From: Hydrogenobacter sp.
GTDB taxonomy: Bacteria; Aquificota; Aquificia; Aquificales; Aquificaceae
DNA: 44,740 nt
Assembly: GCA_028276405.1 (NCBI GenBank)
Contig: JAPYWJ010000008.1
Coordinates: forward strand, 1-44,740
Direction: 5' to 3'
A program made the translations under genes and the position numbers. This document shows positions 1-44,740 of this stretch, one piece after another (position 1 is the stretch's first letter; each line of letters starts with the position of its first letter). A model generated the notes under the pieces. It saw nothing but the letters and a program-made list of their open reading frames with translations, did not search any database and was not told the DNA's origin.

Positions 1-535
1 CCGCATGGCCTGTTTTTATAGCTTCCATCACACTGTTTTCAAGCCAAACGTCCTGGGGATACATCTCCTGCAATTGCACTCTTATGAACTCTTCGAGATT
101 TTTGGAAGCTATACCTACAGGTTCTATTTCTGTCATTATAAATTCTCTTATGTCTTCCACATACTCTGCACTTACCCCGTAAAGCTTTCCTATTTCTTCC
201 GGATCATCCTTGAAAAAACCATCAGCATCGCACCTGTAGAGTATCTCAAGAGCTATTTCTTTGTCTATACCGTCAAACTCAAGGCTTATTTGTCTTGAGA
301 TCTCCTCAAAGATACTATCCTTTGCCACCGCTTCTTTTTGCTTAATCTCCTCTTTAAAAAACCACTTGGGTATACGCTTAAACACATGCGTTATATAAGG
401 ATTTTGCTTTTGCTCTTCTTCAAGTATCTGCTGGAGTTCTTCAGAGCTCTTAGTTAAAAGCTCTATGTGGTACTTTAAAAGTAGCGAGAGGTTCAGCTTG
501 GGTTTTACCGTAGTCTTTAACTCACCCTTTATCAT
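1..535 (-). CDS. rpoN: RNA polymerase sigma-54 factor, N-terminal part (partial at window edge)
   Basis: Alternative sigma factor that directs RNA polymerase to -24/-12 promoters and needs an AAA+ activator. The frame is open from an ATG at 533-535 to the left edge, about 178 residues, so the C-terminal DNA-binding part (HTH and RpoN box) lies outside. The N-terminus carries a region I-like segment with SSEELQQILEEEQKQNPYI, matching the LQQ...EENP pattern of the family. After an acidic/basic linker comes the core-binding domain: LEILYRCDADGFF, then DPEEIGKLYGVSAEYVEDI and EPVGIASKNLEEFI, which match the family's L-DEDGYL and PxGVGARxL motifs. Region I has fewer glutamines than usual. It starts 12 bases after the stop of the membrane protein gene at 548-1801, so it is probably the last gene of the hemN unit. 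No strong Shine-Dalgarno is visible. Confidence 0.88.
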   Translation of the reverse strand, partial: MIKGELKTTVKPKLNLSLLLKYHIELLTKSSEELQQILEEEQKQNPYITHVFKRIPKWFFKEEIKQKEAVAKDSIFEEISRQISLEFDGIDKEIALEILYRCDADGFFKDDPEEIGKLYGVSAEYVEDIREFIMTEIEPVGIASKNLEEFIRVQLQEMYPQDVWLENSVMEAIKTGHA

Positions 536-547
536 CAAAGTAATAAT

Positions 548-1801
548 TTACACCCTTTCACTTTCCGTTGCCATTATATAAAGGCTAACTATCCGGTTGC
601 CATCCATCTTGTCCACCACAAACTTAAACCCTTCGTATTCAAACTCATCACCTTCCTCTGGCACCTTTGAGAGGTTTGCCATAACAAACCCCCCCACCGT
701 ATCGTACTCATACTCTTCGGGAAGACTAAAGCCCACAGTTTTTGCCACCCTCTCTATATCCGCCCAACCGTAAACCTTGTAAATGCCTTTTGATATTCTA
801 ACCGTGTCTTCCTCCCATACTTCTGGCAGGCTTCCCAAGAGCCTTTTGAGCACATCGTGAAGAGTAATGAGTCCAGACACCTCTCCGTGTTCTCCTACCA
901 CTATGGCTATCTGCATACCACTTGATCTCATTTCCTTTAAAAGTGCAGTTATGTTTGAAATTTCTGGAACAAAAAGAGCAGGTCTTTTGAATTCTTGTAG
1001 TTTTTTGCCTGCATTCTCTTCAAAGGGTATAATGTCCTTTACATAGACTATACCCGTTATGTTATCAAGACTATCTTTGAAAACAGGGATGCGTGAGTGT
1101 TTGTTTTCAATGATCTTTTCAAATGCGTCTGCAACGGTAAGCTCTTCACTAAGGGCGAATATGTCCGGTCTTGGTGTCATGACTTCTTTAACCAAAAGGT
1201 CGTCCAAAGACATGGCTCTCTCCACTAACTCCCTTTCTTCTGCGCTGAAGAGCCCTGCAGAGTATCCCATCTCAAATATCTCCCAAAATATCTGATCCCT
1301 TTTCTTTTTTTCTTCTACTCCCCTGAGGTCAAAAAAACTCAGTATCCTTTCAATCTGTGCAAAGAAAAGCCTTCTTACTGGCAAAAACACCATATGAAAT
1401 ACATAAAAAACTGGAGCATAAAGGAGTGAAAGTCTAGTGGTGAAAGGTAAAACTAAGTTCTTGGGTATAACTTCTCCAAACATGAATATGAGAAAACTCA
1501 TGAGAAGGGCAGAAAAAGTGGCACCCTTCTTTCCAAAAGTATCAACAAAAAGCTTTGTACCGTAAGAAGATATAAGTATGTTCACCAATTCGTTACCTAT
1601 AAGAATGGAAAGGAGTAGTTCTCTGGGTTCTGAAATGAGTTTGTTTAGAAGCTTGTAGAGTTTTTTGGAAGAATATCTTCTGAGAAGATATCTGTTTGCA
1701 CCAAAAAAAACCACTTCGGAAGAGGCAAAAAAACCTGACAAAAAAAGCAGGAACAAGAGCATGGGGAGTTCAGTAAAGGTTACAAGCGACGAACCTTCCA
1801 T
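548..1801 (-). CDS. CNNM/CorC (HlyC-type) membrane protein with CBS pair
   Basis: 417-residue inner-membrane protein of the DUF21-CBS-CBS-CorC_HlyC family, whose members are linked to magnesium/cobalt or sodium transport; older annotations call them hemolysins. Residues about 10-190 form the DUF21 region, with hydrophobic helices such as LPMLLFLLFLSGFFASSE and the family phrase FGEVIPKNL. A CBS pair follows at about 205-325 (VMTPRPDIFAL, HSRIPVF, GLITLHDVLKRLLG). The C-terminal FAD-binding-like CorC_HlyC domain is at about 335-410 (YEYDTVGGFVM). The ATG at 1801 is preceded by a strong AAAGGAGG and overlaps the upstream ABC ATPase gene by 32 bases, so the longer start is well supported over Met14. 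Transported ion cannot be told from sequence. Confidence 0.9.
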   Translation of the reverse strand: MEGSSLVTFTELPMLLFLLFLSGFFASSEVVFFGANRYLLRRYSSKKLYKLLNKLISEPRELLLSILIGNELVNILISSYGTKLFVDTFGKKGATFSALLMSFLIFMFGEVIPKNLVLPFTTRLSLLYAPVFYVFHMVFLPVRRLFFAQIERILSFFDLRGVEEKKKRDQIFWEIFEMGYSAGLFSAEERELVERAMSLDDLLVKEVMTPRPDIFALSEELTVADAFEKIIENKHSRIPVFKDSLDNITGIVYVKDIIPFEENAGKKLQEFKRPALFVPEISNITALLKEMRSSGMQIAIVVGEHGEVSGLITLHDVLKRLLGSLPEVWEEDTVRISKGIYKVYGWADIERVAKTVGFSLPEEYEYDTVGGFVMANLSKVPEEGDEFEYEGFKFVVDKMDGNRIVSLYIMATESERV

Positions 1802-2687
1802 CTAAAACCTCCTCCTTTATACTCTGCTTGCAAGCTTCCATCTTCTGGCTACAAAGCCAGTAAAAGGGGCAACCTTTGTGTATTACTTCTTGCACGCCTT
1901 CCTCTTGTACGCGCACCTTCCTTTCTTTGGGATGTCTTACGGGAACATTTTCTAAAAGATACTTGGTGTAAGGATGCTTTGGGTCTTTTAGCACTTGATC
2001 CTTTGTGCCCATTTCCATTAGCATACCTGAGTAAATGATGGCTAATCTATCTGCTATCCTCTCTACAGCCCTTATATCGTGGGTTATAAGCAGTGTGCTT
2101 ATTCCTCCCTCTTTTAGCTCCGCAAAGAGGTCAAGTATTTCCTTCCTGACAGTAGCATCAAGAGATGCGGTTGGTTCATCTGCAACTATAAGCTCAGGGG
2201 ACAGAGATACAGCTCTGGCTATGGCAACTCTTTGCCTTTGACCTCCAGAAAGCTCTTGAGGTTTTCTGTCCAAAAGATATTTAGGAAGTTTTACCATTTG
2301 AGCCACATCTTCTACTCTCCTTCCCCTGTCGCCAAATTTGTGTATTAACAAAGGTTCTTCTATTATCTGTCTTACCTTCATGTAAGGGTTGAGAGAAGAA
2401 AAAGGGTCCTGGAAGACTGCAGAGACCTTTTTTGTGTACTCTTTGCCCATATTCCTTATGTCCTCACCTCTTAGCTTTATACTACCTTCTGTTGGTTTTT
2501 CAAGTCTAAGTATCAATTTACCTATGGTGGTCTTACCAGAACCGCTCTCACCTATTAAGCCAAAAACCTCTCTCTCCTTTATGCTAAAGCTTACTTTTCT
2601 GACAGCAGGATGATATGTGTGTGTAAACAGCCCTCTGCTTATCTTATAAACCTTACTTAAGGAGATAATTTCAAGAAGGCTACTCAT
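1770..2687 (-). CDS. Oligopeptide/dipeptide-type ABC transporter ATP-binding protein (OppF/DppF-like)
   Basis: 305-residue ATPase subunit of a peptide-class ABC importer. Visible motifs: Walker A GESGSGKT (46-53), Q-loop Q93, signature LSGGQ (146-150), Walker B LIVADEP (166-172) and switch His203. The C-terminal extension typical of Opp/Dpp ATPases has four cysteines spaced C-x5-C-x6-C-x15-C, a pattern that in relatives can hold an iron-sulfur cluster. The gene overlaps the end of hemN by the ATGA arrangement (2684-2687) and so is translationally coupled to it. No permease or substrate-binding gene lies beside it here, so its partners must be elsewhere. Substrate unknown. Confidence 0.9.
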
Positions 2688-4054
2688 ATGGTTCTGGAAA
2701 ACCTAAGCTCCTTTTTGTTTCTGATGTGCTCGTCAAAGACCATGGCTATGTTTCTTATGAGAAGTCTTCCTTCAGGCTTTATCTGTATCTTCCCATCTTT
2801 TACCTCAAGAAGACCGTCAGATTCCATGGCTTTGAGCTCTTCAAGTTCCTTTCTAAAGTACTCCTCAAAGTTTATACCAAACATGTCTTCTAGCTTCTTG
2901 AAAGAGCACTGAAAGTTGCACATAAGGTCCATGATCACCTCCCTTCTTAGGATGTCTTCATAGGTTAGCAAATATCCTCTCATAATAGGTAGCTTACCTG
3001 CGTCTATAGCCATGTAGTAATCCCTTATAGTTTTGTAATTTTGGAAGTATCCGTCATACAGCATGCCTATGGAAGTAGCACCTATACCTATAAGGTCTAC
3101 TCCCTTTTTGGTAGTGTATCCCTGAAAGTTTCTCCAAAGAGTGCCTTCCCTTTGAGCCATTGCCAGCTCATCAGTAGGCTTGGCAAAGTGATCCATGCCT
3201 ATAAACACATAACCCGCTGACTGAAACATATCTACCGTCATCTCCAGTATGTAGAGCTTATCTTCTGGTGGTGGAAGTGTTGAAGGGTCTATCTTTCTCT
3301 GAAGAGGTTTTATCCAAGGAACATAGGCGAAGTTAAAGACCGCAACGCGATCTGGGTCCAAGGCTATAGTCTTCTCTATGGTGGTCTTAAACTTCTCAGG
3401 CGTCTGGTAGGGAAGTCCGTAAATGAGGTCTATGTTTATACTTTCAAAGCCCAAATCTTTTAGCCTTTTCATCACATCTTTCATAAGACTCTCCGGTTGC
3501 ACTCTGTTTATTGCCTCTTGCACCTGAGGGTCAAGATCCTGAAGCCCCATACTCACCCTGTTGAAGCCTAACTCTCTAAGGGTTTCCAATTGACCCTCTG
3601 AGAGGTATCTTGGGTCTATCTCCACGCTTATCTCCGCAGAAGGGTCTATGTTGAAAGTATCCCGTATTTTACTAAACAGCTCCTTTATCTCTTGATTAGT
3701 CAAAAAGTTAGGTGTTCCACCTCCCCAGTGTAGCTGAACTACTTTCCTAGAAGAGTCCATGTAGGTTTTTAACATGTCCATCTCTCTGTATAGGTAGTCA
3801 AGATACCTCCTGCTCACATCCTTCCTGTGAGATATGATCACATTACAACCACAGAACCAGCAGGCACTTTCACAGAAAGGTATGTGAAAGTATAAAGAAA
3901 GGTCTCTCCCCCTTTCGTTGCTTTCTAAAAGCTTTTTCTTGTATTCCCCTTCCTTTACCCCTTCGTGAAATTCTGTGGCAGGCGGGTAGCTTGTGTATCT
4001 AGGTCCCGGTTTATCGTACTTCCTTATTAAATCCGCAGAGAAAACTGTTCTCAT
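2684..4054 (-). CDS. hemN: Oxygen-independent coproporphyrinogen III oxidase
   Basis: Radical-SAM enzyme that decarboxylates coproporphyrinogen III to protoporphyrinogen IX without oxygen, in heme biosynthesis in the cytoplasm. The 456-residue length fits true HemN. The N-terminus has [13 protein letters not shown]; the cluster motif is C61-x3-C65-x2-C68 followed by C70, as in the CxxxCxFCxC motif of characterised Hem[11 protein letters not shown] and EIDPRYL are further family blocks. This makes it HemN rather than the HemW-like paralog. It is the first gene of a minus-strand unit with the ABC ATPase, the CNNM protein and rpoN. No Shine-Dalgarno precedes the ATG; a TATATT at 4065-4070 (minus) sits 10 bases away, suggesting a very short leader. 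Confidence 0.95.
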
Positions 4055-4064
4055 GATAGATTTA

Positions 4065-4074
4065 AATATATATT
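4065..4074. promoter_or_regulatory. Palindromic -10 region shared by hemN (-) and grpE (+)
   Basis: The 10-base palindrome AATATATATT contains a TATATT on each strand (4065-4070 minus, 4069-4074 plus). The 42-base gap between the divergent starts leaves little room for separate promoters. A start about 7 bases past each hexamer would give a leader of about 4 bases for hemN and about 16 bases, with a Shine-Dalgarno, for grpE. No good -35 was identified, so this is an inference from position and match. Confidence 0.5.
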
Positions 4075-4096
4075 AAAACCTTCCAGGAGGTAAAAA

Positions 4097-4651
4097 ATGC
4101 AGGAAAGGGAAAACCAAGAACCATTAATGCACCAAGTTGAAGAAGTTAAAGAAGGATTGAAGGAAGAAGAGAAAAAGATCAAAGAGCTTGAGGAGAAGGT
4201 TTCTAAACTGGAGCAGATCGCTAAGGTGGCAAACCAAAGGTATGTGGAACTTCAAAGGGAGTTAGAGCTTTTCAAAGAGAGATATCGCAGGGATCTTGAA
4301 GAGCAAAGAAAATACGGATACGAAAAGTTTGCCCTTGAGATATTGGAAGTTGTTGATAACTTTGAAAGAGCTTTTTCCAGCTTTTCTGAGTCTCATACAC
4401 CTCTGCTACAAGGCTTTCAGCTTATATACAAGGAGTTAAAGAGGATACTGGAAAAGTACGGCATAAGGGAAATACAGATAGAAGGCAAAGAGTTTGACCC
4501 ATACCTTGCAGAAGCTGTGGAAAAAGAGTATAACCCTGATACCCCACCTAACACAGTTATCAAGGTAGTAAGAAAGGGCTACACAATTCATGAACGCGTG
4601 CTAAGACCCGCAAAGGTGGTGGTTTCTGTCCAAGAAGAGGAGATTACCTAA
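4097..4651 (+). CDS. grpE: Nucleotide exchange factor GrpE
   Basis: 184-residue co-chaperone that releases ADP from DnaK and acts as a thermosensor. Residues about 10-75 are a charged heptad-patterned helix (coiled-coil dimer stalk), followed by a four-helix bundle (LEILEVVDNFERAF) and the C-terminal beta domain that inserts into DnaK (PPNTVIKVVRKGYTIHERVL, then RPAKVVVS). A strong AGGAGGT precedes the ATG by 6 bases. It is first in a plus-strand unit with the NYN gene (7-base gap), panE and the HAD gene. dnaK is not in the window. Confidence 0.95.
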   Translation: MQERENQEPLMHQVEEVKEGLKEEEKKIKELEEKVSKLEQIAKVANQRYVELQRELELFKERYRRDLEEQRKYGYEKFALEILEVVDNFERAFSSFSESHTPLLQGFQLIYKELKRILEKYGIREIQIEGKEFDPYLAEAVEKEYNPDTPPNTVIKVVRKGYTIHERVLRPAKVVVSVQEEEIT

Positions 4652-4658
4652 GGGAAAA

Positions 4659-5156
4659 ATGAACAAAAGGGCTGGCATATTTATAGACGGAGCTAACTTC
4701 TACTTTATACAAAAGAACATACTACATCAAAAGATAGACCTCATAAAACTCGTAGATTACTTCAAAAAGGATTACACCATTTACAATACCTTTTTTTACT
4801 TAGCTTACAGGGAGGGTGACGAAAAGCAGGAAAGTTTTATAAAACTTCTTGCTTTTAGCGGTATAACCGTAGTTAAAAAACCTATAAAACAGCTAAAGGA
4901 CGGAACTTACAAAGGAAGTCTTGATGTGGATATGGCTCTTGACATGCTACTTACCAAGGACAATTACGATGTAGCTGTGCTATGTTCAGGAGACAGCGAT
5001 TTTGAAAAACTCGTATGGGTGCTGAGAGATTTTGGTAAAGAGGTCATATGCGTATCTACCAAAGAAAGCTCAGCGGTGGAGCTTGTAAATGCTTGCGATA
5101 AATACATAGACCTTGCGGATATAATGCCTTACATTAGGCTTGAGGAGAAAGAATGA
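4659..5156 (+). CDS. NYN-domain (LabA/DUF88-like) protein, putative ribonuclease
   Basis: 165-residue single-domain protein of the PIN-like NYN superfamily. The acidic residues expected for metal binding are present: D10 in AGIFIDGANF with N13, D89/D91 in GSLDVDMALDMLL, and D112/D114 in CSGDSDFEKLV. NYN proteins are thought to cut RNA, and several are characterised as RNases; the target here is unknown. It lies between grpE and panE, with a TAAGGGA Shine-Dalgarno just after grpE, and its stop overlaps the panE start (ATGA). The active-site set is complete, so it is probably a live enzyme. Confidence 0.85.
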   Translation: MNKRAGIFIDGANFYFIQKNILHQKIDLIKLVDYFKKDYTIYNTFFYLAYREGDEKQESFIKLLAFSGITVVKKPIKQLKDGTYKGSLDVDMALDMLLTKDNYDVAVLCSGDSDFEKLVWVLRDFGKEVICVSTKESSAVELVNACDKYIDLADIMPYIRLEEKE

Positions 5157-6100
5157 GGTTTTTAATTGTAGGTGTGGGTGCTGTAGGAAGTGTCTTTTTG
5201 TCCTTTCTTTCAAGGGCAGGGCATCAGGTAGTGGGACTTGTAAAAGCCGGCAGAAGTCTAAGGAAAATAAAAGTTGAAGGCATATGGGGAGAGTTCGAGC
5301 AAGAAGTGATAACAGTAGAAGACTTAAACTCTGTTAAACACACACCAGATGTGATAGTGTTGTCTGTAAAAAGTTATGACACGCAAAGAGCCTTAGAAGA
5401 ATTATCCCCTTTTGTAGAAAAAGGGTCTTACATTTTGATAGCTCAAAACGGCTACGGTAATTACGAAAAGGCGGTAAAGCTTTTTGGGGCGGATAAGGTG
5501 ATCCTTTCAAGGATCATCTTTGGAGCCAAGCGAATGAATGTGGATAGGGTGAGGATAACCGTGTGCGCTGATCATGTGGTCATAGGTAGTCCTTCGGGTC
5601 ATATAAAAGAGGAGTTTTTAAATACGCTGGCAGGCATCTTCAGTAAAGCAGGAATACCAACAAGACAAGAGAAAGAAGTTTACAAATATCTTTGGGAGAA
5701 GATCATATATAACTGCGCACTAAACCCTTTGGGCGCTTTGTTTGAATTAACTTACGGACAGCTAATAGAAAATCCATACACGAAGGAGATCATTAACGGG
5801 ATCATAGACGAGATCTTTAAGGTTTTAAAAGCACACCGCATACAAACATTTCATTCATCTTCTGAAGAGTACAAAAAGCATTTTTACGAAAAACTTCTGC
5901 CACCAACGGCTAACCATTATCCCTCCATGCTTGAGGATATAAAGAAGGGGAAGACAGAGATAGACGCATTAAACGGTGCTATAGTGGAGCTTGGGCAACA
6001 GGCTAACATAGAAACGCCTATAAACTTTGTAATAACTAACATGGTAAAGGGAGTGTGCTATGATAAGGCTTTTACTGGATCTGGACGGTGTTTTGGTTAA
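5153..6100 (+). CDS. panE: 2-dehydropantoate 2-reductase (ketopantoate reductase family)
   Basis: 315-residue NADPH-dependent enzyme that reduces ketopantoate to pantoate on the way to coenzyme A. The N-terminal Rossmann motif GVGAVGSVF (G7, G9, G12) and the central block WEKIIYNCALNPLGAL, with the presumed catalytic K183 and substrate-binding N187/N191, match the PanE/ApbA family. The family contains paralogs with other substrates, so the exact substrate is inferred. The start overlaps the NYN stop (ATGA) behind GAGGAG. The last 41 bases are read again in another frame as the start of the downstream HAD gene, an unusually long but clean overlap. Confidence 0.85.
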   Translation: MRFLIVGVGAVGSVFLSFLSRAGHQVVGLVKAGRSLRKIKVEGIWGEFEQEVITVEDLNSVKHTPDVIVLSVKSYDTQRALEELSPFVEKGSYILIAQNGYGNYEKAVKLFGADKVILSRIIFGAKRMNVDRVRITVCADHVVIGSPSGHIKEEFLNTLAGIFSKAGIPTRQEKEVYKYLWEKIIYNCALNPLGALFELTYGQLIENPYTKEIINGIIDEIFKVLKAHRIQTFHSSSEEYKKHFYEKLLPPTANHYPSMLEDIKKGKTEIDALNGAIVELGQQANIETPINFVITNMVKGVCYDKAFTGSGRCFG

Positions 6101-6848
6101 GGACAAAGCGTTAAACCCTTTTCCTGATACACTGGAATTTCTTGATTTCCTTGAGAAAAACTCTTTACCCTTCAAGGTGGTCTCTAACAACTCCACAAGG
6201 CCACCCAAAGAGATGCTTGAAAACCTAAAGCAAAAAGGAGTGATCCTTTCAGAAGATAAGTTCATTTCTCCTCTCGTGGTGCTACCTGAGTATCTCAGGA
6301 GTAAAAAGTTCCACAGGCTTTTTATAATAGGCACACCTTCGTTAAAGTCATACTTGCAAGAAGAGGGCTTTCAAGTGGTTAATGACCATCAGGCAGATGC
6401 GGTAGTCATAGGGCAGGACAGATCCTTGGACTTTCAAAAGATAAAAACAGCTACATCTGCGGTATTCCTTCAGAATGCAAAGATAGTACCCGTAAATTTA
6501 AGCAGGATAGTGAAAGATGACGATGGTCTTTACTTTCCCGGTGCGGGTTCTGTAGCAAATATGTTAGTGCATGCGTGCAACTATTCGCAAGAAGTGCCCA
6601 ATTTAGGCAAACCTTCATGGGAGTTCATATCTTATGCCACAAAAGGCATGCCTGAAGGAGAGACCTACCTTGTAAGCGATGATATATACACAGACCTTAT
6701 GGGAGCCAAAAGCTTTGGCATTAAGACTGTTTTTATGACTACGGGTAAATACAGAGAAGAAGAGCTTTCAAAGACAGAATTTGAACCTGACTTTACCTTT
6801 TCAAGCCTGAGCCAATTAAAAAACTTCCTGCAAACTTTCCCAAAATAG
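6060..6848 (+). CDS. HAD-superfamily subclass IIA phosphatase (NagD-like)
   Basis: 262-residue phosphatase of the haloacid dehalogenase superfamily. Motif I is LLLDLDGVL with D7 (nucleophile) and D9; motif II is VVSNNSTRP (S42); motif III/IV are K184 in GKPSWEF and SDDIYTDLMGAK (D207, D208, D212). The cap between motifs II and III is of the C2 type typical of NagD/phosphoglycolate phosphatase-like proteins. The ATG is preceded by AAGGGAG with good spacing, inside panE, which supports the overlapping start. Its 3' end overlaps the convergent deacetylase gene by 56 bases. Substrate unknown; a metabolite-repair or nucleotide/sugar phosphatase is likely. Confidence 0.85.
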   Translation: MIRLLLDLDGVLVKDKALNPFPDTLEFLDFLEKNSLPFKVVSNNSTRPPKEMLENLKQKGVILSEDKFISPLVVLPEYLRSKKFHRLFIIGTPSLKSYLQEEGFQVVNDHQADAVVIGQDRSLDFQKIKTATSAVFLQNAKIVPVNLSRIVKDDDGLYFPGAGSVANMLVHACNYSQEVPNLGKPSWEFISYATKGMPEGETYLVSDDIYTDLMGAKSFGIKTVFMTTGKYREEELSKTEFEPDFTFSSLSQLKNFLQTFPK

Positions 6849-7845
6849 CTAAAAAGGACAATATGTCTTTTGGGACGGTAATTCTTGGAAGAAGATGGAT
6901 ATCTTCCTGTAGGTTTATGTACCTTTTTTCTGTGGTAAAAGCAGAAACAAATCTTTTAGACAGTTCTTCTTTCAGCAGAGGATCATAATCTCCAAAAGGA
7001 TAAGCAGCATGCTCTACTTTTCTTCCTGTAATGCTTTTTATCTCCTGAATGGACTCCTCTATCTCTTTTTTAGTTCTTTCTATTCTCTCTTCCTGCGTTT
7101 CAAAATCTAAAAACCGATCAAAACTTTTTAAAAGCTCTTTTTTTAGCTCATTTTTCCAGTTTTTTCTTTGGAAAAATTTAGGATCAAGACTTTTTACGAA
7201 AGCTTTCACTTCCTTTCTAACTCTGCCTTTGAGTACAGAAAGAGAGCCTTTCATGGGAAACAGAGGAAAGCCTTTTATAGGTTCCTCACCGTAAGCGTGA
7301 ATAACAGACCAGTGGTGATCCTTGCCATCAAGGATGTCTATAAGCGTGTCTTTAAAAAAGTCCTTTGTATGATACTTGGAATGCCAACCTATTTCAAAAA
7401 CATCCATCATGTTCAAAAGTTCTTCCTGTGTCAAAAAATCCCTTTCCTTTCCCTCCTTGAGGAATAAGTAATTGGCTTGCCACATGCTCTTAGGTGAATA
7501 CAGTTCCTTAAAGGAAGCTTTACCCTTCCAGTAATCTTCTAAGTTTTTTCTTTTGCCTGCTTCTGTGAGTATCCTTGAAGAAGCAACAAAAAGGGTAGCT
7601 TTCAGACGGTGTTTTTTCAAAAGAGGATAAGCGTATACATAGTTGTCCGCATATCCATCATCAAAAGTTATAGCAACGCTCGGTTTTTCGGGAAGTTTCC
7701 CAGAGCTTAAAGCTTCTACCACTTGGTCTAAGGTGATGACCTTAAAATGCTTTTTGAGTATGGAAAGTTGTAAATCAAAGGTTTTCCACCACAGGTCAAA
7801 TGTGGGGTACTTTATCACCTTATGATACACAAGGACTAATATCAA
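6793..7845 (-). CDS. Polysaccharide deacetylase family (NodB-like) protein
   Basis: 350-residue carbohydrate esterase family 4-like protein. It has the metal/catalytic motif TFDDGY (60-65, with D62/D63), the histidine pair H155-x3-H159 in IGWHSKYH, and the late block AAYPFGDYD (about 288-296). About 110 residues of highly charged sequence, with no clear motif, lie between the His motif and the YPFGDYD block, longer than in minimal NodB domains. There is no obvious signal peptide, so it may act at the inner face of the membrane or be exported otherwise. The probable start is a TTG at 7845 overlapping the TGA of the glycosyltransferase gene, implying coupling. The cluster suggests deacetylation of an envelope glycan. 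Exact substrate unknown. Confidence 0.82.
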   Translation of the reverse strand: MILVLVYHKVIKYPTFDLWWKTFDLQLSILKKHFKVITLDQVVEALSSGKLPEKPSVAITFDDGYADNYVYAYPLLKKHRLKATLFVASSRILTEAGKRKNLEDYWKGKASFKELYSPKSMWQANYLFLKEGKERDFLTQEELLNMMDVFEIGWHSKYHTKDFFKDTLIDILDGKDHHWSVIHAYGEEPIKGFPLFPMKGSLSVLKGRVRKEVKAFVKSLDPKFFQRKNWKNELKKELLKSFDRFLDFETQEERIERTKKEIEESIQEIKSITGRKVEHAAYPFGDYDPLLKEELSKRFVSAFTTEKRYINLQEDIHLLPRITVPKDILSFLAILGKFAGSFLIGSGLKR

Positions 7846-8936
7846 GGGAAAAACCTCTTAAAAAGGTCTTGATACTTGCCTGCTGTTATGCTTATAGAAA
7901 ACTGCTCTGCGGTTTTTACTGCGAGCGTGGAAAGTTTCTTGATGTCTTCATTAGAAAGTTCAATAGCTCTTTGCATTTTTTTTAGAAGATGATCAAAGTC
8001 CCCCACATCAACTAAAAAACCATTCTCTCCGTCTTTTATCACCTGTCCTATGCCTCCCGCTTTTGTGGATAGGACCACCTTACCACAGGCCATAGCCTGC
8101 AAAAGTGCGTTGGATACACCTTCAAGGTAAGAGGATAACACAAAAAAATCCGAGGCGTTCAAAAGTGCTTCCACATCTTCTCTAAAACCTAAAGCCAAAA
8201 CTCTATCTTTAACCCCGTGCTTTTCTGCCAGCTTTGGAGCGTAATGGTCTGTATCTATGCCCACAAGTATAAGGTAGCAGTTCCTGCAAGAAAGCTTGGA
8301 GAAGGTTTCTATGAGCCTGTCCTGTGCCTTTACCTTGGGGTTCCAATTGGCAACATTGATAAACACCTTGGCATCCAAAGGTATTCGGAGTTTCTCTCTC
8401 ATCTGTGTGCCAAGAAGTGGGTCAGGTCTAAAGCGCTGTGTGTCTATACCACTTTCTATTACACACACCTTTTGCTCAGGAAAGCCTGCCCTAACTAAGT
8501 TTTCTTTCACAGCAGGGGAGACTGCTACCACCATGTCCGCATAAGCATACTTGAACTTAAGAGATATTCTGTTGGGTACTCTTGCGGACCTTTTTACCAC
8601 TACAAGCTTGGGCTTTTTATCTAAAAAGGGGTAGACTAATCTTACATAGTCAAAGGCGTGGGGGGAGTTAGCCAGCACTACATGAAATGCGTTTTCTTTT
8701 ATTATCTTCCAAAGCCTGTAGTAGTTTGCAGGACTGTATCTTGAAAGCTTGTGATGGTGCTCAAAAAAGTGAAACTTAATACCGTATTCCTTTAACTTTT
8801 CCACCATTTGGGTGTATTCGAAAGACAGTGCCATGTGAGTTTCTATTGCCGTCTTTGAAAGCTCTCTTGCCAAAAGATACACTTGTTCTTTTGTTCCGCC
8901 CCATCCTATGCCGTCAACTACCGATAGAATACGCAT
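7842..8936 (-). CDS. Glycosyltransferase family 4 (GT-B fold)
   Basis: 364-residue sugar transferase that uses an activated sugar on a lipid or oligosaccharide acceptor at the cytoplasmic membrane face. The N-terminal Rossmann-like half begins with ILSVVDGIGWGGTKEQVYLL, containing the glycine-rich acceptor loop. The C-terminal half has FINVANWNPKVKAQDRLIE, then the donor-binding block EGVSNALLQAMACGKVVLST with the conserved E-x7-E-like spacing and GGIGQVI. Typical of LPS or glycan assembly. It overlaps the upstream chaperone gene by 23 bases and the downstream deacetylase gene by 4. Confidence 0.9.
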   Translation of the reverse strand: MRILSVVDGIGWGGTKEQVYLLARELSKTAIETHMALSFEYTQMVEKLKEYGIKFHFFEHHHKLSRYSPANYYRLWKIIKENAFHVVLANSPHAFDYVRLVYPFLDKKPKLVVVKRSARVPNRISLKFKYAYADMVVAVSPAVKENLVRAGFPEQKVCVIESGIDTQRFRPDPLLGTQMREKLRIPLDAKVFINVANWNPKVKAQDRLIETFSKLSCRNCYLILVGIDTDHYAPKLAEKHGVKDRVLALGFREDVEALLNASDFFVLSSYLEGVSNALLQAMACGKVVLSTKAGGIGQVIKDGENGFLVDVGDFDHLLKKMQRAIELSNEDIKKLSTLAVKTAEQFSISITAGKYQDLFKRFFP

Positions 8937-9786
8937 CTGGAAGGATTTTTACAAAACTCTTCTTTTTCAAGTTCCTAATAAGTTCTTCTCTCTTTTCATC
9001 AAGCTTTTTTGCGAATATCTGTTGTCTTAATTCTTCCTCGGATTCGCCGCTGTAGGTTTCCCTTTGGTCTTTTATCTGTGCCAAGTAGATGTGCTGGTCA
9101 TCTTCTGCCACCACCAAACTGCCTACGCTTGCTTTCCACACTTCTTTATCAAGGGGTTCAACAAGGTCACCCTTTTCTACGCTGATGCTCTCCACATTGG
9201 TGGATAGGGCTTTTGCTATTTCTGAGAGCGTCTTTTTTTGTTCCATCAGCTTGATCACTTTTTCACCGTCTTTTCTGTTGAGTACCAAAAGGTCTATATC
9301 TCTTTTTAGCTTTACCTGACCCTTTTTGAGTTTTTCAAGTTCCACATCAAGCTGGGAAACCTTGATTTCCTTAGAAAGATAAAAGCTTAACCCTTGAGTG
9401 GCTAATATCTCCTTTTCAAGAAACCTCTTTAGGTCCTCAATGGTAAGATCTTCTTTGGCAAGCTCTTTTGCAAGCCCTTCCAGATCCGTATTGTTAGCTT
9501 TTGCTATGTCAGAAAGTGCCTTGTTTATATACTCTTGTGGCACCTGTCCACCTTTGCTCTCTAAAAATTGAGCGATAAGATATGTGTCAATCAGCTTGTC
9601 TATAACCTGTTTCCTATCCTTAGTGCCGTAGAACAGCTCACCTAATTTTACATCACTTTCAAGTATGGGCTCACCGTTTACTGAAGCTACCACTCTATCA
9701 ACTAGCCTCTGTGCAAAAGCATTAAGCGCTATAACTGCCAGAAAAAGAACTCCACACGATAGTTTTTTGATACCTTTTGAAACCAT
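8914..9786 (-). CDS. SurA-like periplasmic chaperone
   Basis: 290-residue exported protein. The first 25 residues form a signal peptide (hydrophobic SCGVLFLAVIALNAFAQ). The SurA N-terminal chaperone domain follows (LVDRVVASVNGEPILESDV, DKLIDTYLIAQFLESKGG). The second half aligns only loosely with a parvulin PPIase domain and lacks the usual active-site histidines, so isomerase activity is doubtful. Likely role: escorting outer-membrane proteins. An AGGAGGT lies 10 bases before the ATG, inside the preceding gene; the 58-base overlap means the signal peptide is encoded over the 3' end of its neighbour. Confidence 0.8.
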   Translation of the reverse strand: MVSKGIKKLSCGVLFLAVIALNAFAQRLVDRVVASVNGEPILESDVKLGELFYGTKDRKQVIDKLIDTYLIAQFLESKGGQVPQEYINKALSDIAKANNTDLEGLAKELAKEDLTIEDLKRFLEKEILATQGLSFYLSKEIKVSQLDVELEKLKKGQVKLKRDIDLLVLNRKDGEKVIKLMEQKKTLSEIAKALSTNVESISVEKGDLVEPLDKEVWKASVGSLVVAEDDQHIYLAQIKDQRETYSGESEEELRQQIFAKKLDEKREELIRNLKKKSFVKILPDAYSIGS

Positions 9787-10559
9787 TCCCTAAAAACCTC
9801 CTGTCTTTTTTCCTTTAAAAGTCTTTCTCTTACCAAGGGCTTTGCAGATTCAAGTGGCATGATGCCACCTCCTCTTTTGTCTACTATCTTAAGTACAAGA
9901 TATCCGCTACCAGTATCTATGGGTTTTGAAACTTTGCCTACTTCGTAAGGGTATAACTGCTCCTTTACTATCTCGGGTAAGGTTTGTATGGAGTACCACA
10001 TGGGCTCTCCTTCTTTGACGGACTTTGAGTTTTCCACACTTTTCCCTACTGATAGGCGATAGTAAAGCTCATTGGCTGTGTCTAGATCATCTGCCAAAAA
10101 TCTTTTTACTAAAACCTGAGCGGGTAGTTTGAAGTCTCTCAGGTTCAGATAGTAATAGGCTGTTACTTCCTTGTCATTCACTTCTATGTCTTTGGCTATC
10201 ATGTCTATGATCTTGTTGGTAATTAGTTCCGTTTTTACTAATTCTTTTACCGCTTCGCTTAGTTTTTCGTTTCCAATGTTCTTCTGTATGTATTCTTTTA
10301 GCTCACTTTCCTTAACACTTATACCCATCCTTTTGGCTTCTTGCTGTATTATCTGACTCCTTACATACTCTATGAGAAACTCCCTCATATCCCTCTTGGT
10401 AGCCTGAGTTATAGGCAGATGTATCATCTCACGCCAGTATGCGTTAAAGGCATCAATGAGCTCTTCTTTAGTTATCACCTTTGAGTTTATTTTGGCAACT
10501 ACACTGCCATAAGAAAGACTAAGCACCACAAGCAGCAAGAAAAGGGCTTTTTGGAACAT
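9729..10559 (-). CDS. SurA/PpiC-like peptidyl-prolyl isomerase family chaperone
   Basis: 276-residue exported protein with a cleavable signal peptide (FQKALFLLLVVLSLSYGSVVA). Residues about 20-130 resemble the SurA/PrsA N-terminal chaperone domain (INSKVITKEELIDAFNAYW). Residues about 140-235 look like a parvulin domain (QTLPEIVKEQLYPYEVGKVS, then SGYLVLKIVDKR), although the catalytic His/Cys set is incomplete. It is the first gene of the envelope unit with the second SurA-like gene, the glycosyltransferase and the deacetylase. A perfect TATAAT on the minus strand (10568-10573) is only 8 bases before the ATG and there is no Shine-Dalgarno, predicting a 2-base leader. Confidence 0.82.
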   Translation of the reverse strand: MFQKALFLLLVVLSLSYGSVVAKINSKVITKEELIDAFNAYWREMIHLPITQATKRDMREFLIEYVRSQIIQQEAKRMGISVKESELKEYIQKNIGNEKLSEAVKELVKTELITNKIIDMIAKDIEVNDKEVTAYYYLNLRDFKLPAQVLVKRFLADDLDTANELYYRLSVGKSVENSKSVKEGEPMWYSIQTLPEIVKEQLYPYEVGKVSKPIDTGSGYLVLKIVDKRGGGIMPLESAKPLVRERLLKEKRQEVFREWFQKVSKNYRVEFFFWQL

Positions 10560-10567
10560 GATATGAA

Positions 10568-10573
10568 ATTATA
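10568..10573 (-). promoter_or_regulatory. -10 element of the SurA-like gene pair
   Basis: Perfect TATAAT on the minus strand, 8 bases upstream of the ATG at 10559. The intervening bases hold no Shine-Dalgarno. If transcription starts 7 bases past the hexamer, the leader is 2 bases. Confidence 0.6.
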
Positions 10574-10591
10574 GAGGAATGTTTTACATCA

Positions 10592-10620
10592 TTGCAAGGT
10601 TTTGTTCCTTTATTTATATT
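10592..10620 (+). promoter_or_regulatory. Promoter of the glcD-like gene
   Basis: TTGCAA at 10592-10597, a 17-base spacer, and TATATT at 10615-10620. The predicted start of transcription is near 10627, so the ATG at 10579 lies upstream of the promoter and the ATG at 10630 would be translated from a 3-base leader. Confidence 0.6.
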
Positions 10621-10629
10621 TACAAAATC

Positions 10630-12027
10630 ATGTTGGGAATGCTGAAGAAAAAACCCGTTGATAAGCTCGTGGAAGTTCTTGGCAAAAATAAGGTCGTCAC
10701 CTCAATAGTAGAGAGAAAGCTATACTCTTATGATGCTACACCTATACCCGTGGAAAGGGCTGTGCCGTCAGCGGTTATCTTTCCCGAATCTCAAGAAGAT
10801 GTACAAAAGCTTGTGGAGGTGTGTTATCAAGAAGATGTGCCTATATTTCCCAGAGGTGCAGGTTCTGGACTTACGGGTGGTGCTGTGCCTACTTTAGAAA
10901 AAGGTGTTGTTGTCTCCTTTGAAAAGATGAAGAAGTTCAGTGTAGATATGGACAATACCACAGCTGTGGTAGAACCTGGCGTTATAACTTACGAATTGCA
11001 ACAGTATGTGGAAAAACTTGGACTTTTTTATCCACCAGACCCTTCTTCCTTTAAATACTCAACCATAGGGGGAAATATAGCGGAAAATGCAGGTGGTCCA
11101 AGATGCCTCAAATATGGTGTCACAAGGGAGTATGTGCTTGGACTAACAGCGGTCATAAAAGAAGGTAAAGTGTTAAAAACGGGCAATCCGGTCATAAAAG
11201 ATGTGGCAGGATACGACATAACTAAATTTTTTGTAGGTTCAGAAGGCACTTTGGGACTTATAACCTCAGCAACTCTGAAACTCATTCCAAAACCTAAGGC
11301 AAGAGCAACAGCACTTGTACTGTTTGAAAGACTTGAAGATGTAGGAAAAGCAGTCACTAAGATAATGACTTCTGGTGTCTTTCCGTCCGCTCTTGAGTTT
11401 ATGGATGCAGATGCCATAAGGGCGGTAGAAGCTCACAAACCCGTGGGCTTTCCCAAAGATGTGTCTGCACTTTTGCTTATAGAAATAGACGGTTCTGTTG
11501 AAGGCGTAAAAGAGGATCTACAAACAGTTGAAAAGCTTCTTACAAGCATGGGACTCAGGGTTCAGATAGCGCAAGACGAAGCTCAGGCGGAAAAGCTTTG
11601 GATGGCACGCAAAAACCTCGGACCAGCTCTTGCTAATCTCAGAACTGGCAAGATAAATGAAGACATAGTCTTCCCAAGAATTTATCTCTCCGAGGCTATA
11701 CCCAAGCTCAGAGACATAGCCAAAAAGCACAACCTTCTTATGGTGATCTTTGGACACATCGGTGATGGAAACCTTCATGTAAATCTCCTTTATGATAAAA
11801 AAAGCAGGGAAGAGGAAGAGAGAGCAGAAAAGGCTGTGGATGAAGTGTTTGAACTGGCTTTGCGTTATAACGGCTCTATAACGGGAGAGCACGGCGTTGG
11901 ACTTACCAAAAGGAAGTTTCTAAGATGGCAAATAGGTGATGTAGGCATAGAAGTGATGAAGGGCATAAAGATGGTTTTTGACCCAAAGAACCTGTTCAAC
12001 CCCGGTAAACTGTTTGCAGAAAATTAA
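10630..12027 (+). CDS. glcD: FAD-linked oxidase, GlcD/D-lactate dehydrogenase-like
   Basis: 465-residue flavoprotein of the vanillyl-alcohol-oxidase fold that oxidises a 2-hydroxy acid (glycolate or D-lactate) to the 2-oxo acid. FAD-binding blocks RGAGSGLTGGAVP and PPDPSSFKYSTIGGNIAENA are intact; the C-terminal cap has HIGDGNLHVNL and SGEHGVGLTKR, both conserved in GlcD and D-lactate dehydrogenases. No glcE/glcF genes follow, so it either works alone like D-LDH or has remote partners. I chose ATG 10630 rather than the upstream ATG 10579 because the intervening residues are not family-like and the promoter lies between them. Glycolate salvage would suit an aerobic autotroph, but the substrate is unproven. 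Confidence 0.85.
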   Translation: MLGMLKKKPVDKLVEVLGKNKVVTSIVERKLYSYDATPIPVERAVPSAVIFPESQEDVQKLVEVCYQEDVPIFPRGAGSGLTGGAVPTLEKGVVVSFEKMKKFSVDMDNTTAVVEPGVITYELQQYVEKLGLFYPPDPSSFKYSTIGGNIAENAGGPRCLKYGVTREYVLGLTAVIKEGKVLKTGNPVIKDVAGYDITKFFVGSEGTLGLITSATLKLIPKPKARATALVLFERLEDVGKAVTKIMTSGVFPSALEFMDADAIRAVEAHKPVGFPKDVSALLLIEIDGSVEGVKEDLQTVEKLLTSMGLRVQIAQDEAQAEKLWMARKNLGPALANLRTGKINEDIVFPRIYLSEAIPKLRDIAKKHNLLMVIFGHIGDGNLHVNLLYDKKSREEEERAEKAVDEVFELALRYNGSITGEHGVGLTKRKFLRWQIGDVGIEVMKGIKMVFDPKNLFNPGKLFAEN

Positions 12028-12572
12028 AGCAATCCTCTTCTTTTGAGAGCGTCCTCGTAGATCCTTCTGTAGAGATGATTCCACTCGGGGGTGCCTTCTA
12101 CTATCCTTTTGGAGTATGACTTTATCCTTTCCCTGACCTCTCTGTCTATTTCTTCCTCTTCTTTTACTGCTTCCATGAGTATCTGTCTTATCCTGTTTCT
12201 TATGTATTGAGGTTCTTCGTATATTTCCACGCTATCTTCCGACATGATGAGATCCTTTATCATGTTGGCTATCTGGTTCATCCTTTCTCTTCTACCTGTA
12301 TGTATGTTCATCTCTTCTGCAAGCTTGGCTCTTATAGCTCTGTAGGCTGTCCTATAGTCAAGGCTTGATTCCTCAAGCAGGTCAAGTTTTTCCTTTAGCA
12401 CCTCTCTGGTTTTCTCATCAAGCATTCTTTCTTCCTCTTCCGCAGTTTTGAAAACCGCAACTATCTTTTTCTTAAATGTATAGGGGTCTTCTACCTCTAT
12501 AACCCTCTCCTCTCCTAAGTCTCTTATAATTCTGTCCGCTATCCTCTCTACAAGTTTTTCTGGCAACCTCAT
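12024..12572 (-). CDS. DUF507 family protein
   Basis: 182-residue, highly charged, mostly helical protein that I place in the DUF507 family, of unknown function. It appears built of two related halves: residues about 9-65 (ERIADRIIRDL... EEEERMLDEKTREVL) and about 98-155 (NQIANMIKDLI... KEEEEIDREVRERI). No signal peptide or membrane segment, so it is cytoplasmic. The 3' end overlaps the stop of the convergent glcD gene by 4 bases. It has its own promoter-like TGATATAAT 8 bases before the ATG and no Shine-Dalgarno. Confidence 0.75.
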   Translation of the reverse strand: MRLPEKLVERIADRIIRDLGEERVIEVEDPYTFKKKIVAVFKTAEEEERMLDEKTREVLKEKLDLLEESSLDYRTAYRAIRAKLAEEMNIHTGRRERMNQIANMIKDLIMSEDSVEIYEEPQYIRNRIRQILMEAVKEEEEIDREVRERIKSYSKRIVEGTPEWNHLYRRIYEDALKRRGLL

Positions 12573-12580
12573 AGATGTTA

Positions 12581-12589
12581 ATTATATCA
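12581..12589 (-). promoter_or_regulatory. Extended -10 element of the DUF507 gene
   Basis: TGATATAAT on the minus strand: TG, one base, then perfect TATAAT (12581-12586). Its TGA is also the stop codon of the upstream methyltransferase gene. The gap to the ATG at 12572 is 8 bases without a Shine-Dalgarno. Confidence 0.6.
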
Positions 12590-13312
12590 TAAGAAGTTCT
12601 CAAGGATGCTTTTAACCTCTTTGGTATATTCACCGTTGTCTTTATTTATTATTAAAGGTTTTTCAATAACAGTGTTTCCTTTGCGATTCTTGATACCATA
12701 AATGTGTAAAAATTTACCATTTTTATCCATCTTTGGATAGAAAATACGCAAATAAAAAGGGTTTATATTGTTATTCAGTAGAGTTAAGATCGCCTCAACG
12801 CACCTAAAAGCTGTGTAAAGTAAGTTCAACTTTCCGTTATCTTTTAGCAAATACTTAACAGCTCTTATAAAATCTGTAAGCTGTGTATCTAACTCGAAAT
12901 GGAATTTATTACTCTCAAAACCATAACTTTTTGGAAAGAAAGGTGGGTTCAAAAGCGCAATATCAAAAGAGTTTTTTTCCATAAACTTCTCCACAAACCG
13001 CACATCCCCCTCCACTATGTGTACTTTACTCTCAAGCCCGTTTATGCGTACATTGTAGTCCAGAAGCTCCAGCATGTAAGGATCTCTCTCAATAGCCCAG
13101 ACCTCACACTGGTGTTTGAGAGAGGTAAGAATAGATAGCGTACCAAAGCCTGCGCCCAAATCAACTACCTTGCTTCTTCTTTTTATGCCCTTTATGTTAG
13201 AAATAAAAAGTATCTCCACAACAGAAAGCCTGTGTGCTTTTGGTTGTCTGAACCTTACCTTTCCACCAAAGAAGGTAAATTCCTTAACTTCCAAATCTTT
13301 CAAGTATTTCAA
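12587..13312 (-). CDS. tRNA1(Val)-type N6-adenine methyltransferase (TrmN6-like)
   Basis: 241-residue class I SAM-dependent methyltransferase. Motif I VVDLGAGFG (49-57) binds SAM and NPPF (122-125) is the catalytic motif of N6-adenine/glutamine methylases; the N-terminal FRQPKAHRLSVVEILF resembles the TrmN6/YfiC group that methylates A37 of tRNA-Val. PrmC-like or rRNA targets cannot be excluded. The start appears to be a TTG at 13312 inside the end of atpC, so translation is probably coupled. The coding sequence looks more AT-rich than its neighbours, which may reflect weaker selection or transfer. Confidence 0.75.
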   Translation of the reverse strand: MKYLKDLEVKEFTFFGGKVRFRQPKAHRLSVVEILFISNIKGIKRRSKVVDLGAGFGTLSILTSLKHQCEVWAIERDPYMLELLDYNVRINGLESKVHIVEGDVRFVEKFMEKNSFDIALLNPPFFPKSYGFESNKFHFELDTQLTDFIRAVKYLLKDNGKLNLLYTAFRCVEAILTLLNNNINPFYLRIFYPKMDKNGKFLHIYGIKNRKGNTVIEKPLIINKDNGEYTKEVKSILENFL

Positions 13313-13682
13313 GAAGCGTTCTAGCTCGCTCTTTTGCTCTTTCCCACTCCTGAATCTCCTCTAAGGTTTGTGCGGTTGCTAATTTCTTTATGGCTTGATC
13401 GAAAAGCTCTTTCTCCTTACCTGCGTCTATCTGTCCTACAGTGTAAGCTTCTTCCGCTAAAATGATCACCCTTTGTGGTGTTATATCAACAAAACCGTAA
13501 GTGACAGCTATACCGTCCCTTGGGTTGCCGTCAAAATAAACAAGACCCGGTTTTAAAAGAGTCATGAGGTACATGTGTTTTTCTAAAACGCCTATCTCTC
13601 CTTCTTGGGTGGGGATGTTTACGGAGTTTACCTGTCTTGAAAAGGCTATACCCTGAGGTGTGACTATCTCAACGCTGATCAT
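13284..13682 (-). CDS. atpC: F1Fo ATP synthase epsilon subunit
   Basis: 132-residue epsilon subunit of F1, part of the rotor stalk and an inhibitor of ATP hydrolysis. The N-terminal beta-sandwich (SVEIVTPQGIAFSRQVNSVN, TQEGEIGVLEKHMYLMTLLK) is typical and the C-terminal helical hairpin (about 88-130) is present. It stands alone, away from the other atp genes, as is common in Aquificales where the operon is broken up. A perfect extended -10 (TGTTATAAT) lies 7 bases before the ATG with no Shine-Dalgarno. Confidence 0.92.
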   Translation of the reverse strand: MISVEIVTPQGIAFSRQVNSVNIPTQEGEIGVLEKHMYLMTLLKPGLVYFDGNPRDGIAVTYGFVDITPQRVIILAEEAYTVGQIDAGKEKELFDQAIKKLATAQTLEEIQEWERAKERARTLLEILERFGS

Positions 13683-13689
13683 AAAGTTT

Positions 13690-13698
13690 ATTATAACA
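13690..13698 (-). promoter_or_regulatory. Extended -10 element of atpC
   Basis: TGTTATAAT on the minus strand (TG-N-TATAAT). Seven bases (AAACTTT) separate it from the ATG at 13682, so the predicted leader is about one base. Confidence 0.65.
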
Positions 13699-13710
13699 CG
13701 GCTGAAGGTA

Positions 13711-13716
13711 TATATT
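13711..13716 (+). promoter_or_regulatory. -10 element of nadA
   Basis: TATATT, 8 bases before the ATG at 13725. No clear -35. It runs divergently from the atpC promoter in the 42-base gap. Confidence 0.45.
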
Positions 13717-13724
13717 TAATTTTC

Positions 13725-14678
13725 ATGTTTACCCTGGAGGTGATGACAGAAAAGGATACAAGGGAACTGCAGGAAGAAATAAGGAACCTTGCAAAAGAGA
13801 AAAATGCGGTAATATTAGCTCACTACTACCAAAGACCTGAGGTACAGGATATAGCGGACTTCATAGGCGACTCTTTGGAGCTTTCAAGGAAAGCAAGCCA
13901 AACGGATGCGGACATAATAGTTTTCTGCGGTGTGCGTTTTATGTGCGAGACTGCAAAGATTGTAAATCCTAATAAAAAGGTGCTACATCCCAACCCTGAA
14001 TCTGGCTGTCCCATGGCGGACATGATAACAGCAAAGGATGTGCTAAAACTCAAAGAACAGCATCCCGACGGTGAGGTGGTGGCTTATGTGAATACAAGCG
14101 CAGATGTCAAAGCGGTTTCTGATGTGTGCGTAACCTCTGCCAATGCGGTAAAAGTAGTTCAGAAGCTTCAAAGCAATAAGATCATCTTTATACCAGACCA
14201 AGCTCTTGGAAACTGGGTAAAAAGACATGTACCGGAGAAGGAGTTTGTAATATGGCAGGGTTTTTGCCCGCCACACTTTGAGTTTACAGCAAGAGAAGTG
14301 CAAAAGCTAAAGGACATGTATCCAGATGCAAAGGTTGCGGTTCATCCTGAATGCCATCCAAAGGTGATACAGATAGCAGATTTTGTAGGCTCCACTTCTC
14401 AAATAATTAACTACGCTACTACTTGCGATGCTAAAAGGGTCATAGTAATAACAGAGGTGGGTTTAAAGTACACTCTTATGAAAAGAAATCCCCACAAAGA
14501 ATACATATTTCCAGAATCCATGAACTACTGCGGTAGTGTTTACTGTTGTACTATGAAAGCTATAACCTTACCTAAGGTTTATGAAACACTAAAAAACGAG
14601 CTTAACGAGGTGGTTTTGCCAGAAGATATAATAGAAAGAGCCAAAAGACCCCTTCTGAGGATGTTGGAGCTGTCATGA
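13725..14678 (+). CDS. nadA: Quinolinate synthase A
   Basis: 317-residue iron-sulfur enzyme that condenses iminoaspartate with dihydroxyacetone phosphate to quinolinate in NAD synthesis. Three pseudo-repeats are visible, with cluster cysteines in CGVRFMCETA, WQGFCPPHFEF and MNYCGSVYCC; AHYYQRPEVQDIADF, NPESGCPMADM and HPECHP are further family blocks. Start uncertain: ATG 13725 sits 8 bases after a TATATT (leaderless reading), whereas ATG 13743 has GGAGGTG only 2 bases away, too close to work well. It overlaps ispG by ATGA. Confidence 0.95.
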   Translation: MFTLEVMTEKDTRELQEEIRNLAKEKNAVILAHYYQRPEVQDIADFIGDSLELSRKASQTDADIIVFCGVRFMCETAKIVNPNKKVLHPNPESGCPMADMITAKDVLKLKEQHPDGEVVAYVNTSADVKAVSDVCVTSANAVKVVQKLQSNKIIFIPDQALGNWVKRHVPEKEFVIWQGFCPPHFEFTAREVQKLKDMYPDAKVAVHPECHPKVIQIADFVGSTSQIINYATTCDAKRVIVITEVGLKYTLMKRNPHKEYIFPESMNYCGSVYCCTMKAITLPKVYETLKNELNEVVLPEDIIERAKRPLLRMLELS

Positions 14679-15739
14679 TCCAAAGGAGAAAAACCCGTCA
14701 GATAAAGGTAGGTTGGGTTCCAATAGGTGGCTCCGCACCTATTGTGGTGCAATCCATGACTTCTACCAAAACGCACCATGTTGTGGCTACCCTTGATCAG
14801 ATAAACAGGCTTGCTCGTGCAGGTTGTGAACTAATAAGAGTTGCTGTGCCACACGAAGAAGACCTGAATGCCCTTGAAGAGATAGTAAAAAAGTCTCCTA
14901 TCCCGGTGATAGCGGACATACACTTTGCACCTTCTTATGCCTTTAGGTCTATGGAAAAGGGGGTACATGGCATAAGGATAAACCCCGGCAACATAGGCAA
15001 GGAAGAGATAGTAAGAGATATAGTCCAAGAAGCAAAGGCAAAGAATGTAGCTATAAGGATTGGTGTAAATTCTGGTTCTCTTGAGAAAGACCTTCTGGAA
15101 AAGTATAGCTATCCGTGTGCAGAGGCACTCTTTGAAAGTGCCATGCGCTGGAGCGAAAAGTTTGAAAAATGGGGTTTTTATAACTTTAAGGTTTCCATAA
15201 AAGGCTCAGATGTGCTTGAAAACATAAAAGCCAACAAACTTTTCGCAGAGCAAACGGACATACCCTTACACATAGGTATAACGGAGGCGGGTATGGGGCA
15301 AAAGGGCATAATAAAGTCTTCAGTAGGCATAGGTATTCTCCTTTACATGGGGATAGGAGATACCGTAAGGGTTTCCCTAACAGATGACCCGGAAGTGGAA
15401 GTAAATACAGCTTACGAAATCCTAAGAGCTTTGGGACTAAGAAAGCGTGGTGTAGAAATAGTGGCGTGTCCCACATGCGGAAGGATAGAGGTAGACCTTC
15501 CAAAAGTAGTTAAAGAGGTAGAAGAAAAATTAAAAGAAGTAAAAACACCTCTAAAAGTAGCTATAATGGGCTGTGTGGTTAACGCCATAGGTGAAGCCAA
15601 AGAAGCAGATATAGGGCTTGCGTGTGGCAAAGGTTTTGCATGGCTTTTTAAAGAAGGAAAACCCATCCGTAAAGTAAGCGAAGAAGATATGGCTCAGGCA
15701 CTTCTTGAAGAGATCCTTTTTAAGATGAAGAAAGCTTAA
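14675..15739 (+). CDS. ispG: 4-hydroxy-3-methylbut-2-en-1-yl diphosphate synthase
   Basis: 354-residue [4Fe-4S] enzyme (GcpE) that converts MEcPP to HMBPP in the non-mevalonate isoprenoid pathway. The N-terminal TIM barrel has GWVPIGGSAPIVVQSMTSTK, VIADIHFAPSYAF and GIRINPGNIG; the C-terminal cluster domain has the cysteines of VACPTCGRIE and MGCVVNAIGEAKEADIG. It starts inside the nadA stop (ATGA) with GGAG 6 bases upstream. Length matches bacterial IspG. Coupling nadA with ispG groups two iron-sulfur enzymes in one unit. Confidence 0.96.
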   Translation: MIQRRKTRQIKVGWVPIGGSAPIVVQSMTSTKTHHVVATLDQINRLARAGCELIRVAVPHEEDLNALEEIVKKSPIPVIADIHFAPSYAFRSMEKGVHGIRINPGNIGKEEIVRDIVQEAKAKNVAIRIGVNSGSLEKDLLEKYSYPCAEALFESAMRWSEKFEKWGFYNFKVSIKGSDVLENIKANKLFAEQTDIPLHIGITEAGMGQKGIIKSSVGIGILLYMGIGDTVRVSLTDDPEVEVNTAYEILRALGLRKRGVEIVACPTCGRIEVDLPKVVKEVEEKLKEVKTPLKVAIMGCVVNAIGEAKEADIGLACGKGFAWLFKEGKPIRKVSEEDMAQALLEEILFKMKKA

Positions 15740-15743
15740 ATTA

Positions 15744-15752
15744 TGGTAAAAT
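15744..15752 (+). promoter_or_regulatory. Extended -10 element of efp
   Basis: TGGTAAAAT (TG-N-TAAAAT) just after the ispG stop. Seven bases separate it from the ATG at 15760, giving an expected one-base leader; no Shine-Dalgarno is present. Confidence 0.6.
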
Positions 15753-15759
15753 ACCCCTT

Positions 15760-16329
15760 ATGGCTGTCAGAATAGATATAAACAGCATACAGAGGGATAT
15801 GTTTATTGAACACGCAGGTCAACCTCACAGAGTTATTGACTACGAGCATGTGAAACCCGGCAAAGGTCAGGCTTTTGTTAGAGTTAAAGCCAAAAACATG
15901 CAGACAGGAAATGTTATAGAAATAACCTATAAGTCCTCTGATACCATTGAGCTTGCAGATTTTGAACAGGTCTTTGCAGAATACTCTTATAACGACGGTA
16001 GCAATTACTACTTTATAAGTCAGCAAACTTACGAGATGATACCTGTTCCCGTAGAAAGCATAAAAGAAGAGATAAAGTTTCTAAAAGAAGGTATGACAGT
16101 GGTTGTGTTTCTTTACAAAGGACAACCTGTAGGTATAGAACTTCCCAAACATGTAGAACTAAAAGTTGTTGAAACAGAGCCAGCTTTTAAGGGAGATACC
16201 GCAGCAGGGGGTACAAAACCCGCAAAATTAGAAACGGGCGCAGTAGTTCAAGTACCTTTCTTTATCAACGAAGGCGACATTATAAAGGTGGACACAAGGA
16301 AAGGTGCTTATGTAGAAAGGATAAAGTGA
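15760..16329 (+). CDS. efp: Translation elongation factor P
   Basis: 189-residue tRNA-mimicking factor that rescues ribosomes stalled at polyproline. Three beta-barrel domains are visible: the KOW-like N-terminal domain with [18 protein letters not shown], the central OB domain ([20 protein letters not shown]) and the C-terminal OB domain ([20 protein letters not shown], then [12 protein letters not shown]). The tip loop normally carries the modified Lys or Arg between the motifs EHVKPGKGQ, where the lysine is present. It is the first of a probable unit with accB, the OsmC-like gene, trpA and perhaps copA; its TGA overlaps the accB ATG. Confidence 0.96.
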
Positions 16330-16769
16330 TGGACAAGGAGTTTATAAAGGAGCTAATAAGCCTGGTCAAAGGTAGCGACATAAAAACTCTAAGCATAGAA
16401 ACACAGGAGTTAAAGATACATATAGAAACCTACCACAAAGATCACTCTTTGAAAGTAGAACTTCAAAAGGAGCCAAAACACATAGAGATCCTTCCACCAT
16501 CAGAAAAAGCTGAGGAAGAAAAACACCTGCATGTGATAAAAAGCCCTCTTGTTGGCACTTTTTACAGGTCTCCCTCTCCGGGTGCACCACCTTTTGTTGA
16601 GGTTGGAGACATAGTATCTCCCGGACAGGTACTTTGCATAATAGAAGCTCTAAAGGTCATGAACGAGATAGAAAGCGATGTGCGTGGAAAGATAGTAAAG
16701 ATATTGGTTGAAAACGGAGAAACCGTAGAATATGGACAACCTTTATTTTTGATAGATACGAGCGTGTAA
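16329..16769 (+). CDS. accB: Biotin carboxyl carrier protein of acetyl-CoA carboxylase
   Basis: 146-residue carrier whose biotin shuttles carboxyl groups between biotin carboxylase and carboxyltransferase. The C-terminal biotinyl domain (about 68-146) has [20 protein letters not shown] and the biotin-attachment motif EALKVMNEI, with the acceptor lysine at residue 109; the usual motif is EAMKMMNEI, so both Met positions are changed to Leu and Val. The first 45 residues are the oligomerisation region. The ATG at 16329 shares its A with the efp TGA; a GTG directly before it (16326) is the alternative start. accA lies 11 kb away; accC and accD are not here. Confidence 0.93.
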
Positions 16770-16770
16770 G

Positions 16771-17178
16771 ATGGAAGAAAAAAGCGTTAGCCTTTTACTA
16801 TCTTCTGAGGAAGATACCTTTGTAGCCCAAACTTCTGTAGGAAGCATAAAGGTAGGACAGCAGGGATACAAACCTATGGAGCTTCTTCTTGTTGCCTTGG
16901 CAGGTTGTTCGGCTGTTGATGTCTCAAGCATACTCAGAAAGAAAAGACAGAAAGTAAAAAGTATAAAGATAGATGCCGTAGGGAAAAGAAGGGATGAGTT
17001 TCCAAGGGTGTATGAAAACATAAAGCTCACATATACCGTCATAGGAGAAAACATAGACAAAAAAGCGGTAGAATCCGCAGTGAGGTTATCCGTAGATAAG
17101 TACTGTAGCGTATATGCAATGCTAAGCAAAGCGGTTCCCATTCAAGTGGAGATACAAGTATGGGAAGAGAAAGAATAG
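16771..17178 (+). CDS. OsmC/Ohr-family protein
   Basis: 135-residue protein of the OsmC fold, a family of thiol peroxidases acting on organic hydroperoxides. The two redox cysteines are present at C46 (VALAGCSAVDV) and C112 (VDKYCSVYAML), with the supporting E37 in KPMELLL. This layout is closer to the YhfA/OsmC-like branch than to Ohr. It starts directly after the accB stop and its end overlaps trpA by 19 bases. Role inferred: peroxide defence in a microaerophile. Confidence 0.82.
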   Translation: MEEKSVSLLLSSEEDTFVAQTSVGSIKVGQQGYKPMELLLVALAGCSAVDVSSILRKKRQKVKSIKIDAVGKRRDEFPRVYENIKLTYTVIGENIDKKAVESAVRLSVDKYCSVYAMLSKAVPIQVEIQVWEEKE

Positions 17179-17954
17179 TAGAAAAATTTAGTAGAGGTGA
17201 GAAGGTGCTCGTGTGCTACCTTATGGCGGGATACCCTGATTACGAGACTTCTCTTGAAGCTTTCAGGACTGTTCTCAAAGCTGGTGCGGACTTTCTTGAG
17301 ATAGGTTTTCCTTTCTCTGACCCCGTTGCGGATGGAACTACCATACAGCGTGCTCACGAAGAAGCTCTAAAAAGAGGCACAAAGCTAAAGCATGTTTTGC
17401 GCATAAGCTCCACACTAAGGGAAGATTTTCCAGATACACCTTTCTTCCTTATGACTTATTACAACCCTGTGTTTAAGATAGGTGTTGAAAAATTCTGTGA
17501 GCTTGTAAGAGACAGTGGTATAGACGGTCTTATAGTGCCAGACCTTCCACCAGAGGAGTCTTGGGAACTAAAAAGCTACACTCAAAAGTATGGACTATCT
17601 TTGGTGCTGTTGGCTTCACCTACAAGCTCAGAAAGAAGGCTAAAGCTCATATGTAAGCATACGGATGACATGACTTATTTTGTCTCCATTACAGGAACTA
17701 CAGGTGCCAGAGAAAAACTTCCCATAGAAAGACTAAGAGCAGATCTGCAACGCTACAGAAAAAGCTGTGATAAACCTGTGGTAGTAGGTTTTGGCATTTC
17801 TAACGGAGAACAGGCAAAAGTAATAGGAGATTTTTCTGACGGTGTTGTAGTGGGAAGTGCGTTAGTAAAGCTTGCGGGTGAAAGAAAATTCCACGAGCTT
17901 TCCCAAAAGGTACAGGAGTTAAAATCATCGTTAAAATTGTGTCTAAAACCTTAG
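17160..17954 (+). CDS. trpA: Tryptophan synthase alpha chain
   Basis: 264-residue TIM-barrel subunit that cleaves indole-3-glycerol phosphate to indole and glyceraldehyde-3-phosphate, passing indole to TrpB. Catalytic E47 and D58 sit in LEIGFPFSDPVADG; PDLPPEES and the phosphate-binding VGFGISNGEQAK and VVGSALV are intact. A GGAG lies 8 bases before the ATG within the OsmC-like gene. The trp genes are dispersed here: trpC is at 40034-40843, and trpB is not in the window. Confidence 0.95.
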   Translation: MGRERIVEKFSRGEKVLVCYLMAGYPDYETSLEAFRTVLKAGADFLEIGFPFSDPVADGTTIQRAHEEALKRGTKLKHVLRISSTLREDFPDTPFFLMTYYNPVFKIGVEKFCELVRDSGIDGLIVPDLPPEESWELKSYTQKYGLSLVLLASPTSSERRLKLICKHTDDMTYFVSITGTTGAREKLPIERLRADLQRYRKSCDKPVVVGFGISNGEQAKVIGDFSDGVVVGSALVKLAGERKFHELSQKVQELKSSLKLCLKP

Positions 17955-18003
17955 ATAAATAAAAACCTTGAATTAACATGCTCTTTTTGAGATCTTATAA
18001 ATC

Positions 18004-20037
18004 ATGAAAACTTCCCTTAAAGTAGAGGGTATGACCTGCGTAAACTGTGCAAGAACTATAGAAATAAACCTAAAAAGACTAAAAGGTGTAAAGTCAGTAG
18101 AAGTTTCTTTTGAATTGGGGAGAGTTCAGGTGGAGTTTGACGAGGAACTCCTTTCTGTAGAGAACATAAAGGAAGCCATAGAATCTCTTGGTTATAAAGT
18201 GTCAAAAGGCGCTGAAGAAAACAACAGGTCCCTCTTTATGCTTTTGTTTTGTGTATTCATAAGCTTGACCTTTATACCACTTATGTTTTTTCACAATATC
18301 CGTGTAGAGTTTGTCCTGGCATCTGTGGTACAAGTTATAGGTGGTTACAGCTTTTACAAGTCTGCTTACAGGTCATTGATCTCCGGTGTGGGGAATATGG
18401 ATCTTTTGGTAGCTCTTGGAAGCACAGGAGCGTATTTATACAGCGTGCTAACTATGCTGAAAGTGCTCGAAGGCTCACCTTTCTTTGAAACATCCGTCTT
18501 CCTTATAACTTTTGTAAGGTTAGGAAAGTATTTAGAAGAAAGAGCAAAGGAAAGAGCTGTAAAATCTTTAAAAGAACTCTTTGGCATACAAACCAGTAAG
18601 GTGAGACTGCTAAAACAGAACGGAAAGGAAGAGGAAAGAAATGTTCAAGAGGTATTCATAGGTGATGTAATGCTTCTCAGGACGGGTGACCTTGTTCCTC
18701 TTGATGTCTATGTGCTTGAAGGAAAGGTTGAGGTGGACGAGTCTGTGATTACAGGGGAGAGCAAGCCCGTTTTAAAAACAACAGGACAGCGCATATTCTC
18801 AGGAAGCTTGGTGCTTAATGGTTATGCTAAAGCTAAGGTAGAAAAAACTCTCGCAGGTAGTTATGTATCTCTGCTTATAAAACTCGTTGAAGATGCTCTC
18901 AAGCAAAAACCCAAGATACACAGAATAGCGGACAGAGTCGCTCACTACTTTGTTCAAGTTGTTGTAATCATATCTCTACTTGTGTTTACCCTATGGTATC
19001 TAAAGACGGGAGATTTACAAAAAAGTGTCAGCTTTGCCCTTTCGGTACTTGTCATTTCTTGCCCGTGTGCCTTTGGTATAGCGGTTCCGTTGGTTCTAAC
19101 GGTGGGACTTTTGAGAGCCTACAGAAAAGGTTTATTAGTGAAAAATCCTTCGGTACTTGAAAGAATAAAGAATATAAACTTGCTTCTTCTTGACAAAACT
19201 GGTACACTTACAGAAAGCATCCCAAGAGTAGCAAAGGCGGTTTTCTATACGGAGGATGCTTTAAACTTGGCTTTTTCGGTGGCTAATGCTTCCAACCATC
19301 CTCGCGCAAAAGCTATAAGGGAATACTGCAAGCAAATGAAGGCAAAAACTGTTAGCGTACAAAACTGTACAGAAGTGCCAGGAGAAGGTATATACTGCGG
19401 AGATTATTACTTGGGCAATCCTTCAACGCTTGGTATAAGCAATAAAAACTCCACCACCGTTTTGGCTAGGGGAAAGGAAATTATCGGAGAATTTCACCTT
19501 GAGGAAAGTATTAAGGATAAAGTAAAGGACGCATTAGATTACTTGAGAAGAAAAGGCATAAGGCTTGTTATGGTTACTGGTGACGGAGAAGAAAGTGCTA
19601 AGCGCATATCCACCCTCCTTGGTATAGAAGAATTTTACGCAAAAGTCAAGCCGGATGATAAGCTTGCTATACTTGAAAAATACCAAAGCATGGGCTACAG
19701 GGTGGGTATGGTAGGAGATGGCATTAACGACGCTCCGGCAATGGCAAAAGCGCATGTTTCTTTTGCAGTAGGTTCTGGAACTGACATAGCCAAAAGAGTG
19801 TGTGATGTGGTGATCCTTTCGGGCTTGCAAGGCATCAAAGACCTTTTTGAAATAACAGACAAGGTAAGCAAACGCATAAAGCAAAATCTTTTTTGGGCAT
19901 TTTTCTACAACACTCTTGGTATACCCATTGCAGGAGGTCTATTTTCTTCTTACGGAATAGTGCTAAAGCCAGAAATAGCTGGACTTATGATGGTTCTCTC
20001 TTCTTTGAGCATAGTCATAAACTCCATAAGAAAGTGA
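18004..20037 (+). CDS. copA: P1B-type heavy-metal ATPase, probably Cu(I) exporter
   Basis: 677-residue membrane pump. One N-terminal HMA domain (1-67) with the metal-binding GMTCVNC (C12, C15); actuator motif TGES (250-253); metal-site CPC (353-355) in the sixth helix; phosphorylation D397 in DKTGTLT; NHP in the nucleotide domain; GDGINDAPAM hinge. The YN pair in YNTLGIP and the Met/Ser-Ser of MMVLSSLS in the last helices fit the Cu(I) subgroup. It follows trpA after 49 bases. No convincing Shine-Dalgarno precedes the ATG, so the mode of initiation is unclear. A copper chaperone gene lies 0.7 kb downstream. Confidence 0.92.
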   Translation: MKTSLKVEGMTCVNCARTIEINLKRLKGVKSVEVSFELGRVQVEFDEELLSVENIKEAIESLGYKVSKGAEENNRSLFMLLFCVFISLTFIPLMFFHNIRVEFVLASVVQVIGGYSFYKSAYRSLISGVGNMDLLVALGSTGAYLYSVLTMLKVLEGSPFFETSVFLITFVRLGKYLEERAKERAVKSLKELFGIQTSKVRLLKQNGKEEERNVQEVFIGDVMLLRTGDLVPLDVYVLEGKVEVDESVITGESKPVLKTTGQRIFSGSLVLNGYAKAKVEKTLAGSYVSLLIKLVEDALKQKPKIHRIADRVAHYFVQVVVIISLLVFTLWYLKTGDLQKSVSFALSVLVISCPCAFGIAVPLVLTVGLLRAYRKGLLVKNPSVLERIKNINLLLLDKTGTLTESIPRVAKAVFYTEDALNLAFSVANASNHPRAKAIREYCKQMKAKTVSVQNCTEVPGEGIYCGDYYLGNPSTLGISNKNSTTVLARGKEIIGEFHLEESIKDKVKDALDYLRRKGIRLVMVTGDGEESAKRISTLLGIEEFYAKVKPDDKLAILEKYQSMGYRVGMVGDGINDAPAMAKAHVSFAVGSGTDIAKRVCDVVILSGLQGIKDLFEITDKVSKRIKQNLFWAFFYNTLGIPIAGGLFSSYGIVLKPEIAGLMMVLSSLSIVINSIRK

Positions 20038-20044
20038 AATTTTC

Positions 20045-20053
20045 TGTTATAAT
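20045..20053 (+). promoter_or_regulatory. Extended -10 promoter of rpsP-khpA-tRNA-Arg
   Basis: TGTTATAAT (TG-N-TATAAT) a few bases after the copA stop. The expected transcript start near 20060 leaves a leader of about 15 bases that includes AGGAGG before the ATG at 20075. Confidence 0.65.
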
Positions 20054-20074
20054 TAATAGGTCAGGAGGAAAGGC

Positions 20075-20311
20075 ATGGCAGTTAGGATAAGGCTTACGCG
20101 ATTTGGAAGAACTCACCACCCCATTTATAGGATAGTGGTTATGGATGCAAAAAGTCCCAGAGAAGGCAAGTATATAGACATATTGGGAACTTACGACCCT
20201 ATAAACAAACGCTTAGAACTTAAGGAGGATAAAGTAAAAGATTGGTTGTCTAAAGGTGCGCAGGTCACAGACCGCGCCAAAAGCCTTCTCAAAGGTGCAA
20301 AAATACTCTAA
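20075..20311 (+). CDS. rpsP: 30S ribosomal protein S16
   Basis: 78-residue small-subunit protein. It has the family signature AVRIRLTRFGRTHHPIYRI, the block DAKSPREGKYIDILGTYDP, and the C-terminal WLSKGAQVTDRAKSLLKGA. Length is usual. AGGAGG precedes the ATG by 7 bases and an extended -10 lies about 20 bases upstream. It is followed after 17 bases by khpA, the usual partner, but rimM and trmD are absent here; a tRNA gene takes their place. Confidence 0.97.
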   Translation: MAVRIRLTRFGRTHHPIYRIVVMDAKSPREGKYIDILGTYDPINKRLELKEDKVKDWLSKGAQVTDRAKSLLKGAKIL

Positions 20312-20328
20312 GACAAGGAGGTAGGAAC

Positions 20329-20568
20329 ATGAGCCAGCTCAGAGACATCGTAGAGATTACCGCCAAGTCCTTGGTGGACAATCCGGAACATGTGAATGTG
20401 GTGGAAATTGAAGGAGAGAAAACGGTGGTTATTGAACTCAGAGTTGACCAAAAAGACCTTGGTAAAGTTATAGGAAAGCAGGGCAGGATAGCCAGATCTC
20501 TCAGGGCTATCCTTTCAGCGATGGGGAGAAAAATTAACAAAAGGGTGGTCCTTGAAATATTAGAATAA
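20329..20568 (+). CDS. khpA: KH-domain RNA-binding protein KhpA
   Basis: 79-residue single KH domain with the RNA-contact GxxG loop as GKQG in GKVIGKQGRIARSLRAIL. The family binds many RNAs and, with KhpB, influences cell division and elongation in Gram-positives; in other phyla its role is less clear. AAGGAGGT precedes the ATG by 6 bases. The TAA stop (20566-20568) is directly followed by the first base of tRNA-Arg, so mRNA and tRNA are probably made as one transcript and separated by RNase P. Confidence 0.93.
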   Translation: MSQLRDIVEITAKSLVDNPEHVNVVEIEGEKTVVIELRVDQKDLGKVIGKQGRIARSLRAILSAMGRKINKRVVLEILE

Positions 20569-20642
20569 CGGTCCGTAGCTCAACTGGACAGAGCGTGGGA
20601 CTACGGATCCCAAGGTTGCGGGTTCGACTCCCGCCGGACCGG
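20569..20642 (+). tRNA. tRNA-Arg (anticodon ACG)
   Basis: Full cloverleaf: acceptor CGGTCCG/CGGACCG (7 pairs, starting with an uncommon C1-G72), D-stem GCTC/GAGC, anticodon stem TGGGA/TCCCA with loop CTACGGA (anticodon ACG), T-arm GCGGG TTCGACT CCCGC, discriminator G. CCA is not encoded. ACG would need A34-to-inosine editing to read CGU/CGC/CGA. It abuts the khpA stop with no spacer. Confidence 0.95.
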
Positions 20643-20715
20643 TATCTGAGCTTTCATGGATCTTTCATACTCTCTGGGTTAAAATTATCTATAAATTAAC
20701 CTAAGGAGGTATACC

Positions 20716-21147
20716 ATGAAAAAGTTGCTCTTAGTCTTAGGTCTGGCAGGAGTCGTATATGCACAGCCCAAAATAGAAATCAAAAACGCATGGGTTAGGG
20801 AAGTCCCCCCAGCGTCAAACATGAGCGCTGCCTACATGATAATAGAAAACAAAGGAGACAAGCCGGACAAACTCTTATCCGCATCTACCAATATAGCTAA
20901 AGTGGTGGAACTCCACGAAACAGTTGGTGGCAAGATGAGAAGAGTAAAAGCTTTGGAGATACCACCTGGCAAAAGCGTAGAGCTAAAGCCTGGAGGCTAC
21001 CATCTTATGCTCATAAACTTAGTGCAGAAACCTAAGGAAGGACAAAAAGTAGAGCTGACTCTTAAGTTTGAAAAGTCAGGAGAGGTAAAGGTTCAAGCTG
21101 ATGTGAAAAAAGCGGAAGAAAAAGGACACGAAGAGCACCACCATTAA
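20716..21147 (+). CDS. Periplasmic copper chaperone PCu(A)C family
   Basis: 143-residue exported protein with a signal peptide (KKLLLVLGLAGVVYA) and a single PCuAC domain. Metal ligands expected of the family are visible: the His of ELHETVGGKMRRV with its following Met, and HLM in PGGYHLMLINL. A His-rich tail (GHEEHHH) may add capacity. Such proteins deliver Cu(I) to the CuA centre of cytochrome oxidase or hold periplasmic copper. A strong TAAGGAGGT precedes the ATG. It lies between the copA region and sod and ends 4 bases inside the convergent membrane-protein gene. Confidence 0.88.
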   Translation: MKKLLLVLGLAGVVYAQPKIEIKNAWVREVPPASNMSAAYMIIENKGDKPDKLLSASTNIAKVVELHETVGGKMRRVKALEIPPGKSVELKPGGYHLMLINLVQKPKEGQKVELTLKFEKSGEVKVQADVKKAEEKGHEEHHH

Positions 21148-21701
21148 CGCTGCACATACAGAACTATACCTAAACCAATTAGTGCAGTTATGATGCCTGT
21201 TATGACTATCATACCCCATCCCATAGGATAATGAGATGCTGCCCCCATAAAGAGTAGCATAGGGTAAGAAAGAGTGAAGTTTATCCTTGAGAAAAGCAAT
21301 GCCCTTTTCCCCCAACTTGGGTCTGGTTTCTCTCCTTTAATGGTTGCCTGTATGATCCTTTTCTGATTAGGCCAGATAAATACCCAAACATTTAACATCA
21401 TAATTATACCTAGTATTCCACCCACCAGTATGGTTTTTGCTGAATCTGATCGTACAATATCACCAACAGACCAATATTTTATGTAGATAAGTATAAGGCC
21501 CACTAAAACAGTCACTATAGCTGCGTATCTGAACCATGCGAGAGCTATAGGCATGAGTTTGGGTATGTGCGCCGGTCTTTCTTCTGGCTTTGTCATTTTC
21601 GTGTAAGGCGTGTTGACAAGATTAAAAAAGTAGAGCAAACCTATCCAAGTTATACCTGCAACGAAATGAACCCATCTTAAGAAGATCTCCAGCTCTGACA
21701 T
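21144..21701 (-). CDS. Membrane protein related to the urate oxidase N-terminal (PuuD-N) family
   Basis: 185-residue integral membrane protein with about five hydrophobic segments. It has the N-terminal RWVHFVAGITWIGLLYFFN block with conserved His and Trp-Gly, a middle LVGGILGIIMMLNVWVFIWP segment and GAASHYPMGWG near the end. It resembles the membrane part of PuuD-like proteins but lacks their cytochrome c domain, so urate chemistry should not be assumed. I place the start at ATG 21701, because AGGAGG lies 7 bases before it; the GTG two codons earlier is too close. Function unknown; a heme-binding or redox role is possible. Confidence 0.7.
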   Translation of the reverse strand: MSELEIFLRWVHFVAGITWIGLLYFFNLVNTPYTKMTKPEERPAHIPKLMPIALAWFRYAAIVTVLVGLILIYIKYWSVGDIVRSDSAKTILVGGILGIIMMLNVWVFIWPNQKRIIQATIKGEKPDPSWGKRALLFSRINFTLSYPMLLFMGAASHYPMGWGMIVITGIITALIGLGIVLYVQR

Positions 21702-21795
21702 GTCCACACCTCCTCTTTTTCTCTTTAAAATAGGGAATCGCTAAATAAGGACAAGATGATGACTCTCATAAAATTATTTCTTTCAAATATGTTAA

Positions 21796-21826
21796 TATAT
21801 TAAAAGAGAAACTCTAACAAGGAGGT
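21796..21826 (+). promoter_or_regulatory. Promoter -10 and Shine-Dalgarno of sod
   Basis: TATATT at 21796-21801 and AAGGAGGTG at 21819-21827, the latter 5-7 bases before the ATG at 21833. The leader of about 25 bases contrasts with the leaderless genes in the window. No good -35 is visible. Confidence 0.45.
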
Positions 21827-21832
21827 GCAGCT

Positions 21833-22468
21833 ATGGCTATTCACAAGCTACAACCAAAGGACCACCTCAAACCTTCAGACCTCAGGGGAATATCCAACGA
21901 GCAGATAGAACCTCACTTTGAAGCCCATTACAAAGGTTATGTGACAAAATACAACGAAATTCAAGAAAAGCTTGCGGACAAAAGCTTTTCAGACAGAAAC
22001 AAGGCAAACCAGAACTACTCTGAATATAGGGAGCTCAAAGTAGAAGAAACTTTCAATTACATGGGTGTTGTCCTTCACGAGCTTTATTTTGGACATTTAA
22101 AACCTCAAGGACAACCTTCTGAAGCTTTCAAAAGGAAGGTAGAGGAAGACTTTGGCTCTTGGGATGCGTGTATTCAGGAGATAAAAGCTGCGGGTATTGC
22201 CTTTAGAGGTTGGGCCATACTTGGGCTTGACATCTTTTCTGGCAGGCTTGTGGTTAACGGACTTGATGCTCATAATGTCTACAATTACACAGGGCTTATA
22301 CCCATAATAGTACTTGATACATACGAGCACGCTTACTATGTAGACCAGAAGAACAAGAGACCTCCATACATAGATGCCTTTTTTGAAAGCCTAAATTGGG
22401 ATGTTATCAACGAAAGGTTTGAAAAGGCTATGAAGGCTTATGAAGCGTTAAAAGACTTTATAAAGTGA
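21833..22468 (+). CDS. sodB: Superoxide dismutase (Fe/Mn family, probably Fe)
   Basis: 211-residue cytoplasmic enzyme that dismutates superoxide. The four metal ligands are H28 (EPHFEAHYKGYV), H82 (GVVLHELYF), D162 and H166 (LDTYEHAYYVD). A His at 147 (GLDAHN) occupies the second-sphere position filled by Gln or Gly/Ala in common bacterial enzymes, as in archaeal and Aquifex-type enzymes. From memory the sequence is very close to the Aquifex pyrophilus Fe-SOD. A strong Shine-Dalgarno is present and a hairpin terminator starts at its stop codon. Confidence 0.95.
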   Translation: MAIHKLQPKDHLKPSDLRGISNEQIEPHFEAHYKGYVTKYNEIQEKLADKSFSDRNKANQNYSEYRELKVEETFNYMGVVLHELYFGHLKPQGQPSEAFKRKVEEDFGSWDACIQEIKAAGIAFRGWAILGLDIFSGRLVVNGLDAHNVYNYTGLIPIIVLDTYEHAYYVDQKNKRPPYIDAFFESLNWDVINERFEKAMKAYEALKDFIK

Positions 22469-22496
22469 GCCTCTTTCTGAGGCTCTTCATTTTTTT
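22467..22496 (+). terminator. Rho-independent terminator of sod
   Basis: Perfect 7-base stem GAGCCTC/GAGGCTC with loop TTTCT, followed by TTCATTTTTTT. The stem begins inside the sod TGA. The minus strand lacks a U-tract, so it acts only on the sod side. Confidence 0.85.
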
Positions 22497-22642
22497 ACAA
22501 AAAGCACCACATGCGCCTTCTTTACAAAGTCCTTTTTTAGATCATCTTCTCTGTTGACCTCTGCAACTACAATGCCTCTCCTTAAAAGCCTAAGGCGTAG
22601 CTTCTTGGCTACCCTTTTGTCGTTAACCTTTAAAACCTTCAT
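22487..22642 (-). CDS. Hypothetical small basic protein (51 residues)
   Basis: An uninterrupted ATG-to-TGA frame of 51 codons fills the sod-secA gap on the minus strand. It begins MKVLKVNDKRVAKKLRLRLL, is strongly basic, continues with a hydrophobic/acidic middle and ends in HVVLFVKK. The alternation of short hydrophobic strands and a Lys/Arg-rich helix looks like a small folded RNA- or membrane-surface-binding protein, but I recognise no family. No Shine-Dalgarno is visible. It is convergent with sod and divergent from secA. Coding status rests only on the open frame and the protein-like composition. Confidence 0.5.
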   Translation of the reverse strand: MKVLKVNDKRVAKKLRLRLLRRGIVVAEVNREDDLKKDFVKKAHVVLFVKK

Positions 22643-22697
22643 AGTATATACAGTAGGGAATAAAAGTTAAGATTTTATGAACACGGGCTTATAAGTG

Positions 22698-22703
22698 TAT
22701 AAT
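22698..22703 (+). promoter_or_regulatory. -10 element of secA
   Basis: Perfect TATAAT preceded directly by TG. It is 9 bases upstream of the ATG at 22713 and overlaps the alternative GTG-initiated extension, which argues against that extension. No Shine-Dalgarno; predicted leader about 3 bases. Confidence 0.6.
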
Positions 22704-22712
22704 TTAAAAATT

Positions 22713-25508
22713 ATGGTAGGATGGTTAATTAAAAAGATTATAGGAACAAAGAACGAGAGAGAGGTAAAAAAGCTCAAACGCTATGTTAAGGAGATCTCCC
22801 AGAAAGAAAAAGAGCTGGACTCTCTTACCAATAGGGAGATTATAGAGCTTTCCAAAGAGCTGCATATGAAGGTTTCTACTGACGAGTATCTGCGAGAGAG
22901 AATAGCAAAGGGCGAGATCACTGATGAGGTGCTCCTATCTTTTGCACTGGTGAGGGAGGCAGGGAAGAGAACTATAGGGCTTAGGTTTTTTGATGTTCAG
23001 TTGATAGGTGGTCTTGTGCTTCATCAAGGGAAGATAGCAGAGATGAAAACGGGTGAGGGAAAAACTTTAGTAGCAACTTCTGCGGTTTACATAAACGCTC
23101 TTACTGATAAAGGAGTGCATGTGGTTACCGTTAATGACTATCTTGCAAGAAGGGACGCTCAGTGGATGGGTCCCATATACAAGTTTTTGGGGCTTGAAGT
23201 GGGGGTAATAAACTCTGATTACTCTTCTTACAAAGTACAGTGGGTAAGCGAAGAACTGGTTCAAGAAGCAATAGAGAAGGATCTGCGCGTTTGGCCAAAG
23301 GGTCACTTTGAAGAGATCCTTTCCTCAGAGCTCATAGACATGAGAGTAAAGAAAGCCTTCTTTACCAAGTTAGAACCTTGCGAGAGAAGAGAAGCATACC
23401 AAGCCCATACAACTTACGGAACCAACAACGAGTTTGGTTTTGATTACCTACGGGATAACATGGCTATATCCCTTGACGATGTAGTGCAGGTAAAAGGACA
23501 TAACTTTGCCATTGTGGATGAGGTAGACTCCATACTTATAGACGAGGCACGCACTCCTCTTATCATATCCGGACCCTCTCAGATGGATACTTCCGCATAC
23601 TACAAAGCGGACCAGGTGGTAAGAAGGCTAAAAAAGGATGAGGATTTTACAGTAGATGAAAAGAACAGGACAGTGCTTCTTACAGAACAAGGCATCAGAA
23701 AAGCAGAGGATATTTTGGGAGTGAATAATCTGTATGATTTGAAAAACATAGACCTACTTCACGCCATAAACCAGTCTCTAAGAGCGCATTACCTGTTTAA
23801 GAAGGATGTTCATTACATAGTCAGAGATGGAGAGGTGCTTATAGTGGATGAGTTTACAGGTAGGACACTGCCGGGCAGAAGGTGGTCTGATGGTTTGCAT
23901 CAAGCTATTGAAGTAAAGGAGGGCGTTCCCATACAACAGGAAAACCAGACGCTGGCAAGCATAACCTTTCAGAACTACTTTAAACTCTACAGGAAACTTT
24001 CTGGTATGACAGGTACAGCAGAAACGGAAGCTCTTGAGTTTAAAGAGATATACGGTCTTGATGTAGTAGTTATTCCAACGCATAAACCTGTTAGAAGATA
24101 CGACCAGCCGGATATGGTTTACAAAACCAAAAAGGAAAAGTGGCAAGCTGTAATAAATTACATAAAGGAAGAGCACCAGAAGGGAAGACCCATTTTGGTA
24201 GGTACCGTGTCCATAGAGGACTCTGAGCATCTCTCTGAACTGTTAAAGAAAGAGGGTATTCCTCACAACGTGCTCAACGCTAAACATCACGAAAGAGAAG
24301 CAGAAATCGTAGCGCAAGCAGGTAGGCTTAACGCTGTTACCATATCCACCAACATGGCGGGAAGAGGTACCGACATACTCCTTGGTGGTAATCCCGAGTA
24401 TCTTGCAAAAGAGATACTTGCCAAAAAAGGAAAGACACCAGAAACAGCTACACAAGAAGAGTGGAAAGAAGCCTTGGAGGAAGCTTACAGAATAACCCAG
24501 GAAGAGAAAGAGAAGGTAGTGCAGTTAGGCGGATTGCTCATTATTGGTACAGAAAGACACGAATCGCGCAGGATAGATAACCAGCTCAGGGGAAGGGCAG
24601 GAAGGCAGGGAGATCCCGGAGAAACTAGATTCATACTCTCCCTTGAAGATGAGCTTATGCGTATTTTTGGTGGAGACAGAGTAAAGAAGATGATGGAATT
24701 TCTCAAGATACCCGAAGGAGAACCCATAGAAAGCAGGATGGTAACTAAAGCTATAGAGAACGCACAGAAAAGAGTTGAAGCCCAGAACTTTCAAATAAGG
24801 AAGAGGCTTCTTGAGTATGACAATGTGATGAATACCCAAAGGCTTACTGTATACAACATAAGAAGGGACATACTGGAAGGCAAGTATCTCAAAGAGTATG
24901 TGGAAGAATTTATAAGGGATGTGATTGAGGAAAAAGTGCACGAATTACTCCCGGAAGAAGAGCCTGAGCTTTGGGAAACCAAACCCCTTGAAGACTATCT
25001 TAAAGAGCTCACAAAAAAGGACATAAAACTCCCACCGGCAAGGGACAAAGAGGAGCTCATAGAAAAGCTTACAAATACGGTAAAAGAAATATACTCAGAA
25101 AAAGAAGAGACCTTAGGTAAGGAGCTTGTCTCAGAAATAACTAAGATAGTCTTGCTCAACAACCTAGACCACCTGTGGAGGGAGCATCTTCATGTTCTGG
25201 ATAGGTTAAGAGAAGGCATATACTTAAGAGGATACGCTTCTAAGGATCCTCTTATAGAGTACAAGAAAGAAGCCTTTTACCTGTTTGAGAACATGATGTT
25301 TAAATTCAAGGAAAGCTCCATATCAGACCTACTGGCTGTTGAGGTAAGGTCTCAGGAGGACCTAAAGCAGGAAATACAAAGAGAGGAGGAGCAGACAGAG
25401 AGACTTCTAAAACAAGCAGTCTTTAGCGGTGTGGAGGGCAAGGCAGACCAAAAAGGTCCCAAGAGGAAAACACTAAAAGAAAGACTACAATCAAAGAGAA
25501 GGAGCTAA
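22713..25508 (+). CDS. secA: Protein translocase ATPase SecA
   Basis: 931-residue motor that drives preproteins through SecYEG. Walker A is GEMKTGEGKT-like (MKTGEGKTLVA), Walker B DEVDSILIDEARTPLIISG; NMAGRGTDILLGG and RGRAGRQGDPG are the second-motor motifs; helical scaffold and wing domains follow. As in other Aquificales, insertions make it longer than E. coli SecA in the motor part. The C-terminus is basic (KRRS) and lacks the zinc-binding cysteines that bind SecB in many proteobacteria. I chose ATG 22713 over the GTG at 22695 because the -10 lies between them. The 3' end overlaps the convergent GH57 gene by 18 bases. Confidence 0.96.
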   Translation: MVGWLIKKIIGTKNEREVKKLKRYVKEISQKEKELDSLTNREIIELSKELHMKVSTDEYLRERIAKGEITDEVLLSFALVREAGKRTIGLRFFDVQLIGGLVLHQGKIAEMKTGEGKTLVATSAVYINALTDKGVHVVTVNDYLARRDAQWMGPIYKFLGLEVGVINSDYSSYKVQWVSEELVQEAIEKDLRVWPKGHFEEILSSELIDMRVKKAFFTKLEPCERREAYQAHTTYGTNNEFGFDYLRDNMAISLDDVVQVKGHNFAIVDEVDSILIDEARTPLIISGPSQMDTSAYYKADQVVRRLKKDEDFTVDEKNRTVLLTEQGIRKAEDILGVNNLYDLKNIDLLHAINQSLRAHYLFKKDVHYIVRDGEVLIVDEFTGRTLPGRRWSDGLHQAIEVKEGVPIQQENQTLASITFQNYFKLYRKLSGMTGTAETEALEFKEIYGLDVVVIPTHKPVRRYDQPDMVYKTKKEKWQAVINYIKEEHQKGRPILVGTVSIEDSEHLSELLKKEGIPHNVLNAKHHEREAEIVAQAGRLNAVTISTNMAGRGTDILLGGNPEYLAKEILAKKGKTPETATQEEWKEALEEAYRITQEEKEKVVQLGGLLIIGTERHESRRIDNQLRGRAGRQGDPGETRFILSLEDELMRIFGGDRVKKMMEFLKIPEGEPIESRMVTKAIENAQKRVEAQNFQIRKRLLEYDNVMNTQRLTVYNIRRDILEGKYLKEYVEEFIRDVIEEKVHELLPEEEPELWETKPLEDYLKELTKKDIKLPPARDKEELIEKLTNTVKEIYSEKEETLGKELVSEITKIVLLNNLDHLWREHLHVLDRLREGIYLRGYASKDPLIEYKKEAFYLFENMMFKFKESSISDLLAVEVRSQEDLKQEIQREEEQTERLLKQAVFSGVEGKADQKGPKRKTLKERLQSKRRS

Positions 25509-27521
25509 GTTCAAAAGCTCAAACACCCTCTTGTTTTTTATGTCTTGTCTTCTTTCCCATATTATGTTTTGCAGTTCCCACACATCTATGTAAAGTTCAT
25601 ACCTACTGACAGAGAGATTGTAATTTTTAGTAAACTCAAGAAGGTCCAAGAGTTCTTCTTCTGACGCTTTAAGCACTGATCTTTTTATATATAAGCTGAG
25701 CTCCTTTGCCAGATGCTCATCCTTTACATCCAGAGAAAGTTTTTCTGCCTTAGTAAGCACATCCTTTATCTCCTCAAGTGGAGAATATTCCTTTAGAAGT
25801 ACAAGCAGCTTAGATTTTAAAAAAAGCGTAAGCCTTTCTCTTATGTACTGAGCGGTGTGAAATTTTAGAGATTTTGAGTGAAGCACCATGTCCTCCAAGA
25901 GAAACTCGTAATCTTTCATAAACTCTCTTTCTTCTTCTATGTAGTCCATAGCCCATTTTTCAAAAACTTCCTTAGCGTATAAAGAAGGTAAAGACGCAGC
26001 AGAAAAATCTCTCAGATGTTCTTCAAACAGGAATTCCTCTTCAGTTTCTGTATCTAAGAGCCTAACCGTGTTTTCCTTTATTACTTGGAAGTTCCACTTT
26101 CCTAAGCTATCGGTAGAATTTTTCAGTTCTGATAGGTACATAACGAGAGCACATTTGGAAATATCCTGTGGAAAATACACCTTTGGAAGTACAAGATTTT
26201 TCCACACACCGAGCCCATTGCCGTAAGCCTGTATGTTGCTGGGAGCATACTCTAAATGTCTCAAGAGCATTTTTTCTGAAATAGTATCTTCCAATAAGTC
26301 TATGGCTTTTTTGGCAAAGAGAAGGTTGTTAACCGTCTCAGTACCTGATATCTCCGCAAAAAACCAGCCATCTGAGGAAAAAGATAGCTGAATATACTTT
26401 AAAGCGTTTAGAAGCTTTAGGACTTTTATCCTCTCCTCTTTGTTAAGCTTTTTCTTTGCGTATCTTGTGAAGTATTCATCCTTTGAACCACCCAGTATGA
26501 CATCAATAAAACCGAGAATGGCTTTGTGTGCGTCAGAAAAATACTCTTCCAGTTGGTTATAGACTATCTGTTTTATCCTTGAGCGGACAGCTTCCAACCC
26601 CTCCCTAAGAGGTTTTCTCCACATTTGGTGCCAGCCAGCCATTCCTCCGCTACTGCATCCACAATGATTTCTCCATCTTTCTATGCCGTGTGGACAACTC
26701 CAAGATGTGTTGAAGTTTATGTCCGTAGAAAGCTTAGGTGTTTTTTCTCTGTATAAAGATTCAAGAGTGGTGAAGTTTGAAGAATGGATAAACATATAAG
26801 ATAGCCCCATCTCTCCGAACTTTTTGTGATGTCCAAAGGTCTCCCCATCCACAGCTATAAGGGTTTGGTCTTTTCTTGACTTTAACAGTTCAAGAAGGTG
26901 TTTTGCATCGCTTAGAAGCTCGCCAAAGGCTACACCCTGAGAGAGCTCCCCATCGTAAACAAAAATATCCATATGGCCTTCTTGTGCATAGTATCTTAAA
27001 AAACTACCCTTTGTCTTTACTTGATGAGGTGCAAGGATAATGTACTTTATTCCGTATTTCATAAGCATCTTTAGAGTTTCTTTGTCCACCGCAAGTTCAG
27101 GTAACCAAAAACCGTTGGGTTTTCTGCCGAAGAATTTTTCAAAGGCTCTTATGCCCCAGAAGATCTGTATCTCTTTATCTTCTTCGGGGTCTAAGGGTAG
27201 TATGGTATGGTTGAAAGAGGTTCCTATGGCGTTGCCGGAGGCTTCTTTTATCTTCTTTAAAATTTCAGGATGATGTTTTTCTATCCAATCAAGCAGGGTC
27301 CAGCCCATATTAAAACTCATCTTTGAGTAGTTGTTTACTATTTCTTTTACCTCCCCCTCTGATCGATAATGAGCGTAAGCATTGGGAAGGTAGCATTCCC
27401 TGTAAATACGCTCGTTCCAGTTATCATAAGGATAAGCTGTGTCCTCGAGCATGATCTCCCCTATATAAGGGTTGACCCTGTAAGGTTGGTAAAAGTGTCC
27501 GTGAATTACAAAGGCGCTCAT
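25491..27521 (-). CDS. Glycoside hydrolase family 57-type protein with DUF3536-like C-terminus
   Basis: 676-residue protein. The N-terminal (beta/alpha)7-type GH57 domain has the first motif HGHFYQPYRVNPY, then FNHTILPLDPEEDKEIQIFWG and GFWLPELAVDKETL, whose Glu is in the GxWxPE position of the family. A DGETFGHHKKFGE block carries further acidic and histidine residues. The C-terminal 350 residues (HQMWRKPLREGLEA onward) resemble DUF3536. GH57 members act on alpha-glucans such as glycogen; this branch has no assigned substrate that I know. Its ATG overlaps the accA stop (ATGA), so it is co-translated with a fatty-acid synthesis gene. Cytoplasmic, no signal peptide. Confidence 0.82.
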   Translation of the reverse strand: MSAFVIHGHFYQPYRVNPYIGEIMLEDTAYPYDNWNERIYRECYLPNAYAHYRSEGEVKEIVNNYSKMSFNMGWTLLDWIEKHHPEILKKIKEASGNAIGTSFNHTILPLDPEEDKEIQIFWGIRAFEKFFGRKPNGFWLPELAVDKETLKMLMKYGIKYIILAPHQVKTKGSFLRYYAQEGHMDIFVYDGELSQGVAFGELLSDAKHLLELLKSRKDQTLIAVDGETFGHHKKFGEMGLSYMFIHSSNFTTLESLYREKTPKLSTDINFNTSWSCPHGIERWRNHCGCSSGGMAGWHQMWRKPLREGLEAVRSRIKQIVYNQLEEYFSDAHKAILGFIDVILGGSKDEYFTRYAKKKLNKEERIKVLKLLNALKYIQLSFSSDGWFFAEISGTETVNNLLFAKKAIDLLEDTISEKMLLRHLEYAPSNIQAYGNGLGVWKNLVLPKVYFPQDISKCALVMYLSELKNSTDSLGKWNFQVIKENTVRLLDTETEEEFLFEEHLRDFSAASLPSLYAKEVFEKWAMDYIEEEREFMKDYEFLLEDMVLHSKSLKFHTAQYIRERLTLFLKSKLLVLLKEYSPLEEIKDVLTKAEKLSLDVKDEHLAKELSLYIKRSVLKASEEELLDLLEFTKNYNLSVSRYELYIDVWELQNIIWERRQDIKNKRVFELLNLAPSL

Positions 27522-28468
27522 TGTTCTAAAAACACACCCATGCTTCCAAACTTTTCTATCCTTTCTCTCAATATCTCCTCAGTGTTCTTGGAGAGGAGCT
27601 GTTTTATGCATTTTCTTAAAAAGTACTTGAGCACTCTTGCACTTCTGACAGGGTCTATGTGAGATGCACCTAAGGGTTCAGGAACGATGTAATCTATCAC
27701 ACCAAGCCTTAATAGATCTTGAGCGGTCAGCTTTAAAGCTAATGATGCTTCTTTTACCTTAGACTGATCCTTCCAAAGTATAGCTGCGCAACCTTCGGGC
27801 GAAATAACGGAATAGATGGCGTTTTCAAACATAAGTACTCTGTTAGCAACAGCCAAAGCGAGCGCACCACCAGAACCTCCTTCACCTATAACTACCGCTA
27901 CGGAAGGCACTTTTAGGTATCCAAAGGTGTAAAGACTTTCCGCTATGGCTTCTGACTGTCCCCTTTCTTCTGCACCTATTCCCGGATAAGCTCCGGGTGT
28001 GTCCACAAAGGTGATCACAGGCATGTGGTACTTTTCCGCAAGTTTGGCAACCCTTATTGCCTTCCTATACCCTTCTGGATGAGGCATACCAAAGTTTCTT
28101 TCCATTTTTTCCTTTGTGCTTTTCCCCTTTTCGTGCCCTATTACCGCAACGGGCATACTTTCAAAGTAAGCAAAGCCAGCAACGATGGATCTGTCATCAC
28201 CAAAGCATCTATCACCGTGCAATTCAATGAAGTTTCTGAAGATCATATTTATGTAATCCAAAGTGTGAGGTCTTTGTGAATGGCGAGCCAAGAGTACTCT
28301 ATCCCAAGGGTCAAGCTTTCTATAAAGTTCTTTGGCTTTCTTCCTCAACTCTCTTTGAAGTTTTCTCAGTTCCTCCTCCTTTTCTTTGTTTCCCAGCTTG
28401 TAAATACGCTTTAACTGATCAACCTTTTGGTAAAGCTCCAAATAGTCTTTTTCAAACTCAAGAACCAT
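27518..28468 (-). CDS. accA: Acetyl-CoA carboxylase carboxyltransferase subunit alpha
   Basis: 316-residue carboxyltransferase subunit that, with AccD, moves carboxyl from biotin to acetyl-CoA to make malonyl-CoA. Family blocks: RPHTLDYINMIF, ELHGDRCFGDD, FVDTPGAYPGIGAEERGQSE, and the oxyanion-hole region GEGGSGGALALAVANRVLMF. Length is normal. A TATAAT lies 8 bases before the ATG with no Shine-Dalgarno. It is co-translated with the GH57-type gene; accB is at 16329-16769. Confidence 0.95.
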   Translation of the reverse strand: MVLEFEKDYLELYQKVDQLKRIYKLGNKEKEEELRKLQRELRKKAKELYRKLDPWDRVLLARHSQRPHTLDYINMIFRNFIELHGDRCFGDDRSIVAGFAYFESMPVAVIGHEKGKSTKEKMERNFGMPHPEGYRKAIRVAKLAEKYHMPVITFVDTPGAYPGIGAEERGQSEAIAESLYTFGYLKVPSVAVVIGEGGSGGALALAVANRVLMFENAIYSVISPEGCAAILWKDQSKVKEASLALKLTAQDLLRLGVIDYIVPEPLGASHIDPVRSARVLKYFLRKCIKQLLSKNTEEILRERIEKFGSMGVFLEQ

Positions 28469-28476
28469 GATTTAAG

Positions 28477-28482
28477 ATTATA
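28477..28482 (-). promoter_or_regulatory. -10 element of accA
   Basis: Perfect TATAAT on the minus strand, 8 bases from the ATG at 28468. No Shine-Dalgarno in between; predicted leader 2 bases. Confidence 0.6.
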
Positions 28483-28510
28483 TCCAAACAAATATACTTA
28501 AAAGAGGTAT

Positions 28511-28540
28511 TTGTGTTGAATAATAGGTTTATATTATAAT
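28511..28540 (+). promoter_or_regulatory. Promoter of the tRNA-Thr/Tyr/Gly cluster
   Basis: TTGTGT at 28511-28516, an 18-base spacer and perfect TATAAT at 28535-28540, 11 bases before tRNA-Thr. Confidence 0.65.
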
Positions 28541-28551
28541 AATGTATTCAA

Positions 28552-28624
28552 GCTGGCGTAGCTCAGTGGGCAGAGCGCGGGATTTGTAATCCCGCGGGCG
28601 TGGGTTCAAGTCCCACCGCCAGCT
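28552..28624 (+). tRNA. tRNA-Thr (anticodon TGT)
   Basis: Acceptor GCTGGCG/CGCCAGC, D-stem GCTC/GAGC, anticodon stem CGGGA/TCCCG with loop TTTGTAA, T-arm GTGGG TTCAAGT CCCAC, discriminator T. CCA not encoded. Confidence 0.96.
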
Positions 28625-28639
28625 TGTAAGCTACCCTCA

Positions 28640-28723
28640 GGAGGGGTGGCCGAGCGGCCAAAGGCAGGGGACTGTAAATCCCCCGGGCTCCGCCCTACGC
28701 AGGTTCGAATCCTGCCCCCTCCA
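28640..28723 (+). tRNA. tRNA-Tyr (anticodon GTA)
   Basis: Acceptor GGAGGGG/CCCCTCC, anticodon loop CTGTAAA, long class II variable arm CGGGCTCCGCCCTAC as in bacterial tRNA-Tyr, T-arm GCAGG TTCGAAT CCTGC, discriminator A. CCA not encoded. It lies 15 bases after tRNA-Thr. Confidence 0.96.
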
Positions 28724-28725
28724 CA

Positions 28726-28797
28726 GCGGGCGTAGCTCAGTGGTAGAGCAGCTGCCTTCCAAGCAGCAGGCCGCGGGTTCGAGTCCCGTCGCCCGCT
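28726..28797 (+). tRNA. tRNA-Gly (anticodon TCC)
   Basis: Acceptor GCGGGCG/CGCCCGC, D-stem GCTC/GAGC, anticodon stem GCTGC/GCAGC with loop CTTCCAA, T-arm GCGGG TTCGAGT CCCGT, discriminator T. CCA not encoded. Only 2 bases separate it from tRNA-Tyr; a T-run follows. Confidence 0.96.
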
Positions 28798-28813
28798 TTT
28801 TTAAAAAAAGGTA

Positions 28814-28819
28814 TATATT
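28814..28819 (+). promoter_or_regulatory. -10 element of the frdB-like gene
   Basis: TATATT, 8 bases before ATG 28828, without a Shine-Dalgarno. It lies just past the T-run that follows tRNA-Gly. Predicted leader about 2 bases. Confidence 0.5.
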
Positions 28820-28827
28820 TTTCTAAC

Positions 28828-29508
28828 ATGATGAAGCTACGCCTGAAGATAAGAAGAGAGCATCCAGAAAGTGGGTCCTGTTACTACCAGAGCTTTGAAA
28901 TTCCCTACGAAGAAGGTATGACTTTTCTATCCGCTCTTCAAAAGATAAAAGAGCATTATGACGAGACACTTACCTTTAGGCACTTCTGTAGAGCAGGTAT
29001 CTGTGGTACCTGCACCATTCGTATAAATGGGTTTCCAAAGCTTGCCTGTAAAGAACAAGTTTTACCTTATCTTCTATCAGATGGAGATGTCCTTTTGGAA
29101 CCTTTAAGAGGATTTAAGGTGATAAGAGATCTTGCCATAGATAATCAGAATGTGATAAGTAAGCTCAAAGAGCTGCGTGCGTGGATAAAAGAGAAGGCTG
29201 TGGAGTCTAAGATACCACCTACTGTCAGTAAAAAGTTAGAGAGCGCTGCAGACTGCATACTGTGTTTTGCATGCCAATCCTACTGCCCACAGGTGATGGA
29301 GGAGGAGTACGCAGGACCCCTTATCTTTGCAAAACTCTATAGGTTCTTAGAGGACCCAAGAGAAGAAAACCCTCAAGTGAGACTTACGCAAGCTATAAAA
29401 GGAGGTAATCTCTATCACTGCCTTTCTTGCAACAAGTGTAATCATGTTTGTCCAAAAGAAGTACAACCCGCAACCCTTATAAGAGAAATAATGACTTACG
29501 GAGGTTAA
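28828..29508 (+). CDS. frdB: Fumarate reductase/succinate dehydrogenase iron-sulfur subunit
   Basis: 226-residue electron-transfer subunit. N-terminal ferredoxin domain with 2Fe-2S cysteines C54, C59, C62 (CRAGICGTC) and C74; C-terminal domain with C143-x2-C146-x2-C149-x3-C153-P and C198-x2-C201-x2-C204-x3-C208-P. The last motif has a fourth cysteine where quinone-linked enzymes usually carry the residue that leaves a 3Fe-4S cluster, so two 4Fe-4S clusters are likely. In Aquificaceae fumarate reductase runs the reductive TCA cycle, and a soluble NADH-linked form is known in H. thermophilus; no flavoprotein gene adjoins this one. An ATG doublet starts the gene. The 3' end carries the Shine-Dalgarno of ilvD. 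Confidence 0.88.
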   Translation: MMKLRLKIRREHPESGSCYYQSFEIPYEEGMTFLSALQKIKEHYDETLTFRHFCRAGICGTCTIRINGFPKLACKEQVLPYLLSDGDVLLEPLRGFKVIRDLAIDNQNVISKLKELRAWIKEKAVESKIPPTVSKKLESAADCILCFACQSYCPQVMEEEYAGPLIFAKLYRFLEDPREENPQVRLTQAIKGGNLYHCLSCNKCNHVCPKEVQPATLIREIMTYGG

Positions 29509-29513
29509 GTGTC

Positions 29514-31181
29514 ATGTTTAGAAGTGATAATGTCAAGAAGGGAATAGAAAGGGCACCTCACAGGGCTTTGCTTAGAGCTTGTGGGCTCTCTGATGAGGAT
29601 TTTGACAAACCCCTCATAGGAATAGCCAACTCTTATATAGACATCATCCCGGGACATGTGCATCTGAGAGAGTTCGTACAGCCTATAAAAGAAGAGGTAA
29701 GAAAGGCGGGTGGTGTTCCCATAGAGTTTAATGTTATAGGTGTAGATGACGGCATAGCCATGGGACACTACGGTATGCATTACTCTTTACCTTCCCGTGA
29801 GCTCATAGCGGATAGTATAGAAACCGTTGTCGAAGCTCACCAACTTGATGCTCTTATATGCGTTCCCAACTGCGATAAGATAGTTCCGGGCATGCTTATG
29901 GCAGCTGCAAGGCTTAACATTCCTACCATATTCATAAGTGGAGGTCCCATGTTAGCTGGGGAAGTAAACGGTAAGAAAGTAGACCTCATAAGCGTTTTTG
30001 AGGGTATAGGACAGCTCAAAGCTGGAAACATAGATGAAAAGCAGCTAAAAGTTATAGAACAGCACGCTTGTCCTACCTGCGGAAGTTGTTCAGGTATGTT
30101 TACTGCCAATTCCATGAACTGCATAACGGAAGTCCTTGGTCTTGGACTTGAGGGGAACGGTACAGTGCCGGCTGTAGACCCAAGGAGAGAACTTTTGGCA
30201 AGGCGAGCTGCAAGACAGATAATGGAGCTTCTCAAAAGAAACATAAGACCGAGGGATATCCTCACCTTTGAAACCTTTGACAACGCCTTTGCGGTGGACA
30301 TAGCCATGGGAGGCTCTTCTAACACTATACTGCACCTTTTAGCCATAGCCAAAGAGGCAGGTATAAATTATCCCATCTCAAGGATAAACGAGATATCAAA
30401 GAAAACGCCTACCCTCTGTAAGATATCACCCGCTTCTGAGTATCACATACAGGATCTTGATTATGTAGGGGGTATACCCACACTCCTTAAGGAGCTCATA
30501 AAAGGTGGTTATCTTCCTCATCCTGATCGGATTACCGTAAGCCTTAAGACCCTCAGAGAGATAGCCATGTCAGCACCAGATGCAGATGGGAGCGTCATAA
30601 GAACCATTGAAAATCCCTACTCTGAGGAAGGTGGTATAGCCATACTCTTTGGTAATTTGGCTCCAGAGGGTTCTGTAGTAAAAACCGCAGGTGTGGACCC
30701 TAAAATGCTTACCTTTAGAGGGAAAGCCATATGCTTTGATTCCGAAGAGTCTGCTATAGAAGGTATACTGGGAGGTAAAGTAAAACCTGGTCATGTGGTA
30801 GTCATAAGGTACGAAGGTCCAAAAGGTGGACCAGGTATGAGGGAGATGCTGTCTCCCACTTCTGCCATAATGGGTATGGGATTGGGAGATAAAGTGGCTC
30901 TTATAACGGATGGGAGGTTTTCTGGTGGAACGCGCGGTGCGTGTGTAGGACATATATCTCCTGAAGCGGCAAGTGGCGGTCCCATAGGCATAGTACAGGA
31001 CGGGGACGAGATACTTATAGACATACCTAACAGGAGGATAGAACTACTTATAAGTGAGGAGGATTTCAAAAGGAGAATGGAAAGCTTTGTACCAAAATAC
31101 AAAGAGATAAAAAGCTCGTGGCTAAGAAGGTATGTAAAGTTTGTGAGTTCAGCCTCTAAGGGAGCTGTGCTGGAAGCCTAA
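29514..31181 (+). CDS. ilvD: Dihydroxy-acid dehydratase
   Basis: 555-residue iron-sulfur enzyme that dehydrates dihydroxy acids to branched 2-oxo acids in valine, isoleucine, leucine and pantothenate synthesis. Cluster and active-site blocks: VPNCDKIVPGMLMAA, HACPTCGSCSGMFTANSMNC, GGSSNTILHL, and the C-terminal TDGRFSGGTRGACVGHISPE. I chose ATG 29514, 5 bases after the upstream stop and behind GGAGG; the in-frame upstream extension would read through frdB sequence and is not family-like. The 3' end overlaps the convergent YdcF-like gene by 26 bases. Confidence 0.96.
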   Translation: MFRSDNVKKGIERAPHRALLRACGLSDEDFDKPLIGIANSYIDIIPGHVHLREFVQPIKEEVRKAGGVPIEFNVIGVDDGIAMGHYGMHYSLPSRELIADSIETVVEAHQLDALICVPNCDKIVPGMLMAAARLNIPTIFISGGPMLAGEVNGKKVDLISVFEGIGQLKAGNIDEKQLKVIEQHACPTCGSCSGMFTANSMNCITEVLGLGLEGNGTVPAVDPRRELLARRAARQIMELLKRNIRPRDILTFETFDNAFAVDIAMGGSSNTILHLLAIAKEAGINYPISRINEISKKTPTLCKISPASEYHIQDLDYVGGIPTLLKELIKGGYLPHPDRITVSLKTLREIAMSAPDADGSVIRTIENPYSEEGGIAILFGNLAPEGSVVKTAGVDPKMLTFRGKAICFDSEESAIEGILGGKVKPGHVVVIRYEGPKGGPGMREMLSPTSAIMGMGLGDKVALITDGRFSGGTRGACVGHISPEAASGGPIGIVQDGDEILIDIPNRRIELLISEEDFKRRMESFVPKYKEIKSSWLRRYVKFVSSASKGAVLEA

Positions 31182-31878
31182 GGGACAAAAGGGCTAAGTA
31201 TTCACGGAGAGCTTTTACAGAATCGTTGAGTACGCTCATTTTAGGCAGTAGGCTGTAAAGATTATACTTCATATCTCTCTTGAAGTCTGTAGGATAAGGT
31301 ATAATGTCAAGTCCTTCTCTTTTAAAAAGTTCTACCGCTCTGGGCATATGGTAGGCGGAGGTGATCAGAATAAGCTTTTTGTAGTTTTTTTGATCACAGA
31401 GATTTTTAACATAGAGGGCATTTTCCAGTGTATCTCTACTTTTGACTTCTGTTAGTATGTCCCTTTTGTCTACACCAAAGTCCAAAAGCAAAGACTTCAT
31501 GATTTCCGCATCGGGAAGATTTTCCGCTCCACCTGAAAGTATTATAGGCAGGTGCGTCTTTTTGTGAAGAGTAAGAGCAGTCAGGAGTCTTTTCATAGAA
31601 TCTTCTTTTAGTATTCCCGTGTTGTAAGACCCTCCTCCTAAGACTACTATAGCATCTGCGTCTATCCTTTCGGGCACGGGAAACTTGTTCTCTAAGGGTG
31701 TTAAAAGGGCATCCTTTACTGGTTCTATGGAAAGCAGGTAAAGGCAAAGAGCACATGTCATAGAAAAATAGTAAGTAAACTTCTTCTTTCTTTCAAAAAA
31801 GCTTATGAGCAAAAAACCCAAGATAAAAAAACCGGGTGGTAGAAAAAGGGAAGAAAGAAGTTTTTTGAGAAAGAACAT
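31156..31878 (-). CDS. YdcF/ElyC-like DUF218 membrane protein
   Basis: 240-residue inner-membrane protein. Two hydrophobic helices at the N-terminus (about 5-55) are followed by a DUF218 domain with DAIVVLGGGSYNTG, a SRDTLENALYVK block and ILITSAYHMPRAVELFKR, the arrangement seen in ElyC/SanA/YdcF proteins, some of which affect envelope or peptidoglycan/undecaprenyl metabolism. The ATG at 31878 overlaps the exbD TGA (TGATG); a GTG just before it is the alternative. It closes the aminotransferase-to-ExbBD unit, consistent with an envelope role. Confidence 0.8.
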   Translation of the reverse strand: MFFLKKLLSSLFLPPGFFILGFLLISFFERKKKFTYYFSMTCALCLYLLSIEPVKDALLTPLENKFPVPERIDADAIVVLGGGSYNTGILKEDSMKRLLTALTLHKKTHLPIILSGGAENLPDAEIMKSLLLDFGVDKRDILTEVKSRDTLENALYVKNLCDQKNYKKLILITSAYHMPRAVELFKREGLDIIPYPTDFKRDMKYNLYSLLPKMSVLNDSVKALREYLALLSLRLPAQLP

Positions 31879-32270
31879 CACCTTCTTGTTCTTGTGGCTA
31901 TGATTACATCCTGAACCTTCTCTTTTTTGGCTATGTCCATGAGTGCAACCACATACTTGTGTAGTGTATCCTCATCCGCTTCTATTACTATGGAACTTGG
32001 TTTTTTGGTTTGTATCTGCCTATCCAACTCATCAAGGCTTATGTTTTTTCCTTCGTAAACATAAGAACCATCTTTGAGAACCTGAACCCTCATAACAGTT
32101 AGCACTTTTTTCTCACCTTCTTGAGCAAAAGGAAGCTTAACAGCAAGAAAGGTCATGGGAGATTGAAAAGCAAGTATTGCTAAAAACAAAAATACCGCAA
32201 GGAGTGTATCTACCAAAGGCACCACATCTATGTAAGCTCTCTCGTCGTAGCTTAACCTTCTCTTTCTCAT
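31878..32270 (-). CDS. exbD: ExbD/TolR-family biopolymer transport protein
   Basis: 130-residue membrane protein that forms a proton-driven motor with ExbB/TolQ. A single N-terminal transmembrane helix (about 13-35) has the conserved proton-relay Asp in DVVPLVDTLLAVFLF; the periplasmic domain ends in VQDVIIATRTRR. Start overlaps the exbB stop (ATGA). Whether it belongs to Tol-Pal or to TonB energisation cannot be told: no tolA, tonB, tolB or pal gene is present here. Confidence 0.9.
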   Translation of the reverse strand: MRKRRLSYDERAYIDVVPLVDTLLAVFLFLAILAFQSPMTFLAVKLPFAQEGEKKVLTVMRVQVLKDGSYVYEGKNISLDELDRQIQTKKPSSIVIEADEDTLHKYVVALMDIAKKEKVQDVIIATRTRR

Positions 32271-32881
32271 TTAAGAACCCTCAGAGTTTCTGCAAGCTCT
32301 TGTTCCATCTTGTCAAGGATGCTATTGCCCATTATCCTAAATATCCAATAAGCGAGCAATGCTGGTATTGCAACAGCTAGTCCTGTGGCTGCGGATATGA
32401 GCGCTTCACTGATACCTGTGGCAAGCAAAGCTATTCCTTGTTCTGTTTGTGCAACTGCGAAAGCGGAAAACACTTTTATAAGACCCGTTATAGTTCCAAA
32501 CAAACCTATTAGAGGAGAAACGCTCGCTATCGTGGAAAGCAAGGCGAGGTTTTTTTCCACCTTAGGAGCCAGTAAAGAAACCTCAAAGTTTAAATCTGAT
32601 AAAAGTAGCCTTTTATCTACTTTGTGCTCTTTATACTCTTCCAACAAGCGATAAAGTATCTGGCTTGCAGGTGAGCTATCCAAGGAAAGCAGCTTTAGAG
32701 CACCCTCTACATCCCCGCTTGCAAGCAAGGATCTCACATCTTTGACGGATTTGGACAGCATGTTTCCTGACCTAATGTTAAAAAGCCGTTCTATGATGAG
32801 AGCCCAAGAGACAAAGGAAAGAAAAACAAGTACATAAACCGCAAATCCTCCCTTCTCAAGCAAGCTAAAAAGAGTCTCCAT
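32267..32881 (-). CDS. exbB: ExbB/TolQ-family proton channel
   Basis: 204-residue membrane protein of the MotA/TolQ/ExbB family. Three transmembrane helices: about 13-30 (FAVYVLVFLSFVSWALIIER), about 115-140 (STIASVSPLIGLFGTITGLI) and about 155-180 (ALISAATGLAVAIPALLAYW). The Thr/Ser-Gly rich motifs of the last two helices are typical. GAGG precedes the ATG, one base after the TPR gene stop. Works with the ExbD next to it, perhaps together with the TPR protein. Confidence 0.92.
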   Translation of the reverse strand: METLFSLLEKGGFAVYVLVFLSFVSWALIIERLFNIRSGNMLSKSVKDVRSLLASGDVEGALKLLSLDSSPASQILYRLLEEYKEHKVDKRLLLSDLNFEVSLLAPKVEKNLALLSTIASVSPLIGLFGTITGLIKVFSAFAVAQTEQGIALLATGISEALISAATGLAVAIPALLAYWIFRIMGNSILDKMEQELAETLRVLK

Positions 32882-32882
32882 C

Positions 32883-35423
32883 TTACCTCACCTCACACTT
32901 AGGTAATTCCTTTCTGAGAGAGTTTATCACACTTAGTTCTTCTTGTGAAGCGGTCTGAAGGTTAGCCTTATCAAGGAGACAAGAAGCATCACGCTTGGCA
33001 TTAAGGTCTATCAGTAGCTTAACAGCTTCTATAAGTGCCTTATTATAGAGGGGAGAATCTTTATGATTTACAGTTATGTCTACTAAGTCCTCTAAAGCCT
33101 TCCTTTTTTCGTTTTCTTTCAGGTAATCAAGTGCTGATAAGTAAAGAGCCTGAGGTCTTACTTGTGGGTCCTTACTGAGCTTGAGATAATCTAGATAGCT
33201 TCTGTCTTTGGATGCCTTGTAAAGCTCTAAAAGATAGGTTTCAAATTCCTGAGTTCTGTATCCCTTTTCCATAAGAGCTTTTGCTAACTTTTGTGCATCT
33301 TGGTCATCTCCTAAGGACATGTATATACCTATTGCTTTGACTTTATCCTCATCTTCACCTTCTGCAAGAAGGTCCGCGATGCTCTTTTTGTCTCCTACTT
33401 GCGTGTAAAACTCTATAAGCTCATCGCGAGCTTGTTTTCTTTCTTGGGTGTTACCTTCCTTATAAACTTTGAAGAGAAGCACTGCCTTCTTTCCGGGGTC
33501 TTTTTCTAAATGTGCTAACTCAAGTATGGCTTTGTATTTGAGTGGACTGTCCATAAGCTCAATAAGTATAGGCTTTGCCTTTTCTTCCTGACCGTTCTTT
33601 ATGTATGTCTTGGCAAGTTGGTATTTGAGCTCATCGGACATGGGAGAGTTAGGATAATTCTTTAGGTAGTTTTCTAGCAGTGTTTCCATCTGTTTGTCCC
33701 CTATCTCCTTACCACCCATACCTATAAGAGAGAGTGTCGCGTACTTAGCATACTCGGAATTGGGGTAATTGCTGAGAACTTGGTAGTAATACTCTTTTGC
33801 AAGTTCAACCTTTCCTTCGTTGTAGAGAGCATCTCCTAATTTTAAAAGAGCCTTAGGTTTTAGCGGGCTATTCTGCGATATGGATTTAAAGTAGTGGGAG
33901 GACTCTGCGTACTTGCCTTCCAAGAAGTAAGACAGTCCTATAAGATACAGTTCCTCGTCTGTATCTTCAGTTAAAAAGCTTCTTGCTAACTTGGTGTCTC
34001 CCAGAAAGAGCGCAGCTTTGGCTTTGAGGAGCCTTTCTTTTAGAGAATTCCTCTTTTGGAGCACTTGTATCACTCGATCGTAATCTTTCATATTAAAGTA
34101 AGCCAAGGCTTTATAGTAGGGGTCATCAAGGTACATTACCGCCTTAGCCCAGTCACCTCTTTTGAAGTAAAACCAGCCTGTGTACTCTCTATAAAGGTCT
34201 GGATATCTTTCCCTTATCTCATCTAAAATGGGTTCTAAACCTTTGTCAGACCAATACGCACTTTCCAAATACCACTGATACTCCTCTCTGTTTTTTCTAG
34301 TTTTTTGCTTTAAAAGCTCGTAAGCTTTTGTGTATTCTCCTAGCTTTATGTAGGAGTACACCGCGTAAAGCACATTTCCCGATTCCAAGAAGTTATAAAG
34401 AGCAAGTCTGTAATCTCCCGAGTTATACGCTATAATGCCTGCCCGATCAAGAAAGCGCTTATCACCTGTGATGGAATAAGTCAATCTGGAGAGTAGCACA
34501 TTCCTTGAGGATATGATGCTGTAAAGATTTTCTGAAAGGGATGAGTTCATAGTTTCCAGTATGCTTGCATAAGATAAAGCGCTCTTGTTGTCTCCCCTTT
34601 CTGTGGAAATAACCCCAAGGTAGTAAAGAGCTATGTCTCTATAAGGTTTTGTAGGGGCTGAGTATTCTTTGAATATTTCTTCTGCTTGCAAGACTTTACC
34701 CATCTTATAGAGTACTATAGCTTTTCTTAGCTTTAGGCTGTTTGTGTATTTGTTTCCTTCTTTGCCTTGGTAAAACTCAAGCACATACTGGCAGTATTCT
34801 TGGAAAACTGCGTTTGCGCAGTAAGGCTTTGACATATTGCCAGACTTAATGTTAGCTACAGCTTCCCACATGGGGTCTGTGTTCTGAGGAACTTTGCCAG
34901 TGAGTTTAAAGCTAAGAGCATAGTAGGACTCACAGCTTGCCTTTTGGTATATATGCGAGTACCTACAGGAATCATTAAAAAGTTCTAAGGCTTTTTCCTC
35001 TTTTCCTTCTCTAGCGTAAATAACACCAAGAACATACTCAGCCATAGGTTTAAAGGGTGATGGCATAAGGACAACCTTAGAAAGCTCTTCTTCAGCAGGT
35101 CCGTATTTGCCCTCAAGGTAATAGTCCACGCCTAATCTGTAAGATATACGGTCTTTTGGCTCTCCACAGCTTATGCCACTTTCTTCTTTTAGCGGTTTTA
35201 TCTGAGTCTGTTCCAGCTTATCTGGAGGTTCTAAAAGCCTATAGCTCAGGTCCATAGGTTTATCTTCTTGAACTTGTAAAGTTTCCGGAGGTAGGAGTTT
35301 GGGTTTTTCTTCTGTAGACTTGCCTATTAACTGAACGCTCACATCAAACTCTTTCTTTATGTCTGCCGACACAAGGAAAAGTCCACACAAAAAAAGACTA
35401 AATAGCTTTATGAGCTTCCACAT
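32883..35423 (-). CDS. Large exported TPR-repeat protein
   Basis: 846-residue protein with a signal peptide (KLIKLFSLFLCGLFLVSA). After a 75-residue spacer, nearly the whole protein is helical tandem repeats: several read as tetratricopeptide repeats (for example YRLGVDYYLEGKYGPAEEEL, YYLGVISTERGDNKSALSYA, LLKLGDALYNEGKVELAKEY and YYQVLSNYPNSEYAK). This suggests a periplasmic or outer-membrane scaffold such as those that assist Tol/Pal, pili, or outer-membrane assembly. AGGAGATC precedes the ATG by 5 bases inside pspA. It lies one base before exbB, so a shared machine with the ExbBD motor is likely. I cannot name an ortholog. Confidence 0.85.
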   Translation of the reverse strand: MWKLIKLFSLFLCGLFLVSADIKKEFDVSVQLIGKSTEEKPKLLPPETLQVQEDKPMDLSYRLLEPPDKLEQTQIKPLKEESGISCGEPKDRISYRLGVDYYLEGKYGPAEEELSKVVLMPSPFKPMAEYVLGVIYAREGKEEKALELFNDSCRYSHIYQKASCESYYALSFKLTGKVPQNTDPMWEAVANIKSGNMSKPYCANAVFQEYCQYVLEFYQGKEGNKYTNSLKLRKAIVLYKMGKVLQAEEIFKEYSAPTKPYRDIALYYLGVISTERGDNKSALSYASILETMNSSLSENLYSIISSRNVLLSRLTYSITGDKRFLDRAGIIAYNSGDYRLALYNFLESGNVLYAVYSYIKLGEYTKAYELLKQKTRKNREEYQWYLESAYWSDKGLEPILDEIRERYPDLYREYTGWFYFKRGDWAKAVMYLDDPYYKALAYFNMKDYDRVIQVLQKRNSLKERLLKAKAALFLGDTKLARSFLTEDTDEELYLIGLSYFLEGKYAESSHYFKSISQNSPLKPKALLKLGDALYNEGKVELAKEYYYQVLSNYPNSEYAKYATLSLIGMGGKEIGDKQMETLLENYLKNYPNSPMSDELKYQLAKTYIKNGQEEKAKPILIELMDSPLKYKAILELAHLEKDPGKKAVLLFKVYKEGNTQERKQARDELIEFYTQVGDKKSIADLLAEGEDEDKVKAIGIYMSLGDDQDAQKLAKALMEKGYRTQEFETYLLELYKASKDRSYLDYLKLSKDPQVRPQALYLSALDYLKENEKRKALEDLVDITVNHKDSPLYNKALIEAVKLLIDLNAKRDASCLLDKANLQTASQEELSVINSLRKELPKCEVR

Positions 35424-36033
35424 ACAGATCTCCTAAGTGGCATGTGATGTTAAGCTTTAGTATAACATTCCTGTGCTCTTCCATGTGTACTACTGAATAG
35501 CTTGCGTTATCACAGCCAAAGCTCCAAAACTTAGAAAGGTCCACACCTAAAAGGGCACAGTACATGGCACGCATGGGAACAGTATGAGATACCGCAACCA
35601 CTGTCTGATCTCTGTGCCTTTCTTTTATATCATCAAGGAACTCCCTTACCCTGCTAAAAACAGACCTAAGGCTCTCCCCTTTTGGAAACTCCACCTTATG
35701 AGGCTCTTCAATCCACCTTCTGAAATCTTCTGGGTACTTTTCCATCACCTCTTCCACAAGCATACCAGACCAAATACCGTGATCTATCTCTATTATTCTA
35801 TCCTCTTTTACAACATCAATACCCTTTACCTTAGCTATCTCCAAAGCAGTTGTGTAGGTTCTTTTCAGAGGCGAAGAGTAGATAACATCTATGCGTTCTT
35901 TTGAAAGTTCTTGAGCAAGGAGTTTAGCTTGTTGTTTACCTCTCTCAGATAGATGAGGGTCAAGAAGTCCTTGATACCTTCCTATAGGATTCCACTCACT
36001 TTCTGCGTGGCGCACAAGGATCAACTTTACCAT
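35398..36033 (-). CDS. pspA: Metal-independent phosphoserine phosphatase (histidine phosphatase family)
   Basis: 211-residue enzyme of the phosphoglycerate-mutase-like histidine phosphatase family. The catalytic RHA/G motif is LVRHAESEWN (R8, H9), with the acid/base region IEIDHGIWSG and the second His in VSHTVPMRAM. From memory it is nearly identical to PspA (iPSP1) of Hydrogenobacter thermophilus, which is a phosphoserine phosphatase rather than a mutase; that is the basis of the call. It overlaps the aminotransferase by 7 bases, which fits serine synthesis. It overlaps the TPR gene by 26 bases. Confidence 0.88.
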   Translation of the reverse strand: MVKLILVRHAESEWNPIGRYQGLLDPHLSERGKQQAKLLAQELSKERIDVIYSSPLKRTYTTALEIAKVKGIDVVKEDRIIEIDHGIWSGMLVEEVMEKYPEDFRRWIEEPHKVEFPKGESLRSVFSRVREFLDDIKERHRDQTVVAVSHTVPMRAMYCALLGVDLSKFWSFGCDNASYSVVHMEEHRNVILKLNITCHLGDLYVEAHKAI

Positions 36034-37148
36034 AATCCGGATTCCATCAAAGCCTGCGAGTATTCAGCTACAGCACTACCCAATTGCACACTGTAGCTCA
36101 GTCTTTTAAGCGCTACCTCCAAAATACCTATAAGCATAAGTCCGTCCTTATCGCTCACACCCATGTGAGAGATCCTGAATATCTTTCCTTTAAGATGGTC
36201 TTGTCCACCTGCTACCCTTATACCATGTTTTAAAAGTTCTTTGCGTATCTTTTCCGCATCTTGGCTTTTTACCGCTGTCAGGGATATGGATGGTCTCTCG
36301 GGGAAAATATCCAGACCTAATTTCTTTATGGCTCTTCTTGTACCTTCTGATATAGCCCTGTAGCGCTTCTCCACCTTGTCCATACCTTCTTCCAAAAGTA
36401 TGGAAAGGGATTCCTTTAAGCCTAATATAAGGCTTATGGCTGGTGTCCATGCGGTTTGACCTTCTTTCTGTTTGCTTAGTTCTCTCTTTATGTCAAAATA
36501 AAAGGCTCTATCCCTTAACCTGTCCTGTGCTTTCTGAGAAAACCACAAAAGGGAAAGTCCTGGAGGTAGCATAAAAGCCTTCTGAGAACCACCCACCAGC
36601 ACATCAATACCTATAGAAGGTTTTATGTGATAAACTCCGAGCGCTGTTATAGCGTCGGCAACCAAAAGGGCATCGCTTTCTTTACATACTTGCGCTATTT
36701 CCTCCACAGGATGGTAACTACCCGTAGATGTTTCAGATACCTGAAGCAAAACTCCCATACAGTCGGGATGTTTTTTGAGAAAATCTCTTATTAGTTCAGG
36801 GTCTGCGGACTTTCCCCATTCTATGCTGTACTCTATAACATTTAATTTCCAATGTTTGGCAAGCAAAAGCCACCTTTCACCAAACTTTCCAGCGTTGACT
36901 ACTAAGACCTTTTGTCCCTCTTCAAAGAAGTTCAGAATTGCTGATTCCATAGCACCTGTGCCAGAGGAGGAAAAAAGCACCAAATTGTCAGAAGAGTCCT
37001 CTAAAAGCCTTTTTATCAGCTCTCTTACTTCCAAAAATATCCGCCTGAACTCTTCTGTCCTGTGGTGAATCATCTGCCTACCGAGGACTTCTCTAACCCT
37101 ATCTGGAATTTCAACGGGACCGGGTGTGAAAAGCCTTTCTTGATACAT
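36027..37148 (-). CDS. Class V PLP-dependent aminotransferase (alanine/serine-glyoxylate type)
   Basis: 373-residue fold-type I aminotransferase. PLP lysine K190 in VGGSQKAFMLPPG, the pyridine-binding D165 in LLVADAITALG, and the N-terminal LFTPGPVEIPDRV with MIHHRTEEF are typical of the serine-glyoxylate/alanine-glyoxylate group, often misnamed soluble hydrogenase subunit. Because the next gene is a phosphoserine phosphatase, a role as phosphoserine or serine-linked aminotransferase is a good inference but unproven. A TAAAAT on the minus strand lies 8 bases before the ATG and no Shine-Dalgarno is present. Confidence 0.88.
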   Translation of the reverse strand: MYQERLFTPGPVEIPDRVREVLGRQMIHHRTEEFRRIFLEVRELIKRLLEDSSDNLVLFSSSGTGAMESAILNFFEEGQKVLVVNAGKFGERWLLLAKHWKLNVIEYSIEWGKSADPELIRDFLKKHPDCMGVLLQVSETSTGSYHPVEEIAQVCKESDALLVADAITALGVYHIKPSIGIDVLVGGSQKAFMLPPGLSLLWFSQKAQDRLRDRAFYFDIKRELSKQKEGQTAWTPAISLILGLKESLSILLEEGMDKVEKRYRAISEGTRRAIKKLGLDIFPERPSISLTAVKSQDAEKIRKELLKHGIRVAGGQDHLKGKIFRISHMGVSDKDGLMLIGILEVALKRLSYSVQLGSAVAEYSQALMESGLW

Positions 37149-37155
37149 GTTAAAC

Positions 37156-37162
37156 TATTTTA
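37156..37162. promoter_or_regulatory. Shared symmetric -10 element between aminotransferase and EamA genes
   Basis: TATTTTA reads TATTTT on the plus strand (37156-37161) and TAAAAT on the minus strand (37157-37162). Predicted start points 7 bases past each hexamer are 37168 (plus) and 37150 (minus), 18 bases apart, giving leaders of 0 and 2 bases. No strong -35 is visible. Confidence 0.5.
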
Positions 37163-37167
37163 TCTCA

Positions 37168-38001
37168 ATGTTAGGTCTTTTGCTTGCTTTCTTATCTTCT
37201 TTCTTTTGGGCTACTAATGACCTTATTACTAAAAAGCTCATACATAGGGGTTTTGACGAATATCTACTGCTATGGATAAGATTTCCCGTGTCTTCTTTGC
37301 TTTTACTACCCTTTGGTCTGCTTTTTTGGGATTTAGATGCCTTTGTCTTACTCAGCACTTTTCTTTGGCTTCCTGTGGAGGTCATGGCTGGTGTGTTTTT
37401 TGTAAAAGCACTAAAGTACGCTCCTCTTTCTGTAGCCATGTCTTTTTATTCTTTTATGCCCTTCTTTTCTGCCCTCTTTGGCTTCTTACTCTTGAAAGAG
37501 ACACCCAGCTTTTTAGGATTTCTTGGTATGTTTCTTATGGCAATAGGAGCTTTGCTCTTGACTGGCTTTTCTCCTGCAGAGTTTTTTAGGAAAAATGTAG
37601 GCAGTCTTTACATGATCATTTCCACATCGCTTTTTGGTTTTAACACGGTTCTTGGTAAGTTAGTGGTTATAAACAGCAACCCCTTCTTTTTCAGCTGGTA
37701 CTACACCTTTTGTATGTCTTTTGGTACTCTACTTTTGGTAGATAGGCACCATATAATCAGAGGAGAGAGTTACAAGGACAAAAGATTTGTTGTCTTAGGC
37801 GTATTTTTTGCTTTGGGGACCTTACTTTATAACTCAGCCCTTCTTTACGCTCCTGTATCTTATGTAGCAGCCATAGAGAGGGTTTCTCTACTTCTTAGTA
37901 TGGTTTATTCCAGGATCTTTCTGGGGGAAACTGTCAGTCATCTGCTTCCGGGTGCTTCCTTTATGCTTATAGGTTCATTGCTTCTGAGTATGAGTCTCTA
38001 A
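37168..38001 (+). CDS. EamA/DMT-superfamily transporter
   Basis: 277-residue inner-membrane protein with about ten transmembrane helices in two EamA halves (start MLGLLLAFLSSFFWATNDLI, second half from LYMIISTSLFGFNTVLGKL). The family includes exporters of amino acids and metabolites; substrate unknown. I chose ATG 37168 over 37147 because the latter overlaps the divergent start codon and the added seven residues are outside the family-like first helix. The 3' end overlaps the convergent gamma carbonic anhydrase gene by 27 bases. Confidence 0.85.
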   Translation: MLGLLLAFLSSFFWATNDLITKKLIHRGFDEYLLLWIRFPVSSLLLLPFGLLFWDLDAFVLLSTFLWLPVEVMAGVFFVKALKYAPLSVAMSFYSFMPFFSALFGFLLLKETPSFLGFLGMFLMAIGALLLTGFSPAEFFRKNVGSLYMIISTSLFGFNTVLGKLVVINSNPFFFSWYYTFCMSFGTLLLVDRHHIIRGESYKDKRFVVLGVFFALGTLLYNSALLYAPVSYVAAIERVSLLLSMVYSRIFLGETVSHLLPGASFMLIGSLLLSMSL

Positions 38002-38505
38002 GTGTGAGTTTTTATAGGCTACATAGTTCTTTGATGACTCCTCTATAAGCCTTATCTCCTCCGGCTTTAGGTCTCTGACTATCTTAGCAGGAAGTCCTGC
38101 CACGAGCACTCCCGATGGTACTTTTTTCCCCGGTGTTAAAAGCGCGCCAGCTCCTATGATCACATAATCCTCTACCTGTACACCATCCATAACTACCGCT
38201 CCCATTCCTACAAGAATACGGTTTTTAAGCACGCATCCGTGCAAAACCACTCTATGTCCTACGGTGACATCATCACCTATTATTGTAGGATATCTTTCAC
38301 GAGTTACATGCACCACACAGTTGTCTTGTATGTTAGTCCTTTTGCCTATTCTTATGTAATTGACATCTCCTCTTATGACAGTACCATACCATACAGAAGA
38401 GTCCTCACCTATTTCCACATCCCCTATCACAACTGCGTTTTCTGAAAGATAGACGGTGGGATGTATGCGCGGATGTATACCCCCGTATGGCTTCACAAGG
38501 GCCAC
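37975..38505 (-). CDS. Gamma-class carbonic anhydrase-like hexapeptide protein
   Basis: 176-residue left-handed beta-helix protein with hexapeptide repeats (ENAVVIGDVEIGEDSSVWYG, TVIRGDVNYIRIGKRTNIQD). Three His that fit the zinc site of gamma carbonic anhydrases are present in CVVHVT and VTVGHRVVLHGC; the glutamates of the archaeal prototype are not obvious, so activity is uncertain. I chose the GTG at 38505 because GGAGG lies 6 bases upstream and the resulting N-terminus (ALVKPYGGIHPRIHPT) matches the family; longer starts at 38526 or 38520 would overlap pgk. It lies one base after the pgk stop. A role in bicarbonate supply to carbon fixation is conceivable. Confidence 0.82.
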   Translation of the reverse strand: MALVKPYGGIHPRIHPTVYLSENAVVIGDVEIGEDSSVWYGTVIRGDVNYIRIGKRTNIQDNCVVHVTRERYPTIIGDDVTVGHRVVLHGCVLKNRILVGMGAVVMDGVQVEDYVIIGAGALLTPGKKVPSGVLVAGLPAKIVRDLKPEEIRLIEESSKNYVAYKNSHLETHTQKQ

Positions 38506-38506
38506 A

Positions 38507-39703
38507 TTAGTCCTCCACATTGTCAAGCACTTCTATACATGGAAGAGTATTACCTTCAAGAAGTTCCAGAAAGGCACCACCACCCGTTGAGACAAAATCT
38601 ATGGAGTTATAAACCCCAGCTCTGTGTATGGCGTGATCTGTATCTCCACCACCTGCAATGGTAAGAGCGGAGGAATTAGCAAGGAGTTTAGCAGTCTCGT
38701 AGGTACCATCTTCAAACCTGTCAAACTCAAAAGCACCCATAGGACCGTTCCATATTATGGTCTGAGCGTCAGAGATTATTTCTCTAAGCAGAGATACGGA
38801 CACGGGACCTATATCAAGCCCCATCCATCCTTGAGGTATTTCCTGCCAAGGCACGAGCTTTGTGGGAGTGCTTTCTGAGAGCTCCCTACCCAACACAAAA
38901 TCAACGGGAAGATAAAACTTCACTCCCAGCTTTTTGGCAACTTCCATTATGTCTCTTGCTGTCTGTATAAAACTTTCTTCCACTATGGAACTTCCCACTT
39001 CGTACCCCATAGCCTTTATAAAAGTAAAAGCCATGGCACCACCTACGAATATCTTGTCCACTCTTTTGAGCAGGTTCTTTATTATACCTATTTTGGAAGA
39101 TACCTTTACACCTCCCAGCAGGGCAACCACAGGCCTTTGGGGATTTACCATAGCTTTTTCAAAGTAAGATATTTCCTTTTCAAGGAGAAAACCCATAACC
39201 GCAGGCTTGAGAATTTTAGGTACCGTGTAAACAGAAGCGTGTTTTCTATGGCATGCGCCAAAGGCATCGCTCACATAAACCTCTCCTAAACTTGCAAGTT
39301 CTCTGGCAAAGTTCTCGTCGTTTTCCTCTTCTTCCTTATGAAACCTTAGGTTTTCAAGGAGCAAAACATCTCCTTCCTTCATTTTATCCACTAATGCTTT
39401 TACACCAGGACCTACGCAGTCCTCAGCCATTATCACATCCTTGTTTAAGTATCTTGAGAGCCTTTTGGCAACAGGAAGTAAGCTGTACTTCTGGTCTTTT
39501 CCCTTAGGTCTTCCCAGATGCGACATGAGTATTACCTTAGCCTTTGCGTCTAGCAGATACTCAATGGTAGGAAGAGATGCCTTTATCCTCGTATCATCTT
39601 CTATGTTCCCCTGCTGGTCTATAGGCACATTGAAATCAACCCTGACAAGCACTTTTTTACCAGAAATATTTATATCTCTTAGTTTCCTCTTCCTGAGCAC
39701 CAT
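38507..39703 (-). CDS. pgk: Phosphoglycerate kinase
   Basis: 398-residue enzyme that interconverts 3-phosphoglycerate and 1,3-bisphosphoglycerate in gluconeogenesis/glycolysis. Motifs: VRVDFNVP (substrate Asp/Asn), LSHLGRPKG, MEDCVGP-like block, GGAKV-type GGVKVSSKIGII, NGPMGAFEF and GGGDTDHAI for nucleotide binding. Length normal. It follows the 111-residue gene by 14 bases, with AAGGA just before the ATG. In an autotroph its main flux is gluconeogenic, from reductive TCA products to hexoses. Confidence 0.97.
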   Translation of the reverse strand: MVLRKRKLRDINISGKKVLVRVDFNVPIDQQGNIEDDTRIKASLPTIEYLLDAKAKVILMSHLGRPKGKDQKYSLLPVAKRLSRYLNKDVIMAEDCVGPGVKALVDKMKEGDVLLLENLRFHKEEEENDENFARELASLGEVYVSDAFGACHRKHASVYTVPKILKPAVMGFLLEKEISYFEKAMVNPQRPVVALLGGVKVSSKIGIIKNLLKRVDKIFVGGAMAFTFIKAMGYEVGSSIVEESFIQTARDIMEVAKKLGVKFYLPVDFVLGRELSESTPTKLVPWQEIPQGWMGLDIGPVSVSLLREIISDAQTIIWNGPMGAFEFDRFEDGTYETAKLLANSSALTIAGGGDTDHAIHRAGVYNSIDFVSTGGGAFLELLEGNTLPCIEVLDNVED

Positions 39704-39717
39704 CTATCCTTACCCTA

Positions 39718-40053
39718 TCAAAAGTCTAAGTCTATATCTTCGTCATCAAGCTCCACGCTTTGATCCGATGTAAAAATACCTCTTAAGTTCATGGCTATGT
39801 TCTTTAGTGTTTCAAGATAATAAAGTACATCTTCGTAGAGGTGCATCTGAGCTTTGTATTTGCTGACATCTTCGTAAGATAACTTCTTTGTTCTGAGGAG
39901 TTTTTTAACAGCAAGCCTTGACATGTAGGCTCTTGAAAACTTCTCCTGCCACTCCTTCCAGAAATCCTGAGTGTTTACCGGACTTTTGACTATGAAGTAC
40001 TCAAGATTGGACACCTCTTCTAAAAGCTGGACATCAAGGGGAGTGTTTTTCAT
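39718..40053 (-). CDS. Conserved-looking protein of unknown function (111 residues)
   Basis: 111-residue protein without signal peptide or membrane segment. It is helical, with a Lys/Arg/Tyr-rich middle (AYMSRLAVKKLLRTKKLSYE) and an acidic tail ending DDEDIDLDF. I recognise no family. A strong AAGGAGGT lies 5 bases before the ATG, so it is well translated, and it sits between trpC (20-base overlap) and pgk. The acidic tail and basic middle suggest a nucleic-acid or protein-binding helper, but this is only composition. Confidence 0.75.
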   Translation of the reverse strand: MKNTPLDVQLLEEVSNLEYFIVKSPVNTQDFWKEWQEKFSRAYMSRLAVKKLLRTKKLSYEDVSKYKAQMHLYEDVLYYLETLKNIAMNLRGIFTSDQSVELDDEDIDLDF

Positions 40054-40843
40054 GGATTACCTCCTTATTATCATTATAACCCAAAAGTTCTCTCAGCTTT
40101 TTTGCTGGGTCTTGACTTTTCATAAGAGTTGTGCCTATTAAAAAGGCGTCAACACCTGCTCTTTCAAGTTCAACAATGTGTTGTCTTTGACTTATACCAC
40201 TTTCTGCCACTATGTATTTTGCTCCCATGAATTTGAGTTCTGGAGTGAGTTTTTGGGAAAGCTCTATGTCCACTACAAAGGTGTCCAGGTCCCTATTGTT
40301 TATACCTACCACCTTTGCACCAGCTTTGATGGCTTTTTCTCCTTCCTGAAGGTTAAAGACTTCCACAAGAGGGGTTAAAGAAAGCTCATAGGCATAATCT
40401 ACAAGGTCTTTAAGAAGTGAAAAGTCAAGTATTCGTGCTATTAAAAGCACAGCATCGGCACCAAAGGCTTGGGCTTCTTCTATTTGCACTGGGTCTATGA
40501 TAAAATCCTTCCTGAGTAAAGGAAGATTTATTGCCTGCCTTACTTGATATAGGTCTTCAAGAGAGCCGTTAAAGTAAGTTTGGTCTGTCAGAACAGATAC
40601 AGCTACCGCGCCTGCAGTCTGGTAGAGCGTTGCCTGATGGACTACTGAAACTTCCCTTATCCTGCCTTCTGATGGAGAAGCTTTTTTAATTTCCGCTATG
40701 ATCTTGGTGCCCTCTAGGCACATGGCAGACTCAAAGGGTAAAACTCCCTTCCTTTGAAACGGCTTTGGAATGTATAAACGCCTCTCTTTAGCCCTCTTTA
40801 CCTCTTCTTTTTTTATTTCTAATATGCTTTCAAGAAATCCCAT
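40034..40843 (-). CDS. trpC: Indole-3-glycerol phosphate synthase
   Basis: 269-residue TIM-barrel enzyme that closes the indole ring from CdRP in tryptophan synthesis. Family blocks: FESAMCLEGTKIIAEIKKAS with PSEGRIRE (catalytic lysine and Ser-Pro-Ser), SVLTDQTYFNGSLEDL, LLRKDFIIDP, GINNRDLDTF and VAESGISQRQH; GTTLM closes the phosphate site. Its ATG shares its A with the TAA of the TusA-DUF3343 fusion gene (TAATG), so it is coupled to it. The other trp gene here, trpA, is 23 kb away. Confidence 0.96.
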   Translation of the reverse strand: MGFLESILEIKKEEVKRAKERRLYIPKPFQRKGVLPFESAMCLEGTKIIAEIKKASPSEGRIREVSVVHQATLYQTAGAVAVSVLTDQTYFNGSLEDLYQVRQAINLPLLRKDFIIDPVQIEEAQAFGADAVLLIARILDFSLLKDLVDYAYELSLTPLVEVFNLQEGEKAIKAGAKVVGINNRDLDTFVVDIELSQKLTPELKFMGAKYIVAESGISQRQHIVELERAGVDAFLIGTTLMKSQDPAKKLRELLGYNDNKEVIHEKHSP

Positions 40844-41433
40844 TAAGGATAAACTCTCCTGTAAGATGTTCCTTCCTTTTTATATATGGCTTCAACACCA
40901 AAACCGCTTTTGAGAAGCTTGTCATATATACTCTTTGCTGTCTGATAGCCTCTAACCGCCATTACCACACCACACCGAGGGTCTATTTCGTCGGGTATAG
41001 GTATGAGTTTTGCTCTGCCTTTGAGAAACTTTTCCGCTCTTGTGCCTTCAGATATGGCACTAAAGGTTATAAAATGGTCAGGTTTTTTAACAAATGGGTT
41101 TATCTGCATGAGTACATGCCTTATGTGTAGTTTTACGCCTAAGGCATGAAATTTTACCCAATACCAAAGGGATGGTTCAGCTCCTGTAGAGCGCTTTTTT
41201 ATCTGAACTATCACCTTGTTATCTTCCTTTTTGATGCTCAAAATCTCATTGCCCGTTTGCATACACCAGTTTCTTATGTCCAGCTCAAAACCTGGGTCTG
41301 TGGATATTACAGTGAGCACATCCCCTTCGCTTAGCCTTTTTATATGCTCTGAGGTCATCACCACAGGTAATGGACACATAAGACCAGAAAGGTCAAGAGT
41401 CTTTGTTTGGTATTGTTCCCCAAGACTGTTCAT
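40843..41433 (-). CDS. TusA-like sulfur carrier fused to DUF3343-like domain
   Basis: 196-residue two-domain protein. Residues about 11-80 are a TusA/YedF domain with the active cysteine C20 in LDLSGLMCPLPVV and the family pattern DPGFELDIRNWC (C57). After an aromatic/basic linker (about 85-118), residues about 119-186 resemble DUF3343 (putative Se/S carrier-like): FSAISEGTRAEKFL, then IPIPDEIDPRCGVVMAV with C154. TusA-type proteins carry persulfide sulfur for tRNA thiolation, cofactors or sulfur oxidation. A GAGGTG Shine-Dalgarno precedes the ATG by 7 bases. Fusion function unknown; two cysteines could pass sulfur within one chain. Confidence 0.78.
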   Translation of the reverse strand: MNSLGEQYQTKTLDLSGLMCPLPVVMTSEHIKRLSEGDVLTVISTDPGFELDIRNWCMQTGNEILSIKKEDNKVIVQIKKRSTGAEPSLWYWVKFHALGVKLHIRHVLMQINPFVKKPDHFITFSAISEGTRAEKFLKGRAKLIPIPDEIDPRCGVVMAVRGYQTAKSIYDKLLKSGFGVEAIYKKEGTSYRRVYP

Positions 41434-41442
41434 GAGACCACC

Positions 41443-42300
41443 TCACACCGCGAGTTTAACGCTGTCCTTTTTAACATTATCATCAAATCCAACTATATAT
41501 AAATTTAGTAGTTTGGCTGACTTTTCAAGGGTGTCTTTTAGCTCTTTATCATAAAGTTCCAAGGGTGTGTTGAAGTAAAAGACCACATAGGCTGCACCTT
41601 TTTCAAAAAACACGGGTACATACAGAGCCAAGCTCTCTCTATCTAAGAGTGGATCCTTACTCTGTATATCTCCTTTGGCGATTATGGTTATTCTTTTGAG
41701 GGAAAACCTTTCCTTTATGTGTGTGAGAAATTCTTCTGGAGACTTGTCCTCTATGGCTCTATCAAGTAAAAAAGACAGATACTCTTTTTCTTTAGCTTCT
41801 TTTTCAAGCCTAGAAAGGTCTTTGGATAGTTCCCTATAGGAAGTCCTAAGTTTTTTAATGTAGTGCCTCTCTTTTCTTATGCTGTCAATAAGGTCAGGAG
41901 ATATAGCAGAAAGAAAGAGTGCAAAGAGCAGAGGAATATAAAAACTGCTGTATAACCCACCTACAAGTAAGAGCGTGAAAATACCAGCCCAAAACAGAAA
42001 AAGGGAGATCACTGGTAATCTGTTTACATAAAACACTGCGGGTGCAAGCAAGGAAAGGCTGCTAATAATATCATGGGTAAAAAAAGTAAGAGGTGGTAGC
42101 ATAATAAGGTCAATGAACTTTCTTATGTTTCTGGTCTTTGTAGGATAAAGGTAAGGTAGTATGGATAAGCTTACATACATGGTAGCGAGAAAAATAATGA
42201 TGGCTTTCTGTTCTGTGGGTTTTTTAAAAGCAGATATAATAAACATCAAAGCTATCAAAAGCCTAACTGTTAGAAGTATCAGGTTTACATCCTTTAGCAC
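41443..42300 (-). CDS. Membrane protein with coiled-coil and GAF-like cytoplasmic domain
   Basis: 285-residue protein of unknown function. Residues 1-145 hold about five hydrophobic segments (for example LILLTVRLLIALMFIISAF and GIFTLLLVGGLYSSFYIPLL). Residues about 150-175 are a charged helix that looks like a signalling coiled coil (RTSYRELSKDLSRLEKEAKE), and the last 110 residues have a GAF-like pattern (RAIEDKSPEEFLTHIKERFS, then LALYVPVFFEKGAAYVVFYF). No kinase, cyclase or HTH domain follows, so it would be a sensor without an output of its own. Start GTG 42300; a TAAAAT overlapping the mrcA stop is 6 bases upstream. It lies between mrcA and the TusA fusion. Confidence 0.7.
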   Translation of the reverse strand: MLKDVNLILLTVRLLIALMFIISAFKKPTEQKAIIIFLATMYVSLSILPYLYPTKTRNIRKFIDLIMLPPLTFFTHDIISSLSLLAPAVFYVNRLPVISLFLFWAGIFTLLLVGGLYSSFYIPLLFALFLSAISPDLIDSIRKERHYIKKLRTSYRELSKDLSRLEKEAKEKEYLSFLLDRAIEDKSPEEFLTHIKERFSLKRITIIAKGDIQSKDPLLDRESLALYVPVFFEKGAAYVVFYFNTPLELYDKELKDTLEKSAKLLNLYIVGFDDNVKKDSVKLAV

Positions 42301-42306
42301 ACTAAT

Positions 42307-42312
42307 ATTTTA
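42307..42312 (-). promoter_or_regulatory. Possible internal -10 element over the mrcA stop codon
   Basis: TAAAAT on the minus strand, containing the TAA stop of mrcA, 6 bases before the GTG at 42300. It could start a leaderless mRNA for the distal operon genes. It may also be a chance match in AT-rich sequence. Confidence 0.35.
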
Positions 42313-44514
42313 AGGAATTTCCTTTACTTTTGGCTCTTCTTGGAGTTTTTTTAGAATATTAGGGTCTACTATACCCTTGAGCTCATCCTCTTGATGATTT
42401 TCTTGCTGTCCTGTACACACGCCTTGAGTACCATCAACAAAGTACATGGGTGTAGGACAGTTGACCAAAACTACTCCTTCTGGGACCGGGAAGTCTTCAT
42501 TGGGATACATAAAGGCTGCAACAGACATAAAGTCAAGCCAAATGGGTAAGGCCACTTTTGCTCCTGCCATACCCCTACCCATACTTCTTTTTATGTCATA
42601 ACCTACCCATACACCAGTGACTATGTAAGGAGAGAACCCAACAAACCACGCATCCATGTAGTCGTTGGTAGTACCTGTCTTTCCTGCTATTATCCTACCA
42701 AAGGAACTGGCAGAAGCTGCAGTCCCTTCAAGGACCACCGCTCTTAGCATATCTACAAGCACTCTGACTTCCTGAGGTGGAAGTACTTGCTCACATTTTG
42801 GTTGATGACTTTCTATTATCTTTCCGTCAGGAGATACTATTTTCTCTATAAAGTAAGGTTGACACTTGTTACCCAAGTTGGCAAAAGCTTGGTAAGCAGA
42901 GGTAAGCTCAAGGGGGGTAACCTCTATACTACCCAAAGCCATGGAATAATAGGGTTTTAATTCAATTCCCAAGTCTTTGCCTACCTGTATGGGCATGTCA
43001 AAGCCTATTTCAGAAAGAAGGTTCACGGTTGCGGTGTTTATGCTTTTCGCAAGAGCGGTTCGGAGAGTCACGGTACCGTACTCCTGACCTTCGTAATTTT
43101 TCGGCGTCCATTCCTTTCCTGTAGAAGGATCATAAAAGCTCTTGGGTGTTGCGTCTATCTGAGATGCCTGCGTGTAGCCTTTCATAAGGGCAGCGAGGTA
43201 TATGATGGGCTTTATGGCAGAACCTGGTTGGCGCTTTGAGTAAACCGCTCTGTTATATGGACTTCTCAGATAGGAATATCCTCCCACCATAGCTCTTATG
43301 GCACCCGTTTTTGCATCTAAGGAAACAAGCGCACCTTCTAAATCAGGCAATACCTCCGCACTGACTTCTGCCTTTTTTCCTTTCTTTACAAACCTCACAA
43401 GCACATAATCTCCTTTCTCTACGGGCATTTGGTTTCTTTGCACAGTAAACTGGTAGTCCCCTACTTCCAACTTTAGGTCTTGGCTATTTACTTCTAAAAC
43501 CTTACCTATATAAACCTTCCCAGGCTTTAGTTCCACCTTCTGTTCTTCGTATTTCTTTTGAACCTCGTAAGGGTCATCTGGCAAAAAAGGTATGCCGTTA
43601 GCCTTTGCCACATTCATTACACCCCTTTTTAGCGCTTCCCTTGCATGTGCCTGAAGGTCCCTGTCTATGGTAGTGTATACCTTATATCCACCTGCCAAGA
43701 TGGCTTCGCCGTAGTTCTCCACAAGGTAGTCCTTTACATAATCAAGGAAGTAATCCATGCCGTAATATCTGTTCTCTAACTTGACCTTTACGGGCATAGA
43801 AGAGTAGCGTTGTAGCTCTTCTTTGGTTATGTAGCCATCCTCGTACATCCTCTGGAGTACATAGTTTCTGCGTTCTTTGACCCTCTCTGGATTTCTAAAG
43901 GGATTGTATTTGGTAGGAGCTTTAGGAAGTCCTGCAAGAAGTGCAGCCTCATCAAGGGTGAGGTCCTTTACATGTTTTCCAAAGTATATTCTTGATGCAG
44001 CTTCAACACCGTAAGCTCCCTGTCCAAGATATATGTAGTTTAAGTACATCTCAAGGATCTTGTCCTTGCTAAAAGTCCTCTCTATTTTTATTGCCAAAAG
44101 CATCTCTTTTAACTTTCTTTTAAAGCTTCTTTCGGGAGTGAGGAATAAATTTCTTGCAAGCTGTTGAGTTATAGTGGACGCTCCTTGGGTTATTTCTCTC
44201 TCTTTTACATTGGCCACCAAGGCTCTTAGCACTGCAACGGGATCTATACCAAAGTGCCTGTAGAAGTTTCTGTCTTCTGCGGATATGAAGGCTTCTCTCA
44301 CATAAAGTGGAATGTCTTTCAGAGGCACATAGTACCTTCTTTGTACAGCTACATCCCCAAAAACTCTACCCTTATAGTCGTAAATCAGCGTAGCTTCTGG
44401 AGGTTTCCAATCCTTTAGCTTATCCACAGAAGGAAGGTCAGAAGAAAGTATGAAAATTGCAAAGAGAATAAGCACAAAAGACATGCCGAAGAGTAAAACT
44501 AAAAATCTGCGCAC
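42310..44514 (-). CDS. mrcA: Class A penicillin-binding protein 1A
   Basis: 734-residue bifunctional peptidoglycan synthase anchored by one N-terminal helix (about 4-24). The glycosyltransferase 51 domain (about 60-235) has the catalytic E80-D81 in SAEDRNFYRHFG and QGASTITQQLARNL. The transpeptidase has S432-x2-K435 (RQPGSAIKP), SIN 491-493 and KTGTT 612-616. An OB-like insert lies between the domains (about 300-395). Probable start is GTG 44514, 7 bases after a perfect TATAAT. It heads a unit with the sensor-like gene, the TusA fusion, trpC, the 111-residue gene, pgk and the carbonic anhydrase gene. Confidence 0.95.
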   Translation of the reverse strand: MRRFLVLLFGMSFVLILFAIFILSSDLPSVDKLKDWKPPEATLIYDYKGRVFGDVAVQRRYYVPLKDIPLYVREAFISAEDRNFYRHFGIDPVAVLRALVANVKEREITQGASTITQQLARNLFLTPERSFKRKLKEMLLAIKIERTFSKDKILEMYLNYIYLGQGAYGVEAASRIYFGKHVKDLTLDEAALLAGLPKAPTKYNPFRNPERVKERRNYVLQRMYEDGYITKEELQRYSSMPVKVKLENRYYGMDYFLDYVKDYLVENYGEAILAGGYKVYTTIDRDLQAHAREALKRGVMNVAKANGIPFLPDDPYEVQKKYEEQKVELKPGKVYIGKVLEVNSQDLKLEVGDYQFTVQRNQMPVEKGDYVLVRFVKKGKKAEVSAEVLPDLEGALVSLDAKTGAIRAMVGGYSYLRSPYNRAVYSKRQPGSAIKPIIYLAALMKGYTQASQIDATPKSFYDPSTGKEWTPKNYEGQEYGTVTLRTALAKSINTATVNLLSEIGFDMPIQVGKDLGIELKPYYSMALGSIEVTPLELTSAYQAFANLGNKCQPYFIEKIVSPDGKIIESHQPKCEQVLPPQEVRVLVDMLRAVVLEGTAASASSFGRIIAGKTGTTNDYMDAWFVGFSPYIVTGVWVGYDIKRSMGRGMAGAKVALPIWLDFMSVAAFMYPNEDFPVPEGVVLVNCPTPMYFVDGTQGVCTGQQENHQEDELKGIVDPNILKKLQEEPKVKEIP

Positions 44515-44521
44515 TTATTAC

Positions 44522-44527
44522 ATTATA
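44522..44527 (-). promoter_or_regulatory. -10 element of mrcA
   Basis: Perfect TATAAT on the minus strand, 7 bases before the GTG at 44514; no Shine-Dalgarno. The predicted leader is about one base. Confidence 0.6.
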
Positions 44528-44633
44528 TACAGCTTTACCACGATTATACCTTGGGTGAGAAATTAGCTTAGAGCTAAGGTCTGGTAGTAAATAGCTACCT
44601 TCTTTGCTTGATCTCTCACTCAGCGTTTTGGTT

Positions 44634-44639
44634 TATAAT
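44634..44639 (+). promoter_or_regulatory. -10 element of the gene at 44670
   Basis: Perfect TATAAT about 30 bases before the ATG. The expected leader of about 24 bases contains AAGGGAGGT. The only nearby -35-like word, TTGATC at 44608, is at an overlong spacing of 20. Confidence 0.5.
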
Positions 44640-44669
44640 TTTATCTAACAACTAAAGGGAGGTTTAGCC

Positions 44670-44740
44670 ATGCGAAAAAGGGTGTTTTTAGCCCTCATGC
44701 TGATTGTGGGTTTGTTATCTTTGCTTTGGCTTGCAAGTAG
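44670..44740 (+). CDS. Start of an exported or membrane-anchored protein (partial)
   Basis: Only the first 23 codons are inside the window: a basic start (MRKRV) followed by a hydrophobic run (FLALMLIVGLLSLLWLAS), so a signal peptide or membrane anchor. Strong AAGGGAGGT precedes the ATG by 7 bases. Identity cannot be told from this fragment. Confidence 0.75.
   Translation, partial: MRKRVFLALMLIVGLLSLLWLAS

Follow-up and report, generated by a model that had tools for sequence, protein, structure and literature searches.

A compact divergent promoter predicted between near-leaderless aminotransferase and EamA-type transporter genes in Aquificaceae

The 19 bases that separate the start codons of a class-V aminotransferase gene (AT) and an EamA-family transporter gene in the heat-loving Hydrogenobacter sp. 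probably form a compact divergent promoter (we put the probability at roughly 0.75), at which a sigma-70-type RNA polymerase would start in either direction, so that the leaders of the two mRNAs would be no longer than a few bases. The window, that is, the whole stretch of DNA analyzed, covers 44,740 nucleotides of contig JAPYWJ010000008.1 (GCA_028276405.1, an assembly of 1.36 Mb). Its AT and EamA locus is laid out as CAT GTTAAACTATTTTATCTCA ATG, just as the original prediction had described it: the two start codons, the 19-base gap and the symmetric word TATTTTA between them were all found in place (Table 1). Sequence, conservation, spacing, the assignment of start codons and class-wide enrichment were computed.

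Table 1. Features of the AT/EamA locus, in positions of the window; d is the distance in bases from the first T of a -10 hexamer to the ATG.
Feature	Position	Strand	Details
Class-V aminotransferase gene (AT)	36027..37148	minus	Aminotran_5 1.3e-29; ATG 37148-37146; first gene of the presumed unit with pspA
pspA, PspA-type phosphoserine phosphatase (histidine phosphatase)	35398..36033	minus	NF045917 402.5 bits (cut-off 350)
EamA-family transporter gene	37168..38001	plus	PF00892 7e-26; ATG 37168-37170
Intergenic region	37149..37167		19 bases; holds the entire predicted promoter core of both genes; aligned in 14 EamA-bearing genomes
Symmetric 7-mer TATTTTA (TANNNTA)	37156..37162	both	Invariant in 19 genomes with the AT promoter
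AT -10, TAAAAT	37157..37162	minus	9.9 bits; d 14; 8 bases between hexamer and ATG
Candidate EamA -10, TATTTT (shared symmetric reading)	37156..37161	plus	d 12; 4.1 bits; predicted start 37168 (leaderless)
Alternative EamA -10, TAAACT (TAGAAT in g11)	37151..37156	plus	d 17; 6.2 bits; predicted start 37162-37163

The AT product reached none of the NCBIfam equivalog cut-offs, its top match being AspGlyoxATaseBhcA with 231.7 of 650 bits. For the pspA product, PDB entries 4ij5 and 4ij6 were close matches (E about 1e-122). Since pspA overlaps the 3′ end of AT by 7 bases, the two genes presumably form one transcription unit. AT may have a role in the serine pathway. This pathway context may lie behind the linkage with an EamA-type transporter.

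Neither start codon is preceded at a usable distance by a Shine-Dalgarno sequence (GGAG, GAGG or AGGA), and no -35 element (TTGACA-like, 16-18 bases upstream of the -10) was present on either strand of the locus; in the near-leaderless starts of the family, a -35 is weakly enriched at a spacer of 17 (11% vs. about 5%). A generic promoter scan gave no match in the intergenic region. We scored the region with a local model of the -10 and its spacing, obtained by an EM fit to 1347 starts drawn from the sampled sequence of G004, G005, G012 and G014, with the window added to the first of these and with divergent pairs under 60 bases omitted from training. The fit returned TATAAT with d sharply at 12-15 bases, which is the typical start signal of these genera. 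The score of AT in this TATAAT model and the lack of a Shine-Dalgarno sequence at both starts support the divergent promoter, and the weakness of the EamA -10, on either of the two readings given below, is counted against it.

The divergent AT/EamA pair is found in 14 genomes of four genera, namely five of g1 (the genus group of the window), seven of g11, G005 (g2) and G012 (g9), and the addition of five EamA-less g11 genomes brings those with the AT promoter to 19. In the g1 genome G004, a single contig of 1.743 Mb, the key promoter bases match those of the window exactly. The AT side of the promoter is a firm prediction. Because TAAAAT stands so close to the ATG and is nearly identical in these 19 genomes, AT is predicted to be near-leaderless, with its 5′ end at 37150 or 37148. 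Several AT orthologues that have no divergent EamA (L023-L031, in g6, g8 and g4) carry TATAAT or TAAAAT about 7-9 bases before the ATG, and thus near-leaderless initiation of AT probably predates the EamA pair. In g9 genomes without EamA (L013, L017-L021), a Shine-Dalgarno-like site of the AGGAGA/AGGTGA type before AT replaces the near-leaderless -10; therefore, the initiation mode of one gene has switched within the family. G012 alone among g9 carries the EamA pair, and its AT (L016) groups with Hydrogenobacter (97/89 support), not with its own genus, which could reflect horizontal transfer or differential loss.

Alignment of the relatives bore out the word that the original prediction had singled out, as 7/7 bases of TATTTTA are identical in 14/14 EamA-bearing Aquificaceae genomes. 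By comparison, AT itself has 15 invariant third codon positions among 368 (about 4%) across these genomes and no invariant base among 72 fourfold sites, and the probability of seven invariant bases by drift is near 2e-10. A lone TANNNTA within 19 AT-rich bases is unremarkable by chance; it is the invariance of all seven bases, set against nearly saturated third positions, that makes TATTTTA more than a chance occurrence, and chance was rejected on this ground. Coding constraint was rejected as well, since the bases lie in differing EamA frames between genera and upstream of AT. The distances to the start codons are kept closely, though not to the base: d for AT is 14 in all but two of the 19 genomes (15 in G012 and 13 in G095), and d for TATTTT before EamA is 11-13 in the 14. 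The five g11 genomes with AT and no EamA at the locus retain TATTTTA in 5/5 cases, so its conservation is explained by AT alone, and we rejected it as proof of two-way use. In G046 (L011) and G095 (L063), EamA has been lost and a leftover ATGCTCGG start stands beside the intact AT promoter, which suggests recent gene decay.

There are two candidates for the -10 that would serve EamA. The original prediction took TATTTTA for the only promoter-like word in the gap and for a -10 on both strands. The minus-strand half of this stood, with TAAAAT as the -10 of AT, whereas the plus-strand half is rivalled by TAAACT, which is also a TANNNT word and has the higher score in the window, so TATTTTA is not the sole such word. 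By an E. coli-type matrix, TATTTT and TAAACT are equal in the window.

According to the stricter version, the symmetric TATTTTA would serve both strands, with starts at 37150 and 37168 and an exactly leaderless EamA mRNA; we regard this as quite possible, if short of an even chance. The two predicted start points, 18 bases apart, were reproduced from the geometry of the sequence, taking +1 as 7 bases beyond -7. Bidirectional promoters with a symmetric -10 were described by Warman, Grainger and colleagues, with opposite-strand starts most often 18 bases apart and separations of 10 and 23 also common (PMC12825309, PMC10268837). The AT/EamA region resembles them in its TANNNTA core, in the reciprocal -7T/-11A (A at -11 and T at -7 in plus-strand TATTTT as well as in minus-strand TAAAAT), in the T at -18 on both strands and, if TATTTT is used, in the exact 18-base separation. 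An A also occupies the predicted start point on both strands, and TATTTT, at d = 12-13, falls inside the preferred window and is the top-scoring word in most g11 genomes (5.3 bits). However, TATTTT makes a poor -10 by the local model, with 3.2 bits when spacing is left out of the score, is mis-spaced in G005 and G012 (d = 11, -0.7 bits) and is outscored by the overlapping TAAACT in g1, g2 and G012, and TATTTTA is conserved also where EamA is missing.

Alternatively, and this we rank second and hold as a possibility, the two genes would use offset -10s: TAAAAT for AT, and for EamA the overlapping plus-strand word 5 bases upstream of TATTTT, TAAACT in g1, g2 and G012 and TAGAAT in g11, which shares one base with TATTTTA. 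The start points would then be about 12-13 bases apart (vs. 18 for TATTTT) and EamA would have a leader of 5-6 bases. The d of 16-18 lies outside the preferred 12-15, the scores in g11 (2.9-3.4 bits) are below those of TATTTT, and the same bases double as discriminator and start of AT; against these points, the local score is higher for this word both in the window and in G005 and G012 (7.0 bits vs. -0.7). Among genomes with EamA the word is as well conserved as TATTTT, its TA being present in 14/14 of them, whereas 3/5 of those without EamA have lost this TA (Fisher p = 0.010, relatedness uncorrected). We take this co-loss as suggestive, since the pattern requires only two changes on the AT tree and the independent-pairs test was without power, there being too few independent losses. 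The compact, divergent and near-leaderless promoter of the original prediction was supported, and the idea that one hexamer sets both starts is plausible as one of two live versions.

It is improbable that the AT promoter alone is real, with EamA barely transcribed or else transcribed from a promoter within AT. Although TAAAAT is strong for AT and TATTTTA is retained without EamA, no plus-strand sigma-70 match was found within 36900-37167, the EamA start keeps its distance from TATTTT in all 14 genomes, distant EamA homologues away from AT (L045, L049) show TATACT 6 bases before the ATG, and two-sided pairs are enriched class-wide, as described below. That EamA begins at 37147, with an ATG that shares bases with the AT start codon (CATG), and is transcribed from further upstream is very unlikely, and this reading was rejected. 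Five g1 genomes and G042 do have this ATG in an open frame with EamA, but in most g11 genomes its equivalent is out of frame, and in G005 and G012 it leads into a stop within a few codons. Neither a Shine-Dalgarno sequence nor a -10 exceeding -5 bits precedes ATG 37147, and the ATG equivalent to 37168, with its MLG/MIG N-terminus (Leu-Gly or Ile-Gly after the start), is kept in g11, G005 and G012. EamA therefore starts at 37168, and the upstream start that the original prediction had named as fatal to its proposal is ruled out by frame and stops in relatives. Several distant EamA genes away from AT begin with ATG-Leu-Gly or ATG-Phe-Gly.

At the compact divergent promoter, RNA polymerase would most likely open the 12-base TARAMTATTTTA core in either orientation. 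With TAAAAT (37162-37157) as -10, minus-strand transcription would start at 37150-37148 and give a near-leaderless AT-pspA mRNA. In the other orientation, a plus-strand -10 overlapping the same bases, TATTTT (start at 37168) and/or TAAACT (start at about 37162-37163), would give a near-leaderless EamA mRNA. No -35 accompanies either -10, and the gap is too short to hold a leader or operator, which points to one polymerase at a time, so that transcription in one direction is expected to exclude transcription in the other. We infer initiation on each strand, the leader lengths and this exclusion or competition from the sequence.

Short gaps between divergent genes were surveyed in samples of 400 kb per genome from four Aquificaceae genomes (1.64 Mb, 194 divergent pairs), with starts set at the leftmost ATG by a simple ORF caller. 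Leftmost-ATG calling put the AT/EamA pair of the window at -2, outside the counted class, while its G012 copy was counted. Start codons lay 10-30 bases apart in 34 of the 194 pairs (18%; further pairs may be orthologous across the four genomes), compared to 0 of 39 in the sister family (p = 0.002), for which the sample was 400 kb of more AT-rich, Shine-Dalgarno-using sequence. At gaps of 10-24 bases, strong -10s were present on both strands in 15 of 24 pairs (shuffle mean 1.2, max 5), and they overlapped in 14 of these 15 (shuffle mean 0.84, max 3). The two-sided effect vanished at gaps of 61-200 bases. Predicted start-point separations within the class were mainly 16 and 15, followed by 18 and 23. 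The genomes are of a leaderless-rich type, with TANNNT most frequent 12-15 bases ahead of divergent starts. The pattern CAT N5-9 TANNNTA N3-7 ATG exceeded its reversed control in g1 (581 vs. 307, five genomes summed; not in G003), and in nine sister-family genomes it was below control (860 vs. 1157).

The window holds further divergent pairs with short gaps. One, at 10559-10579, has a 19-base gap (GATATGAAATTATAGAGGA) with a strong minus-strand -10 (TATAAT, d 14) and a weak plus-strand -10; another, at 13682-13725, has two separate strong -10s, and a third is located at 4054-4097. Tentatively, and at less than even odds, we propose that minimal divergent promoters make up a large class in Aquificaceae, that their overlapping -10s would fix the transcription and translation starts of two genes, and that the spacing of start codons would record the geometry of the bidirectional polymerase, with a preferred predicted separation of 15-16 vs. 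the 18 reported elsewhere.

In E. coli, initiation at bidirectional promoters is mutually exclusive when activity is high (PMC12825309), and mutually exclusive binding of polymerase is likewise expected at AT/EamA. Unlike those promoters, which were defined by 5′-end mapping, the AT/EamA start points are predicted from sequence; both mRNAs would moreover be near-leaderless, and the separation given by the alternative overlapping -10 differs from theirs. With both mRNAs near-leaderless, the separation of start points fixes that of the start codons. For Aquificae, 21-32% of genes were predicted to be leaderless, their signal being TA-like and placed about 10 bases ahead of the ATG (Zheng et al., PMC3160421). 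AT and EamA resemble such genes, having TANNNT 10-15 bases before the ATG (d = 14 for AT, and 12 or 17 for EamA) and no Shine-Dalgarno sequence; that study covers single genes, and its text, as searched, makes no mention of divergent pairs whose signals are shared or overlap. The switch of plasmid pLS20 (PMC4207663) also has overlapping divergent promoters, which like the two at AT/EamA are expected to occlude each other, but it involves a regulator and DNA looping, whereas the AT/EamA intergenic region totals 19 bases. Our literature search, which was incomplete, returned no published 5′-end map for Hydrogenobacter and no description of bidirectional promoters of leaderless genes; the AT/EamA region would work both as a bidirectional promoter and as a leaderless gene pair, and the papers searched yielded no account of this combination, with the geometry written into the start-codon spacing.

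In the pair described here, a serine-pathway-like unit made up of AT and the PspA-type phosphatase is linked to an EamA-type transporter, and the arrangement implies obligate competition between two genes that have no space for a leader or operators between them. Bidirectional promoters have so far been defined by 5′-end mapping, and motif surveys have served to define leaderless genes. Where both coincide, the spacing of start codons alone would report promoter geometry, and bidirectional transcription would therefore be readable from the genomes of unculturable leaderless lineages, and testable by comparison.
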